From a virus: a stretch of DNA of 38,674 nt. Under the pieces are notes generated by a model. That model did not search any database. It saw only the letters and a program-made list of their open reading frames with translations, and had not been told where the DNA came from. Below are positions 1 through 38,674 of the stretch, piece after piece (positions within the stretch are counted from its first letter, which is position 1; each line of letters begins with the position of its first letter). The stretch lies in the IMG/VR virus record IMGVR_UViG_3300044970_002255, positions 1 through 38,674 of that record; one strand, written 5' to 3'. The translations under genes were made by a program, and so were the position numbers.

Positions 1-505
1 TGGAAGGACGGTGGCAAGCGTGGTGGCAGACACGGTGATCTTCTCCGATCACCCATACCTCGCGCTCCCCATCGCACGGCATTGGATCGCCCGGACGGTG
101 CCATGTCCATTCGTGGCCTTCGTGAGTGAAGGTGAGAGGGCGGGGGGTGTACCAAAATATCCCGCAGGTGTTAGTGCGGTAAGAATACTCGTCCACCCCG
201 TAGATGATTTTTTCCTCCAAGATCAACGGCCTCCGCCCCTGCGGAAGCATATCCTCAGTCCATCCATCTTCACGGTGCCACTTCATGCCCGGTGGCGGAG
301 TTGGAAGTTTGAACTCATTCTTTGGTGTGGACTCAGACTTCTTGCCAACAGCATCCAGAATATGCTTGGCAATCGCCAGCCTGTGAGGGGCTTCATTGTC
401 CCAATAAGGGTAATCAGATGGGTCTGATTCGAGAGAGCCAATTCCTTTTGGAAGCGCAAGGAAAGCGTCGTCTGCGATTTGCTGGAGATTGTCGGGGTGG
501 TTCAT
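1..505 (-). CDS. Hypothetical phage protein, 3' end cut by window edge
   Basis: An open frame reads leftward from an ATG at 503-505 to the window edge with no stop, giving 168 visible codons. The protein starts MNHPDNLQQIADDAF. It has a proline-rich middle (KLPTPPPGMKW) and then a tryptophan/histidine-rich part with GRRPLILEEKI, YRTNTCGIFWYTPRP and HEWTWHRPGD. No signal peptide or membrane segment is visible. The composition is that of a small soluble phage protein and I cannot assign a family. It is the last visible gene of the minus-strand operon read from the promoter near 3046-3074, 45 bases after the HAD gene. No Shine-Dalgarno sequence precedes the ATG. Overlapping plus-strand frames here look like shadows. 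Confidence 0.75.
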   Translation of the reverse strand, partial: MNHPDNLQQIADDAFLALPKGIGSLESDPSDYPYWDNEAPHRLAIAKHILDAVGKKSESTPKNEFKLPTPPPGMKWHREDGWTEDMLPQGRRPLILEEKIIYGVDEYSYRTNTCGIFWYTPRPLTFTHEGHEWTWHRPGDPMPCDGEREVWVIGEDHRVCHHACHRPS

Positions 506-550
506 AGAGTTCAGATAGTTGGTGTTGGTTTGATCTTTATGGCACAAAGA

Positions 551-919
551 TTACAGAACCTCCTGGTCGTCAAGAACGTGGCAGTGTTGAATCATTCCGG
601 GCATGTCGTCGATCCAGATGTCCACGTTCCAGCCCGCCTTTCGTGTCGCGTGCTCTTTGAGTTCACGCCCGCAATACACGATTGGCATGTGCGCAGGAAG
701 GTGCGCCCTTCCCATGTCCTCGCTCCAGCCGCTCCGGCCGGTTGCGAGGATCACGACATGCCCACGCGCCAGCATGAAGTCATACCAGTCCCGCCATCCG
801 TGCGGGTCGGCTGTCCATGTGTGGTCGAAGTCGATCGCCACTGTCAATGGGCGTGGGGCAAGCGGGGCGGGCTCCCTCCGGCGTCTCTCCCAGGCTGCTT
901 CAAAATCGGCGAGCGGCAT
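551..919 (-). CDS. HAD-superfamily phosphatase-like protein
   Basis: The predicted protein has 122 residues from the ATG at 917-919; the frame is open further upstream but that extension is arginine/serine-rich and overlaps the neighbour. HAD motif I is D30-F-D32-H-T34, motif II is T60 in ILATGRS, a lysine suitable for motif III is K94, and motif IV is the acidic pair in WIDDMP (D104, D105). The small size leaves room for little or no cap domain, as in compact polynucleotide- or nucleotide-phosphatase-like HAD proteins. The likely activity is Mg-dependent phosphoryl hydrolysis with D30 as nucleophile; the substrate is unknown, with a nucleotide or nucleic-acid end plausible in a phage. It starts four bases after the preceding gene's stop. 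Confidence 0.8.
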   Translation of the reverse strand: MPLADFEAAWERRRREPAPLAPRPLTVAIDFDHTWTADPHGWRDWYDFMLARGHVVILATGRSGWSEDMGRAHLPAHMPIVYCGRELKEHATRKAGWNVDIWIDDMPGMIQHCHVLDDQEVL

Positions 920-923
920 GATC

Positions 924-1160
924 TTAGTCCAGGCTTCCGGTTGAGTTGATCTTCTGGCACACGGCGGAGAACTGGTCGCAGAAGTGCTCCAGCATGCGGT
1001 TGTCCGGGACATGGGCCTCGACGTAGGTCATGTCGTCCGGGTGACCGGTCTTGCTGCCGATGATGACAAAGAAAGTCATCTCGGTTTTCAGGTGCTCCAT
1101 GGCAAGGGACAGGCCGAAGCCGGGGAGGTCATCTTTTGGGGGTGCTGTGGGGAAACTCAT
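924..1160 (-). CDS. Hypothetical protein, 78 aa
   Basis: This small soluble protein begins MSFPTAPPKDD and has no recognisable domain. Its ATG overlaps the stop of the upstream 100-aa gene in an ATGA arrangement, indicating translational coupling. It ends four bases before the HAD-like gene. The central part (MTFFVIIGSKTGHPDD) reads like a beta-strand/turn of a small alpha-beta protein, followed by a helix containing two cysteines (FCDQFSAVCQKI). No membrane segment is seen. Reality is supported by the tight operon packing and non-repetitive composition rather than by homology. Confidence 0.7.
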   Translation of the reverse strand: MSFPTAPPKDDLPGFGLSLAMEHLKTEMTFFVIIGSKTGHPDDMTYVEAHVPDNRMLEHFCDQFSAVCQKINSTGSLD

Positions 1161-1459
1161 GGGTTTTTCTGGTTGGAGAGGTGGTGGACTGCGTCGGCAT
1201 AAGCTGTTGCCTCGGTGACCGAGACAAAGGCGGTGAAGCCAAGGAGCTTCTGCGACATGAGGGAGGGGCTGGTTTTGAGAATCTTCTGCAAGGGCCGGTA
1301 GCGGATTTGTTTGTCGCGCATCTGTTTGCGGATGGCGCGGCCAAGCCGGAGGCTGGCGTCGTCAACGCGCTGGCGCTGGGTGACGGCCAGCTCTTGAATC
1401 TGCTCAAGGGCGGACATGGCGGACTCGAACTCGTGGATTTCGGGGAAGGGCGTGCTCAT
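1157..1459 (-). CDS. Small protein, possible helix-turn-helix regulator
   Basis: The predicted protein has 100 residues from the ATG at 1457-1459, which overlaps the stop of the upstream gene (ATGA). The open frame continues to 1810, but that extension is proline/histidine/arginine-rich out-of-frame sequence and is excluded. The N-terminal half is helical (FESAMSALEQIQELAVTQRQ). The second half is basic and then carries LQKILKTSPSLMSQKLLG followed by SVTEATAYADAVHHL, spaced like the helices of a Cro/XRE-type DNA-binding domain. This is inference; no diagnostic signature is present. It could be a small regulator of the early operon or an unknown helical protein. Confidence 0.7.
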   Translation of the reverse strand: MSTPFPEIHEFESAMSALEQIQELAVTQRQRVDDASLRLGRAIRKQMRDKQIRYRPLQKILKTSPSLMSQKLLGFTAFVSVTEATAYADAVHHLSNQKNP

Positions 1460-1713
1460 CGGGCGGGAATGGCGTTGGCTGCGCGGAAGGCGAGGCGTGC
1501 GGTGTGGGTGGCCTTGCGGTGGTTGTGTTCGCGGGTGGCAATCCGCTCGGAGATGAGCTGCTTCTCGGCCAGTTGGATGGCCTCGGAGCGGGTGAATTTG
1601 ATGCCACGGCGCTGGCGTGATTGGAGGAGGCTCTCCGTCCGTTTGGCGATCTGCTGAACGGTCGGGTAGAGGTTGTGGAACATGAGGTCGTGGATGGATG
1701 CGGTGTGTTTCAT
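1456..1713 (-). CDS. Hypothetical helical basic protein, 85 aa
   Basis: The frame is complete from an ATG at 1711-1713 and its stop overlaps the next ATG (ATGA). The product is strongly helical and basic, with the segment SRQRRGIKFTRSEAIQLAEK and a C-terminal run rich in arginine and alanine. The part around TRSEAIQLAEKQLISERI looks like a small helical domain. No catalytic motif, signal peptide or membrane segment is visible. It is a conserved-looking small accessory gene of the minus-strand operon, with 18 bases separating it from the upstream gene. I do not recognise the family. Confidence 0.7.
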   Translation of the reverse strand: MKHTASIHDLMFHNLYPTVQQIAKRTESLLQSRQRRGIKFTRSEAIQLAEKQLISERIATREHNHRKATHTARLAFRAANAIPAR

Positions 1714-1731
1714 TTGGGTATGGGGGGCGAA

Positions 1732-2028
1732 TCAGGCTCTTGCCCGTCGCAGGATGTCGGAACGTCCCACACGGACGGTGCCACGGGTGTCGTGGAAGAT
1801 GATGTCGCACAGGCGGGTGAACCAGGCGGAGCGCAGCTCGCGCAGAAGGTCGTTTGGCTGCGGCACCTCGTTGACCGGATAGGCAACCTTGCCCTCCATC
1901 TCATCGGGGTGCTGCTCCCAGAATCCTTGCTTGCGCCGGATTTTCAGGTCGCTGGCCAGAGAATCCAGAAGCGCGTAAGCCAGAATCCAGTTAACGTCCT
2001 GCTCAACCGGCGACAGGGATGACGACAT
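1732..2028 (-). CDS. Hypothetical protein, 98 aa
   Basis: I start this gene at the ATG at 2026-2028 (98 residues, beginning MSSSLSPVEQDVNW); an in-frame ATG at 2038-2040 gives 102 residues. The open frame to 2175 is serine/proline-rich upstream and overlaps the preceding gene, so it is not used. The protein is alpha-helical and charged, with a long first helix (WILAYALLDSLASDLK) and a conserved-looking middle RRKQGFWEQHPDEMEGK. No known domain is recognised. It overlaps the 3' end of the upstream 67-aa gene by 26 bases, suggesting coupled translation. Exact start uncertain. Confidence 0.65.
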   Translation of the reverse strand: MSSSLSPVEQDVNWILAYALLDSLASDLKIRRKQGFWEQHPDEMEGKVAYPVNEVPQPNDLLRELRSAWFTRLCDIIFHDTRGTVRVGRSDILRRARA

Positions 2029-2206
2029 TGATGTGGACATAGGGGTTGAAGGAGGGCCAGACATCCATGCCGTTGTTCGGGGAGAGCGCGGCCACGAGCG
2101 GGCAGTAGGCTGGATTGCCAATCTGCTCCAGCACGCGCTGGACTTCGGAGATAACTTCACGGACATCTTTGCCACGGTGGGCAGAATCGGAGGACGCGGT
2201 GGTCAT
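2003..2206 (-). CDS. Hypothetical protein, 67 aa
   Basis: The ATG at 2204-2206 lies six bases downstream of the DUF932 gene's stop at 2212. The 67-residue product has a helical N-terminal half (VREVISEVQRVLEQIGNP) and a C-terminal half that looks like two beta strands (GMDVWPSFNPYVHINVVIPV). No family is recognised. Its 3' end overlaps the next gene by 26 bases. The tight spacing and the clean amphipathic pattern support a real gene. Confidence 0.65.
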   Translation of the reverse strand: MTTASSDSAHRGKDVREVISEVQRVLEQIGNPAYCPLVAALSPNNGMDVWPSFNPYVHINVVIPVAG

Positions 2207-2211
2207 AGGGG

Positions 2212-3009
2212 TCAGGCGGAGAGTGCGATGGTGGAGGCGGCATCCCAAAGGCCACGGTTGACGCGCAGGGATTCATCCAGGGCCTTGAGCCCGCGGACAC
2301 TGCCAAAGAAGCGGTTGGTGGTGGAGCGCGGATTGACGCGGGCAAGGGCGTCGCGGACGCCGCCACGGATCAGATTTTCCTGAACCACGTTGAAGGTCGT
2401 CCAAAGGTCTCGCGGACAATCATCAAGACGCTGGCGCTGGAGGAGCGTGGTCGGGGTGACCGGATACTGGTCTGCTGGCAGGTCGCCGCCCCAGCGCAGC
2501 TTGATGCCCTGCTCGGCCAGATGGAGGGCCTCGTCCTTGGTGACTTCGAGCTGCTTCCACTCCGTGATGGTGTCGCGGACCTTCGAGGCGGCACCAAGGA
2601 TGGAATGAGATGCCTCGACCACGCGGTCCATTTCCAGGTAGGTGTGGGGGAGACGGACGGTGGCAACCGTGCTGTCGGCGACAACGAGGCCGTTGGCGCA
2701 GATGAAGCGGAACACGCCCGCGCCGATCTGGAGGCTGCTCGCGCCGTCGTGGCTGTTGAAGACAACGGTCTCGACGCGCTCGGAGCTGGACTGGTGAAGC
2801 TGCGAGGCGTGGGCGAAACGCATGAGGTGCTTCTGGAAGCCGTCGCGTCCGGGCTTGCGGCAGCGGGACTGCGAGGCACCGACCAGATGCCAGTCATTGC
2901 TGGCGAACTCTTCCGCGATCTCCTGCGAGGAGATGAAGTTGTAGCGGTCGGAGAGACAGGGGGCGCTGCGTGTGGCAACGGCGGCCGGAGGTAGGGTGAT
3001 ATTGGACAT
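2212..3009 (-). CDS. DUF932 family protein
   Basis: The predicted protein has 265 residues from the ATG at 3007-3009; an in-frame ATG at 3069 would add 20 residues but lies on the candidate promoter. The region NSHDGASSLQIGAGVFRFIC followed by ANGLVV is the typical core of DUF932, a family common in phages and plasmids whose molecular role is not established. The N-terminal SDRYNFISSQEIAEEF and the central tyrosine/valine-rich helix also fit. It is the first gene of the left operon. The leader has no Shine-Dalgarno sequence and ends in AAACACC just before ATG, much like the leader of the gene at 6741. A sigma70-like promoter lies about 40-65 bases upstream. Confidence 0.85.
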   Translation of the reverse strand: MSNITLPPAAVATRSAPCLSDRYNFISSQEIAEEFASNDWHLVGASQSRCRKPGRDGFQKHLMRFAHASQLHQSSSERVETVVFNSHDGASSLQIGAGVFRFICANGLVVADSTVATVRLPHTYLEMDRVVEASHSILGAASKVRDTITEWKQLEVTKDEALHLAEQGIKLRWGGDLPADQYPVTPTTLLQRQRLDDCPRDLWTTFNVVQENLIRGGVRDALARVNPRSTTNRFFGSVRGLKALDESLRVNRGLWDAASTIALSA

Positions 3010-3045
3010 GGTGTTTAGTGGTATTAGGTTTAGACTGACGTTGGA

Positions 3046-3074
3046 GGTATAAGCAAAAAGGAAAGTCATGGCAA
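3046..3074 (-). promoter_or_regulatory. Candidate sigma70-type promoter of the left operon
   Basis: On the minus strand TTGCCA (plus 3069-3074) is followed after 17 bases by TATACC (plus 3046-3051), five and four matches to the -35 and -10 consensus. The predicted start lies near 3039, about 30 bases before the DUF932 ATG. The spacer end reads CCTTTTTGCT, repeated at the -10 region of the candidate promoter at 4226-4255. Not experimentally supported. Confidence 0.45.
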
Positions 3075-3136
3075 CAACTATTTTGCCGGGAAAGTATTTT
3101 GTTCGCGGGAGGCGGGTTTTGGGTTAACCTTTCCAG

Positions 3137-3859
3137 ATGCGCTCCAAACGGTTCCGCAGGGGAGACACACGAGAAGACGGCAAGAGGTTCTGGCACTACT
3201 CCTGCCGGGGCCTCGAATACTGGGTGACGGCAGAGCACTTCGAGCGGCTCCGGGAGTCTGCCCAGGAGCTGACCCGGCAATGGAAGGAGGCCAATCCTGA
3301 CAAGCCAAGGCACTACCGGAAAGCGTGGCGGGAGGCCAATCCCGAGCGGGACAAGGAGCACCGCCGCCGCTGGTCAAAGGCCAACCCCGACAAGGTCAGG
3401 GCGTCCATGAACAAGTATGCCAGACGCAGACGGGCCACCGATCCCATCTACCTGCTCATCGGACGTGTCAGGTGCCGGTTGGGCAAGTTCCTCTCGCGGC
3501 GCGGACTGGTGAAGCAGCGGGGGGTCTCCGCCATGATCGGGTGCTCCTGGCGCGAGCTGCGGGAGCACATCGAGAAGCAGTTCCCGGAGGGCATGGGGTG
3601 GGGGAACCGGGGGAAGTGGCACATTGACCACATTGTCCCGTTGTCCTGCGCCAAAACCATGGAGGACGTGCTTGAGCTGTCCCACTATTCAAACCTGCGG
3701 CCGATCTGGGAACGCGACAATCTGAGGAAGTCGAACTCGATGCCCTCGCCGGAGGAGGTGCCGGAGCGGCTGAGGAGGTTTATCCCAAGTCCACAACCGC
3801 AGGCATTAAAGGTTCCGGTTCCAGATCAGTGTTCCAGATTCCAGCTTCCAGCGCCGTGA
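3137..3859 (+). CDS. HNH endonuclease, free-standing, phage type
   Basis: This 240-residue protein carries an HNH core: WHIDHIVPLS (H162, D164, H165), YSNLRPIWERDN with N186, and NLRKSN near 195-200. A helical segment, IGCSWRELREHIEKQF, precedes the core as in many phage and mobile HNH proteins. The basic N-terminal half has a repeated KEANPDK / REANPER / KANPDK element (about residues 50, 66 and 81), probably a DNA-contacting helical repeat. The predicted activity is metal-dependent DNA nicking or cleavage. It is transcribed opposite to its flanking operons, sits divergent to the DUF932 gene, and overlaps the next gene's 3' end by 80 bases, all consistent with insertion as a homing-type element. 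Confidence 0.85.
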   Translation: MRSKRFRRGDTREDGKRFWHYSCRGLEYWVTAEHFERLRESAQELTRQWKEANPDKPRHYRKAWREANPERDKEHRRRWSKANPDKVRASMNKYARRRRATDPIYLLIGRVRCRLGKFLSRRGLVKQRGVSAMIGCSWRELREHIEKQFPEGMGWGNRGKWHIDHIVPLSCAKTMEDVLELSHYSNLRPIWERDNLRKSNSMPSPEEVPERLRRFIPSPQPQALKVPVPDQCSRFQLPAP

Positions 3860-4220
3860 GAGCCAAAAGGAACTCGGGGGTCTGGGTGCGCGGGTGGTTG
3901 GTCAAGATTGCCTTGGACAGGGACTTCAACTTGATCAGGCGCGGGTCCAAAGGAGGGAGGTCGATGGGCTCGACGGGGACGCGTGGGACAGGTGGGAGTG
4001 TCACAGGGGACGCCGGTGAGACACCTGCGGCCAGCCGGTTGCTGCGCAGCTCTTTTTGACGTGCCCGGTAGGCGCGGGTGCGCAGGGTGGAGTCGGCCAA
4101 GGGTTTGGTGGGGTCGCGGAGCTTCGGCACGCCGCGTTTGCGCCAACGGCGGTCGCGGTCAGCCAATCGGCGCTGCTCGATCTGATCGGCGGAGAGGAAT
4201 CGGTTCGGGATGTAGGGCAT
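3780..4220 (-). CDS. Hypothetical basic protein, 146 aa
   Basis: The ATG at 4218-4220 gives 146 residues; the frame is open to 4421 but the extra residues are hydrophobic low-quality sequence spanning the candidate promoter. The N-terminal third is highly basic and helical (RRLADRDRRWRKRG), followed by STLRTRAYRARQKELRS, then a proline-rich linker and a C-terminal helical region (LLALTALEAGIW). This resembles a nucleic-acid-binding or basic-helix protein, but no family is recognised. Its 3' end overlaps the convergent HNH gene. The candidate promoter's -10 is so close to the ATG that the mRNA may be leaderless. Confidence 0.6.
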   Translation of the reverse strand: MPYIPNRFLSADQIEQRRLADRDRRWRKRGVPKLRDPTKPLADSTLRTRAYRARQKELRSNRLAAGVSPASPVTLPPVPRVPVEPIDLPPLDPRLIKLKSLSKAILTNHPRTQTPEFLLALTALEAGIWNTDLEPEPLMPAVVDLG

Positions 4221-4225
4221 GGCGA

Positions 4226-4255
4226 GTGTTAGCAAAAAGGAGGGGGCTGTGTCAA
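4226..4255 (-). promoter_or_regulatory. Candidate promoter giving a nearly leaderless mRNA
   Basis: A perfect minus-strand TTGACA (plus 4250-4255) is followed after 18 bases by TAACAC (plus 4226-4231). The predicted start falls on or next to the ATG at 4218-4220. The bases CCTTTTTGCTAACAC resemble CCTTTTTGCTTATACC in the promoter at 3046-3074, and TTTTGCTAACA occurs again on the minus strand near 4473-4484. The weak -10 is the main doubt. Confidence 0.4.
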
Positions 4256-4645
4256 GACGGATTCGGGTTTTCGCAAAAGTGAGAAGAGAATCAGAAATGA
4301 GTCGCAAAAAGAATAGAGGATGTGTTAAGCATCGTGAAAGAAAGCTCCGAAAGTGGTGTAGGAGATCGGAGATGGAAGGGTAGGGGATTTGAGGGAAAGG
4401 AAGGGCGTCACACGTCACCAACTTTGGCGTAACGCCTTGATTTCCAACGGGGTTAGAGGCGAAGCCGAGAAATTGTTAGCAAAACGTCACAGCAGACAAC
4501 TCTGGAATCCTTATTTCTATGGCGATAAATAAAAAAATATAGGGGGCCGGGGGCTATGGAACCGTGGCACGGATATGTATGCAAACGCCCGGTCCAGGAG
4601 GATTTCCGATTCCGGGTGCTGTGACGCGTCACCGATCACCAACTT

Positions 4646-4671
4646 TTCGGAGCGGCTTTCGTATTGGCGGG
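4646..4671. repeat. Direct repeat copy 1 (26 bp)
   Basis: The sequence TTCGGAGCGGCTTTCGTATT followed by GGCGGG recurs 33 bases downstream with one difference, and in diverged form at 6480 and 6500. It sits 14 bases after the palindrome at 4621-4632. It is likely a protein-binding site rather than coding sequence. Confidence 0.7.
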
Positions 4672-4678
4672 GCTGGAT

Positions 4679-4704
4679 TTCGGAGCGGCCTTCGTATTGG
4701 CGGG
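4679..4704. repeat. Direct repeat copy 2 (26 bp)
   Basis: This copy matches copy 1 at 25 of 26 positions (GGCC for GGCT in the middle). The 33-base period puts the two copies about three helical turns apart, which suits cooperative protein binding. Related copies lie upstream of the promoter at 6447-6474. Confidence 0.7.
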
Positions 4705-4756
4705 TCTCGTTTTGGGTCATTGGGTCGGGATCGGCGGTGCGGGCCTGGACACGCAA

Positions 4757-4779
4757 AAGCCGCCTTGTGGGCGGCCTTT
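4757..4779 (-). terminator. Rho-independent terminator, minus strand
   Basis: On the minus strand GCCGCC, a short loop and GGCGGC form a GC stem followed directly by TTTT. It lies 16 bases after the stop of the 33-aa micro-protein gene and closes the operon that begins near 6423. Confidence 0.7.
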
Positions 4780-4794
4780 GGTAGGGGTGGCGGT

Positions 4795-4896
4795 TCAGCG
4801 GGGGAAGCTGGTCAAGATGTAGATGGTGATCAAGATCAGCGTCCAGACGGCCGCGAGGGTCACCAGTCCCATGCCTTCGTGGGGGTCGTAGTTCAT
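4795..4896 (-). CDS. Small single-span membrane protein, 33 aa
   Basis: An ATG at 4894-4896 overlaps the stop of the 148-aa gene (ATGA) and opens 33 codons. The product is a short polar head (MNYDPHEGMG) followed by a hydrophobic helix (LVTLAAVWTLILITIYILTS) and ends in FPR. The topology is one membrane span with a very short tail. The position, translational coupling and immediate downstream terminator support a real gene. Its function is unknown; small membrane peptides in early operons may act on host membrane proteins or exclusion, but nothing here shows that. Confidence 0.65.
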   Translation of the reverse strand: MNYDPHEGMGLVTLAAVWTLILITIYILTSFPR

Positions 4897-5339
4897 AGCG
4901 CGGGGAGTTGGATGAGGGTTTGGTCGGCAGGGAAGAGGCAGTCGGCACGGTGGGAGGCGCGGGCCACGTCCTCGCTGACGATGAAGAACTGACCTTCCGA
5001 GGGTGGCGGCAGTCCGGTCACGGGGCCGTAGGTTTGGATCATCACCGGCAGCGGCAGCGGGTGGTCTAGAAACAGCCTCCGCACGCTCGCAACCTGCCCG
5101 GAGGGCGGAAAGACGTGGTTGTCGATGATCACCGGGGCCGGGGTCAGGTTGGTGACCTTGGGCGGTGGGACTACCTGCCAGTTCCCGCCGAGGAAGTCCG
5201 GCAAGTCCTCCGTGGGCACGGCGGCGAAGTTGATGCCGCCAAGGACCGGCGTCACACGGTAGATGGCCACGAGGTTGGGGCCGAGGTGCGCGGCATAGGC
5301 CAGCGCCTCCATTTTGTTGGTTGGGTATGGGTAGGTCAT
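4893..5339 (-). CDS. Hypothetical protein, 148 aa
   Basis: The protein begins MTYPYPTNKMEALAYAAHLG and has no signal peptide. It seems to contain two beta-rich parts joined by VPPPKVTNLTPAPVIIDN. The C-terminal portion runs PVTGLPPPSEGQFFIVSEDV and then a segment with RADCLFPADQ. The pattern of a proline-containing lead, a predicted strand ending in FIVS, and a closing FPADQ resembles small uncharacterised bacterial proteins with a 'YIVS...RxDxxxPG' ending; I cannot name a family. Its ATG overlaps the stop of the upstream gene, and its stop overlaps the ATG of the 33-aa membrane peptide. Confidence 0.75.
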   Translation of the reverse strand: MTYPYPTNKMEALAYAAHLGPNLVAIYRVTPVLGGINFAAVPTEDLPDFLGGNWQVVPPPKVTNLTPAPVIIDNHVFPPSGQVASVRRLFLDHPLPLPVMIQTYGPVTGLPPPSEGQFFIVSEDVARASHRADCLFPADQTLIQLPAL

Positions 5340-5962
5340 AGTGTGTTTGGGTGTCTGCCGGTCTTGGTGTTCACGTCGATGTGATCACCATCAGCGCCGA
5401 CAGTGTTCTTCATGTAGCCATAGTGGTCATGGATCGTGCTGGGGCCAGCCTCGCCAGTGTCCTCGTTCTTCCATGTGCGCTGAGAGCCATCCGGGTTCTC
5501 GACGGTGATGGCAACACCACCGACTTTGAGATGGCCCATCTTGTAGTTGCCCGCCTGCTTCTGGGCTTCGCTTGGCGGAGGAAGGTCGTTGTTCAGCGAG
5601 GTTGCTGCCGCGTGAGCTTTCTGATCCACCACGCTCGCAGCGGCAGCAGCTCCACCTGCGGCGATGTTTCCTTGATCCACCTGTGACAGCCCCTTGGCAG
5701 CTTGCGCAGGCACGCCTTGAGGCGCATTTCCAGCGAGATTTGCTTCGCCGTCTTGCCCTTGGTTGACACTGCCACTCTGTTGAGCCTGTTCTGCATTTGG
5801 AGTTGGTGTTGCGCCTTCCACCGCGCCCTTACTCGTGTCAGGTTTGGACAGCTCACTTTCAGGGGCGGCTTCGGGCGCTGATTCTTCGCCTGTCCCACCG
5901 ATCTGCACAAGTCTTTCTGCTTCGAGCTGTCGCGCTAGTTTTTGAAGTTCGGTCTCTTTCAT
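5336..5962 (-). CDS. Protein with C-terminal inorganic-pyrophosphatase-like (polyvalent-protein) domain, apparently truncated
   Basis: The predicted protein has 208 residues from the ATG at 5960-5962, which overlaps the previous stop (ATGA). The first ~130 residues are low-complexity, acidic and alanine/glutamine-rich. Residues ~140-198 contain VGGVAITVENPDGSQRTWKN and HDHYGYMKNTVGADGDHIDV. The pair HYGYxKxTxGADGDHxDV is characteristic of the inorganic-pyrophosphatase-like domain found in phage and plasmid polyvalent proteins. Family members normally continue after DHxDV with a hydrophobic residue and further sequence. Here the protein diverges into NTKTGRHPNTL and stops, so the domain may be cut short. 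Possible role: a fragment of a polyvalent protein kept as a small gene. Confidence 0.7.
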   Translation of the reverse strand: MKETELQKLARQLEAERLVQIGGTGEESAPEAAPESELSKPDTSKGAVEGATPTPNAEQAQQSGSVNQGQDGEANLAGNAPQGVPAQAAKGLSQVDQGNIAAGGAAAAASVVDQKAHAAATSLNNDLPPPSEAQKQAGNYKMGHLKVGGVAITVENPDGSQRTWKNEDTGEAGPSTIHDHYGYMKNTVGADGDHIDVNTKTGRHPNTL

Positions 5963-6186
5963 GGGTTCTGGTTTTTGTTCGAGTTGCGGGTTTTCCAATC
6001 TTGGAGCCAGTAGATGAGCTTGTCGGCGTCCTGGTGGGAATTGGGTTCCACCAGGGAGCCATGTGAAAGCCCTCCGCTGATTCCGAGAAGCTGGTTTTGG
6101 TCCGGGCGGCGTCCGTAGATCACCAACGACGTGGTGCGGTTTGTGAGAGGGTCGCGCAGGGAGATGAAATCGAGGGGTCGGCTCAT
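5959..6186 (-). CDS. Hypothetical protein, 75 aa
   Basis: The ATG at 6184-6186 overlaps the stop of the 24-aa membrane peptide upstream, and the gene's stop overlaps the next ATG. The protein starts MSRPLDFISLRDPLTNRTT and has a central glycine-rich section (GISGGLSHGS) and a short helix DADKLIYWLQDWK. No known motif is recognised. It belongs to the six-gene minus-strand operon read from the promoter at 6447-6474. Confidence 0.65.
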   Translation of the reverse strand: MSRPLDFISLRDPLTNRTTSLVIYGRRPDQNQLLGISGGLSHGSLVEPNSHQDADKLIYWLQDWKTRNSNKNQNP

Positions 6187-6257
6187 GGGTTGAGGAGGGC
6201 GGCTAAGATGAGGGCGAGGACGATCACAAGCAGGGCTTGCGGGTGTGTGGTTTCCAT
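6183..6257 (-). CDS. Micro-protein with one membrane span, 24 aa
   Basis: An ATG at 6255-6257 opens 24 codons: METTHPQ, then an uninterrupted hydrophobic run ALLVIVLALILAALL ending NP. Its stop overlaps the ATG of the next gene (ATGA). It is too short for most gene finders. The support is the clean transmembrane pattern, the operon position and the coupling. The function is unknown. Confidence 0.5.
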   Translation of the reverse strand: METTHPQALLVIVLALILAALLNP

Positions 6258-6300
6258 TTGTTGTGTCCGCGTGTAAGATGCGCGGCCCCTTTGGTTGTGG

Positions 6301-6423
6301 TTAGCGTTTGCCTCCACAAGGTCCGCAGTTGCCATTGATGTAGTCAATGAAACGGGCGCGGTTGAAGTGAGGGTTCTGGTTCCGGCAGAAGTCCGCCAGT
6401 TGGATGAAGTGCTTTTTACTCAT
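6301..6423 (-). CDS. Small phage protein, 40 aa
   Basis: The gene begins at an ATG (6421-6423) preceded by a good Shine-Dalgarno sequence (GAAAGGAAA, about seven bases away). The product starts MSKKHFIQLADFCRNQN and ends NGNCGPCGGKR. This resembles a recurring class of short phage proteins with an N-terminal MSKKHFxxLAD and a C-terminal YIxGxCGPxGG segment; the role of that class is not known to me. It is the promoter-proximal gene of the operon ending at the terminator 4757-4779, with the candidate promoter 24 bases upstream. Confidence 0.75.
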   Translation of the reverse strand: MSKKHFIQLADFCRNQNPHFNRARFIDYINGNCGPCGGKR

Positions 6424-6446
6424 GTTGGTTTCCTTTCGGGACCGAC

Positions 6447-6474
6447 ATTTTGCATAGGCTATTTTTGCTGTCAA
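6447..6474 (-). promoter_or_regulatory. Candidate sigma70-type promoter of the 6423-4795 operon
   Basis: A perfect TTGACA on the minus strand (plus 6469-6474) is followed after 16 bases by CAAAAT (plus 6447-6452). The transcript would start near 6440 and the first gene has a good Shine-Dalgarno sequence. Two repeat copies lie immediately upstream of the -35, the position of an activator or operator site. The segment TTGACAGCAAAAATAGC closely resembles TTGACAGCATTAATTAGC at 27032. Confidence 0.55.
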
Positions 6475-6479
6475 CATTT

Positions 6480-6499
6480 TTCAGAGCACCTTTCGTATT
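6480..6499. repeat. Direct repeat copy 3 (diverged, 20 bp)
   Basis: TTCAGAGCACCTTTCGTATT shares its core with the 26-bp repeats at 4646 and 4679 and lies directly next to copy 4, so the pair has a 20-base period. It begins five bases upstream of the minus-strand -35 at 6469-6474. Confidence 0.6.
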
Positions 6500-6524
6500 T
6501 TCAGAGCGGCTTTCGTATTGCCGG
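6500..6524. repeat. Direct repeat copy 4 (25 bp)
   Basis: TTCAGAGCGGCTTTCGTATT followed by GCCGG matches copy 1 at nearly all positions. It adjoins copy 3. The conserved core across all four copies is GAGCRSCYTTCGTATT. Confidence 0.65.
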
Positions 6525-6560
6525 AAAGAGTCATGGGTCGGGCGACCGGGCGCGGCCTCG

Positions 6561-6608
6561 CGCTCACGCGCTCACGCGCTCACGCGCTCACGCGCTCACG
6601 CGCTCGTG
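6561..6608. repeat. 8-bp tandem repeat, five perfect units plus one degenerate
   Basis: CGCTCACG is repeated head to tail five times (6561-6600), followed by CGCTCGTG. It lies in non-coding DNA between divergent genes. The unit length makes copy-number slippage likely. It could be an iteron-like binding array, or simply an unstable satellite. Confidence 0.9.
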
Positions 6609-6740
6609 CGATTGGTGAGGGATGACAAAGAAAAGGGGGGCGCAGAAAAGTTTTGATAGCAAAATGCGGCGGGGTGGCGTTATATAGGGCACCGCGTCAC
6701 AAGGCGCGGACAACAAACCAAACCAAACCAATAGAACACC

Positions 6741-8051
6741 ATGAAAACAATAGAGCAAAAAATCGAGCGCAATCTTCGCGAGTTTCATCGCCTTGGGCTG
6801 ACCCCTGATTACCCGCTGGATCTCGCTAGAGACTGGGCGGTTGATGGCCGGTACTCGTACGCGATACCCTACATTCGCAACGCACGCGGCCGCGTGAGCT
6901 TCCGCAATCACTGGCAACCGCCGACGATTGCGCAGCGAAAGGCCGCGTACCCTTCGGGGCTTCGCTTGTCGGGGACTCTCTCCGACTGGCTGCAACGCAT
7001 TGCGGCAGGTCCGAACGCGAAGGCGGCACGCGTGGCCGAGGCGCTGCTTTCTGCGGCGTCGTCCCGCGTCTCTCATTCAGTGGCTCCCTTCGGGAATCAC
7101 TTCTCAGTTCGAGAACGGGAGGGCCTTGTCAGCTACTGCCCCGCGAACAGGACACAGGGCATCACCGCCGATGGCAGATGGGAGCGAGCGGGCCGAGTCG
7201 AAATCAAGCCCGCGAAATTCGCTCGCGGCGTTTTGAGGCACCCGGAGCGGTTCAAGGACGACGAGTACGCGGCCTTCGCTGAAGCCTTCGGCGGCGTAGA
7301 GGCCGGGGAGAAAATCGCGTGGGACCTCGTCACCACGGCGGCGGGCTTCGATGAGGCATATAACGCGGAGAATTGGGGGGCAGATAGGAGCGACGCGACG
7401 CCGCACGGCATCACCTCTTGCATGTGGGGGGAACCTGTCGGCGCATTTTACGAGCGAGCAGGCGCTCGCTTGCTAGTAGGCAAGCAAAACGGGAAATTTG
7501 TAGCGCGGGCGGTGATCTGGGAGACGCAGGAACTTGGGACGGTAGTGGACCGGCTGTATGCACAACCTCACATCCGGGAAGCGGTGATCGAGTACGTTTT
7601 TTCGCAGGGATGGGCTAAGAAAGAAGCCGACCGGAGCGGAAACAGCTCTTGGCTCATGCCCGACGGCTCCGCCTACCATCGCGGCGTTTCGGTGGAGCTT
7701 GCGAAAAGTGTCGAAGGCTGCCGATTCTTCCCCTACATCGACACCTTCCAATATCAGGACGGGGACGTACTTTACGCTCGCGAAGATTCGAGCTGGGAGT
7801 ACCGGTACTGCTGCACGACCGGCGGCCGCGACGACAACCATGCCGGGCAGGTTCAGGATGTCGATGGGGAGTGGATCGACGAGAGCGACGCGACCTGCAT
7901 TGACGGTGACTACTACGCAACACACGACGACCGCGTTGTGTATTGTCACAATGATGACGAATACATCCTACGCGCTGACGCTTACGAAGTCGAAGTAGGC
8001 GGGCGGATCGGCACGATATACCTGCACGATCGCTACGTCTCCCGCGCATGA
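6741..8051 (+). CDS. Phage protein of unknown function, 436 aa
   Basis: The gene begins behind an A/C-rich leader ending AACACC-ATG, with no Shine-Dalgarno sequence. The central region has HGITSCMWGE (about residues 223-232), then LLVGKQNGKFVARAVIW. The spacing of 'SCM ... vlv ... RAxxW' recurs in a broad set of large-phage proteins of unknown function. The C-terminal third is acidic, aromatic and tyrosine-rich (DGDYYATHDDRVVYCHNDDE), as in small zinc-finger-like or beta-rich repeats, although the cysteines are not arranged as a clear metal site. No membrane or signal segment is seen. Its stop overlaps the following ATG (ATGA). Confidence 0.75.
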   Translation: MKTIEQKIERNLREFHRLGLTPDYPLDLARDWAVDGRYSYAIPYIRNARGRVSFRNHWQPPTIAQRKAAYPSGLRLSGTLSDWLQRIAAGPNAKAARVAEALLSAASSRVSHSVAPFGNHFSVREREGLVSYCPANRTQGITADGRWERAGRVEIKPAKFARGVLRHPERFKDDEYAAFAEAFGGVEAGEKIAWDLVTTAAGFDEAYNAENWGADRSDATPHGITSCMWGEPVGAFYERAGARLLVGKQNGKFVARAVIWETQELGTVVDRLYAQPHIREAVIEYVFSQGWAKKEADRSGNSSWLMPDGSAYHRGVSVELAKSVEGCRFFPYIDTFQYQDGDVLYAREDSSWEYRYCCTTGGRDDNHAGQVQDVDGEWIDESDATCIDGDYYATHDDRVVYCHNDDEYILRADAYEVEVGGRIGTIYLHDRYVSRA

Positions 8052-9091
8052 ACCCCGGAACTAAACCACCAAACCAGAAAGCATTCATGAAAAAGAACAA
8101 GACCAAAGCCCCATTCCGCATCTCCTCCGACCTCCTAGAAGCTGTTTTCCGCGTTGAATCCGCGAGCTACGATTGCGAGGCCCAAGCTCAGAACGTTGCG
8201 GATCTCTGCACCGCTCGCGGCTGGGACGTTGAGCGAGATGAACACGGCAACGTGATTGTGAGCCATGGCACCGCAGACGTACGGCCCGTGCTCGTCGCAC
8301 ATCTCGACACGGTGCATGAGATCACCGGGAGCCTCACGTTGCACCGATTAGGGCGGAGGCTTTACGCGATGGACGCGGACGAGTGTCAGCAAATCGGCGT
8401 TGGGGGCGATGACAAATGTGGCATTGCTGCGGCCATCGCCGTGGCCGAGCGGCTGCCCGCGTTCCGGCTGCTGTTTATGGTGGATGAGGAGGTAGGCTGC
8501 CACGGCTCGCGACAAATCGACCTTGCACACGTCGCGGACGCCTCGCTAATCCTCCAAGCGGACAGACGCGGAAGCACGGACTTTGTGCATCGCATCGGCT
8601 CGCTCGATCTGCAAAGCGCGAAGTTTCGAGCAGCGGTGAAACCACTACTAAAAGCGCGAGGCTATGCGCCATCCATCGGCATGATGACCGATGTTGAAGC
8701 ATTGGTTGATCGCGGTGCGGGAGTCTGTGCGGCCAATTTGTCGGCAGGGTATCACAACCCGCACACGAGCCACGAGTACGTTGATCTGGATCAACTCGAT
8801 AACTGCGCGGCCCTGATGCTCGACATATGCCAGCAGCTAGGTACCCGCCGCTGGACGCTCCCCAAACAAGAGCGGCCCGCGCCGTTTTTCTCTCGTATCG
8901 AGAGCAAACGCCGAGGCCATCGCCCGGCTGGCGTTTCTCGGCTCGCGTGGGAGTGGGAACAGGACGAGCGGGACACCTGGGATGCAGTAACGTGTCCCGG
9001 CTGTGGCTCGCTGCACTCTCCCGAGCCGGGGGCCGGGGGGCTTTGCTCCGAATGCGTAGAATTCTGGACGAGAAAGCACGGCAACAAATAG
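8048..9091 (+). CDS. M20-like metallopeptidase with C-terminal zinc ribbon
   Basis: Numbered from the ATG at 8048 the protein has 347 residues; a second ATG at 8087 follows an A/C-rich leader like the upstream gene's and may be the true start. Metal-site motifs of the M20/peptidase-T group are VLVAHLDTV (H85, D87), GVGGDDKCG (D121), MVDEEVG (E147, E148), LQADRRG (D172) and a late histidine around SAGYHNPHTSHEY (236-242). The middle of the usual fold is short, so the dimerisation domain seems absent. C316, C319, C333 and C336 form a CPGC...CSEC zinc ribbon, unusual for this family. The likely activity is a di-zinc aminopeptidase or related amidohydrolase. The gene ends at a strong terminator. 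Confidence 0.8.
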   Translation: MNPGTKPPNQKAFMKKNKTKAPFRISSDLLEAVFRVESASYDCEAQAQNVADLCTARGWDVERDEHGNVIVSHGTADVRPVLVAHLDTVHEITGSLTLHRLGRRLYAMDADECQQIGVGGDDKCGIAAAIAVAERLPAFRLLFMVDEEVGCHGSRQIDLAHVADASLILQADRRGSTDFVHRIGSLDLQSAKFRAAVKPLLKARGYAPSIGMMTDVEALVDRGAGVCAANLSAGYHNPHTSHEYVDLDQLDNCAALMLDICQQLGTRRWTLPKQERPAPFFSRIESKRRGHRPAGVSRLAWEWEQDERDTWDAVTCPGCGSLHSPEPGAGGLCSECVEFWTRKHGNK

Positions 9092-9110
9092 CCCCCGCGC
9101 TCTCGTCACC

Positions 9111-9148
9111 GCCCGCCCTTGCATTTTCGCCGGGGCGGGCTTTTTTTT
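9111..9148 (+). terminator. Rho-independent terminator
   Basis: The inverted repeat GCCCGCCC (9111-9118) and GGGCGGGC (9133-9140) is followed by eight T residues (9141-9148). It closes the 6741-9091 transcription unit. It lies immediately before the small-terminase-like gene whose ATG is at 9155. Confidence 0.85.
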
Positions 9149-9154
9149 GCGCCC

Positions 9155-9673
9155 ATGGACGATTGGACAGCATGTAGGGAGGCAGTTGCGCTCGGGCTCA
9201 CAATAAAGGAGGCCGCCGGGAAGTACGGGCTTGCCTACGAAACAGCGAAGAAACGCGCACAGCGGGAGCAATGGCCCACACCTGCCCGCCTTGCGGCCTC
9301 GGCCCCATCCCCGCCAGTCCCCAAGCCCCCCGCCGCCGTCGTCGCCGAGTCATGGGAGCAGAAGGGCGAACGCCTGCGCGGCACGCTGTACGACCTCGCC
9401 AACACCGCCCTACGCACCGCCACCCCGCGAAAGCTCGAAAGGTGGGAGGATATAGAACGCGCCGCCCGGATCGCGGAGCGTGCCGCTGGACTCGACAAGA
9501 CCGCCGCGCCGCTCGTTTCGCTGCACTTCCCAGAGATAAACTCCAGTCAGTGTCCGGCTTACGTCGAGTTTTCGGACAAATCCGAGGAAAAAACGCCTTT
9601 GCCCTTCGCCATCCAGCCTGCCCCGCCAGAATTGGTGCCGCCCCCCAAACCGCTACCCCCCGCCGGAAAATGA
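9155..9673 (+). CDS. terS: Probable terminase small subunit
   Basis: I take the ATG at 9155, which follows the terminator; the frame is open back to 9119 but that segment lies in the terminator stem. The 172-residue protein has an N-terminal helix-turn-helix (ACREAVALGLTIKEAAGKYG and following YETAKKRAQREQW), as in many phage small terminases that recognise the packaging site. A proline/alanine-rich linker follows, then a helical middle (about 77-135) and a proline-rich tail. The position just before the large terminase subunit supports the assignment. The role would be DNA recognition and regulation of TerL. The sequence identity of the family is not strong enough for certainty. Confidence 0.7.
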   Translation: MDDWTACREAVALGLTIKEAAGKYGLAYETAKKRAQREQWPTPARLAASAPSPPVPKPPAAVVAESWEQKGERLRGTLYDLANTALRTATPRKLERWEDIERAARIAERAAGLDKTAAPLVSLHFPEINSSQCPAYVEFSDKSEEKTPLPFAIQPAPPELVPPPKPLPPAGK

Positions 9674-9805
9674 GCAAGCGCCCGCCACCAGACCACCACC
9701 GGTCCTCCCCCACCCCCAGATTCCGGGCCGCCGGGGTTCTACGTCGGTGTCTGGAAAATTTTTCCCGTCTAGGGTAATGTTTAATAATTGTTTTAAGGAA
9801 GGCCC

Positions 9806-12598
9806 ATGAAAAAATCCGATCTCATCGCTCAAGGCTACCGCGAAAAGTATGGGGTCTGGTGGCGTCCGGTTGCTGGAAAACCGATGCACGACCTGACCCT
9901 GGAACTGGAAGCCTTCCTCAATCCGCCGAAAACCTCCCCGGGGAAGCCGACCCACTTCAAAAACATCGTCAATGCCATTTGGAACTCAAAGGCCTCGACC
10001 AAGAAATTCGTCTTCCACCCTTGGGCCGAGCGGATGTTGGAAAACGCCTGCGCGAACAAGTTCCTCGCGATCGCCGGATGCTCCTCCTGCGTTTCAGGAG
10101 ATACCCGGATGCTGGACCCTCTAACTGGAAACTTGCCCACTATCCGAGAGCTATGTGAGTCGAAAATTCAACCAGTTGTGCAGACCCTCAACGGCCCGGT
10201 TCTCGCAGACGTGCCCTACCTGAAAGGTCGGGAGGAGCTTTTCGAGTTCAAGCTGTCCAACGGAGAGTCATTCAAGTGTACGAAGGCGCATCGGCTTTTG
10301 ACTCCGCATGGGTGGGTTCGAGCAGAGTCGGTGACTGTGGCCAGCGAGCTTTTTGGATACGCGCCCGACCTTCCGGCGACCACTTTGGGGTCCGACTTTT
10401 CAACTCGAAAGCCAGATGCTCGGCATTGCTTTGGAACAGTTGCAGATTCTCGATCTGATTATTCGCCTTGTTTCCATCTTTATGGTGAACAACTTCGCGC
10501 CGCTCAAGCGGCCGCCCTAAGTGCTGCTCCATCACCAGACGATGCTCAAAGATATACGGGGCATGTCTCCTTTGTCTGGGATGACCTTTCACATGCACCA
10601 GAACATACCCATCCGCATCTGTTGTCCGCCCCTTCCACGCGTAATGACGAGGCCCCGTCACGGCTTTTGGAAACTCTCGCGTCTCCCCGTGACGCCGAAG
10701 AAATTTCTTCACCTCACTCCCTTTGGTGCCAACCGCCTTTGCCATTTCAGCTAGAGAGCGGCCTTCCCGGTTCATTTGGAGAACCAGTTCCGCATTTCGA
10801 TCACAGGAAGCGTACGGGTTGTGACGGCGACCCTCCCGAGGTGTATTTACACCATTCGATTTCAGGATGTGAGAAACTGTCCTCAGTGGAAGGCCCATTT
10901 GGTCAGCAACCAAGCGGGTGCTGCCTGTCGTCTGGAACAGAGCCAGAACTTCTTGATTCCTCAGAAGATTCTTTGCCCAAGCACTCATTGCCTTTACAGG
11001 TATCACTTGTTGTGGTCGAATCAATTCAAAGTGTCGGAGTTCACGATTTCTATGACCTGAATGTTCCTGTTGAACACCATTATTTTGCAGAAGGGGCGAT
11101 TCACCACAATTCTGGGAAGAGTGAGTTTGGGGCCATCTGGGGCATCGTGAACTTCCTGGCTGCCCCCAGCGGCACCAAGGTTCTGGTAACCTCCACATCC
11201 CTCAAAGACTCGCGTCAGCGTATTTGGGGCTCGGTGGAGGAGTATTGGCAGGCCGCCGCAGCCGTGCTTGGGGGCGAGCAGGTGCTCCCGGGAGAGCTGG
11301 TCTCGGCCTCGGGGATGATCCGCTACCGGCAGGGCAACTTCAAATCCGACCGTCAAGGACTGGTTCTCATCGCCGGTGAGAAGTCCAAGGCCAACGAGGC
11401 CATGGGCAAGCTGATCGGCTACAAAGGCTCCCGCGTGATCCTGATCTGCGATGAGTTGCCGGAGCTTTCCGAGAAGCTCCTCAATGCGGCGGAGGCCAAC
11501 CTGTATTCCAACCCGGATTTCAGCATGCTCGGCATCGGGAACCCGAACAGCCACTACGATCCCTTTGGAGTGTTCTCCACGCCGAAGAACGGTTGGGGTT
11601 CGATCCACTCAGACTCCGAGGAGTGGGAGACAGTCCTTGGCAAGTGCATCCGGTTCGACGGGGAGAAATCCCCCAACATCCTGCTGGGAGAAGACCGCTA
11701 CCCTTGGATGATGACCGCCCGCAAGCTGGCCGACTTCAAATCCATGCTTGGCGAGACCACCCAGCGGTATGCCCGCTTCGTGAAAGGCTGGTTCCACGAG
11801 ACCGGCGTTGACGAAGGAGTGTTCAGCGAGGCGGACATCATCAAATATCGCGGCGACTCCAAGACCTTTTGGAAAACCCCGCCGGACGCGGTCGCCGGAT
11901 TCGACCCGGCGTTCACCAACGGCGGCGACGACAGTTTCGTGCAGTTCGGGAAGTTCGGCGAGGACAAGGACGGCAACAAAGTTCTGGAGTGGGGAGACTT
12001 TGCCGAGTTGCAGGAAGACCGTGACATCAAGGACGAGCCGCGCACCCACCAGATCATCCGCCTGCTGCGTGCGGCCTGCGAGGCCCGCAATGTCCACCCG
12101 AAGCGGCTGGCGATCGACGGCACCGGCGCGGGCAAACCTTTCTGCGATGTGGTCAGGTCCGAGTGGAGCGGCGAGTTCCTGGAAGTGAATTTCAGCGGGC
12201 AGGCATCGAATCTGCCAGCCAGCGGCACCGACCCGACTCCCTCCAAGGACCGGTATATCAACCGCGTGTCAGAAATTTGGTTTTCGGGCAGGGAATATCT
12301 CCAGTCCGGCCAGATCAGGGGTATCTACCCGGCGCTGGCCAAGGAACTCTGCGCCCGGAAATTTGAGAACAAGCAGCGCGGCAAGGTGCAGGTGGAGCCG
12401 AAAAAAGACATGAAGGCGAGGATTGGAAAATCCCCTGACCGTGCGGACGCCGCCTTGCTCTGCCTTGAGCTTTGCCGTTCCCGTCTTGGACTCTCCAGTA
12501 AATTGCGCACACGTCCGCACGAAAAAGAAAATTCCCCGGCCAGGGTGTCCGCTTTCAAGGCATTTTCCCGGAAATTCGCCAGGATGCGGGCAAATTAA
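9806..12598 (+). CDS. terL: Terminase large subunit precursor interrupted by an intein
   Basis: The 930-codon frame starts at an ATG with a good Shine-Dalgarno sequence (AAGGAAGG). Removing 341 intein residues leaves a 589-residue terminase. In precursor numbering, Walker A is formed by GCSS (91-94) joined to SGKS (436-439), K438 being the catalytic lysine. Walker B is VILICDE with D549 and E550. The C-terminal nuclease has D700 (GFDPAF), D771 (AIDGTGAG) and D881 (DRADA). The role is ATP-driven packaging of phage DNA into proheads and cutting of concatemers. Without splicing the P-loop is split, so activity should depend on intein removal. Downstream is the glycosyltransferase-like gene, nine bases away from the first possible start codon. 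Confidence 0.95.
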   Translation: MKKSDLIAQGYREKYGVWWRPVAGKPMHDLTLELEAFLNPPKTSPGKPTHFKNIVNAIWNSKASTKKFVFHPWAERMLENACANKFLAIAGCSSCVSGDTRMLDPLTGNLPTIRELCESKIQPVVQTLNGPVLADVPYLKGREELFEFKLSNGESFKCTKAHRLLTPHGWVRAESVTVASELFGYAPDLPATTLGSDFSTRKPDARHCFGTVADSRSDYSPCFHLYGEQLRAAQAAALSAAPSPDDAQRYTGHVSFVWDDLSHAPEHTHPHLLSAPSTRNDEAPSRLLETLASPRDAEEISSPHSLWCQPPLPFQLESGLPGSFGEPVPHFDHRKRTGCDGDPPEVYLHHSISGCEKLSSVEGPFGQQPSGCCLSSGTEPELLDSSEDSLPKHSLPLQVSLVVVESIQSVGVHDFYDLNVPVEHHYFAEGAIHHNSGKSEFGAIWGIVNFLAAPSGTKVLVTSTSLKDSRQRIWGSVEEYWQAAAAVLGGEQVLPGELVSASGMIRYRQGNFKSDRQGLVLIAGEKSKANEAMGKLIGYKGSRVILICDELPELSEKLLNAAEANLYSNPDFSMLGIGNPNSHYDPFGVFSTPKNGWGSIHSDSEEWETVLGKCIRFDGEKSPNILLGEDRYPWMMTARKLADFKSMLGETTQRYARFVKGWFHETGVDEGVFSEADIIKYRGDSKTFWKTPPDAVAGFDPAFTNGGDDSFVQFGKFGEDKDGNKVLEWGDFAELQEDRDIKDEPRTHQIIRLLRAACEARNVHPKRLAIDGTGAGKPFCDVVRSEWSGEFLEVNFSGQASNLPASGTDPTPSKDRYINRVSEIWFSGREYLQSGQIRGIYPALAKELCARKFENKQRGKVQVEPKKDMKARIGKSPDRADAALLCLELCRSRLGLSSKLRTRPHEKENSPARVSAFKAFSRKFARMRAN
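10088..11110 (+). mobile_element. Intein in the TerL P-loop
   Basis: The intein is 341 residues. Block A begins with Cys1 (CVSGDTRML), block B is KCTKAHRLLTPHGW (T65, H68 in intein numbering), block F is VHDFYDLNVPVEHHYFAEGA, and block G is IHHN with H340 and N341 followed by Ser+1. These are the residues for N-S acyl shift, transesterification and Asn cyclisation. No LAGLIDADG, HNH or GIY-YIG motif exists in the sense frame. The segment between blocks B and F (about 230 residues) is serine/proline/histidine-rich and domain-less in sense, while its complement encodes an HNH protein. The extein junction lies within GCSS-SGKS. Terminase P-loops are known hot spots for inteins. Confidence 0.93.
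10272..10988 (-). CDS. HNH homing endonuclease encoded antisense inside the intein
   Basis: The minus-strand frame is 238 residues from the ATG at 10986-10988 and ends at 10272; it is open further back to 11198 but that part mirrors terminase and block F codons. The HNH core is REVVHHKDGNKANNQIENLQ with H168, H169, D171, N173 and N181, preceded by FEHRLVMEQHLGRP (E148, H149), as in phage HNH endonucleases. Upstream are two helix-turn-helix-like segments (about 22-46 and 66-100). The start has a short-spaced AAAGG. The frame spans almost exactly the gap between intein blocks B and F and overlaps the block B codons T65/H68. Predicted function: cutting intein-less terL alleles to drive homing. 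Expression is unproven, with no strong promoter seen. Confidence 0.85.
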   Translation of the reverse strand: MSAWAKNLLRNQEVLALFQTTGSTRLVADQMGLPLRTVSHILKSNGVNTPREGRRHNPYASCDRNAELVLQMNREGRSLAEMAKAVGTKGSEVKKFLRRHGETREFPKAVTGPRHYAWKGRTTDADGYVLVHVKGHPRQRRHAPYIFEHRLVMEQHLGRPLERREVVHHKDGNKANNQIENLQLFQSNAEHLAFELKSRTPKWSPEGRARIQKARWPQSPTLLEPTHAESKADAPSYT

Positions 12599-12636
12599 GG
12601 GTTGCATTGGTAAATATCCGCCCAAAAATAGCGAAA

Positions 12637-13407
12637 ATGGATATTGCAATCCCTGTTACCAATAAGGCGCTGCCTCGCGCACGGACGCTGGCCGCAGTTC
12701 TCCGCCACTTTGGCCCTCTCGACGCCCGCCACAAGATCACGGTTTTCACGACCGGCTCGTTGCTCACCGAAGTCCAGAGCATTTTCGACGGCATCCGGGA
12801 TGTGACTTTCAAGGCCGTCCTGCCGACCATCTATCGTGAGCCGCCGAGATCATCCAACGAGGTGTTCGACGCCGTGGCCCGCAACATGCTCACGGAACAT
12901 TGGTTCTACCTGACCTCAGACACGCTGCCGCTGGTTCCGAACTGGGCGGACGTGCTGGACCGCAACTACCGCGAATCTCTCCGCCGCTACCTTGGCTGCC
13001 AGTCGAACCTGACCCGCAGGTTCCGTGACGTGTCCGGCGTGGATCGTCTTGATTTGGGCGACCCCTACATTCTGGAGGCGGCGGTCTATCCGGCCAACGT
13101 GACCAAGCTGGAGAAGAACACCGCCCGCAATCACGGCACGCACCACGAGGTCTTCCGCCGTTTTGAGATGGTCAAGAACTCGGCCATCACGGAGCAGATC
13201 GCCAATGCCAACTGGCAGGAGGATTTCAGACCTCGCGCCGGTCATGTGGTGGTCACCCGGCTTGCGGGAAGTTCCATCTCCGACAACATTCTCGGCAATG
13301 AGCCGGAGGCTGGAGAGGACGTGTTGGACGTTCCGCAGAACGAGGCTACGCTTGAGGCTCCCAAACGTGGTCGTGGACGGCCGCGCAAGGAACCCACACA
13401 GCCATGA
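12637..13407 (+). CDS. Glycosyltransferase-like protein with C-terminal AT-hook
   Basis: I use the ATG at 12637 (256 residues); a TTG at 12607 is in frame but gives a non-conserved extension. The N-terminus is a GT-A-like strand (MDIAIPVTNKAL). The segment HWFYLTSDTLPLVPNWADVL (S94-D95) matches the metal/nucleotide-sugar loop of the paralogue at 25182 (LLLETDVVPVVPDWL), and DPYILEAAVYPANV matches its MNGAAVYPPDV. The second acid of a DXD is missing, so activity is uncertain. The last residues contain PKRGRGRPRK (core G247-R-P249), an AT-hook minor-groove binding motif, which is unusual for this fold. It lies between terL and portal, and its end overlaps the portal ATG by four bases. Confidence 0.7.
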   Translation: MDIAIPVTNKALPRARTLAAVLRHFGPLDARHKITVFTTGSLLTEVQSIFDGIRDVTFKAVLPTIYREPPRSSNEVFDAVARNMLTEHWFYLTSDTLPLVPNWADVLDRNYRESLRRYLGCQSNLTRRFRDVSGVDRLDLGDPYILEAAVYPANVTKLEKNTARNHGTHHEVFRRFEMVKNSAITEQIANANWQEDFRPRAGHVVVTRLAGSSISDNILGNEPEAGEDVLDVPQNEATLEAPKRGRGRPRKEPTQP

Positions 13408-15650
13408 ACCCAACTCCGACGACTTCCCAAGACCTCCTTCTTCCAGTTCAGGAAGACGGCCAGTTGCTTCGATCCCGCATCAAGGATGCCAAGGCCGCGC
13501 AGGCCGCCTACAAGCGGATGCTCAAGGCCGATGAGGATGCCCGTCGCGGGCGTGCAGAAGTGCAGTCGATGATCGACGGCGAGAGTCCGTATGACCAGAG
13601 CAAGCTCGACATGAACGGCCTTGGCGAGATTTGCAACGTCAACTGGGGCCAGGGCGAGCAGTTGGTCTCAATGGCGACGAGCCCGTATTTGGACCTGGTG
13701 ACCTCGGTGGACGTGCTCAACACGATGCCCACCAACTATGGCGACCCCCAGATGCGCCACGAGTGGGAGTCCATCATGGCCGACGAGTTCACCCGGATGG
13801 TCCGCAACTGGCCGGAGTTCTTCCCCCGCTACCTGTTCCTGGTCCAGCAGTTCCTTGTGCATGGCGTCGGACTTTGTTTCCGCGAGGATGAGATCGACTG
13901 GCGCTGGCAGGTGGCTCCTTTGGGAGACTTCCTCATCCCGCGCAACACCCGCGCCTCCGACGAGGAGATCGAGCTTTGCTGCATTGTGCGCAGCGTCCCT
14001 CCGCACGAACTCTTCCAGAAGATCGAGGACGAGGCGCTTGCCACCGAGCTGCATTGGAACGTGCCCGCCGTGAAGAAGGCGCTGCTTGGCGCGATGCAGC
14101 ACAGCAGATCAACCAACACGATCGAGTCGTGGGAGGAGTTGCAGCGCGAGTTCAAGAACAACGACCTTGCCGCCTCCGCTGCTTCCGCCGCCGAGGTGAA
14201 GCTGGTGTTCATGTGGGCCAAGGAACTGGACGGGAAAATCTCCCAGTACATCTTCCCCGAGAAGGACACGGACATCGAAGTTGGTTTCCTCTACAAGAAC
14301 AAGGGCAGGTATGCGAACACCAGCGAGGCGTTCAACACCTTCGTCTTTGGCATCGGAACCAACGGCTACTTCCACAGCATCCGTGGCATGGCCAGCAAGA
14401 TTTTCTCCGTGGTGCAGGCGCTCAACCGTCTGCGCGGACGGTTCTACGACAGCTTGATGACAAGTTCGATGCTCATGATCGAGCCGGACAACGAGGATGC
14501 CATGCAGGACATGAGCCTCGTCCACTTTGGTCCGTTCGTGGTCAAGCCGCCGAACATCAAGGTCATTCAGAAAGACCAGCCCAATTTCAGCCAGTCCTTG
14601 ATCCCCGGACTCAATGACTTGTCCACCTTGCTCCAGCAGCAGGCGGGCACCTACACCACCGAGGCGATCTTCAACTCGGCGCGTCAGCGCACCAAGTTTG
14701 AGACGCAAGCACAGCTTGAGTCGGTGGCCAACATCAGCCTTGCCCAGTTGAACCTCTTCTACATCCCGTGGGAAAGACTGCTGCGCGAGACTGTCCGCCG
14801 CGCCGTCCGCGAGGATTACTTCCCCGAGGACCCGGGCGGTCGCAGTGTCCAGGAGTTCCGCGACCGGTGCATGGCGCGTGGAGTGCCCATCGAGGCCATC
14901 CTGGCTGTGGATGTCGGGCGTGTCGAGGCGGTGCGTGCAGTTGGTGGGGGTTCCTCCGCCGCTCGCTCGGCGCTCATGGAGAAGCTCTACTCCCTCGCCG
15001 CCAACTTCGATCCGCAAGGACGCCAGCAGGTCATCCGTGACCTCACCCGCACTCTTGGCGGCGTTGAGGCGGCAGACCGCTACACTCCGGCTCCCGAAAA
15101 TCTCCGTCCGCCGATGGAGGTTGAAGTGGCCGCCCTTGAGAACATCGTGCTCAAGCAGGGCAACCAAGTTCCCGTCCGTCCGAACACGCTTCACCGCGTC
15201 CACTTCGACACGCATCTGCCGGAGGAGGAAGCCCTTGTTCAAGCATTGGACGAAGGCACGGTTCCGGTCGAGCAGGCCACCCCGGCGCTCACGGCTTTGC
15301 ACCAGCACACCTCCGAGCACGCGCAATACCTTGTCAGCGAGCCGGACTACAACCAAATCAAGAAGCGGTTGCAGGAGATCGACGGCATCCTATACAACGC
15401 CACCAAACACATGCAGAAGGTGATGGAGGAGCAGCAACAGCAGCCGGAAGCGGAGGCCAACGCCGCCAACCCAAACAATCTCCCGGACACGCTCCAACGC
15501 CAGCTCATCGAGACGAGCACCCGTTTGCGGATGGCGGAGGAGAAGCACCAGCAAGACCTTCGCATCCGTGACGAGACCGCCCGACAAGACATGCTTATCA
15601 AGGATGCCGAGGCGGCCGCCAAAATCGCCCGGGAGCGACTTTCCCAATGA
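13404..15650 (+). CDS. Portal protein
   Basis: A 748-residue protein in the canonical place between terminase and scaffold/capsid genes. It begins with a helical N-terminus, then the segment NVNWGQGEQLVSMATSPYLD and long alternating domains including DFLIPRNTRASDEEIELCCI (clip/wing) and SIRGMASKIFSVVQALNRLR. The C-terminal part is helical and glutamine-rich (VMEEQQQQPEAEAN, then AEEKHQQDLRIRDETARQDM), like the barrel/crown of podovirus portals. The size and lack of a separate head-completion cluster fit a podovirus connector. The portal forms a dodecameric ring at one capsid vertex through which TerL pumps DNA. Large antisense frames inside it are shadows. Confidence 0.85.
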   Translation: MNPTPTTSQDLLLPVQEDGQLLRSRIKDAKAAQAAYKRMLKADEDARRGRAEVQSMIDGESPYDQSKLDMNGLGEICNVNWGQGEQLVSMATSPYLDLVTSVDVLNTMPTNYGDPQMRHEWESIMADEFTRMVRNWPEFFPRYLFLVQQFLVHGVGLCFREDEIDWRWQVAPLGDFLIPRNTRASDEEIELCCIVRSVPPHELFQKIEDEALATELHWNVPAVKKALLGAMQHSRSTNTIESWEELQREFKNNDLAASAASAAEVKLVFMWAKELDGKISQYIFPEKDTDIEVGFLYKNKGRYANTSEAFNTFVFGIGTNGYFHSIRGMASKIFSVVQALNRLRGRFYDSLMTSSMLMIEPDNEDAMQDMSLVHFGPFVVKPPNIKVIQKDQPNFSQSLIPGLNDLSTLLQQQAGTYTTEAIFNSARQRTKFETQAQLESVANISLAQLNLFYIPWERLLRETVRRAVREDYFPEDPGGRSVQEFRDRCMARGVPIEAILAVDVGRVEAVRAVGGGSSAARSALMEKLYSLAANFDPQGRQQVIRDLTRTLGGVEAADRYTPAPENLRPPMEVEVAALENIVLKQGNQVPVRPNTLHRVHFDTHLPEEEALVQALDEGTVPVEQATPALTALHQHTSEHAQYLVSEPDYNQIKKRLQEIDGILYNATKHMQKVMEEQQQQPEAEANAANPNNLPDTLQRQLIETSTRLRMAEEKHQQDLRIRDETARQDMLIKDAEAAAKIARERLSQ

Positions 15651-15847
15651 TCGAAAACGAATACCTCTTCTCCATCAAAGTCTTCCCCAATGACAAAAGC
15701 CTCCACGTTTTTCGTCACATGGGAGACGGACTCGGGCTCGCCGTCATCGTCGAGTTCACCACCCTCAAGCAAGGCATCCTCGACGCTGGCAAGCTCATTC
15801 GTGAGGCCATCGAGGACGACGCCATCCCCCGCATTCTGACGCCATGA
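15647..15847 (+). CDS. Hypothetical protein, 66 aa
   Basis: The ATG overlaps the portal stop (ATGA) and the stop overlaps the next ATG. The product starts MIENEYLFSIKVFPNDKSL and is a small alpha-beta protein with a hydrophobic middle (GLAVIVEFTTL) and a C-terminal helix. No family is recognised. Coupling on both sides supports a real gene in the head module. Confidence 0.65.
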   Translation: MIENEYLFSIKVFPNDKSLHVFRHMGDGLGLAVIVEFTTLKQGILDAGKLIREAIEDDAIPRILTP

Positions 15848-16137
15848 TGACCATCCAAGATTGGTATGCCACCCCGCAGAACGCCGAGGAGCTGGCCACG
15901 TTGCTCAAGAACCAGCCGATCGTCCAGGATGCGCTGGATGTCTTGCGCACCACCAACGCTCCTGCTGGCAACTACGGAACCGACCCGGTTCACATCGCGC
16001 TGCTGCATGCCGAGCAGGCAGGATTTCAGAAGGCCATCGACACCTTCCTGAAACTGTCCCGTCCTCAAGTCCATATCACCAAGAAATTGCCGCAAGAGTG
16101 GCGCAAATCCGAGCCCCAAACTGACCCCTCCGCATGA
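15844..16137 (+). CDS. Hypothetical protein, 97 aa
   Basis: The gene overlaps its neighbours by four bases on each side, between portal and scaffold genes. The product begins MMTIQDWYATPQNAEELATL. It is helical (LLKNQPIVQDALDVLRTTN) and carries a HIALLHAEQAGFQKAIDTFL helix in the middle. It may be a minor head or regulatory protein, but this rests only on position. No catalytic or membrane motif is visible. Confidence 0.65.
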   Translation: MMTIQDWYATPQNAEELATLLKNQPIVQDALDVLRTTNAPAGNYGTDPVHIALLHAEQAGFQKAIDTFLKLSRPQVHITKKLPQEWRKSEPQTDPSA

Positions 16138-17276
16138 ACGACAACACCGACCCGCACGCCGCCGAATACGCACCGGAAACAGATAACCCTGCCGTCTCCG
16201 ATGACGGAGATTCTGGCTTTATGGCCGGACTTTTTGAGGCTGCCGGAGCAGAGCCATCTTCCGAGCCGCCTCCGTCTTCCGACGAGGAGCCCTCGGGAGA
16301 GGAGGAACCGTCGCCAGCGGTTGAAGAGCCGTCGCCGGAGCCCGAGAATCAAGACCCCGATCTCGCGGATGCCGCGCCTCCTCTCAAGAAGGAGGTCAAC
16401 AAGATTGGCTGGAAGGAGTTGAAGAAGCTCCGTGCCGACGCCGAGCGCGAGCGTGACGAGGCCAAGGCCGAGCTGGCAAGGCTCAAATCGCAGCCGCCGT
16501 CTGCCGCGAACACCGCAGACATTGAGTCCCTGCGTGCCGAGCTGGAGATGTCCAAGAAGCAGTTGCAGGAGTACGATCAGAAGATGGCTCTTGTCGATGT
16601 GGAGCAGAGCCGCGAGTATCAGATGAACATCGCCGAGCCGCTATCCCGTGCCGAGGATTTGATCCAGTCCTTCGCCGAGAAGTATCAGATCGACCTCAAG
16701 GACATCGCCAAGGCGGCGACAGCTCCCAACGTGCTTGAGCGCAACCAGCTTCTTTCCGAGCTGGTCGGCGGCATGAACGACTTCGACAAGTATGAGTTCA
16801 AGCGCGTCGTGGACGAGGCCAAGTCACTCTACGAGCGGTCGGTTCAGGTGAAACGCCAGGCCAACGAGTCCAAGAAGTATTTGGAGGAGTCGCGGGCCAA
16901 GGAGCAGGAGACCCTGCGCCAGAAGCAACGTGAGGAGTTCGGCCGCGTGGCCGACTCGGTCTGGACTGGCCTCCAGGAAAAGCTGCCTTTCCTCAAGGAA
17001 GGCGGAGACGAGGTGACCCGCTTGGTGTCCGAAGCCAAGGAGGCCGATCTGGCCGGGGCCGCGCCGGAGACGCAGGCCTACGCCCGCTACGCCGCCGTGC
17101 TTCTGCCCTCCCTCGCCTCCAAGATCGAGGCGCAGGCCAAGGAGCTGGCGACCCTCAAACAATCCCTGGCAAAACGCGGAGCTGTCTCCCCGGCAGTTCG
17201 CAGCGGCGGAATCTCTCCGGCAGCCGGTGATGGCGAGGATTCGTTCATGGCAGGACTCGAAAAAATTCTTTCTTGA
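16134..17276 (+). CDS. Scaffolding-like protein, 380 aa
   Basis: It lies directly before the major capsid gene. The N-terminal ~100 residues are acidic, proline/serine/glutamate-rich and disordered. They are followed by long coiled-coil helices (LKKLRADAERERDEAKAELA and onward) to about residue 320, as in phage scaffolds. The motif DGDSGFMAGLFE near residue 30 returns as DGEDSFMAGLEKIL at the extreme C-terminus. A short amphipathic helix at the end of a scaffold often binds the capsid subunit; two copies at opposite ends are unusual. The role is to direct capsid assembly inside the prohead. Assignment rests on position and composition. Confidence 0.75.
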   Translation: MNDNTDPHAAEYAPETDNPAVSDDGDSGFMAGLFEAAGAEPSSEPPPSSDEEPSGEEEPSPAVEEPSPEPENQDPDLADAAPPLKKEVNKIGWKELKKLRADAERERDEAKAELARLKSQPPSAANTADIESLRAELEMSKKQLQEYDQKMALVDVEQSREYQMNIAEPLSRAEDLIQSFAEKYQIDLKDIAKAATAPNVLERNQLLSELVGGMNDFDKYEFKRVVDEAKSLYERSVQVKRQANESKKYLEESRAKEQETLRQKQREEFGRVADSVWTGLQEKLPFLKEGGDEVTRLVSEAKEADLAGAAPETQAYARYAAVLLPSLASKIEAQAKELATLKQSLAKRGAVSPAVRSGGISPAAGDGEDSFMAGLEKILS

Positions 17277-17436
17277 CGAATTTGGTAGGGAATATAGACT
17301 TTCCGTGGGTAGCCCATCCCTTCTCTGATTGGCGATTCACGGAGTTTCCTTCTGCCTGACCACGACTCCACAGGCAATTCCCGGACGATCATAATCAAGA
17401 TCGCCCACTTCCCCACCTTTATCCACCCCCACTGCC
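17277..17436 (+). promoter_or_regulatory. Intergenic leader before the capsid gene, weak promoter candidate
   Basis: 160 bases without a gene. TTGACG (17273-17278) and TATAGA (17293-17298) resemble promoter boxes, but their 14-base spacing is too short for a standard sigma70 site. The last ~50 bases are pyrimidine-rich (CCACCTTTATCCACCCCCAC) and contain no Shine-Dalgarno sequence despite leading into the most strongly expressed structural gene. Confidence 0.3.
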
Positions 17437-18621
17437 ATGTCTTGTGAAGTCGTAAACGCCTACCTGGCCAAAGAATCCAACCGCATCACCGGCGACATCG
17501 CCCGTCGCGGTCGCACCACCTCTCCGTGGAACGCTGTCCTCGAAAAGGATTTCTTCCCCGATGAAATGGGCCACACTGTCTCCCGCGTCGTCTATCAGCG
17601 CACCATCCCCACCGTGGGTGAAGGCGCTGGCTGGAATCCTGTCGCGGGCTCTACCTCCGAAGCCACCTCGAAAGCCTGTGCTCCGGTCGCCGCCACGCTC
17701 AGCTCCCGGACTGCCACGCAGACCTCGCAGCTCGCCGAGTATGTGGTGGACTCCGATCCGCTGTGCATTACGGACGCTCGCGCTGCTGTGAAGTTCAAGC
17801 AGCAGGTCGCCGAGATCAAAAACAACTTCGAGAAGAACGTCATCGACATCTGGGAAGCCCGTGACCGCAGCGAATACTGCGCGGTCATTCCCGATGCCAA
17901 CCGTCTCGTCTTCAACGGCGGCTCGCTCACAGCCGGTTCTGGTGGAGATTTCGCCGGAGTCCAGGCCGACAGCGCCATCCACCAGGACGTGCTCGATCAT
18001 GTTCGCTGGAAGATGATCCATGACGGTGCCGGTGAAGAAGGTGCCTACGGCATGGTCGATGGCCAGCCGATCTTCGTGGTCATCATGTCCTCGGAGCAAC
18101 AGCGCCAGCTCATCAAAGGCAACGCGGACATCCGTCAGGACTACCGCTATGCTGATCCGAAAGCGCTGCTCAAGCCCTTTGGTGTGAAGCGCGTCTATGG
18201 CGGTCTCTACCACCTGATCGACGACAAGGCTCCCCGTTACGACTACGATGCGGAAACCGACACCTACATCGAAGTTCCGTTTTACGTCGCGGATGAAGAT
18301 GGCGTCGCCGTCGTCAATCCTGACTATGAAGCAGCTCTCTACGAGAAGGTGATCTTCTACCATCCGAAGGTATGCACGCGCCTCATGCAGAAGACCCTCT
18401 CCGACATGGGCAGCGGAGCCTCCGTCAAGGCCTGGAACTACGCCGGTCAGATCGAGTGGATCAACGAGTACGACAAGACCTGCAACAAATACAAGGACAC
18501 TGGCTACTGGAGCGCACGCCTGCGGGCCGCCTACCAGCCGCTCATCCCCGAGTATGGCACCGAGATCATGGTGCTGCGTTGCCCAGGCTCCCTCGGCACC
18601 ACCACCTGCCCCACCTCGTAA
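17437..18621 (+). CDS. Major capsid protein
   Basis: A 394-residue protein after the scaffold gene, ending at a strong terminator. It begins MSCEVVNAYLAKESNRITGD and contains the segment GHTVSRVVYQRTIPTVGEGA, an N-arm/E-loop-like region, a helical spine (AAVKFKQQVAEIKNNFEKNV) and a C-terminal P/A-domain-like part with PRYDYDAETDTYIEVPFYVA and YWSARLRAAYQPLIPEYGTE. The size and position fit an HK97-fold capsid subunit of podo-like phages. There is no sign of an N-terminal protease-cleaved delta domain, matching the separate scaffold. Assignment is by context and by architecture rather than by a diagnostic motif. Confidence 0.8.
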   Translation: MSCEVVNAYLAKESNRITGDIARRGRTTSPWNAVLEKDFFPDEMGHTVSRVVYQRTIPTVGEGAGWNPVAGSTSEATSKACAPVAATLSSRTATQTSQLAEYVVDSDPLCITDARAAVKFKQQVAEIKNNFEKNVIDIWEARDRSEYCAVIPDANRLVFNGGSLTAGSGGDFAGVQADSAIHQDVLDHVRWKMIHDGAGEEGAYGMVDGQPIFVVIMSSEQQRQLIKGNADIRQDYRYADPKALLKPFGVKRVYGGLYHLIDDKAPRYDYDAETDTYIEVPFYVADEDGVAVVNPDYEAALYEKVIFYHPKVCTRLMQKTLSDMGSGASVKAWNYAGQIEWINEYDKTCNKYKDTGYWSARLRAAYQPLIPEYGTEIMVLRCPGSLGTTTCPTS

Positions 18622-18654
18622 TCTAACAGCCCACACGGGTTGACAACCTCAACA

Positions 18655-18692
18655 GGGTGGGCGTTCCTTTCAATAGGACGCCCACCCTTTTC
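18655..18692 (+). terminator. Rho-independent terminator after the capsid gene
   Basis: The stem GGGTGGGCG (18655-18663) pairs with CGCCCACCC (18679-18687), followed by a TTTT tract. It lies 33 bases after the capsid stop. Confidence 0.85.
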
Positions 18693-18703
18693 CTTTTACC
18701 GCC

Positions 18704-19138
18704 ATGTCTATTCCCATTCGTGACGCTTTCGAGCACCTCAAATACATCCCCGGCGCATCTACCCCAGAAGGCGCGGAGGAAATTGCACAGTCTGGCCCTG
18801 AAACAGTCTCCGTTCTGGAGGAAATTCGGTCTCTCATTGGCTCGGGGTATGAAACTGTCGCAGCGAGCCAAAGCGATCAAGTCCTTGGCGCAACCGGAGC
18901 CATCGGCGATTATCTGTCCGGCCTGCTCATTGTCCCTGCCACCACAGCGGCAAGTGCGGTAAGCATCCAGGACGGCAGTGGCGGCACCGACATCGAGGTT
19001 TTTGCTGGCGGCGGGACCACGGCTCTCACAACTCTCATTCCGTTCTTTGTTCCCCTGGGCATTAAAGCGGTTGATGCTGGTTGGCGCGTGACCACTGGCG
19101 CTGACGTGTCGGTTATCGCGGTCGGCAACTTTACCTAA
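18704..19138 (+). CDS. Probable small structural or decoration protein, 144 aa
   Basis: It starts right after the terminator behind a pyrimidine-rich leader without Shine-Dalgarno. The N-terminal helical portion (FEHLKYIPGASTPEGAEEIA) is followed by an alanine/glycine/threonine-rich beta-like C-terminal half (GLLIVPATTAASAVSIQDGS then FFVPLGIKAVDAGWRVTTGA). The composition suggests a beta-sandwich resembling capsid decoration or head-fibre base proteins, but there is no signature. It has no membrane span long enough for a true helix. It is followed seven bases later by the repeat protein, suggesting the two are co-expressed and possibly bound to each other. Confidence 0.6.
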   Translation: MSIPIRDAFEHLKYIPGASTPEGAEEIAQSGPETVSVLEEIRSLIGSGYETVAASQSDQVLGATGAIGDYLSGLLIVPATTAASAVSIQDGSGGTDIEVFAGGGTTALTTLIPFFVPLGIKAVDAGWRVTTGADVSVIAVGNFT

Positions 19139-19145
19139 TTCAACC

Positions 19146-21269
19146 ATGCTTTCGTTCCGCCCCTGGTTTTGTGGTGCAAATAGCGCAGCTTTAGCTGGGG
19201 GCGGTGGATCACCGCCACCTCCAACAAACACCCACTACTTCATCGAGGGCACAGATCAGCTTTGGAGCAATCCCGACAACTGGTGGCTCGATGACGCTGG
19301 GACACAGCCAGCGGGCGACGTGCCAACGGCTCTGGATGACGCAATAATTCAGTCTGGGACTTGTGATCAGGACGGAGTTTGCTTGTCGCTGAATATTGTT
19401 TCGGGGGCTGTTTTGACGACCAATTACGGCACTGTCACCACCAACGTCGGCACCGTCACCACCAACAACGGCACTGTCACCACCAACGCCAGCGGCGGAA
19501 CCATCACCACAAACCTTGGCACCGTCACCACCAACTCAGGCTCAGTAACGTCCAACGACAGCTCGGTTGATACCAACAACGGCACCGTCACCACCAACAA
19601 CGGCACTGTCACCACCAACGCCAGCGGCGGAACCATCACCACAAACCTTGGCACCGTCACCACCAACTCAGGCTCAGTAACGTCCAACGACAGCTCGGTT
19701 GATACCAACAACGGCACCGTCTCAACCAATTACAGCACGGGCACCGTCACCACCAACGACGGCACCGTCACCACCAACGTCGGCACTGTCAGCACCAACA
19801 ACGGCACTGTCGCCACCAACTATGGCATCATCACCACCAACAACGGAACGATCACGAGTGACTACCGTAGTATGTATTTCTACGAGACGGTCAACCAAGC
19901 ATGGAACACTTCTGGCAACTGGTTCTACGATTACGGTGGAGGACCAGTTGCAGCCAACACGACTCCGACCTCCACTTCACCAGTTTACATAACTGATGGA
20001 ACGTGTGATTCTAACGGAACCTGTGCCTCCCTTTACGTTAGCGCCGGAGCCACCCTGGCCACCAACGGCGGCACTGTAACTGCCAACTCCGGCACCATTA
20101 CGACCAACAACGGCGTCGTTACGCAAAACGAAAGCGGCGGCGTAGTAACGACCAACAACGGCACCGTCACCACCAACAACGGCACTGTCACCACCAACAA
20201 CGGCACGATCGACTCCAACAACGGCACTGTCACGACAAATTCCAGTGGTGCCTCTATTGCGACCAACTCAAGCTCTGGCTTAGTTTCCGATAACTACGGC
20301 CTCGTGGGTGACAATGTTGGGACCATCACGACCAACGCCGCTACCGGAATTGTCACGACCAACGTCGGCACCGTCACCACCAACAACGGCACAGTTGGGT
20401 TGAATGCCAACGAAGGCGGGACCGTCACCACCAACAACGGAACTGTCACAACAAACGAAGGATCAGTCGGCACCAACGCCATCGGCGGCATCGTCACCAC
20501 GAACGCCTCCAGCGGGTGGGTATATACCAACGAAGGGACGATTACGGATAACTACGGCAGACTTGTGACAGGCACCGGGACGATCACGAATAACTACCGC
20601 GCTTTGTTCTTCCGCGAGGGTGCCGACCAACTTTGGGCAACCGTTGAAAACTGGTCTTACGATTCAGCAGGGGCATATCCGTCTCCTGCGATACCAACGG
20701 CGACGCAGCCGGTCACGATTTATTATGGAACCTGCGCCGCCGACGATGTGTGCGCAGAGCTGGCGGTCGCTGTCGGGGCTACGCTTACGACTAACAACGG
20801 CACCGTCACCACCAACAACGGCACGATCGACTCCAACAACGGCACTGTCACCACCAACGTCGGCACCGTCACCACCAACAACGGCACTGTCACGACAAAT
20901 TCCAGTGGTGCCTCTATTGCGACCAACTCAAGCTCCGGCTTAGTTTCCGATAACTACGGCCTCGTGGGTGACAATGCTGGGACCATCACGACCAACAACG
21001 GCACCGTCACCACCACCAACGGCACCGTCACCACCAACAACGGCACGATCGACTCCAACAACGGCACTGTCACCACCAACGTCGGCACCGTCACCACCAA
21101 CAACGGCACGATCGACTCCAACAACGGAACCGTCACCACCAACGCCAGCGGAGGCATCGTCACGGACCATTACCTCGTCATGGTCACAAACGACGGCCTC
21201 ATCGTGACCGCCCACTCAGGCTCGACGATCACGAACCAAAACGGCACCATCACTTACGACAACCGCTAA
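19146..21269 (+). CDS. Giant heptad-repeat beta-solenoid-like fibre protein, 707 aa
   Basis: The protein consists of three modules. Each starts with a ~60-residue cap (from about residues 30, 240 and 484) with the pattern EGxxQLWxxxxNWxxD and a conserved GTCxxxxVCxxLxVxxGAxL, including a C-x5-C pair. Each cap is followed by long runs of a seven-residue repeat NxGTVTT, with variants TxNVGTVTT and NASGGxVTT. Regular seven-residue T-x-T repeats fit a stacked beta-solenoid. The N-terminus is short with a GGGGSPPPP linker and no typical signal peptide. It could be a head fibre, tail fibre or adhesin. Asn/Thr ladders also resemble some ice-binding and adhesin solenoids. It is located after the putative decoration protein. 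Confidence 0.8.
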   Translation: MLSFRPWFCGANSAALAGGGGSPPPPTNTHYFIEGTDQLWSNPDNWWLDDAGTQPAGDVPTALDDAIIQSGTCDQDGVCLSLNIVSGAVLTTNYGTVTTNVGTVTTNNGTVTTNASGGTITTNLGTVTTNSGSVTSNDSSVDTNNGTVTTNNGTVTTNASGGTITTNLGTVTTNSGSVTSNDSSVDTNNGTVSTNYSTGTVTTNDGTVTTNVGTVSTNNGTVATNYGIITTNNGTITSDYRSMYFYETVNQAWNTSGNWFYDYGGGPVAANTTPTSTSPVYITDGTCDSNGTCASLYVSAGATLATNGGTVTANSGTITTNNGVVTQNESGGVVTTNNGTVTTNNGTVTTNNGTIDSNNGTVTTNSSGASIATNSSSGLVSDNYGLVGDNVGTITTNAATGIVTTNVGTVTTNNGTVGLNANEGGTVTTNNGTVTTNEGSVGTNAIGGIVTTNASSGWVYTNEGTITDNYGRLVTGTGTITNNYRALFFREGADQLWATVENWSYDSAGAYPSPAIPTATQPVTIYYGTCAADDVCAELAVAVGATLTTNNGTVTTNNGTIDSNNGTVTTNVGTVTTNNGTVTTNSSGASIATNSSSGLVSDNYGLVGDNAGTITTNNGTVTTTNGTVTTNNGTIDSNNGTVTTNVGTVTTNNGTIDSNNGTVTTNASGGIVTDHYLVMVTNDGLIVTAHSGSTITNQNGTITYDNR
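19451..19721. repeat. 132-bp tandem duplication inside the repeat-protein gene
   Basis: Bases 19451-19589 and 19583-19721 are identical with a 132-base (44-codon) period. The unit encodes an N-S-G-S / D-S-S-V-D-T-N variant of the heptad run. The identity at third positions points to recent duplication. Confidence 0.9.
20221..20336. repeat. Dispersed 116-bp duplication, copy A (copy B 20881-20996)
   Basis: The two copies are 660 bases apart (220 codons) and differ at only two positions, 20276/20936 and 20317/20977, both T to C. Each encodes the ASIATNSSSGLVSDNYGLVG element of modules 2 and 3. It shows in-frame module amplification or gene conversion. Confidence 0.88.
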
Positions 21270-21273
21270 AGCC

Positions 21274-21546
21274 ATGGGAGAGAGCATAGAAGACGAACTT
21301 GAACGACTTCGCCGCGAGAGGGACAACCGGCTGCATGCCGACCTTGCCAAGCTGTCGTCGTCCATCGACCATCTGGCAGCCCGTGTTTCGGTGCTGGCCC
21401 CGATCAGCGAAGTGGAAAAACTCGGCGAGCGAGTCACCAAGCTGGAAAGCTACAAATGGGCAATCATCGGCGGGTTCACTGCCGTCGCGTCTCTCCAGGC
21501 TGTCCAGGCGTTTCTGTCATGGTTCTTATCCAACCCGAAGCCATGA
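21274..21546 (+). CDS. Coiled-coil membrane protein, holin- or spanin-like candidate
   Basis: The 90-residue product has a charged coiled-coil (ELERLRRERDNRLHADLAKL and following heptads to about residue 60) and a hydrophobic C-terminal segment (WAIIGGFTAVASLQAVQAFL) ending SWFLSNPKP. One membrane span with a coiled-coil head is seen in some phage holin/antiholin-like and spanin-like proteins. It begins the block that ends in the endolysin at 23829. Its stop overlaps the PAS gene's ATG (ATGA). Holin assignment is inference from topology and context. Confidence 0.6.
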   Translation: MGESIEDELERLRRERDNRLHADLAKLSSSIDHLAARVSVLAPISEVEKLGERVTKLESYKWAIIGGFTAVASLQAVQAFLSWFLSNPKP

Positions 21547-22043
21547 CACCTCCTCCCCCCTACGATGCCCGCATTGCAGAGCTGGAGCAGATACTCCGGC
21601 GCGAGCGATTCCGTCTTACACAAGCCTTGGCCTTGTCCGGCGCGGGCGCGTGGGAATGGGTCGAGGCCACCGATGAACTGTGGTGGCAGCCGTCGCTGTT
21701 TGACCTCTACGGAGTCAACCCCAAAACTTTTCGCGGCCGTTATTCCGATTTTGAGAATGCTCTCGCTCCCGAGGAGATCGAGCGTGTCCGGCGATGTGTC
21801 ACCGAGGCGAACACCAAGGGCGAGCATTTCCGGCTGATCTTCCGCGCCCGTAACGGCCGCACGATTCTTGGGATTGGCCGCATGGAGAACGGGGTCATGC
21901 ACGGCATAAATGTTGACGCCGGATATGGTGCCTGCGATGATTGTCCGAAGATGCCGAGGGCCGCTGTGAACGCGCAGTTTCCCGACGACATCCCGCGAAA
22001 CGAGACGACGCGCATTCATCTTCGTTCACGCGTTGCTGCTTGA
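21543..22043 (+). CDS. Stand-alone PAS-domain protein
   Basis: The predicted protein has 166 residues from the ATG at 21543, coupled to the upstream gene. Residues ~24-124 form a PAS domain of the PAS_3 type: ALALSGAGAWEWVEATDELW, then SLFDLYGVNP, then a helix ending RVRRCVTEA, and strands FRLIFRARNGRTILGIGRME. A short coiled-coil (ELEQILRRERFR) precedes it, as in signalling proteins. There is no kinase, GGDEF or HTH output domain. The tail has a CDDC pair. PAS domains bind small ligands or sense redox/oxygen. In a phage lysis block the role is unknown; it could control lysis timing or bind a host sensor. Confidence 0.8.
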   Translation: MTPPPPYDARIAELEQILRRERFRLTQALALSGAGAWEWVEATDELWWQPSLFDLYGVNPKTFRGRYSDFENALAPEEIERVRRCVTEANTKGEHFRLIFRARNGRTILGIGRMENGVMHGINVDAGYGACDDCPKMPRAAVNAQFPDDIPRNETTRIHLRSRVAA

Positions 22044-22486
22044 TGATCTGGCCCTTCCGCAAAAAGCAGCCGCCTGTCCCGCGTCGGAAGCTCGATGTGG
22101 AGACGGTGAGGATGCTGCTAGACAAGCGGATTGCTGAGAACAAGCAAAGCAACTTCAAGGCATATTGGACAAAGCAGACAATGGCCTTGGCGACAGTCAA
22201 GGATGTGGAGGAGGCCAGCGAAAAGAGCTTTTCTCCTTGGCAAAAGGACCGGTGGGAATGCGAAGACGAAGCACGCAGTCTGATTGATTCAGCCCAACGC
22301 AAGGCAGCTAACGAGGGCTGCTCTCTCGCCCTAGGCATCGTGTTTGCAGACCCTCCCAGCAGATTCCAAGAGGCTGAACGCCACGTTTATGTCTGGATTG
22401 TTTCTGGACAAGGTATTGATTTCTACGATCCTACGGCGCGGCGTTGGTGCGAATGCCCGCAAAACATCTACTTTTCCCTGCTATGA
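22043..22486 (+). CDS. Possible papain-like cysteine peptidase/amidase, 147 aa
   Basis: The ATG at 22043 overlaps the PAS stop (TGATG), and its own stop overlaps the next ATG. After a basic N-terminus (MIWPFRKKQPPVPRRK) the protein has WECEDEAR with C73, then GIVFADPP, RHVYVWIV with H114 and IDFYDPTARRW with D129. This C...H...D order and the 'C-E-D-E-A' and 'HVYVW' surroundings resemble papain/transglutaminase-like hydrolases found in some phage and lectin proteins. It is a weak match and catalysis is not certain. The context next to a permuted NlpC-like gene and endolysin suits peptidoglycan or host-envelope work. Confidence 0.55.
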   Translation: MIWPFRKKQPPVPRRKLDVETVRMLLDKRIAENKQSNFKAYWTKQTMALATVKDVEEASEKSFSPWQKDRWECEDEARSLIDSAQRKAANEGCSLALGIVFADPPSRFQEAERHVYVWIVSGQGIDFYDPTARRWCECPQNIYFSLL

Positions 22487-22995
22487 CTCCCACCCCCAAA
22501 GTAGCCTTGTTTCGCGGTTCGGGGGCCGTCTCCAAACTCATCCAGTGGCAAACCCGCTCCATCTACTCGCATGCGGCCATCCTGCTACCACACACCGAGC
22601 GAACGGTGATCGAAAGCCGCGAGTTCAAGGGCGTGCGCGTGCATGAGTATTCGCCAGAAGAATGGGCAAACGTCGATTTGTTCGATGTGGTCGGCGCTGA
22701 CCCTCTAACGTGGCGCATCGCGCTCGATTTCGCCCATGCTCAACTCGGCATGCCCTACGACTACTGGAGCGTCGCCCGGTTTGTCTCCAAACGCCCTGCC
22801 CGTGACAATGGGAAGTGGTTCTGCTCCGAACTCGTCCATAAAGCCCTCGCGGCTGGCGGGCTGCGCCTGCTCCTGCGCATCCCCTCTGCCGAGGTTTCCC
22901 CCGGCGACTTGGCTGTTTCGCCGCTGCTCATCGGCACGACGGCGGACATCCCCAAGTTCATGCTTTTGAATCCAAACGCCGCCGAAAACCCATGA
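22483..22995 (+). CDS. NlpC/P60-like (permuted, YiiX-type) hydrolase
   Basis: The predicted protein has 170 residues from the ATG at 22483, coupled to the upstream gene. The order is His first: IYSHAAILLP (H30), then VIESREFKGV (E44), then GKWFCSELV (C114) near the C-terminal half. This is the circularly permuted NlpC/P60 arrangement seen in YiiX-like proteins. Those act as amidases or peptidases on peptidoglycan peptides or lipid-type substrates. There is no signal peptide. Adjacent genes encode a lipoprotein, a small membrane protein and the endolysin. It may be a second lysis enzyme or a virion-associated hydrolase. Confidence 0.75.
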   Translation: MTPTPKVALFRGSGAVSKLIQWQTRSIYSHAAILLPHTERTVIESREFKGVRVHEYSPEEWANVDLFDVVGADPLTWRIALDFAHAQLGMPYDYWSVARFVSKRPARDNGKWFCSELVHKALAAGGLRLLLRIPSAEVSPGDLAVSPLLIGTTADIPKFMLLNPNAAENP

Positions 22996-23174
22996 AGTCA
23001 CTCTGCGTACTCCTCTCGTTGCTCCTGACCGCCTGCGGCACCACACGCGGCGAGCGGCTGCAACTTTACGGTGCGGTTGCCGACATTGCCGGACACCCTG
23101 AGATCGGTGTTCCGCTGGCTGCCATCGGCAGGCGGCTTGATGCCAAACAACCACGAGAAGGAGTGACGCCATGA
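22992..23174 (+). CDS. Small lipoprotein, spanin-like candidate
   Basis: The 60-residue product starts MKSLCVLLSLLLTACGTT: a positively charged N-terminus, a hydrophobic core and the lipobox L-T-A-C, so Cys15 should be lipidated and the mature part would be about 46 residues. A short lipoprotein in front of an endolysin is typical for an outer-membrane spanin (Rz1-like), but no inner-membrane spanin overlaps it in another frame. It is coupled to both neighbours by ATGA overlaps. It could also be an exclusion lipoprotein. Confidence 0.7.
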   Translation: MKSLCVLLSLLLTACGTTRGERLQLYGAVADIAGHPEIGVPLAAIGRRLDAKQPREGVTP

Positions 23175-23257
23175 CCGGACTGGCACTTGCAGGTCTGTAT
23201 ATGCTCGGCTTTGCTCTCATAGTGTTCGGAGTGTTCTATTCCATCCGCAATTTATGA
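23171..23257 (+). CDS. Small membrane protein of 28 aa in the lysis block
   Basis: An ATG at 23171 overlaps the lipoprotein stop, and the stop (23255-23257) overlaps the endolysin ATG. The product is almost entirely one hydrophobic helix, beginning MTGLALAGLYMLGFALIVFG and ending FYSIRNL. It could be a minimal holin-like or regulatory membrane peptide. Its placement between lipoprotein and endolysin and the tight coupling support it as a real gene too short for most gene finders. Confidence 0.6.
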   Translation: MTGLALAGLYMLGFALIVFGVFYSIRNL

Positions 23258-23829
23258 CCATCACCAAGGACCACTGGCTCGAAGAAGCCAAGAGACGCGA
23301 GATATTTGGCGGATCGGCGATGCCGGTGCGTCGGTTTCTCGTGATCCACTTCAGCTCCGGTGCTTCGGCGGAGAGCAGCATCAATTTCTGGCAAACGCCC
23401 GCCGCCAAAGGCGCGTCTGCCCACCTTGTCATTGACCGCGACGGAACTGTTTTTCAGTGCCGCCCGTTCAACAAGACCTGCGGACATGCCGGGAAGTCCA
23501 GATGGAAGGGATTTTCCGGCCTGAACTCCTGTTCCATCGGTATCGAACTGGCGAACGCCGGAGACAACGCCTCCCTGGCAAAGCGGTGGTCCAAGCTGCC
23601 TTTGGTCAAAGCCCGTCATAAGAACGGCGGCCCCGAGTGCGAGTGGGAAGCATACACGCAAGCCCAAATTGCCGCGTGCGCTGCTGTGGCGAAGGCACTT
23701 TGCCAGCGATACAATCTGGACGACGTGGTCGGGCATGATGACATCGCTCCCGACAGGAAAAACGATCCCGGCCCCGCTTTCCCGATGGGAGACCTGCGAG
23801 TGGCTTGCGGCTTCCCCGCCAAAATATGA
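23254..23829 (+). CDS. N-acetylmuramoyl-L-alanine amidase (endolysin)
   Basis: A 191-residue Amidase_2-type zinc amidase that cuts the bond between MurNAc and L-alanine in peptidoglycan. Motifs are RFLVIHFSSG (H32), SAHLVIDRDGTVFQ, TCGHAGKS, SIGIELANAG (E98) and VVGHDDIAPDRKNDPGP with H161 and D171. H32, H161 and D171 fit the three zinc ligands. It has no signal peptide or SAR segment, so release needs a holin-type pore or other exit. It is the last gene of the coupled run from 21274, and its stop overlaps the FkbM methyltransferase ATG. Confidence 0.92.
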   Translation: MTITKDHWLEEAKRREIFGGSAMPVRRFLVIHFSSGASAESSINFWQTPAAKGASAHLVIDRDGTVFQCRPFNKTCGHAGKSRWKGFSGLNSCSIGIELANAGDNASLAKRWSKLPLVKARHKNGGPECEWEAYTQAQIAACAAVAKALCQRYNLDDVVGHDDIAPDRKNDPGPAFPMGDLRVACGFPAKI

Positions 23830-24479
23830 TCGAGCAAACACCATTCGGAGTCTGGATCATTGCCGAGGACACCCACATCTCAAAATGGGTGCAAGAGCAC
23901 GGCCGTCTGGATTGTGATGTGGCGCTCTTCGATTTGATGCGTGGCTGGCTCAAAGGAGTCAACACCGTTTGGGATGTTGGGGCCAACATCGGAGATCACA
24001 CCAGGTTCTACCTCAACGAAGGCTTTGGTGTGGTGGCAATCGAGCCCAACCCGGAGGCTTTCGAGTGCCTTTCCCGCAACTGCCCAGAGGCCAGGTGCCT
24101 CAATCTGGCGGCATCTTCCTCCGAAGGGGAGCTTTCCTTTGCTCCGGCACCCAATGTCGGCGCTTCGCGCATCTCTGCTTCCGGGGAGATCAAAGTCCGG
24201 GCCGCCCGTCTCGACGATCTGAGTCTCCCGGAGCCGGACTTCGTCAAGATCGACGTGGAAGGGTGGGAACTTGAAGCCCTCAAGGGGATGCGCAAGACCT
24301 TGGAGGAAAGGCTCCCCATGCTGTTCATCGAGATCAACTCGGGGGCTTTGGCCGCAAACTCCACTTCCAAGGAGGAAATTCGCAAGTTCCTCCGGGATGT
24401 CGGCTACTCATCAATGCAGCGACACCCATCATATTGCTTGTCAACAGACCCTCAATATGATTGGCTGGTGAGGAAATGA
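23826..24479 (+). CDS. FkbM-family methyltransferase
   Basis: The predicted protein has 217 residues from the ATG at 23826. SAM-binding motif I is WDVGANIGDHTRFYL (about 49-63), followed by VVAIEPNPEAFECL and the FkbM-type DFVKIDVEGWELEALKGM (around residue 140-155). FkbM proteins methylate hydroxyl groups of sugars or small molecules, so a glycan target fits the three glycosyltransferase-like genes next to it. The gene is coupled to endolysin and GT genes by four-base overlaps. Target and location in the cell or virion are unknown. Confidence 0.9.
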   Translation: MIEQTPFGVWIIAEDTHISKWVQEHGRLDCDVALFDLMRGWLKGVNTVWDVGANIGDHTRFYLNEGFGVVAIEPNPEAFECLSRNCPEARCLNLAASSSEGELSFAPAPNVGASRISASGEIKVRAARLDDLSLPEPDFVKIDVEGWELEALKGMRKTLEERLPMLFIEINSGALAANSTSKEEIRKFLRDVGYSSMQRHPSYCLSTDPQYDWLVRK

Positions 24480-25192
24480 GCCACACCATATTCATCCGCA
24501 CTTATGCCAAAGACGCCGACTGGCTGCATTACTGCCTCACCTCCTGCCGCAGGGTTTCCCCGGAAAGTCCTATCATTGTGGTCTGCCCGAAAGACAGCCA
24601 CGAAGCAATTCACCCCCTGGCACAGGAGTTTGGCGCGGCCTACGACACGCTGAACCCTTTGCATGAGGATGGCTACATGGACCAGCAATACACCAAGCTC
24701 CATGCCGACCAGTGGGTGCATACGGAGTATGTGGTGCATCTGGATTCCGATTGCGTGATGCTGCGTCCCGCCGCCGACCTGTTTTTCAACGGTCTTCCTA
24801 CCATGATCAAGACTCCTTGGGAGGATTTGGGGCCGGATGCGGTGTGGCGTGACATAACGAGAGAAGTGGTCGGGTTTGACCCACCCTTCGAGTTCATGCG
24901 CCGCCAGCCGCTTGTCTATCCACGAAGCGTCTATGCCCTGTTCCGGGCCTATCTGAGTTCCAACCACGGCGGGAACCTGGCCAAATGGTTCGCCGGACTA
25001 TCCGGCCGCCGGTTCAGCGAGTTCAATGCTTTGGGCGCGTTTTGCCACGCTTTCCTTCCCGAGTCGTTCCATTGGGTCAATACCGCCACTGACCCGCTGC
25101 CTGCTCAAGTAGCCCGCCAAGGGTGGTCTTGGGGCGGTCTGGTCAAGGTTCGCAAGGAGTGGGATCAACTCGTTTCCGGCAATGCCTACTAA
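24476..25192 (+). CDS. Glycosyltransferase-like protein (GT-A fold)
   Basis: The 238-residue protein starts MSHTIFIRTYAKDADWLHYC, a first strand/loop of the GT-A type. The metal-binding motif is HLDSDCV (D90-S-D92). Two further acidic features are EDGYMDQQYTKLHAD near 64-78 and the aromatic segment PLVYPRSVYALFR. The size fits a soluble nucleotide-sugar-dependent transferase. Its substrate is unknown; LPS-like glycans of the host or phage proteins are options. It is coupled to FkbM upstream and overlaps the next GT-like gene by 11 bases. Confidence 0.8.
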   Translation: MSHTIFIRTYAKDADWLHYCLTSCRRVSPESPIIVVCPKDSHEAIHPLAQEFGAAYDTLNPLHEDGYMDQQYTKLHADQWVHTEYVVHLDSDCVMLRPAADLFFNGLPTMIKTPWEDLGPDAVWRDITREVVGFDPPFEFMRRQPLVYPRSVYALFRAYLSSNHGGNLAKWFAGLSGRRFSEFNALGAFCHAFLPESFHWVNTATDPLPAQVARQGWSWGGLVKVRKEWDQLVSGNAY

Positions 25193-25997
25193 ACCACCAC
25201 CACCAAGCCAGGACCTCATCAAGCGCAACCCGCCATGCCGTAAAGCATCGCCGCACGGGTATGTCTGGACACCCCCGCCTTTCCGGCTGGCCCTGGCTTA
25301 CTGTGATCGCGACCGCGACCGCTGCGAAGACCTGCTTCGTTGGATGGGCGAGATGGGGCGCACATTCGACAATGAGCTGATCCTGTTCACTGATGAGGGG
25401 GCGTTGCCTTTGAACCACGCGAACTTGCTCGCGCTGGCCCGGAAAGTGTTCCCCAACACCACCGATCAGTTCATCCCGAAAACCTCCGCCAAATGGCCCG
25501 GAAGCAACAACTGGGTGTTCGCGTTCATCGCCCGCCACATGGCCCGGATGGCAGAACCTCGTCCTTGGCTGCTTCTCGAAACGGATGTGGTGCCCGTGGT
25601 TCCTGACTGGCTTCCCCGTCTGGAGGAGGAATACACCAAGGCTGCGCAACCCTTCATGGGAGCCTGGGTGGAGTATTACGACATCATGAACGGAGCGGCG
25701 GTATATCCGCCCGATGTGCTTTCATGGAGCCCTGATTTCTTCGCGTCCGATGTCACGAAAGCGATTGCCTACGACTGTTTCATCGCGCCAGACATTATGT
25801 GGTTCGTGCATAATGCCACCCACATGATGCCGCACATCTGGTTCAGCAGGGCCAATAGCCGACCGGGAGGGTTGGTGCCCAAAATACCGGACTGGACGCC
25901 TCGCATGGCGGCCTGGGTGCTCACCCACAACGCGGTGCTCGCCCACCGGTGCAAAGACGGCAAACTCATCGAATACCTGCGCTCCCGTGCCCAATAA
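25182..25997 (+). CDS. Glycosyltransferase-like protein (GT-A fold), paralogue of 12637
   Basis: The 271-residue protein begins with a proline-rich tail, then FRLALAYCDRDRDRCEDLL. The segment WLLLETDVVPVVPDWL has E133-T-D135, an ExD-type replacement of the DXD motif, and MNGAAVYPPDV follows. Both segments resemble the 12637 protein. Glycosyltransferase function is inferred from fold-level patterns. It is downstream of the GT at 24476 with an 11-base overlap and overlaps the small GTG-start gene by 11 bases. The presence of paralogues in head and lysis-side clusters suggests an ancient duplication. Confidence 0.72.
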   Translation: MPTKPPPPSQDLIKRNPPCRKASPHGYVWTPPPFRLALAYCDRDRDRCEDLLRWMGEMGRTFDNELILFTDEGALPLNHANLLALARKVFPNTTDQFIPKTSAKWPGSNNWVFAFIARHMARMAEPRPWLLLETDVVPVVPDWLPRLEEEYTKAAQPFMGAWVEYYDIMNGAAVYPPDVLSWSPDFFASDVTKAIAYDCFIAPDIMWFVHNATHMMPHIWFSRANSRPGGLVPKIPDWTPRMAAWVLTHNAVLAHRCKDGKLIEYLRSRAQ

Positions 25998-26166
25998 TCT
26001 GGATCAGGAAAATTTCTCACATTCCGGCAGCGAGGCGCTGCGGGTTGAAATCCATGCCGTCCTTCGACGCTACGGACAGGAGTCGGATGTGACCATTGCA
26101 GAAGTCCTTGGAGTCTTGGAACTCGTCAAGCAAGACCTGCTTGCCATGTGCCAGAGTTCCCGGTAA
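25987..26166 (+). CDS. Small phage protein, 59 aa, GTG start
   Basis: A GTG at 25987 opens 59 codons: PNNLDQENFSHSG then a helical region with VLRRYGQESDVTIAEVLGVL and ELVKQDLLA. The pattern 'YGxESDxTxxEVLGVLExxKxDL' is a recurring small phage protein that often lies near structural or internal genes; its role is not known to me. It overlaps the GT gene before it by 11 bases and lies in a different frame from the next GT. It is not detected by ATG-only searches. Confidence 0.65.
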   Translation: MPNNLDQENFSHSGSEALRVEIHAVLRRYGQESDVTIAEVLGVLELVKQDLLAMCQSSR

Positions 26167-26174
26167 CAAAAGGC

Positions 26175-27035
26175 ATGATTGCAGCGGTCTCTTGCTATTT
26201 CAATTTTTCCGGGTTCACCCGCCCACGGGCCAATCTTCTCCGGTTCCTACGGCAGATGCGCAGAGATGGAGTCCCCGTATTTGGTGTGGAACTTCTGCTC
26301 CCCGGACAAACTCCCGCCACCAAAGACTACCCGAAGTGGTCTCGCGTCGTGATCGACCCAAAAACACAGAAGTTGTGGCAGAAGGAGGCGGCGATAAACC
26401 TCGCGGCATCCATGGTGCCGCCGGAGTACGATAACATCGCATGGCTGGACACGGATATTTGGTTCGCCAATCCTGATTGGGTGAAGGCCACGGAGCAGGG
26501 GCTCCAGACGCATGATGTCGTGCAGCTTTTTACCACAGCCTGTTGGGTAGGCCCGGACGGGGATGTTGAGATCAACCGTCAAGGCTCGGCAATGGCAGGT
26601 CTCGACCACCGATGGCAGTCGCATCCAGGGTTTGCCTGGGCTATGCGCAAGCCGCTCTGGGACAAGGCCGGTGGGCTGTTTCCTCGCACGCTCTCCGGGG
26701 GAGGGGACACCGTTATGGCGCTGGCCATGCTCAACCTGCCGATGTGGAGGTCGGTGGAAAACCATCTCGGGGCCGACAGGTCGCTGTTCGATCAATGGGC
26801 ATCGAACTTCAAAGGAATCTCCACCGGATACATCCCCGGCAAGATCATCCACGAATGGCACGGGAGCATGGAGGACAGGGATTATGCCGGTCGTTGTCTG
26901 CGAGTGGCCAGGGTGGATGTCACCAAAGACATCGAGATCGCCCCCAACAAGTTGCTGGCGTGGTCAGCACAAGCTCCGGCGGAGATCGTCCAGGAGGTTG
27001 CCGCCTACTTCAAGAGCCGCCAGGAAGACGGTTGA
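26175..27035 (+). CDS. Glycosyltransferase-like protein (GT-A fold)
   Basis: I start at the ATG at 26175 (286 residues, beginning MIAAVSCYFNFSGF) because that places the first predicted strand at the N-terminus; a GTG at 26148 adds nine residues. The motif IAWLDTDIWF (D92-T-D94) is the metal-binding DXD. The middle region PGFAWAMRKPLWDKAGGLFP, then GGGDTVMALAM, shows further GT-A features, as does HEWHGSMEDRDY near the C-terminus. This is the best-preserved transferase of the set. The substrate is unknown. It ends just before the TTGACA at 27032 that may start the next transcript. Confidence 0.82.
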   Translation: MIAAVSCYFNFSGFTRPRANLLRFLRQMRRDGVPVFGVELLLPGQTPATKDYPKWSRVVIDPKTQKLWQKEAAINLAASMVPPEYDNIAWLDTDIWFANPDWVKATEQGLQTHDVVQLFTTACWVGPDGDVEINRQGSAMAGLDHRWQSHPGFAWAMRKPLWDKAGGLFPRTLSGGGDTVMALAMLNLPMWRSVENHLGADRSLFDQWASNFKGISTGYIPGKIIHEWHGSMEDRDYAGRCLRVARVDVTKDIEIAPNKLLAWSAQAPAEIVQEVAAYFKSRQEDG

Positions 27036-27059
27036 CAGCATTAATTAGCTGTTTATGTG
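27032..27059 (+). promoter_or_regulatory. Candidate sigma70-type promoter
   Basis: A perfect TTGACA (27032-27037) overlaps the GT stop and is followed after 16 bases by TATGTG (27054-27059). The upstream part TTGACAGCATTAATTAGC is very similar to the candidate promoter at 6447-6474 on the other strand. The -10 is weak, three of six matches. It would drive the small genes from 27086 onward. Confidence 0.35.
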
Positions 27060-27085
27060 GTAGTATGGATAGACGACCAACCACT

Positions 27086-27400
27086 ATGACACAAGAAGAA
27101 AAACGAATCAAGCTAGCGGAGGCTGCTAGGTGGAAACCTGACAAACGTGGTTTAGGCTGGTTATCTCCGCACGGTTATTATGCTCCACCACCCGACTACT
27201 TCAACGATCTCAACGCGGTGCATGAGTTGGAGCAACAAACATGGTCTAAAGAATGGAATCTTAGAGACAAGTTTTGCGATCATTTGGCTTTAATCATTGA
27301 CCCTGTGCATGGTTATAGAGGTTTTACAGTTAGTGATGCACTGCAAGCAACCGCAACCCAACGCGCCGAAGCACTCGGACTAACTCTTAACCTTTGGTAG
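27086..27400 (+). CDS. Phage ABA-sandwich-like protein, 104 aa
   Basis: The ATG at 27086 gives 104 residues; one at 27065 adds seven. The protein has EEKRIKLAEAARWKPDKRGL, then SPHGYYAPPPDYFNDLNAVH and ELEQQ, and ends ATATQRAEALGLTLNLW. The combination 'DLNAxHExE ... ATAxQRAEA ... W' is typical of phage ABA sandwich-domain proteins, of unknown function. The gene is AT-richer than its flanks and uses A/T-ending codons (for example gtt, tta, tat), suggesting recent acquisition. It lies behind the candidate promoter at 27032. Confidence 0.8.
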   Translation: MTQEEKRIKLAEAARWKPDKRGLGWLSPHGYYAPPPDYFNDLNAVHELEQQTWSKEWNLRDKFCDHLALIIDPVHGYRGFTVSDALQATATQRAEALGLTLNLW

Positions 27401-27401
27401 T

Positions 27402-27602
27402 ATGACTCTCCGCCCCTCCATCATGGTTGATGCCGCAACTCGCTACTGCCTTGAGCAAAGCGTGTCGTTTGAGAAACCTGTGACTTTTCTCAGCGCATCT
27501 TTGTTGCGCTGCATCAAACTCCCTGCCACTTTTCGCTACCGAAAGCGCCGACCGAAACGCCTCGCCCTGCCTGAGAAACGTCAAACCACCTGCCCCTCAT
27601 GA
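27402..27602 (+). CDS. Hypothetical small basic protein, 66 aa
   Basis: A frame from ATG 27402 ends with its stop overlapping the ATG of the dNMP-kinase gene, so coupling is possible. The product is basic (KLPATFRYRKRRPKRLALPE) with no domain or membrane segment, and the composition is unremarkable. It fills the otherwise empty 198 bases between two good genes. Support is mainly the open frame and coupling, so it may be non-coding. Confidence 0.4.
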   Translation: MTLRPSIMVDAATRYCLEQSVSFEKPVTFLSASLLRCIKLPATFRYRKRRPKRLALPEKRQTTCPS

Positions 27603-28117
27603 TTATCGCATTCACCGGACTGGCCCAAGCGGGTAAAACTACCGCCGCAGAGATTCTCACCAACTCTGGATGGACAAAAAGCAGCTTCGCAGCCCCGTTG
27701 AAGCGGATGCTGGCGGTTCTCACCGATGAGACTGACAAGAATGCCCGACCGCCCGAGCTTTGCGGCAAGTCGGTTCGGGAATGCTACCAGAGCCTTGGGA
27801 CTGACTGGGGCCGCAATATGGTCGGCACGGACATCTGGCTCCGGGCGGCCCGCCGCCAGATGGTCTCGATCACCAGGGCAGGCGGCAACGTGGTGTGTGA
27901 TGATGTCCGCTTTGATAATGAGGCGGAGCTTATCCACCGGCTCGGAGGTGTCGTTATCGAGATCGGGCGTCCCAACCTTGAGCAGATGGAGCACGCATCC
28001 GAAGCAGGGGTGAGTCCGCTGGTTTTGGATGCCTCGATCCTCAATGACGGAACCGTGGACGACCTCCGGACCAAGCTCAAGGAGACTTGCTTGCGGATGG
28101 GTATCCGGCTAGACTAG
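27599..28117 (+). CDS. Deoxynucleoside monophosphate kinase
   Basis: The 172-residue protein begins MIIAFTGLAQAGKTTAAEIL with P-loop GLAQAGKT (7-14) and no extra domain. It resembles phage dNMP kinases of the T4 gp1 group, including the CYQSLGTDWGRNMVGTDIWL segment (a lid/substrate-binding region with RNMVGxDxW) and a NVVCDDVRFDNEAELI segment for the nucleotide monophosphate. The reaction is dNMP + ATP to dNDP + ADP in the cytoplasm, enlarging the dNTP supply for phage DNA. The placement between small genes and a fibre-like gene, away from replication genes, is unusual. Confidence 0.85.
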   Translation: MIIAFTGLAQAGKTTAAEILTNSGWTKSSFAAPLKRMLAVLTDETDKNARPPELCGKSVRECYQSLGTDWGRNMVGTDIWLRAARRQMVSITRAGGNVVCDDVRFDNEAELIHRLGGVVIEIGRPNLEQMEHASEAGVSPLVLDASILNDGTVDDLRTKLKETCLRMGIRLD

Positions 28118-28122
28118 CCAGC

Positions 28123-30405
28123 ATGCCGTCACCACTTCCCATCGCACCGATCCCAACACCGGTTCAAAAACTGCCGGTGACCCCGCTGATCGGGGATTTG
28201 CTGGTTTCTGAAACCGTGGACACCAAAGTCGCGGTCAATGCGACTCACCCGGAGTTTGGGACGCCCCATCCGAACTCCGCCAAATGGCCGAACCACAAGT
28301 TTTGCTGGGCCGAGCCCGGGGACAAGGGAGTTCAGCGGTGGGTCTATGTGGCCGACCGCGAAAACCAGCACCTCTACAACTGGGAAATCGACGACTCGGC
28401 GGAGCGCCCGACAGTCAAGCAGACCTTCTTGATCCCCCGTGACGAGTACGCGGCGGGCGGCGTCGTTTACACGGCACCGGAATTTATCGACACGGACGAC
28501 TACCAGATCGTTGCCACCACGCAATCGAGGTCGGACATCGCCAAGCTCGACAACCTTTATGTGGTTGTCCAGGTGGTGTGGGAGGACGTGACTGCGATCC
28601 TGTCCGGGCAGGAGTTCGACCCGGACACCGGAAATCTCTACACCTACTCCAAAGAAAAAGTTCCCGCAGGAACCCCAGGCCAACAGATCGACAACTCGGG
28701 CGAGTATGCGGAAGTGCAGCCGGTCAACTCGCTTTGGTCTATCAAAACCGTCAAGCAGGCGCAAGGACTGGCCGGTGCGGCATCGGGCGGAGTGGCTACC
28801 CGCGATCCATACCCGATCATCGTCAACTATTCATGGCCTGCGGTGTTGAATGCCTCCAATCCGTTCAGCCAGTTTCGTCCGCCTTTACAGGAGGGAGGCT
28901 ACGGCAAGGCCATCACCATGCCAAACTACCTGCGACAGGCGTATGATGGTCCCTGTGTGGGCATCGTCTATGAGCAATGGACGAAGACCGTTCCGAACGT
29001 GACTACCGTTGGACAGGTGATGATCCCCGCCCCGATCACTTGGGACGGGGCGTTGCTTCAAGTGTCTATTCCCCCCACTCTCCATCAAGGGTTCGAGATT
29101 TTCGAGAACTCAGGCACGAACCATCCGGTCTATAAATGGTACGATTACCGGCAATACATCTCGCCGACCTATCCGGCGGACTGGCCTCAATACATCGACA
29201 GCAAGCTCGACATCCGGCCTAGTTTTGGCGGGTACTTCTCTCGCCGCATCCGTATCTACAACCCCTACTACACCGATCTCTCCCTGATCCTTTTGGCCTC
29301 GGTTTTGGAGGTCACCGCCACTACCGCACACGTTACCTGGGTCACGGGGGCCTCCGGCACCGCCAGTGTTTACATCCGGGCGCACGGTGGATCGTGGGGC
29401 AGCCCCACAGCAACGGGACTGACCGGCAACGACTACACGTTCACCGGCCTCACAGCAGGGACGGCCTATGACATCAAAGTGGTGGTCGGGGCTCTGACTT
29501 CCAATGTCTTGGAGATGTCCACCATCCTGGCGGTTCCGGTATTCTCGAACGGGCCTTTCTCCGCCACCATCCTTGAGGACGCGGCGATGAGCGCCATCGA
29601 CTACAACGCCACCGGTGGATCGCTGACATTCTCTGCTGACGGGCTCCCGGCCGGGGTCAGCATCAACGCCACCACAGGGGTTGTTTCCGGCACGCCGACA
29701 CCAGACCTGAGCGAGACGATTCTCGCAACGGTGACCGTGGCCAACGACGCGGGCTCGGTCGAGCAAACCTTGACCCTCAACTACGCCGCCAAGCCCACTG
29801 TGTCTCCGTCGCAGGTGTTCTCCTTCGAGGAAGGAGAGCTTGGGATTTCCTTCCAGCCAGTTGCCACCAATTCGCCAACGACTTGGAGCCAGAGCACGGT
29901 GTCCAGCACCCCGGACGCCGGAAGCCCGTTCTTCACGATCCAGACTGGGCTGTCGTTCAACGCCTCCACCGGCCTTATTTCGGGGGGCGCTTCCGGCACC
30001 GATCTTCTCAGCCGCGTCTGGGTGCTCAACATCACGGCAGGCAACGCCGCTGGCAACCGTGGCGCGGTTCCGATCACGATCAACTACACGGCCAAGCCGA
30101 CCATCACGGCCGCGCAGAGTTTTTCGAGGGCACACAACGCGGCCCCGATTGCCGACATCACAATCGCCGCGTCCAACTCCCCAACGTATTGGACATACGA
30201 CGGCACAGTATCGAGACCTGCCCACCCAATTAATCCTAACTTCTTCCTTGCGGAGACCGGACTTGTGTTCGACACGGACACCGGGGTAATCTCCGGGTCC
30301 GCAGGCAACCACTCGCAGAACATCGGGACTTGGGTCCTTCAATTCACCGCATACAACGACGCCGGAGACCGTGGATCAGTCAACGTCACCATCATCCTCA
30401 CCTGA
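28123..30405 (+). CDS. Fibre-like protein with FN3- and putative-Ig-like domains, 760 aa
   Basis: I use the ATG at 28123; an in-frame ATG at 28087 would overlap the kinase. The first ~380 residues form a phage structural part of unknown fold (for example PNHKFCWAEPGDKGVQRWVY). Next is an FN3-like domain near 390-465 with TTAHVTWVTGASGTASVYIR and FTGLTAGTAYDIKVVVGALT. The rest has three ~90-residue putative-Ig/cadherin-like repeats marked by GVVSGTP-, GLISGGA- and GVISGSA-containing loops. Such architecture fits a receptor-binding or baseplate-side fibre. The C-terminus is NDAGDRGSVNVTIILT. It is followed by coupled small genes. Confidence 0.75.
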   Translation: MPSPLPIAPIPTPVQKLPVTPLIGDLLVSETVDTKVAVNATHPEFGTPHPNSAKWPNHKFCWAEPGDKGVQRWVYVADRENQHLYNWEIDDSAERPTVKQTFLIPRDEYAAGGVVYTAPEFIDTDDYQIVATTQSRSDIAKLDNLYVVVQVVWEDVTAILSGQEFDPDTGNLYTYSKEKVPAGTPGQQIDNSGEYAEVQPVNSLWSIKTVKQAQGLAGAASGGVATRDPYPIIVNYSWPAVLNASNPFSQFRPPLQEGGYGKAITMPNYLRQAYDGPCVGIVYEQWTKTVPNVTTVGQVMIPAPITWDGALLQVSIPPTLHQGFEIFENSGTNHPVYKWYDYRQYISPTYPADWPQYIDSKLDIRPSFGGYFSRRIRIYNPYYTDLSLILLASVLEVTATTAHVTWVTGASGTASVYIRAHGGSWGSPTATGLTGNDYTFTGLTAGTAYDIKVVVGALTSNVLEMSTILAVPVFSNGPFSATILEDAAMSAIDYNATGGSLTFSADGLPAGVSINATTGVVSGTPTPDLSETILATVTVANDAGSVEQTLTLNYAAKPTVSPSQVFSFEEGELGISFQPVATNSPTTWSQSTVSSTPDAGSPFFTIQTGLSFNASTGLISGGASGTDLLSRVWVLNITAGNAAGNRGAVPITINYTAKPTITAAQSFSRAHNAAPIADITIAASNSPTYWTYDGTVSRPAHPINPNFFLAETGLVFDTDTGVISGSAGNHSQNIGTWVLQFTAYNDAGDRGSVNVTIILT

Positions 30406-30562
30406 CCCTGATGTCGCCGCGCTCGACGGTTCGTTGGGCGAGGAGGCGCAGGAGGCCGCCCTGTGGCATCTGCTTGAGACGCAGATCAACATGGTGTTCG
30501 ATACGTTCTCGTTTGTGTCTGACGGCAGCGTCCGGGTAAACAATGGAGAGTTTCTAGCATGA
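30371..30562 (+). CDS. Small acidic phage protein, GTG start
   Basis: A GTG at 30371 overlaps the fibre gene by 35 bases and opens 63 codons. The product is acidic: SPDPDVAALDGSLGEEAQEA followed by ALWHLLETQINMVFDTFSFV, with a helix over the second segment. Its stop overlaps the next ATG (ATGA). I do not recognise the family. The open frame and coupling support it. Confidence 0.55.
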   Translation: MDQSTSPSSSPDPDVAALDGSLGEEAQEAALWHLLETQINMVFDTFSFVSDGSVRVNNGEFLA

Positions 30563-31263
30563 GCATGGAGGAAAGACTTTTGGCGAAAGCATCCGAGCTG
30601 ATTGACCAGCGCGTTGCGCAGATCATGGACGCTCCTTCGGGACCGCAGGTAAAACGTGTCGGCGAATACATCACGGTTCAGCCGCAACAAGGCTTGCTTG
30701 GCACCGGCACCACCTACGAGTGGAAATATGCCGGTCAGTTGCAGGTGATGAATGACCGGGTGTTTATCGTTCCGTTCGTCACCGACAGCTATGACGGCTC
30801 CCGCCAAAACGACGGAGTGTTTCTTGAGCCGGAGTTGCAGGGTCGATCCCTTTTTTCCGAGAACAGACCATCGTTGATCCGGCAAACGAACGGCGGAGCG
30901 GTCTTTCTGGAGAAAGTTTGGTCGCTTTACAAGCATGATCTTGGAGGAGGAACATGGGAAATCCGGGCGGATTTAGTCTCCAATCAAATCTTCCAGCAGG
31001 GTTTGGATGACCCTTACCCCCGATCTCCCGGGGAGGTTGTCTGGCCGGTTGACGCGACGGACATCTCGGAAGTTTCGATCACTAATTCCGTGAGCAAATC
31101 CTACACTTTGATTGGTGTTTACACCGAAGAGGGGAAAGCTATCCCGGGGTATGTTTATTTCCCGATTAAAGTAACTTCCTTCACTGACTCTCTAACCGGA
31201 GCGGGCCTGTCGTCGGTGACTGCCGCTCCCTTTACCCGAATCGCAACCGCCATCAATCCATGA
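30559..31263 (+). CDS. Hypothetical structural protein, 234 aa
   Basis: The protein begins MSMEERLLAKASELIDQRVA, a helical N-terminus, then turns beta-rich with WKYAGQLQVMNDRVFIVPFV and VYTEEGKAIPGYVYFPIKVT. There is no signal or membrane part and no named domain. It is coupled on both sides, between the fibre gene and a similar-sized gene that starts with the same pattern of helix then beta strands. It may be a tail or fibre attachment protein. Confidence 0.6.
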   Translation: MSMEERLLAKASELIDQRVAQIMDAPSGPQVKRVGEYITVQPQQGLLGTGTTYEWKYAGQLQVMNDRVFIVPFVTDSYDGSRQNDGVFLEPELQGRSLFSENRPSLIRQTNGGAVFLEKVWSLYKHDLGGGTWEIRADLVSNQIFQQGLDDPYPRSPGEVVWPVDATDISEVSITNSVSKSYTLIGVYTEEGKAIPGYVYFPIKVTSFTDSLTGAGLSSVTAAPFTRIATAINP

Positions 31264-32057
31264 CCTCCGAAGGCGCAGACGTAATCATCAGTAAAGTTGG
31301 CGGGCTGGTCTCTGAGGCCATCAAGCAGATCGAGTTCAAACCGGGAAGTCCGACAACAAAAGTGGTTCCAGGATTTCCGTTCACGGTAGTTGGCTCCTTT
31401 GCAGAACCCATAACGCCCTCGGCTGACGAACAGGTCGCGCCGTGGTTTCCCCCGCTCCCCTACTATTCACAAGGAGGGGAAGGCGGCTCAAATCTGTTCG
31501 TGCTGCCTCTTGATCCGTCCTCTACGATCGACGGAGAAGGCTGCTACTCTTCTCCGCGCCCCTTCTTGTTTATCCCAAAAAATCAAGAACGGCTCCTCTA
31601 CCTAAGGCAGACTTTCAGTGTCAATTCCTACACCGGCGGTTCCTACGTTGAACGGCAGTCGATTACTCCTGGTCCCGCGTCCTTTGAACTTTTCTCCCCC
31701 GAGGAAATCCCAGAATCCGTTTATCCTTCTCCGGCGGGAGGAGGGTTCTTGTACGACCCAGGAACTTACACCCTCTATTTCTTGATCGAGCGGTTCCAAG
31801 GCACCGATGGGGGCCAAGCCTCCGAGCTGCGTCTTTGGGGAAACCCAACCGAGTCAGAAAATGCCGCCATCCTTGCCGAAGACCTTGTGAAAAATGAGGG
31901 GGCACGGGAAATGGTAACCAACGGCGGAAACGGCAAAGAGGTCGCCTGTTTTTCCCAGTGGGCAATCTACTCCAAAGTCTTCAATTTTGGCAACACGAGC
32001 GCCGGGGATATGTCAGGCACTTCCGGCTATCTGGCTGGCTCCTATCCTCCCCCTTGA
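31260..32057 (+). CDS. Hypothetical structural protein, 265 aa
   Basis: The ATG overlaps the previous stop. After MTSEGADVIISKVGGLVSEA and IKQIEFKPGSP the protein is beta-rich and proline/serine-rich, with LPLDPSSTIDGEGCYSSPRP in the middle and a glycine-rich tail (GDMSGTSGYLAGSYPPP). The N-terminal helix parallels that of the 30559 protein, so the two may be diverged paralogues with a common anchoring end. Function is unknown; the context is structural. Confidence 0.6.
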   Translation: MTSEGADVIISKVGGLVSEAIKQIEFKPGSPTTKVVPGFPFTVVGSFAEPITPSADEQVAPWFPPLPYYSQGGEGGSNLFVLPLDPSSTIDGEGCYSSPRPFLFIPKNQERLLYLRQTFSVNSYTGGSYVERQSITPGPASFELFSPEEIPESVYPSPAGGGFLYDPGTYTLYFLIERFQGTDGGQASELRLWGNPTESENAAILAEDLVKNEGAREMVTNGGNGKEVACFSQWAIYSKVFNFGNTSAGDMSGTSGYLAGSYPPP

Positions 32058-32086
32058 GCTTAGGAGGATGAGGCTTATGGTTTTCC

Positions 32087-33034
32087 ATGACCTCGAACCT
32101 GATCGTCGCCGACGCCCGGACCAATTTGTATTCCTACGTTACCCCGGAGGATGTCAATTCCGAGAAATTCCTGTCCTACCTCAATCAGGTGCGCGAGCGC
32201 GTGATCAATTCCGGCAAGTGGAAAGGCATGACTTTCAAGGTCAACTTCAACATGGGCGACCGGGACTACATTTCGCTGCCGCGTGATGCCGAGTCTCTGC
32301 TTGGTCTGCATGTCAACCACGGCGTCCAGGGCATCCAGTCCCGTTGGTATGAGTATCTCGTCTCCGGCCCGGGCTCCATTCCCTCTCCGCTCCCGGACAT
32401 CGGCAGCGCCATCGACCTCGGCGACAATTTTGCCACTACCATCGACCCGACCACCGCCGGGGTGCTCCGTTGGAAGATTCTTGACCCGGAGGACGCGGAG
32501 ATCACGCTCCGTGTGTTCGGCCACTCTGACGAGTATGGCAGCGACGTTTACAACGAAGGCTCCCTCGGCGAGGAAGTTGAGCTGGCCGAGACTCCGGTGG
32601 ACACCGCGCAGAGCTTTTTCCGGGTCACGTCCGTCGTCAAACCTGTGACGAAAGGCGTCGTGCAGCTTTATGTGGTCAACGGCGATGATGAGACCCTGCT
32701 GGCGGAATACGCCCCCGGCGAAACACGTCCGCAATACCGCCGCTACCGCCTCGCCAACACGACCAAAGTCGTGACCGGGCTGTGCAAGCTCAAGTATCTT
32801 CCGCTTGTCCTGGAGGACGAGCCGGTGGTTCCAGCCAATATTGGAGCCTTGAAGATGGGAATTTTGGCTCTAGTTTATGAGGACGCCAACGATCCGGCCT
32901 CTGCCGACGCTTATTGGGGACGGTGCTACTCCCTCCTCAATCAGCAGTTGAAAGAGACCCGTGGAATGGCGCGACATGTGTTCAATGGCTCGTTTGCTGC
33001 GGCTGGCCTCCGTGCGATACCTACCACCCGTTGA
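32087..33034 (+). CDS. Probable adaptor/connector-like structural protein, 315 aa
   Basis: The 315-residue protein begins MTSNLIVADARTNLYSYVTP with early helices (FLSYLNQVRERVINSGKWKG) that resemble head-tail adaptor proteins. After a beta-rich body it ends with a helical region YRLANTTKVVTGLCKLKYLP, a segment with VPANIGALKMGILALVYEDA and CYSLLNQQLKETRGMARHVF. This layout matches podovirus tail-tubular/adaptor-like structural proteins. Assignment is by architecture. It precedes genes whose proteins look like internal virion proteins. Confidence 0.6.
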   Translation: MTSNLIVADARTNLYSYVTPEDVNSEKFLSYLNQVRERVINSGKWKGMTFKVNFNMGDRDYISLPRDAESLLGLHVNHGVQGIQSRWYEYLVSGPGSIPSPLPDIGSAIDLGDNFATTIDPTTAGVLRWKILDPEDAEITLRVFGHSDEYGSDVYNEGSLGEEVELAETPVDTAQSFFRVTSVVKPVTKGVVQLYVVNGDDETLLAEYAPGETRPQYRRYRLANTTKVVTGLCKLKYLPLVLEDEPVVPANIGALKMGILALVYEDANDPASADAYWGRCYSLLNQQLKETRGMARHVFNGSFAAAGLRAIPTTR

Positions 33035-33042
33035 CTTTTTCC

Positions 33043-33780
33043 ATGGCTACTCCTTCGCAATTCAATCGGTCATACGCCTCAAACCCGTGGGACAAATCCC
33101 AGCCCTCTCAGTTTCAGCAGCTCCAACAGCAGCCGTTCGGGGCCAACAGTTTGGCCAACCGTGCCGCGACTCCTGTGGGCCGCAGCACCACCGATCCAGG
33201 ACGACTTGTGGGCATGATCTCCCGAGGCACCGCACGTCCGGGGCAAGTCGAAGCAGCCAAATTTGGGGCAGCTATGGCCGGTCAGCAGGCGAGTCTCGCC
33301 AATGCGCAGTTGTCTGGCGATGTCTATCGCGCTCGTTTGGAGGCGGAGAAAAAAGGCATGTCCCAGATGGACGAAATCTACAACAAGTTCATGGGTAAAG
33401 ACCAGCAGAAGGAGCAGGAATCTCAGAATTTGGCGACCGCGCCTGCGTCCCCTTCCGCACCTCCTCCCACCGCGCCCGCTCCGACAGTTCTGTCTCCGAC
33501 GGAGCAGGGCAAGCAGGCGTTCAACGCCATGACGCAAGGAGTTCCGGGCACAGTCCAAGGGCAGAGCGACTCTCCCAAGCCGAATGTCCTGAATCCCATG
33601 GGGCTTGGAGTTCCAGGAACAACGCCACCGATCAACCTCGCGGCATCCCCCATGAATATCCCTGCCACCTTCAACATGTCGCAGTCGCAAGCCACGGGGA
33701 CTGCCAAGAAAAACCCGTTGAACCCCCTCAATGTTGGAGCTGGACCTCTCAATCTCGGGGCTGGACCTCTCACCTTCTAA
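33043..33780 (+). CDS. Low-complexity structural protein, 245 aa
   Basis: I start at the ATG at 33043, preceded by TTTTTCC with no Shine-Dalgarno; the open frame to 32914 overlaps the preceding gene. The protein begins MATPSQFNRSYASNPWDKSQ, is glutamine-rich (SQFQQLQQQPF), has a helix (LANAQLSGDVYRARLEAEKK) and ends in a proline/glycine repeat with NPLNVGAGPLNLGAGPLTF. The last repeat GAGPLxLGAGPL is probably flexible. It may be an internal or linker virion protein. Confidence 0.6.
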   Translation: MATPSQFNRSYASNPWDKSQPSQFQQLQQQPFGANSLANRAATPVGRSTTDPGRLVGMISRGTARPGQVEAAKFGAAMAGQQASLANAQLSGDVYRARLEAEKKGMSQMDEIYNKFMGKDQQKEQESQNLATAPASPSAPPPTAPAPTVLSPTEQGKQAFNAMTQGVPGTVQGQSDSPKPNVLNPMGLGVPGTTPPINLAASPMNIPATFNMSQSQATGTAKKNPLNPLNVGAGPLNLGAGPLTF

Positions 33781-33783
33781 TTT

Positions 33784-34869
33784 ATGGCCACTCCCCAAGT
33801 ATTCACCCCAGAGCAGTCCTTGAACTTTGCCATCATGACGGGTGGCAACACTCCGATCAATTCACCCGGAGCCAATCAAGCCTACCAAGCCGAGATTCTT
33901 GCCGAAGCCCGCCGCCGCCTCGCGGCTCGGGAAGGACAGCAGGCAGTTCTCGACGCCCGCAAGCAGCAATGGATGACCGGAGAACGCTCCGCCGCAGACG
34001 GATTCATGAACGATGCGGAGAAGCAATGGGTGGAGCAAAATGCCAAACTCATCGGCTCCCAACGTCAGCTCCCTGGCGGTTCGCAGATGGTGACTTCCGA
34101 CAACGGCTACCAGACCATCGTGGACAAACAGGGCCGGGTGATCGGCACCAATAAGCCGTTGGCTGCTCCTACTCCGTATGCCGGAGAAACGGGAACCGAG
34201 GCACGGGCGGCGATCAATCGCGGCGAAGGAACTGTTGCCGACCGTCAACGCCTGTCTGATTTGCTCCAGCAGTCGATCTATCAGGACGGCCCGAAGCGGA
34301 CGCCAGAGGCTCCAGCTCCAGCTCCAGCTCCGGCTCCGACCACCTTCCGCGAACAAATGGATCAGTTTTATGGACCCGATGTTCCGCAGGTCTCTTTGGC
34401 GGACATTCCGTACAGTAACCCTTTTGATACGGCGGAATCCCCGTCCCCAGCGGCAACCCAAACTCCAGCCCCGACCCCAACCAAAGTCCCGCTATCTCCC
34501 CAAGAGAAAGAACGGCTTTCACAGATGGAAGCCGAATACGGCGTGCAGGGGTTGCCGTCCAAGGAGCTGAAACTACTGGGAGAACAGCGAGGCAATCTAG
34601 TTCGAGAACTTCAACGTCTTCAACAAGCTCGTGATCTTGGTAAGGGCAATCTGATGAGCTACACATGGTCGGACGAGCCTCAAGGTCAAAATGACTTCCA
34701 GTCACGAACTCCGTTGACCCCAGAGGAAGCCGCCAAAACTGCTGCGCGTGTCAACGAGCTTAACCGCCTTCTTGCTGAAAATGTGAAGCAATGGAAGGCC
34801 ATGGGTACTGCGCAGCAAACTCCTGCCGAGGCGATTGACGAGTGGACCAAGTTGAACGCCCGCCGCTAA
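33784..34869 (+). CDS. Probable virion protein with coiled-coil and PA-rich linker, 361 aa
   Basis: Three bases follow the previous stop. The N-terminus is MATPQVFTPEQSLNFAIMTG. A helical region (AEILAEARRRLAAREGQQAV) leads into a variable middle with the stretch APAPAPAPAPT and PSPAATQTPAPTPT. The C-terminal half is a coiled coil (LKLLGEQRGNLVRELQRLQQ, ARVNELNRLLAENVKQWKAM). No enzymatic domain is seen. The composition is that of phage ejection or internal core proteins. Confidence 0.6.
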   Translation: MATPQVFTPEQSLNFAIMTGGNTPINSPGANQAYQAEILAEARRRLAAREGQQAVLDARKQQWMTGERSAADGFMNDAEKQWVEQNAKLIGSQRQLPGGSQMVTSDNGYQTIVDKQGRVIGTNKPLAAPTPYAGETGTEARAAINRGEGTVADRQRLSDLLQQSIYQDGPKRTPEAPAPAPAPAPTTFREQMDQFYGPDVPQVSLADIPYSNPFDTAESPSPAATQTPAPTPTKVPLSPQEKERLSQMEAEYGVQGLPSKELKLLGEQRGNLVRELQRLQQARDLGKGNLMSYTWSDEPQGQNDFQSRTPLTPEEAAKTAARVNELNRLLAENVKQWKAMGTAQQTPAEAIDEWTKLNARR

Positions 34870-34878
34870 AAATTCACC

Positions 34879-35781
34879 ATGCCCTTCTCCGACATCACTC
34901 CCGAAGAACGCGCCTCGATTGCGGAAGCTCTCAACGCGCCTCCGCCGCCATCCCTGACCGCCCCGGCGGAGTTCCCTACCACAGGCATGTTCGGTTCCTC
35001 GGCGAAGTTCATCCAGCAGATCAGCAAGATGCAGCAGGAGCGGCAACGGGCGGAGCTGCAAGGACAGGCCGCCTCGGCCATCAACCAGATCAGCCCTCTC
35101 GACCCGGACTACGACAACAAAGTCCGGGCTGTGGCCATGCAATTTGGCGCGGACACGTTCTCGTCCTCTCCGGTGCAGCATGTGCTCTCCCTGGCCGACC
35201 GCCAGCGCACGGCGACATCCAGGATGCAGGAACAGCAGCAGAAGGCGATGCAGAAAGGCATGCTGGACGAGTCCTTCAAGTTCCTGCGCTCGGCGGACGA
35301 GAACCAGATGGAGAAGTTTGTGCAGGAGTTTCCTGACGCCGCTCGTGAACTGGCTCCGGTTCTTGACCGCCGGTTCGAGTCGTTGGTCAAAGCCCGCACA
35401 CAGCTTTCGCAGTTGCCGGAGCATCTGCGCGACGGGCTTGTGGACGAGAACCAAGTGCCCATCCCGGCCAAGATTGAGGAGAGGTACAAAGAGTTCAACG
35501 AGGCGTTCCAAGGCCCGCTCCGCAAGGTCCCGAATCTGCAAACGCGCAACCGTCTGGTTGATCTCGCCCAGAAATGGAACTCGATTTCCGCTGACAAGGC
35601 GGACGAGCGCAACGCCGTGGCGGAAGACATCACCTCTCTCCTCGACGCGCCGGACATGGTCCCCGATACCACCATTAAGAACATCCTTGGGGAGGCGGAG
35701 ATGGTCAGGGGCAGCAAGAACATGCAGATCGACGCCATGAAGCGATACATCGAAGAGGTCAAGCGGGCCAAACAACCGTAA
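34879..35781 (+). CDS. Helical virion/ejection-protein candidate, 300 aa
   Basis: The leader ends TTCACC-ATG without Shine-Dalgarno. The 300-residue product is almost entirely helical: FIQQISKMQQERQRAELQGQ, RTATSRMQEQQQKAMQKGML, FVQEFPDAARELAPVLDRRF and more. It has an alanine/glutamine-rich segment but no membrane span. Long helical proteins just ahead of a very large alanine/glycine-rich gene are typical of podovirus internal core and ejection proteins. Function inferred from composition and position only. Confidence 0.6.
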   Translation: MPFSDITPEERASIAEALNAPPPPSLTAPAEFPTTGMFGSSAKFIQQISKMQQERQRAELQGQAASAINQISPLDPDYDNKVRAVAMQFGADTFSSSPVQHVLSLADRQRTATSRMQEQQQKAMQKGMLDESFKFLRSADENQMEKFVQEFPDAARELAPVLDRRFESLVKARTQLSQLPEHLRDGLVDENQVPIPAKIEERYKEFNEAFQGPLRKVPNLQTRNRLVDLAQKWNSISADKADERNAVAEDITSLLDAPDMVPDTTIKNILGEAEMVRGSKNMQIDAMKRYIEEVKRAKQP

Positions 35782-35824
35782 GGACTTGGCTTGATTTATT
35801 TCCGAGGTGGGGAAATCTTCCGGG

Positions 35825-38674
35825 ATGCCGACTTCCCTTCCGCGATGGGATGAGGTCGAAAGTCTCCCTGACTTTTCGACGCTCACTCCCGAACAGAAAA
35901 CCACGTCTCTGCTGAAATGGAGGGCGGACTTCGAGGCCGGACAAAACCTGTCTCCCGAGGAAGTCACGACGCTCGACGAGTTTGTCACCAGCAAGAGCAG
36001 TCAGTATTCTGTCCCGACACCAGAAGCACCCAAAGATCGCCCGTTCATCAGCGCCAGCGATGCACTATCTTCAACTTGGGATGTGCTGCGCGGTATTCCG
36101 GTCAGCACCAAAGCAGCATACTACCAGCTCCGGCAAGGACTCACACATCCAGACGAATGGACGCCTGAATACAAGCAGGCGATGGCCGAGAAAGACGCCT
36201 TCGATGAGGAGATTCGGACGAAGCAGGCCGATCTCGAAGCCAAGGGAGAGGCCACTTCGTTTGGCTCTGCCGCTCGTGAGTTCGCCCCCAGCTCCGGCTT
36301 CTCTACTGCCGCCATGGCATCTGCTGCGGCGGGCAGTGTTCCAGGCCGAATGGCTGGCGGAGCTATCGGTGGATGGCTTGGCGGAGCCGGAGCCGTCTCC
36401 ACTGGCGCGGGAGCTGTGGCTACTCCGGCCGCTGTCGGTCTTGGCTCTTTCCTTGGTCAGCAGATCGGCGGATTCCTCGGCGGGGCGCTGGCCTCCGGCG
36501 GGGCCGCCTACACCATGGCGGGGAACCAGTTCCTTCGTGATGCCTTCTCCTTGGCGGAGAAGAACGCCGGACGCTCCCTCTCCAGGGAGGAAAAGGACGA
36601 TCTTTACAAGCAACTGCTTCCTATCGCCCAGAATACTGGCATGTGGGAGGCCGGACCGGAAGGTATCTCCAACGCGCTGACTTTTGGCGTCGGTCAGGCA
36701 GTGTTTGGGCTCGGGAAAAATGCGCTCTCTAAGATCGCAAAGTCCGCTCTGGGCAAGGGCAGCTTGCTTGCTGCCGACGCCGCTCTGGAAGTAGCCGGAG
36801 AAACTGCCACGCAGGTCGGTGGCCAGGGATGGGACCAAGCCAAGATGGAAGCAGTCCTGCGAGGCGAAGACCCGTCCAAGGTCGCCAACCCTTATGCCGG
36901 AGTGGAGGGGGTTATCCGTGGGGCCAAGGAGGTCGCCCCTGCCGCGCTCTACGGAACTGGATTCATGCTCGGAGCCGGGGGCGTCATCAAGGCTGGCGCA
37001 TCGGCTCTTGGCCCCAAGAAGGCGGAGCCGACGACGGTCTCTCCCGAGCAATTTGCGTTGAGCTTGGTGGGGTCGGAAATCGAAGCCCGGAAGCAGCTTG
37101 CGGAAGCCTCCGATAATCGGAACTACGGCAAGGCTTCTGAGGCATACCAGCGGCTCCAGTCCATCCGTGATGCGGCCAAGCTCATGGAGAAAGGCGACGC
37201 CAATGCCGCCGCTGAGATGTTCAACATGAGGATTGGCAAACCTGCCACAACCCCCGTTGATCCCGTGGCGGACACAGCCGCTCAGGAATCTGCCCGGGTC
37301 GAGCAAGTGGCAATGGACGCCGACGCCGCTGTTGCCGCCGTGTTCAACGCTGCGGATAACGTGGAAAGTGTGGCCCCGGCCACGGCCAACGCTCTCAGGC
37401 AATCCGCCAATGATCTGGCAGGCAAAGGTGCCGCCAACGTGGAGAAAGCCAAGGAGGCGGCCGTCGAGGCAACGGTTACCGAGGCCATGCGCCAGCAGCT
37501 TACTCCGGGCCAGCCTGCTCCTCAGGGAGCGGCATCGCCGACAGAGCAGCGATTGGCTTCGATCATGCAGCCGTCGCCTCGTGGAGGCAAAGCTCCAAAT
37601 CCGGCGATCACCGATCTCGCCGCGAAAGCCGCCCGTATCAACGCTGGCGAGCAACCAGTCACCCCGTCTGCGAACGAGTATATCCAACGTATGACCGGGC
37701 AGACTACCGCCGTCACTCCGGCTGCGGCAGCAACGCAACCCACACCCACCCCTACCAATGCCCCTAGCCAAAGGATCGTCTCAGAAAACCGTGTCGAAGA
37801 ACGTCCGCCAGTTGATGAAGGAAGGCCGACCGCAGAAGCAGGCGGTCGCAATCGCCCTCTCGAAAGCGGGCAAGTCCAAACGCAAGTAATCACCCCTGCG
37901 GGGGAAGTGCCGACAGCATCGCTACCTGGAGGACAGCCCACGTCGGGAGACGTTGGCACCGCCCCAGCCCCCAAGAGGAAGGCTGCATCTCTCAGCTTCC
38001 TCGATCACCCGACCATTCGGAAACTGGTCAGTCTGGGTCGTTTGATGAGCAAAAGCAAAGCTCAGAAAATGGGCGGAGACTTTTGGGAGAAGAACAAGTC
38101 CCTGTGGGACGATGCTCCGACGCTTCCTCCGGCTCACCAGAAAATCTATGCCTCCGCAGGACCGGGACTCTCCCCCGACAAGGCGGCGGAGGCTCTTGGA
38201 GTTTACGTTTCCGACATGTGGCGCATGATCGGTGAGATTTCCGCATCCTCTACCACCCAGAACAAGCAGCAGACCAAGCAGGAGCAGAACCTACGCAGGG
38301 ACGAGGCTCAGCGCGTGGATTTCGAGAACGCCGCGTTCAATGAGGCGTTGCCGGAGGCCATTCAGGTCAGCAGCCTCGAAGTTGGCGACGTGGTGGACGT
38401 GGCCGGACAGAAGATGCGCGTCACTCAAGAGTCTGACGAGGACGGCAATGTCACCGCTGTCGTGCTCACCGGAGGTGAGTTCGGCCAGCAGAAGATCGAC
38501 CCGACTGGCACGATCTACTCGACGCTTCCGGTGGATGAGTCCAACCTTGCCCCGGATGATACCGGGTTCGCTCCACCAGCAGATGAGGAGATGCTTCTCG
38601 ACGTGCCGGAATCCCGACGCCCGACTGTTCGTGGAGAGACGAAAAAGCCGCAGGCGGAGAATCCGCTTGCCGAG
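35825..38674 (+). CDS. Large internal-virion/polyvalent-like protein, C-terminal end beyond window
   Basis: The open frame runs 950 codons from ATG 35825 to the right edge without a stop. The N-terminus is acidic and helical ([20 protein letters not shown]). Residues ~155-255 are glycine/alanine-rich and weakly hydrophobic ([38 protein letters not shown]), a signature of phage ejection or polyvalent proteins that insert into membranes. Long helical stretches follow and then a disordered part around residues 640-720, in which an out-of-frame 43-codon gene (37758-37889) lies. From about residue 900 [20 protein letters not shown] suggests a small SH3/barrel-like domain. No protease or transglycosylase motif is seen. 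Confidence 0.7.
37758..37889 (+). CDS. Out-of-frame 43-aa phage protein (DUF6496-like) inside the large gene
   Basis: An ATG at 37758 in another frame opens 43 codons. The product is [20 protein letters not shown], then [20 protein letters not shown] ending KRK. This matches a common small, basic phage protein of the [36 protein letters not shown] type. The large frame is offset by one base and reads here as low-complexity [20 protein letters not shown]. The complete match, including the stop, makes coincidence unlikely. No Shine-Dalgarno sequence is seen. The function is unknown; it may bind nucleic acid. Confidence 0.7.

Follow-up and report, generated by a model that had tools for sequence, protein, structure and literature searches.

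A terL intein with an HNH endonuclease gene on its opposite strand has relatives in many viruses

The terminase gene terL of the IMG/VR virus record studied here (38,674 bases; the window is the whole record) contains an intein, and the DNA between splicing blocks B and F of this intein encodes an HNH endonuclease on the opposite strand. In our interpretation, in which we have high confidence, this is a mini-intein that interrupts the Walker A motif of TerL and owes its mobility to an antisense homing endonuclease expressed on its own; splicing, transcription, cleavage and homing are inferred. What sequence comparison by itself demonstrates is dual coding, selection on two frames, conserved start and expression signals in the relatives, empty sites and a derivative lacking the HNH. 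The back-to-back arrangement of intein and antisense endonuclease is present in more than 100 related viruses, where the endonuclease probably spreads the insert. It is likely that these elements make up a large and ancient class of inteins with splicing and mobility coded on opposite strands, the endonuclease being an autonomous gene whose expression signals lie in synonymous codons of the splicing domain. The antisense HNH frame was noticed in an initial annotation made from the letters of the window alone; this observation is confirmed, and it was right and understated.

Features of the window are collected in Table 1. The interrupted ORF is identified as terL by its match to PHROG phrog_2 (3.8e-6), and the insert has the hallmarks of an intein, namely C1, block B with CTKAHR and HHN341 followed by S. 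Its junctions (slashes) read AGCSS/CVSGDTRML...EHHYFAEGAIHHN/SGKSE, with AIHHN/SGKSE at the C-terminal side. The NCBIfam model intein_Nterm (TIGR01445) matches the intein at 4.7e-7, above the cut-off; PF14890 matches at 4.4e-7 but stays below the Pfam cut-off. In the AF2 model the HINT blocks have pLDDT values of 76–93, and Foldseek matches the modelled intein to the HINT fold of the Mtu RecA intein (2.5e-6). Among 54 hosts compared, the block B His, the V and Y of block F and the final Asn are invariant, and C1 is kept in at least 90%. In four relatives (L018, L019, L020 and L023) terL is uninterrupted at the exact intein point. The joined exteins of the window terL are 85–88% identical to the first three of these and 59% identical to L023. 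Comparison with the flanks of empty-site relatives L018, L020 and L023 revealed no clear rise of identity beside the insertion that would indicate a co-conversion tract. Judged by its sequence, the 341-residue insert in the window terL is an intein, its splicing activity being inferred. The gene upstream of terL (8048–9091, plus strand) matches M28/M20/M42 peptidase families at about 1e-5, which is unusual beside packaging genes.

Table 1. Coordinates of the intein-bearing terL and of the overlapping antisense gene in the window
Feature	Position	Strand	Remarks
terL ORF with intein	9806–12598	+	930 codons, open throughout; predicted spliced product 589 aa
Intein, 341 aa, C1...HHN341 then Ser	10088–11110	+	In Walker A (AGCSS^SGKSE); ORF residues 95–435
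N-terminal splicing region, blocks A–B, intein residues 1–92	10088–10363	+	Family match; HINT strands with pLDDT 76–92
Sense insert, open, without domain	10364–10993	+	Predicted disordered; hardly conserved beyond the constraint imposed by the antisense frame
C-terminal splicing region, blocks F–G, intein residues 303–341	10994–11110	+	79% identity kept in HNH-less mini-intein L033
Antisense HNH endonuclease gene, 238 codons	10272–10988	-	ATG at 10988, stop inside block B codons
N-terminal helical region, two HTH-like units, residues 3–99	10692–10982	-	AF2 helices with pLDDT 82–91; weak HTH family matches
HNH catalytic motif, residues 148–191 (EHR...HH.D...N...NL...H)	10416–10547	-	Invariant columns among 107 sequences
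Antisense leader, 122 nt	10989–11110	-	Overlaps blocks F–G codons; in relatives sigma-70-like promoter and Shine-Dalgarno, or leaderless-type -10

The minus-strand product of 238 residues, placed by the initial annotation between blocks B and F, is indeed an HNH protein: Pfam HNH_3 (PF13392) matches at 1.3e-11, above the curated cut-off, and PHROG HNH families match down to 3e-25. The borders agree with the coordinates as well, the antisense frame ending in the codons of block B with its ATG just 5' of the block F codons, and the sense frame is free of stops across the antisense gene, as had been noted. The proposed motif H168-H169-x-D171-x-N173 holds only in part: H169 is invariant, but half of the relatives have D in place of H168, and conservation is lacking at N173. 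The residues invariant in all 107 sequences are E148, H149, R150, R159, L161, E165, H169, N177 and N181, and H191 is present in 106 of 107. AF2 predicts an N-terminal part of about seven helices, arranged much like HTH-HTH, followed by an HNH module of low confidence (pLDDT of the model 64). A separate DNA-binding domain is at most suggested by the two HTH units of this prediction, HTH family matches being only weak, and Foldseek with the low-confidence HNH model gave no significant PDB match. The antisense endonuclease of one relative, L045, has an extra N-terminal HTH-like unit, and its sense insert is correspondingly longer. The claim that the intein has no endonuclease in its own frame, where the residues are domain-less, stands: Pfam, NCBIfam and PHROG searches with the window sense insert gave no match, and in the AF2 model most of it has a pLDDT of about 25. 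A canonical bifunctional intein, with a sense endonuclease between blocks B and F, was rejected since the sense insert has no family match and the HNH is antisense.

Searches with the HNH and TerL proteins revealed inteins at this position of terL, about 15 of which are clearly distinct; each of these has an HNH antisense in the same phase and a sense frame free of stops. The HNH proteins are 45–63% identical to that of the window and the host TerLs only 24–46%; same-phase homologues at this level inside such diverged hosts argue that the antisense ORF did not arise by chance. A wider set came from two profile scans of viral contigs, with 80 of 238 and 80 of at least 575 HNH matches taken. In 158 of 159 further loci the HNH lies antisense within an open sense ORF of 439–1175 aa, always in the same phase; the exception is L235. 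None of the 14 free-standing HNH relatives (L235 included) has an antisense open segment longer than 124 codons; free-standing HNHs with short matches (L005–L015 and L060) were used as negative controls. After removal of near copies 97 loci remain, 82 with the intein end N/[STC]GK[ST]; others lie in variants of the Walker A context or use a second site, GK^T (between GK and T). In a 54-member subset Pfam Intein_splicing is found in 38, terminase domains are found in many and PHROG terminase families dominate. The initial annotation had named a lack of HNH matches for the minus-strand product, antisense stops in homologues, or a sense endonuclease in the same region of homologous inteins, as observations that would refute it; the product does match HNH families, the antisense frame is open in the homologues, and a sense endonuclease was found in this region in none of the related inteins examined. 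The loci were gathered by similarity to the antisense HNHs and so do not represent a survey of all inteins.

In the phylogenetic tree the 109 antisense HNHs group together, the free-standing L235 being nested among them. The simplest reading of this topology would be a single origin with one escape, while long branches leave uncertainty. L235 (324–1028) is a free-standing HTH-HTH-HNH gene branching inside the antisense clade, possibly an escape from an intein. L242 (2114–3868, minus strand) has an antisense-HNH intein in a Sak4-like recombination protein and L216 (1367–4471, minus strand) has one in a non-terminase P-loop protein, VirD4/TraD-like by eye (phrog_5156); the element is thus not confined to terL. 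L033 (4196–4636) has a 147-residue mini-intein at the terL Walker A that shares the splicing blocks but lacks the HNH, and is a natural deletion derivative. A second mini-intein at the terL Walker A, of 157 aa and without antisense HNH, is found in L075 (4001–4471) and is more distant than L033. The 1175-aa terL ORF of L203 (341–3865, minus strand) seems to have two inteins, one with an antisense HNH in Walker A and another with a sense LAGLIDADG (Pfam 4e-5), which makes possible an internal comparison of the two architectures.

We cannot entirely exclude that the endonuclease is expressed for another role, for example in DNA packaging or superinfection exclusion, and that the intein is a mere safe place for its gene. 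HNH proteins participate in packaging in some phages, the hosts of the element are mostly terL, and the Walker A site is perhaps preferred only for its conservation. We consider such a role unlikely, given that the element also occurs in the Sak4-like and P-loop proteins and at the second site and that close relatives have empty sites. Moreover, conservation is higher in intein and HNH than in the host TerLs, which is what horizontal spread would lead one to expect. A mobile element with its own homing endonuclease remains the preferred explanation.

In the phase shared by all these loci antisense codon position 3 faces sense position 2, and it is possible to ask which frame is conserved. Among 15 diverged relatives, all 105 pairs differ most at antisense position 3 in the HNH core (means 0.32/0.23/0.60 for positions 1, 2 and 3). 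In the flanking splicing blocks of the same relatives it is sense position 3 that varies most, again in 105/105. Antisense position 3 is also the fastest in the HNH in 5663 of 5666 pairs among 107 sequences, and near-identical Pectobacterium phages have the same trend. Sense stops are absent in all 15 relatives, while synonymous recoding of the antisense protein gives on average 5–14 per gene (P(0) ≤0.0005). Reverse recoding with random synonymous sense codons brings a mean of 2.6–6.6 antisense stops; Gibbs sampling was used for this and for the expected sense composition. These comparisons show that both frames are under selection, i.e. the antisense HNH on one strand and openness and the splicing blocks on the other. 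Since the codon-phase statistics reveal selection on the antisense frame, chance is excluded as the origin of the ORF; on the evidence of the alignments it is neither chance nor relic.

The start of the antisense gene is nearly fixed. The ATG is 122 nt from the 3' end of the intein in the window and exactly 122 nt in 14 of 15 close relatives; in the wider set the distance is mostly 101–149 nt. Shine-Dalgarno 4-mers peak 9–14 nt before the antisense ATG (N=92), with 119 in the ten positions from -15 to -6 as compared to about 5 per five positions elsewhere. Loci with a Shine-Dalgarno number 50, against 19 after synonymous recoding of the sense strand. Promoters with at most two mismatches are found in 35/92 loci, 5.3 being expected under the same kind of recoding. 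Where the -10 abuts the ATG a Shine-Dalgarno is found in 0/19 loci, and where the -10 is farther upstream it is found in 36/44. Leaderless and leadered transcripts would be expected to leave just such a pattern in the sequences, which is hard to explain without antisense expression. The nearly fixed start and the position-specific signals in relatives give indirect support to separate expression of the endonuclease, transcription being inferred. The window itself is one of the loci with the -10 beside the ATG; the hexamers at its homologous -36/-14 positions are weak (TTGATT and TACCTG). Its own best promoter has four mismatches, the Shine-Dalgarno-like AAGG is too near the ATG, and no promoter was detected in the window by a general consensus scan.

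The weak promoter of the window and the lack of expression data would agree with a bacterial-type HNH gene that was inserted backwards into a mini-intein and is now an unexpressed relic, left open by accident of the sense code; antisense frames are often left open by GC-rich sequence. We regard this as very unlikely. Purifying selection tracks the antisense frame in all pairs of the 15-relative set and in nearly all of the larger one, the catalytic residues are invariant, random synonymous sense codons would bring antisense stops, and the start and translation signals are conserved. As far as alignments can tell, codon-phase conservation largely refutes the relic.

The sense residues between the splicing blocks are of a different nature. 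In the alignment of about 15 relatives there is no meaningful invariant sense column here, while the antisense alignment has dozens. Identity of distant pairs in the sense frame is 0.244 as compared to 0.207 expected from the antisense constraint alone. Compared with recoded versions, the inserts have more acidic residues (15/15), more Ser (13/15) and fewer aromatics (15/15), a shift in composition that is consistent with a soluble loop. These deviations are all that speaks for the sense insert being itself a folded domain with the antisense ORF as a by-product, which we give practically no weight, the codon-phase test ruling it out as sense position 2 evolves fastest there, with no invariant column and the low pLDDT pointing the same way.

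According to the mechanism that we prefer, a mini-intein mobilised from its opposite strand, TerL and the whole intein would be translated from the sense strand as one precursor, and the HINT blocks would remove the intein and ligate AGCSS to SGKSE. Some 200 residues, read across the endonuclease gene, would form a tolerated, mostly unstructured loop that needs only to stay free of stops. The antisense strand would give a separate HTH-HTH-HNH endonuclease from its own start, in many relatives presumably from its own promoter and ribosome-binding site or from a leaderless message. A terL gene without intein would be cleaved by this endonuclease at the site of insertion, and the element would spread when the cut is repaired with the intein-bearing copy as template. 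With autonomous antisense signals placed in synonymous codons of the splicing domain, the selfish gene could be expressed with the amount of host protein unchanged. Splicing dosage would then follow terL and endonuclease dosage the antisense promoter, so that two fates are separated.

The usual place of an intein endonuclease is the loop between blocks B and F, in the sense frame (C35 site, PMC6801210). Canonical bifunctional inteins, with LAGLIDADG or with HNH as in Synechocystis GyrB, likewise have HINT blocks and a mobility gene in this loop; theirs is an in-frame sense domain released within the intein, whereas in the window it is a separate protein of the opposite strand. The arrangement thus departs from the rule that the endonuclease forms a domain within the intein protein. 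The ShiLan domain, an HNH hidden in phage methylases, likewise overlaps an open host frame in a different frame, but on the same strand and without detectable splicing blocks (PMC11855218). A ShiLan-type insertion is ruled out by the opposite strand and the presence of HINT blocks. Nuclear group I introns can hold endonuclease genes on the complementary strand, for example in Porphyra SSU rDNA (PMC2585584), and there too the gene is opposite to the host strand inside a self-removing element. A group I intron is, however, an RNA element with a peripheral loop that need not be translated, whereas the overlapped strand of the intein must be translated through, and therefore both strands code for protein. 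A group I intron as host was rejected since the insert is an open intein reading frame, which was judged without a dedicated Rfam scan. Mini-inteins and split inteins with free-standing endonucleases exist, and their endonuclease is likewise not fused to the splicing domain; in the window the gene lies wholly within the coding sequence of the intein, which is not split. Free-standing phage HNHs (PHROG 10730/20891; L235) have the same HTH-HTH-HNH build, but are not embedded antisense in an intein. The initial annotation knew of no antisense arrangement, and none with an antisense endonuclease in an intein was found in the literature searched; an earlier mention in 10.1101/2025.01.02.630785 (non-canonical actinobacteriophage inteins) or in Gorbalenya 1998 is not excluded. 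This natural long antisense overlap allows selection on each strand to be measured codon by codon, with single-coded flanks in the same gene as controls.

Cultured carriers, in which the HNH is antisense in the same phase as in the window, make the arrangement directly testable. Eight phages of Pectobacterium hosts (Koroua, Amona, Taid, Pappous, Sabo, Ymer, Abuela and Setonix, the last named a Dickeya phage) have a 754-residue ORF consisting of TerL and intein (GFG/CVHPHT...GHIHHN/TGKSQ), with an antisense HNH of 232 residues that is unannotated in the records examined. Pseudoalteromonas phage PHS3 (L079, KX912252.1) has a full intein-bearing terL ORF at 2393–4516 with an antisense HNH; its annotation has an opposite-strand HNH endonuclease and, beside it, terL as a truncated C-terminal CDS only. 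Annotations can be corrected accordingly: terL of PHS3 is called truncated, and in the Pectobacterium phages terL is called hypothetical and the endonuclease is missed. A profile search of genome contigs with the HNH alignment found no relative; with the intein alignment it gave one match, an Opitutae MAG contig that has the same antisense arrangement and phase.
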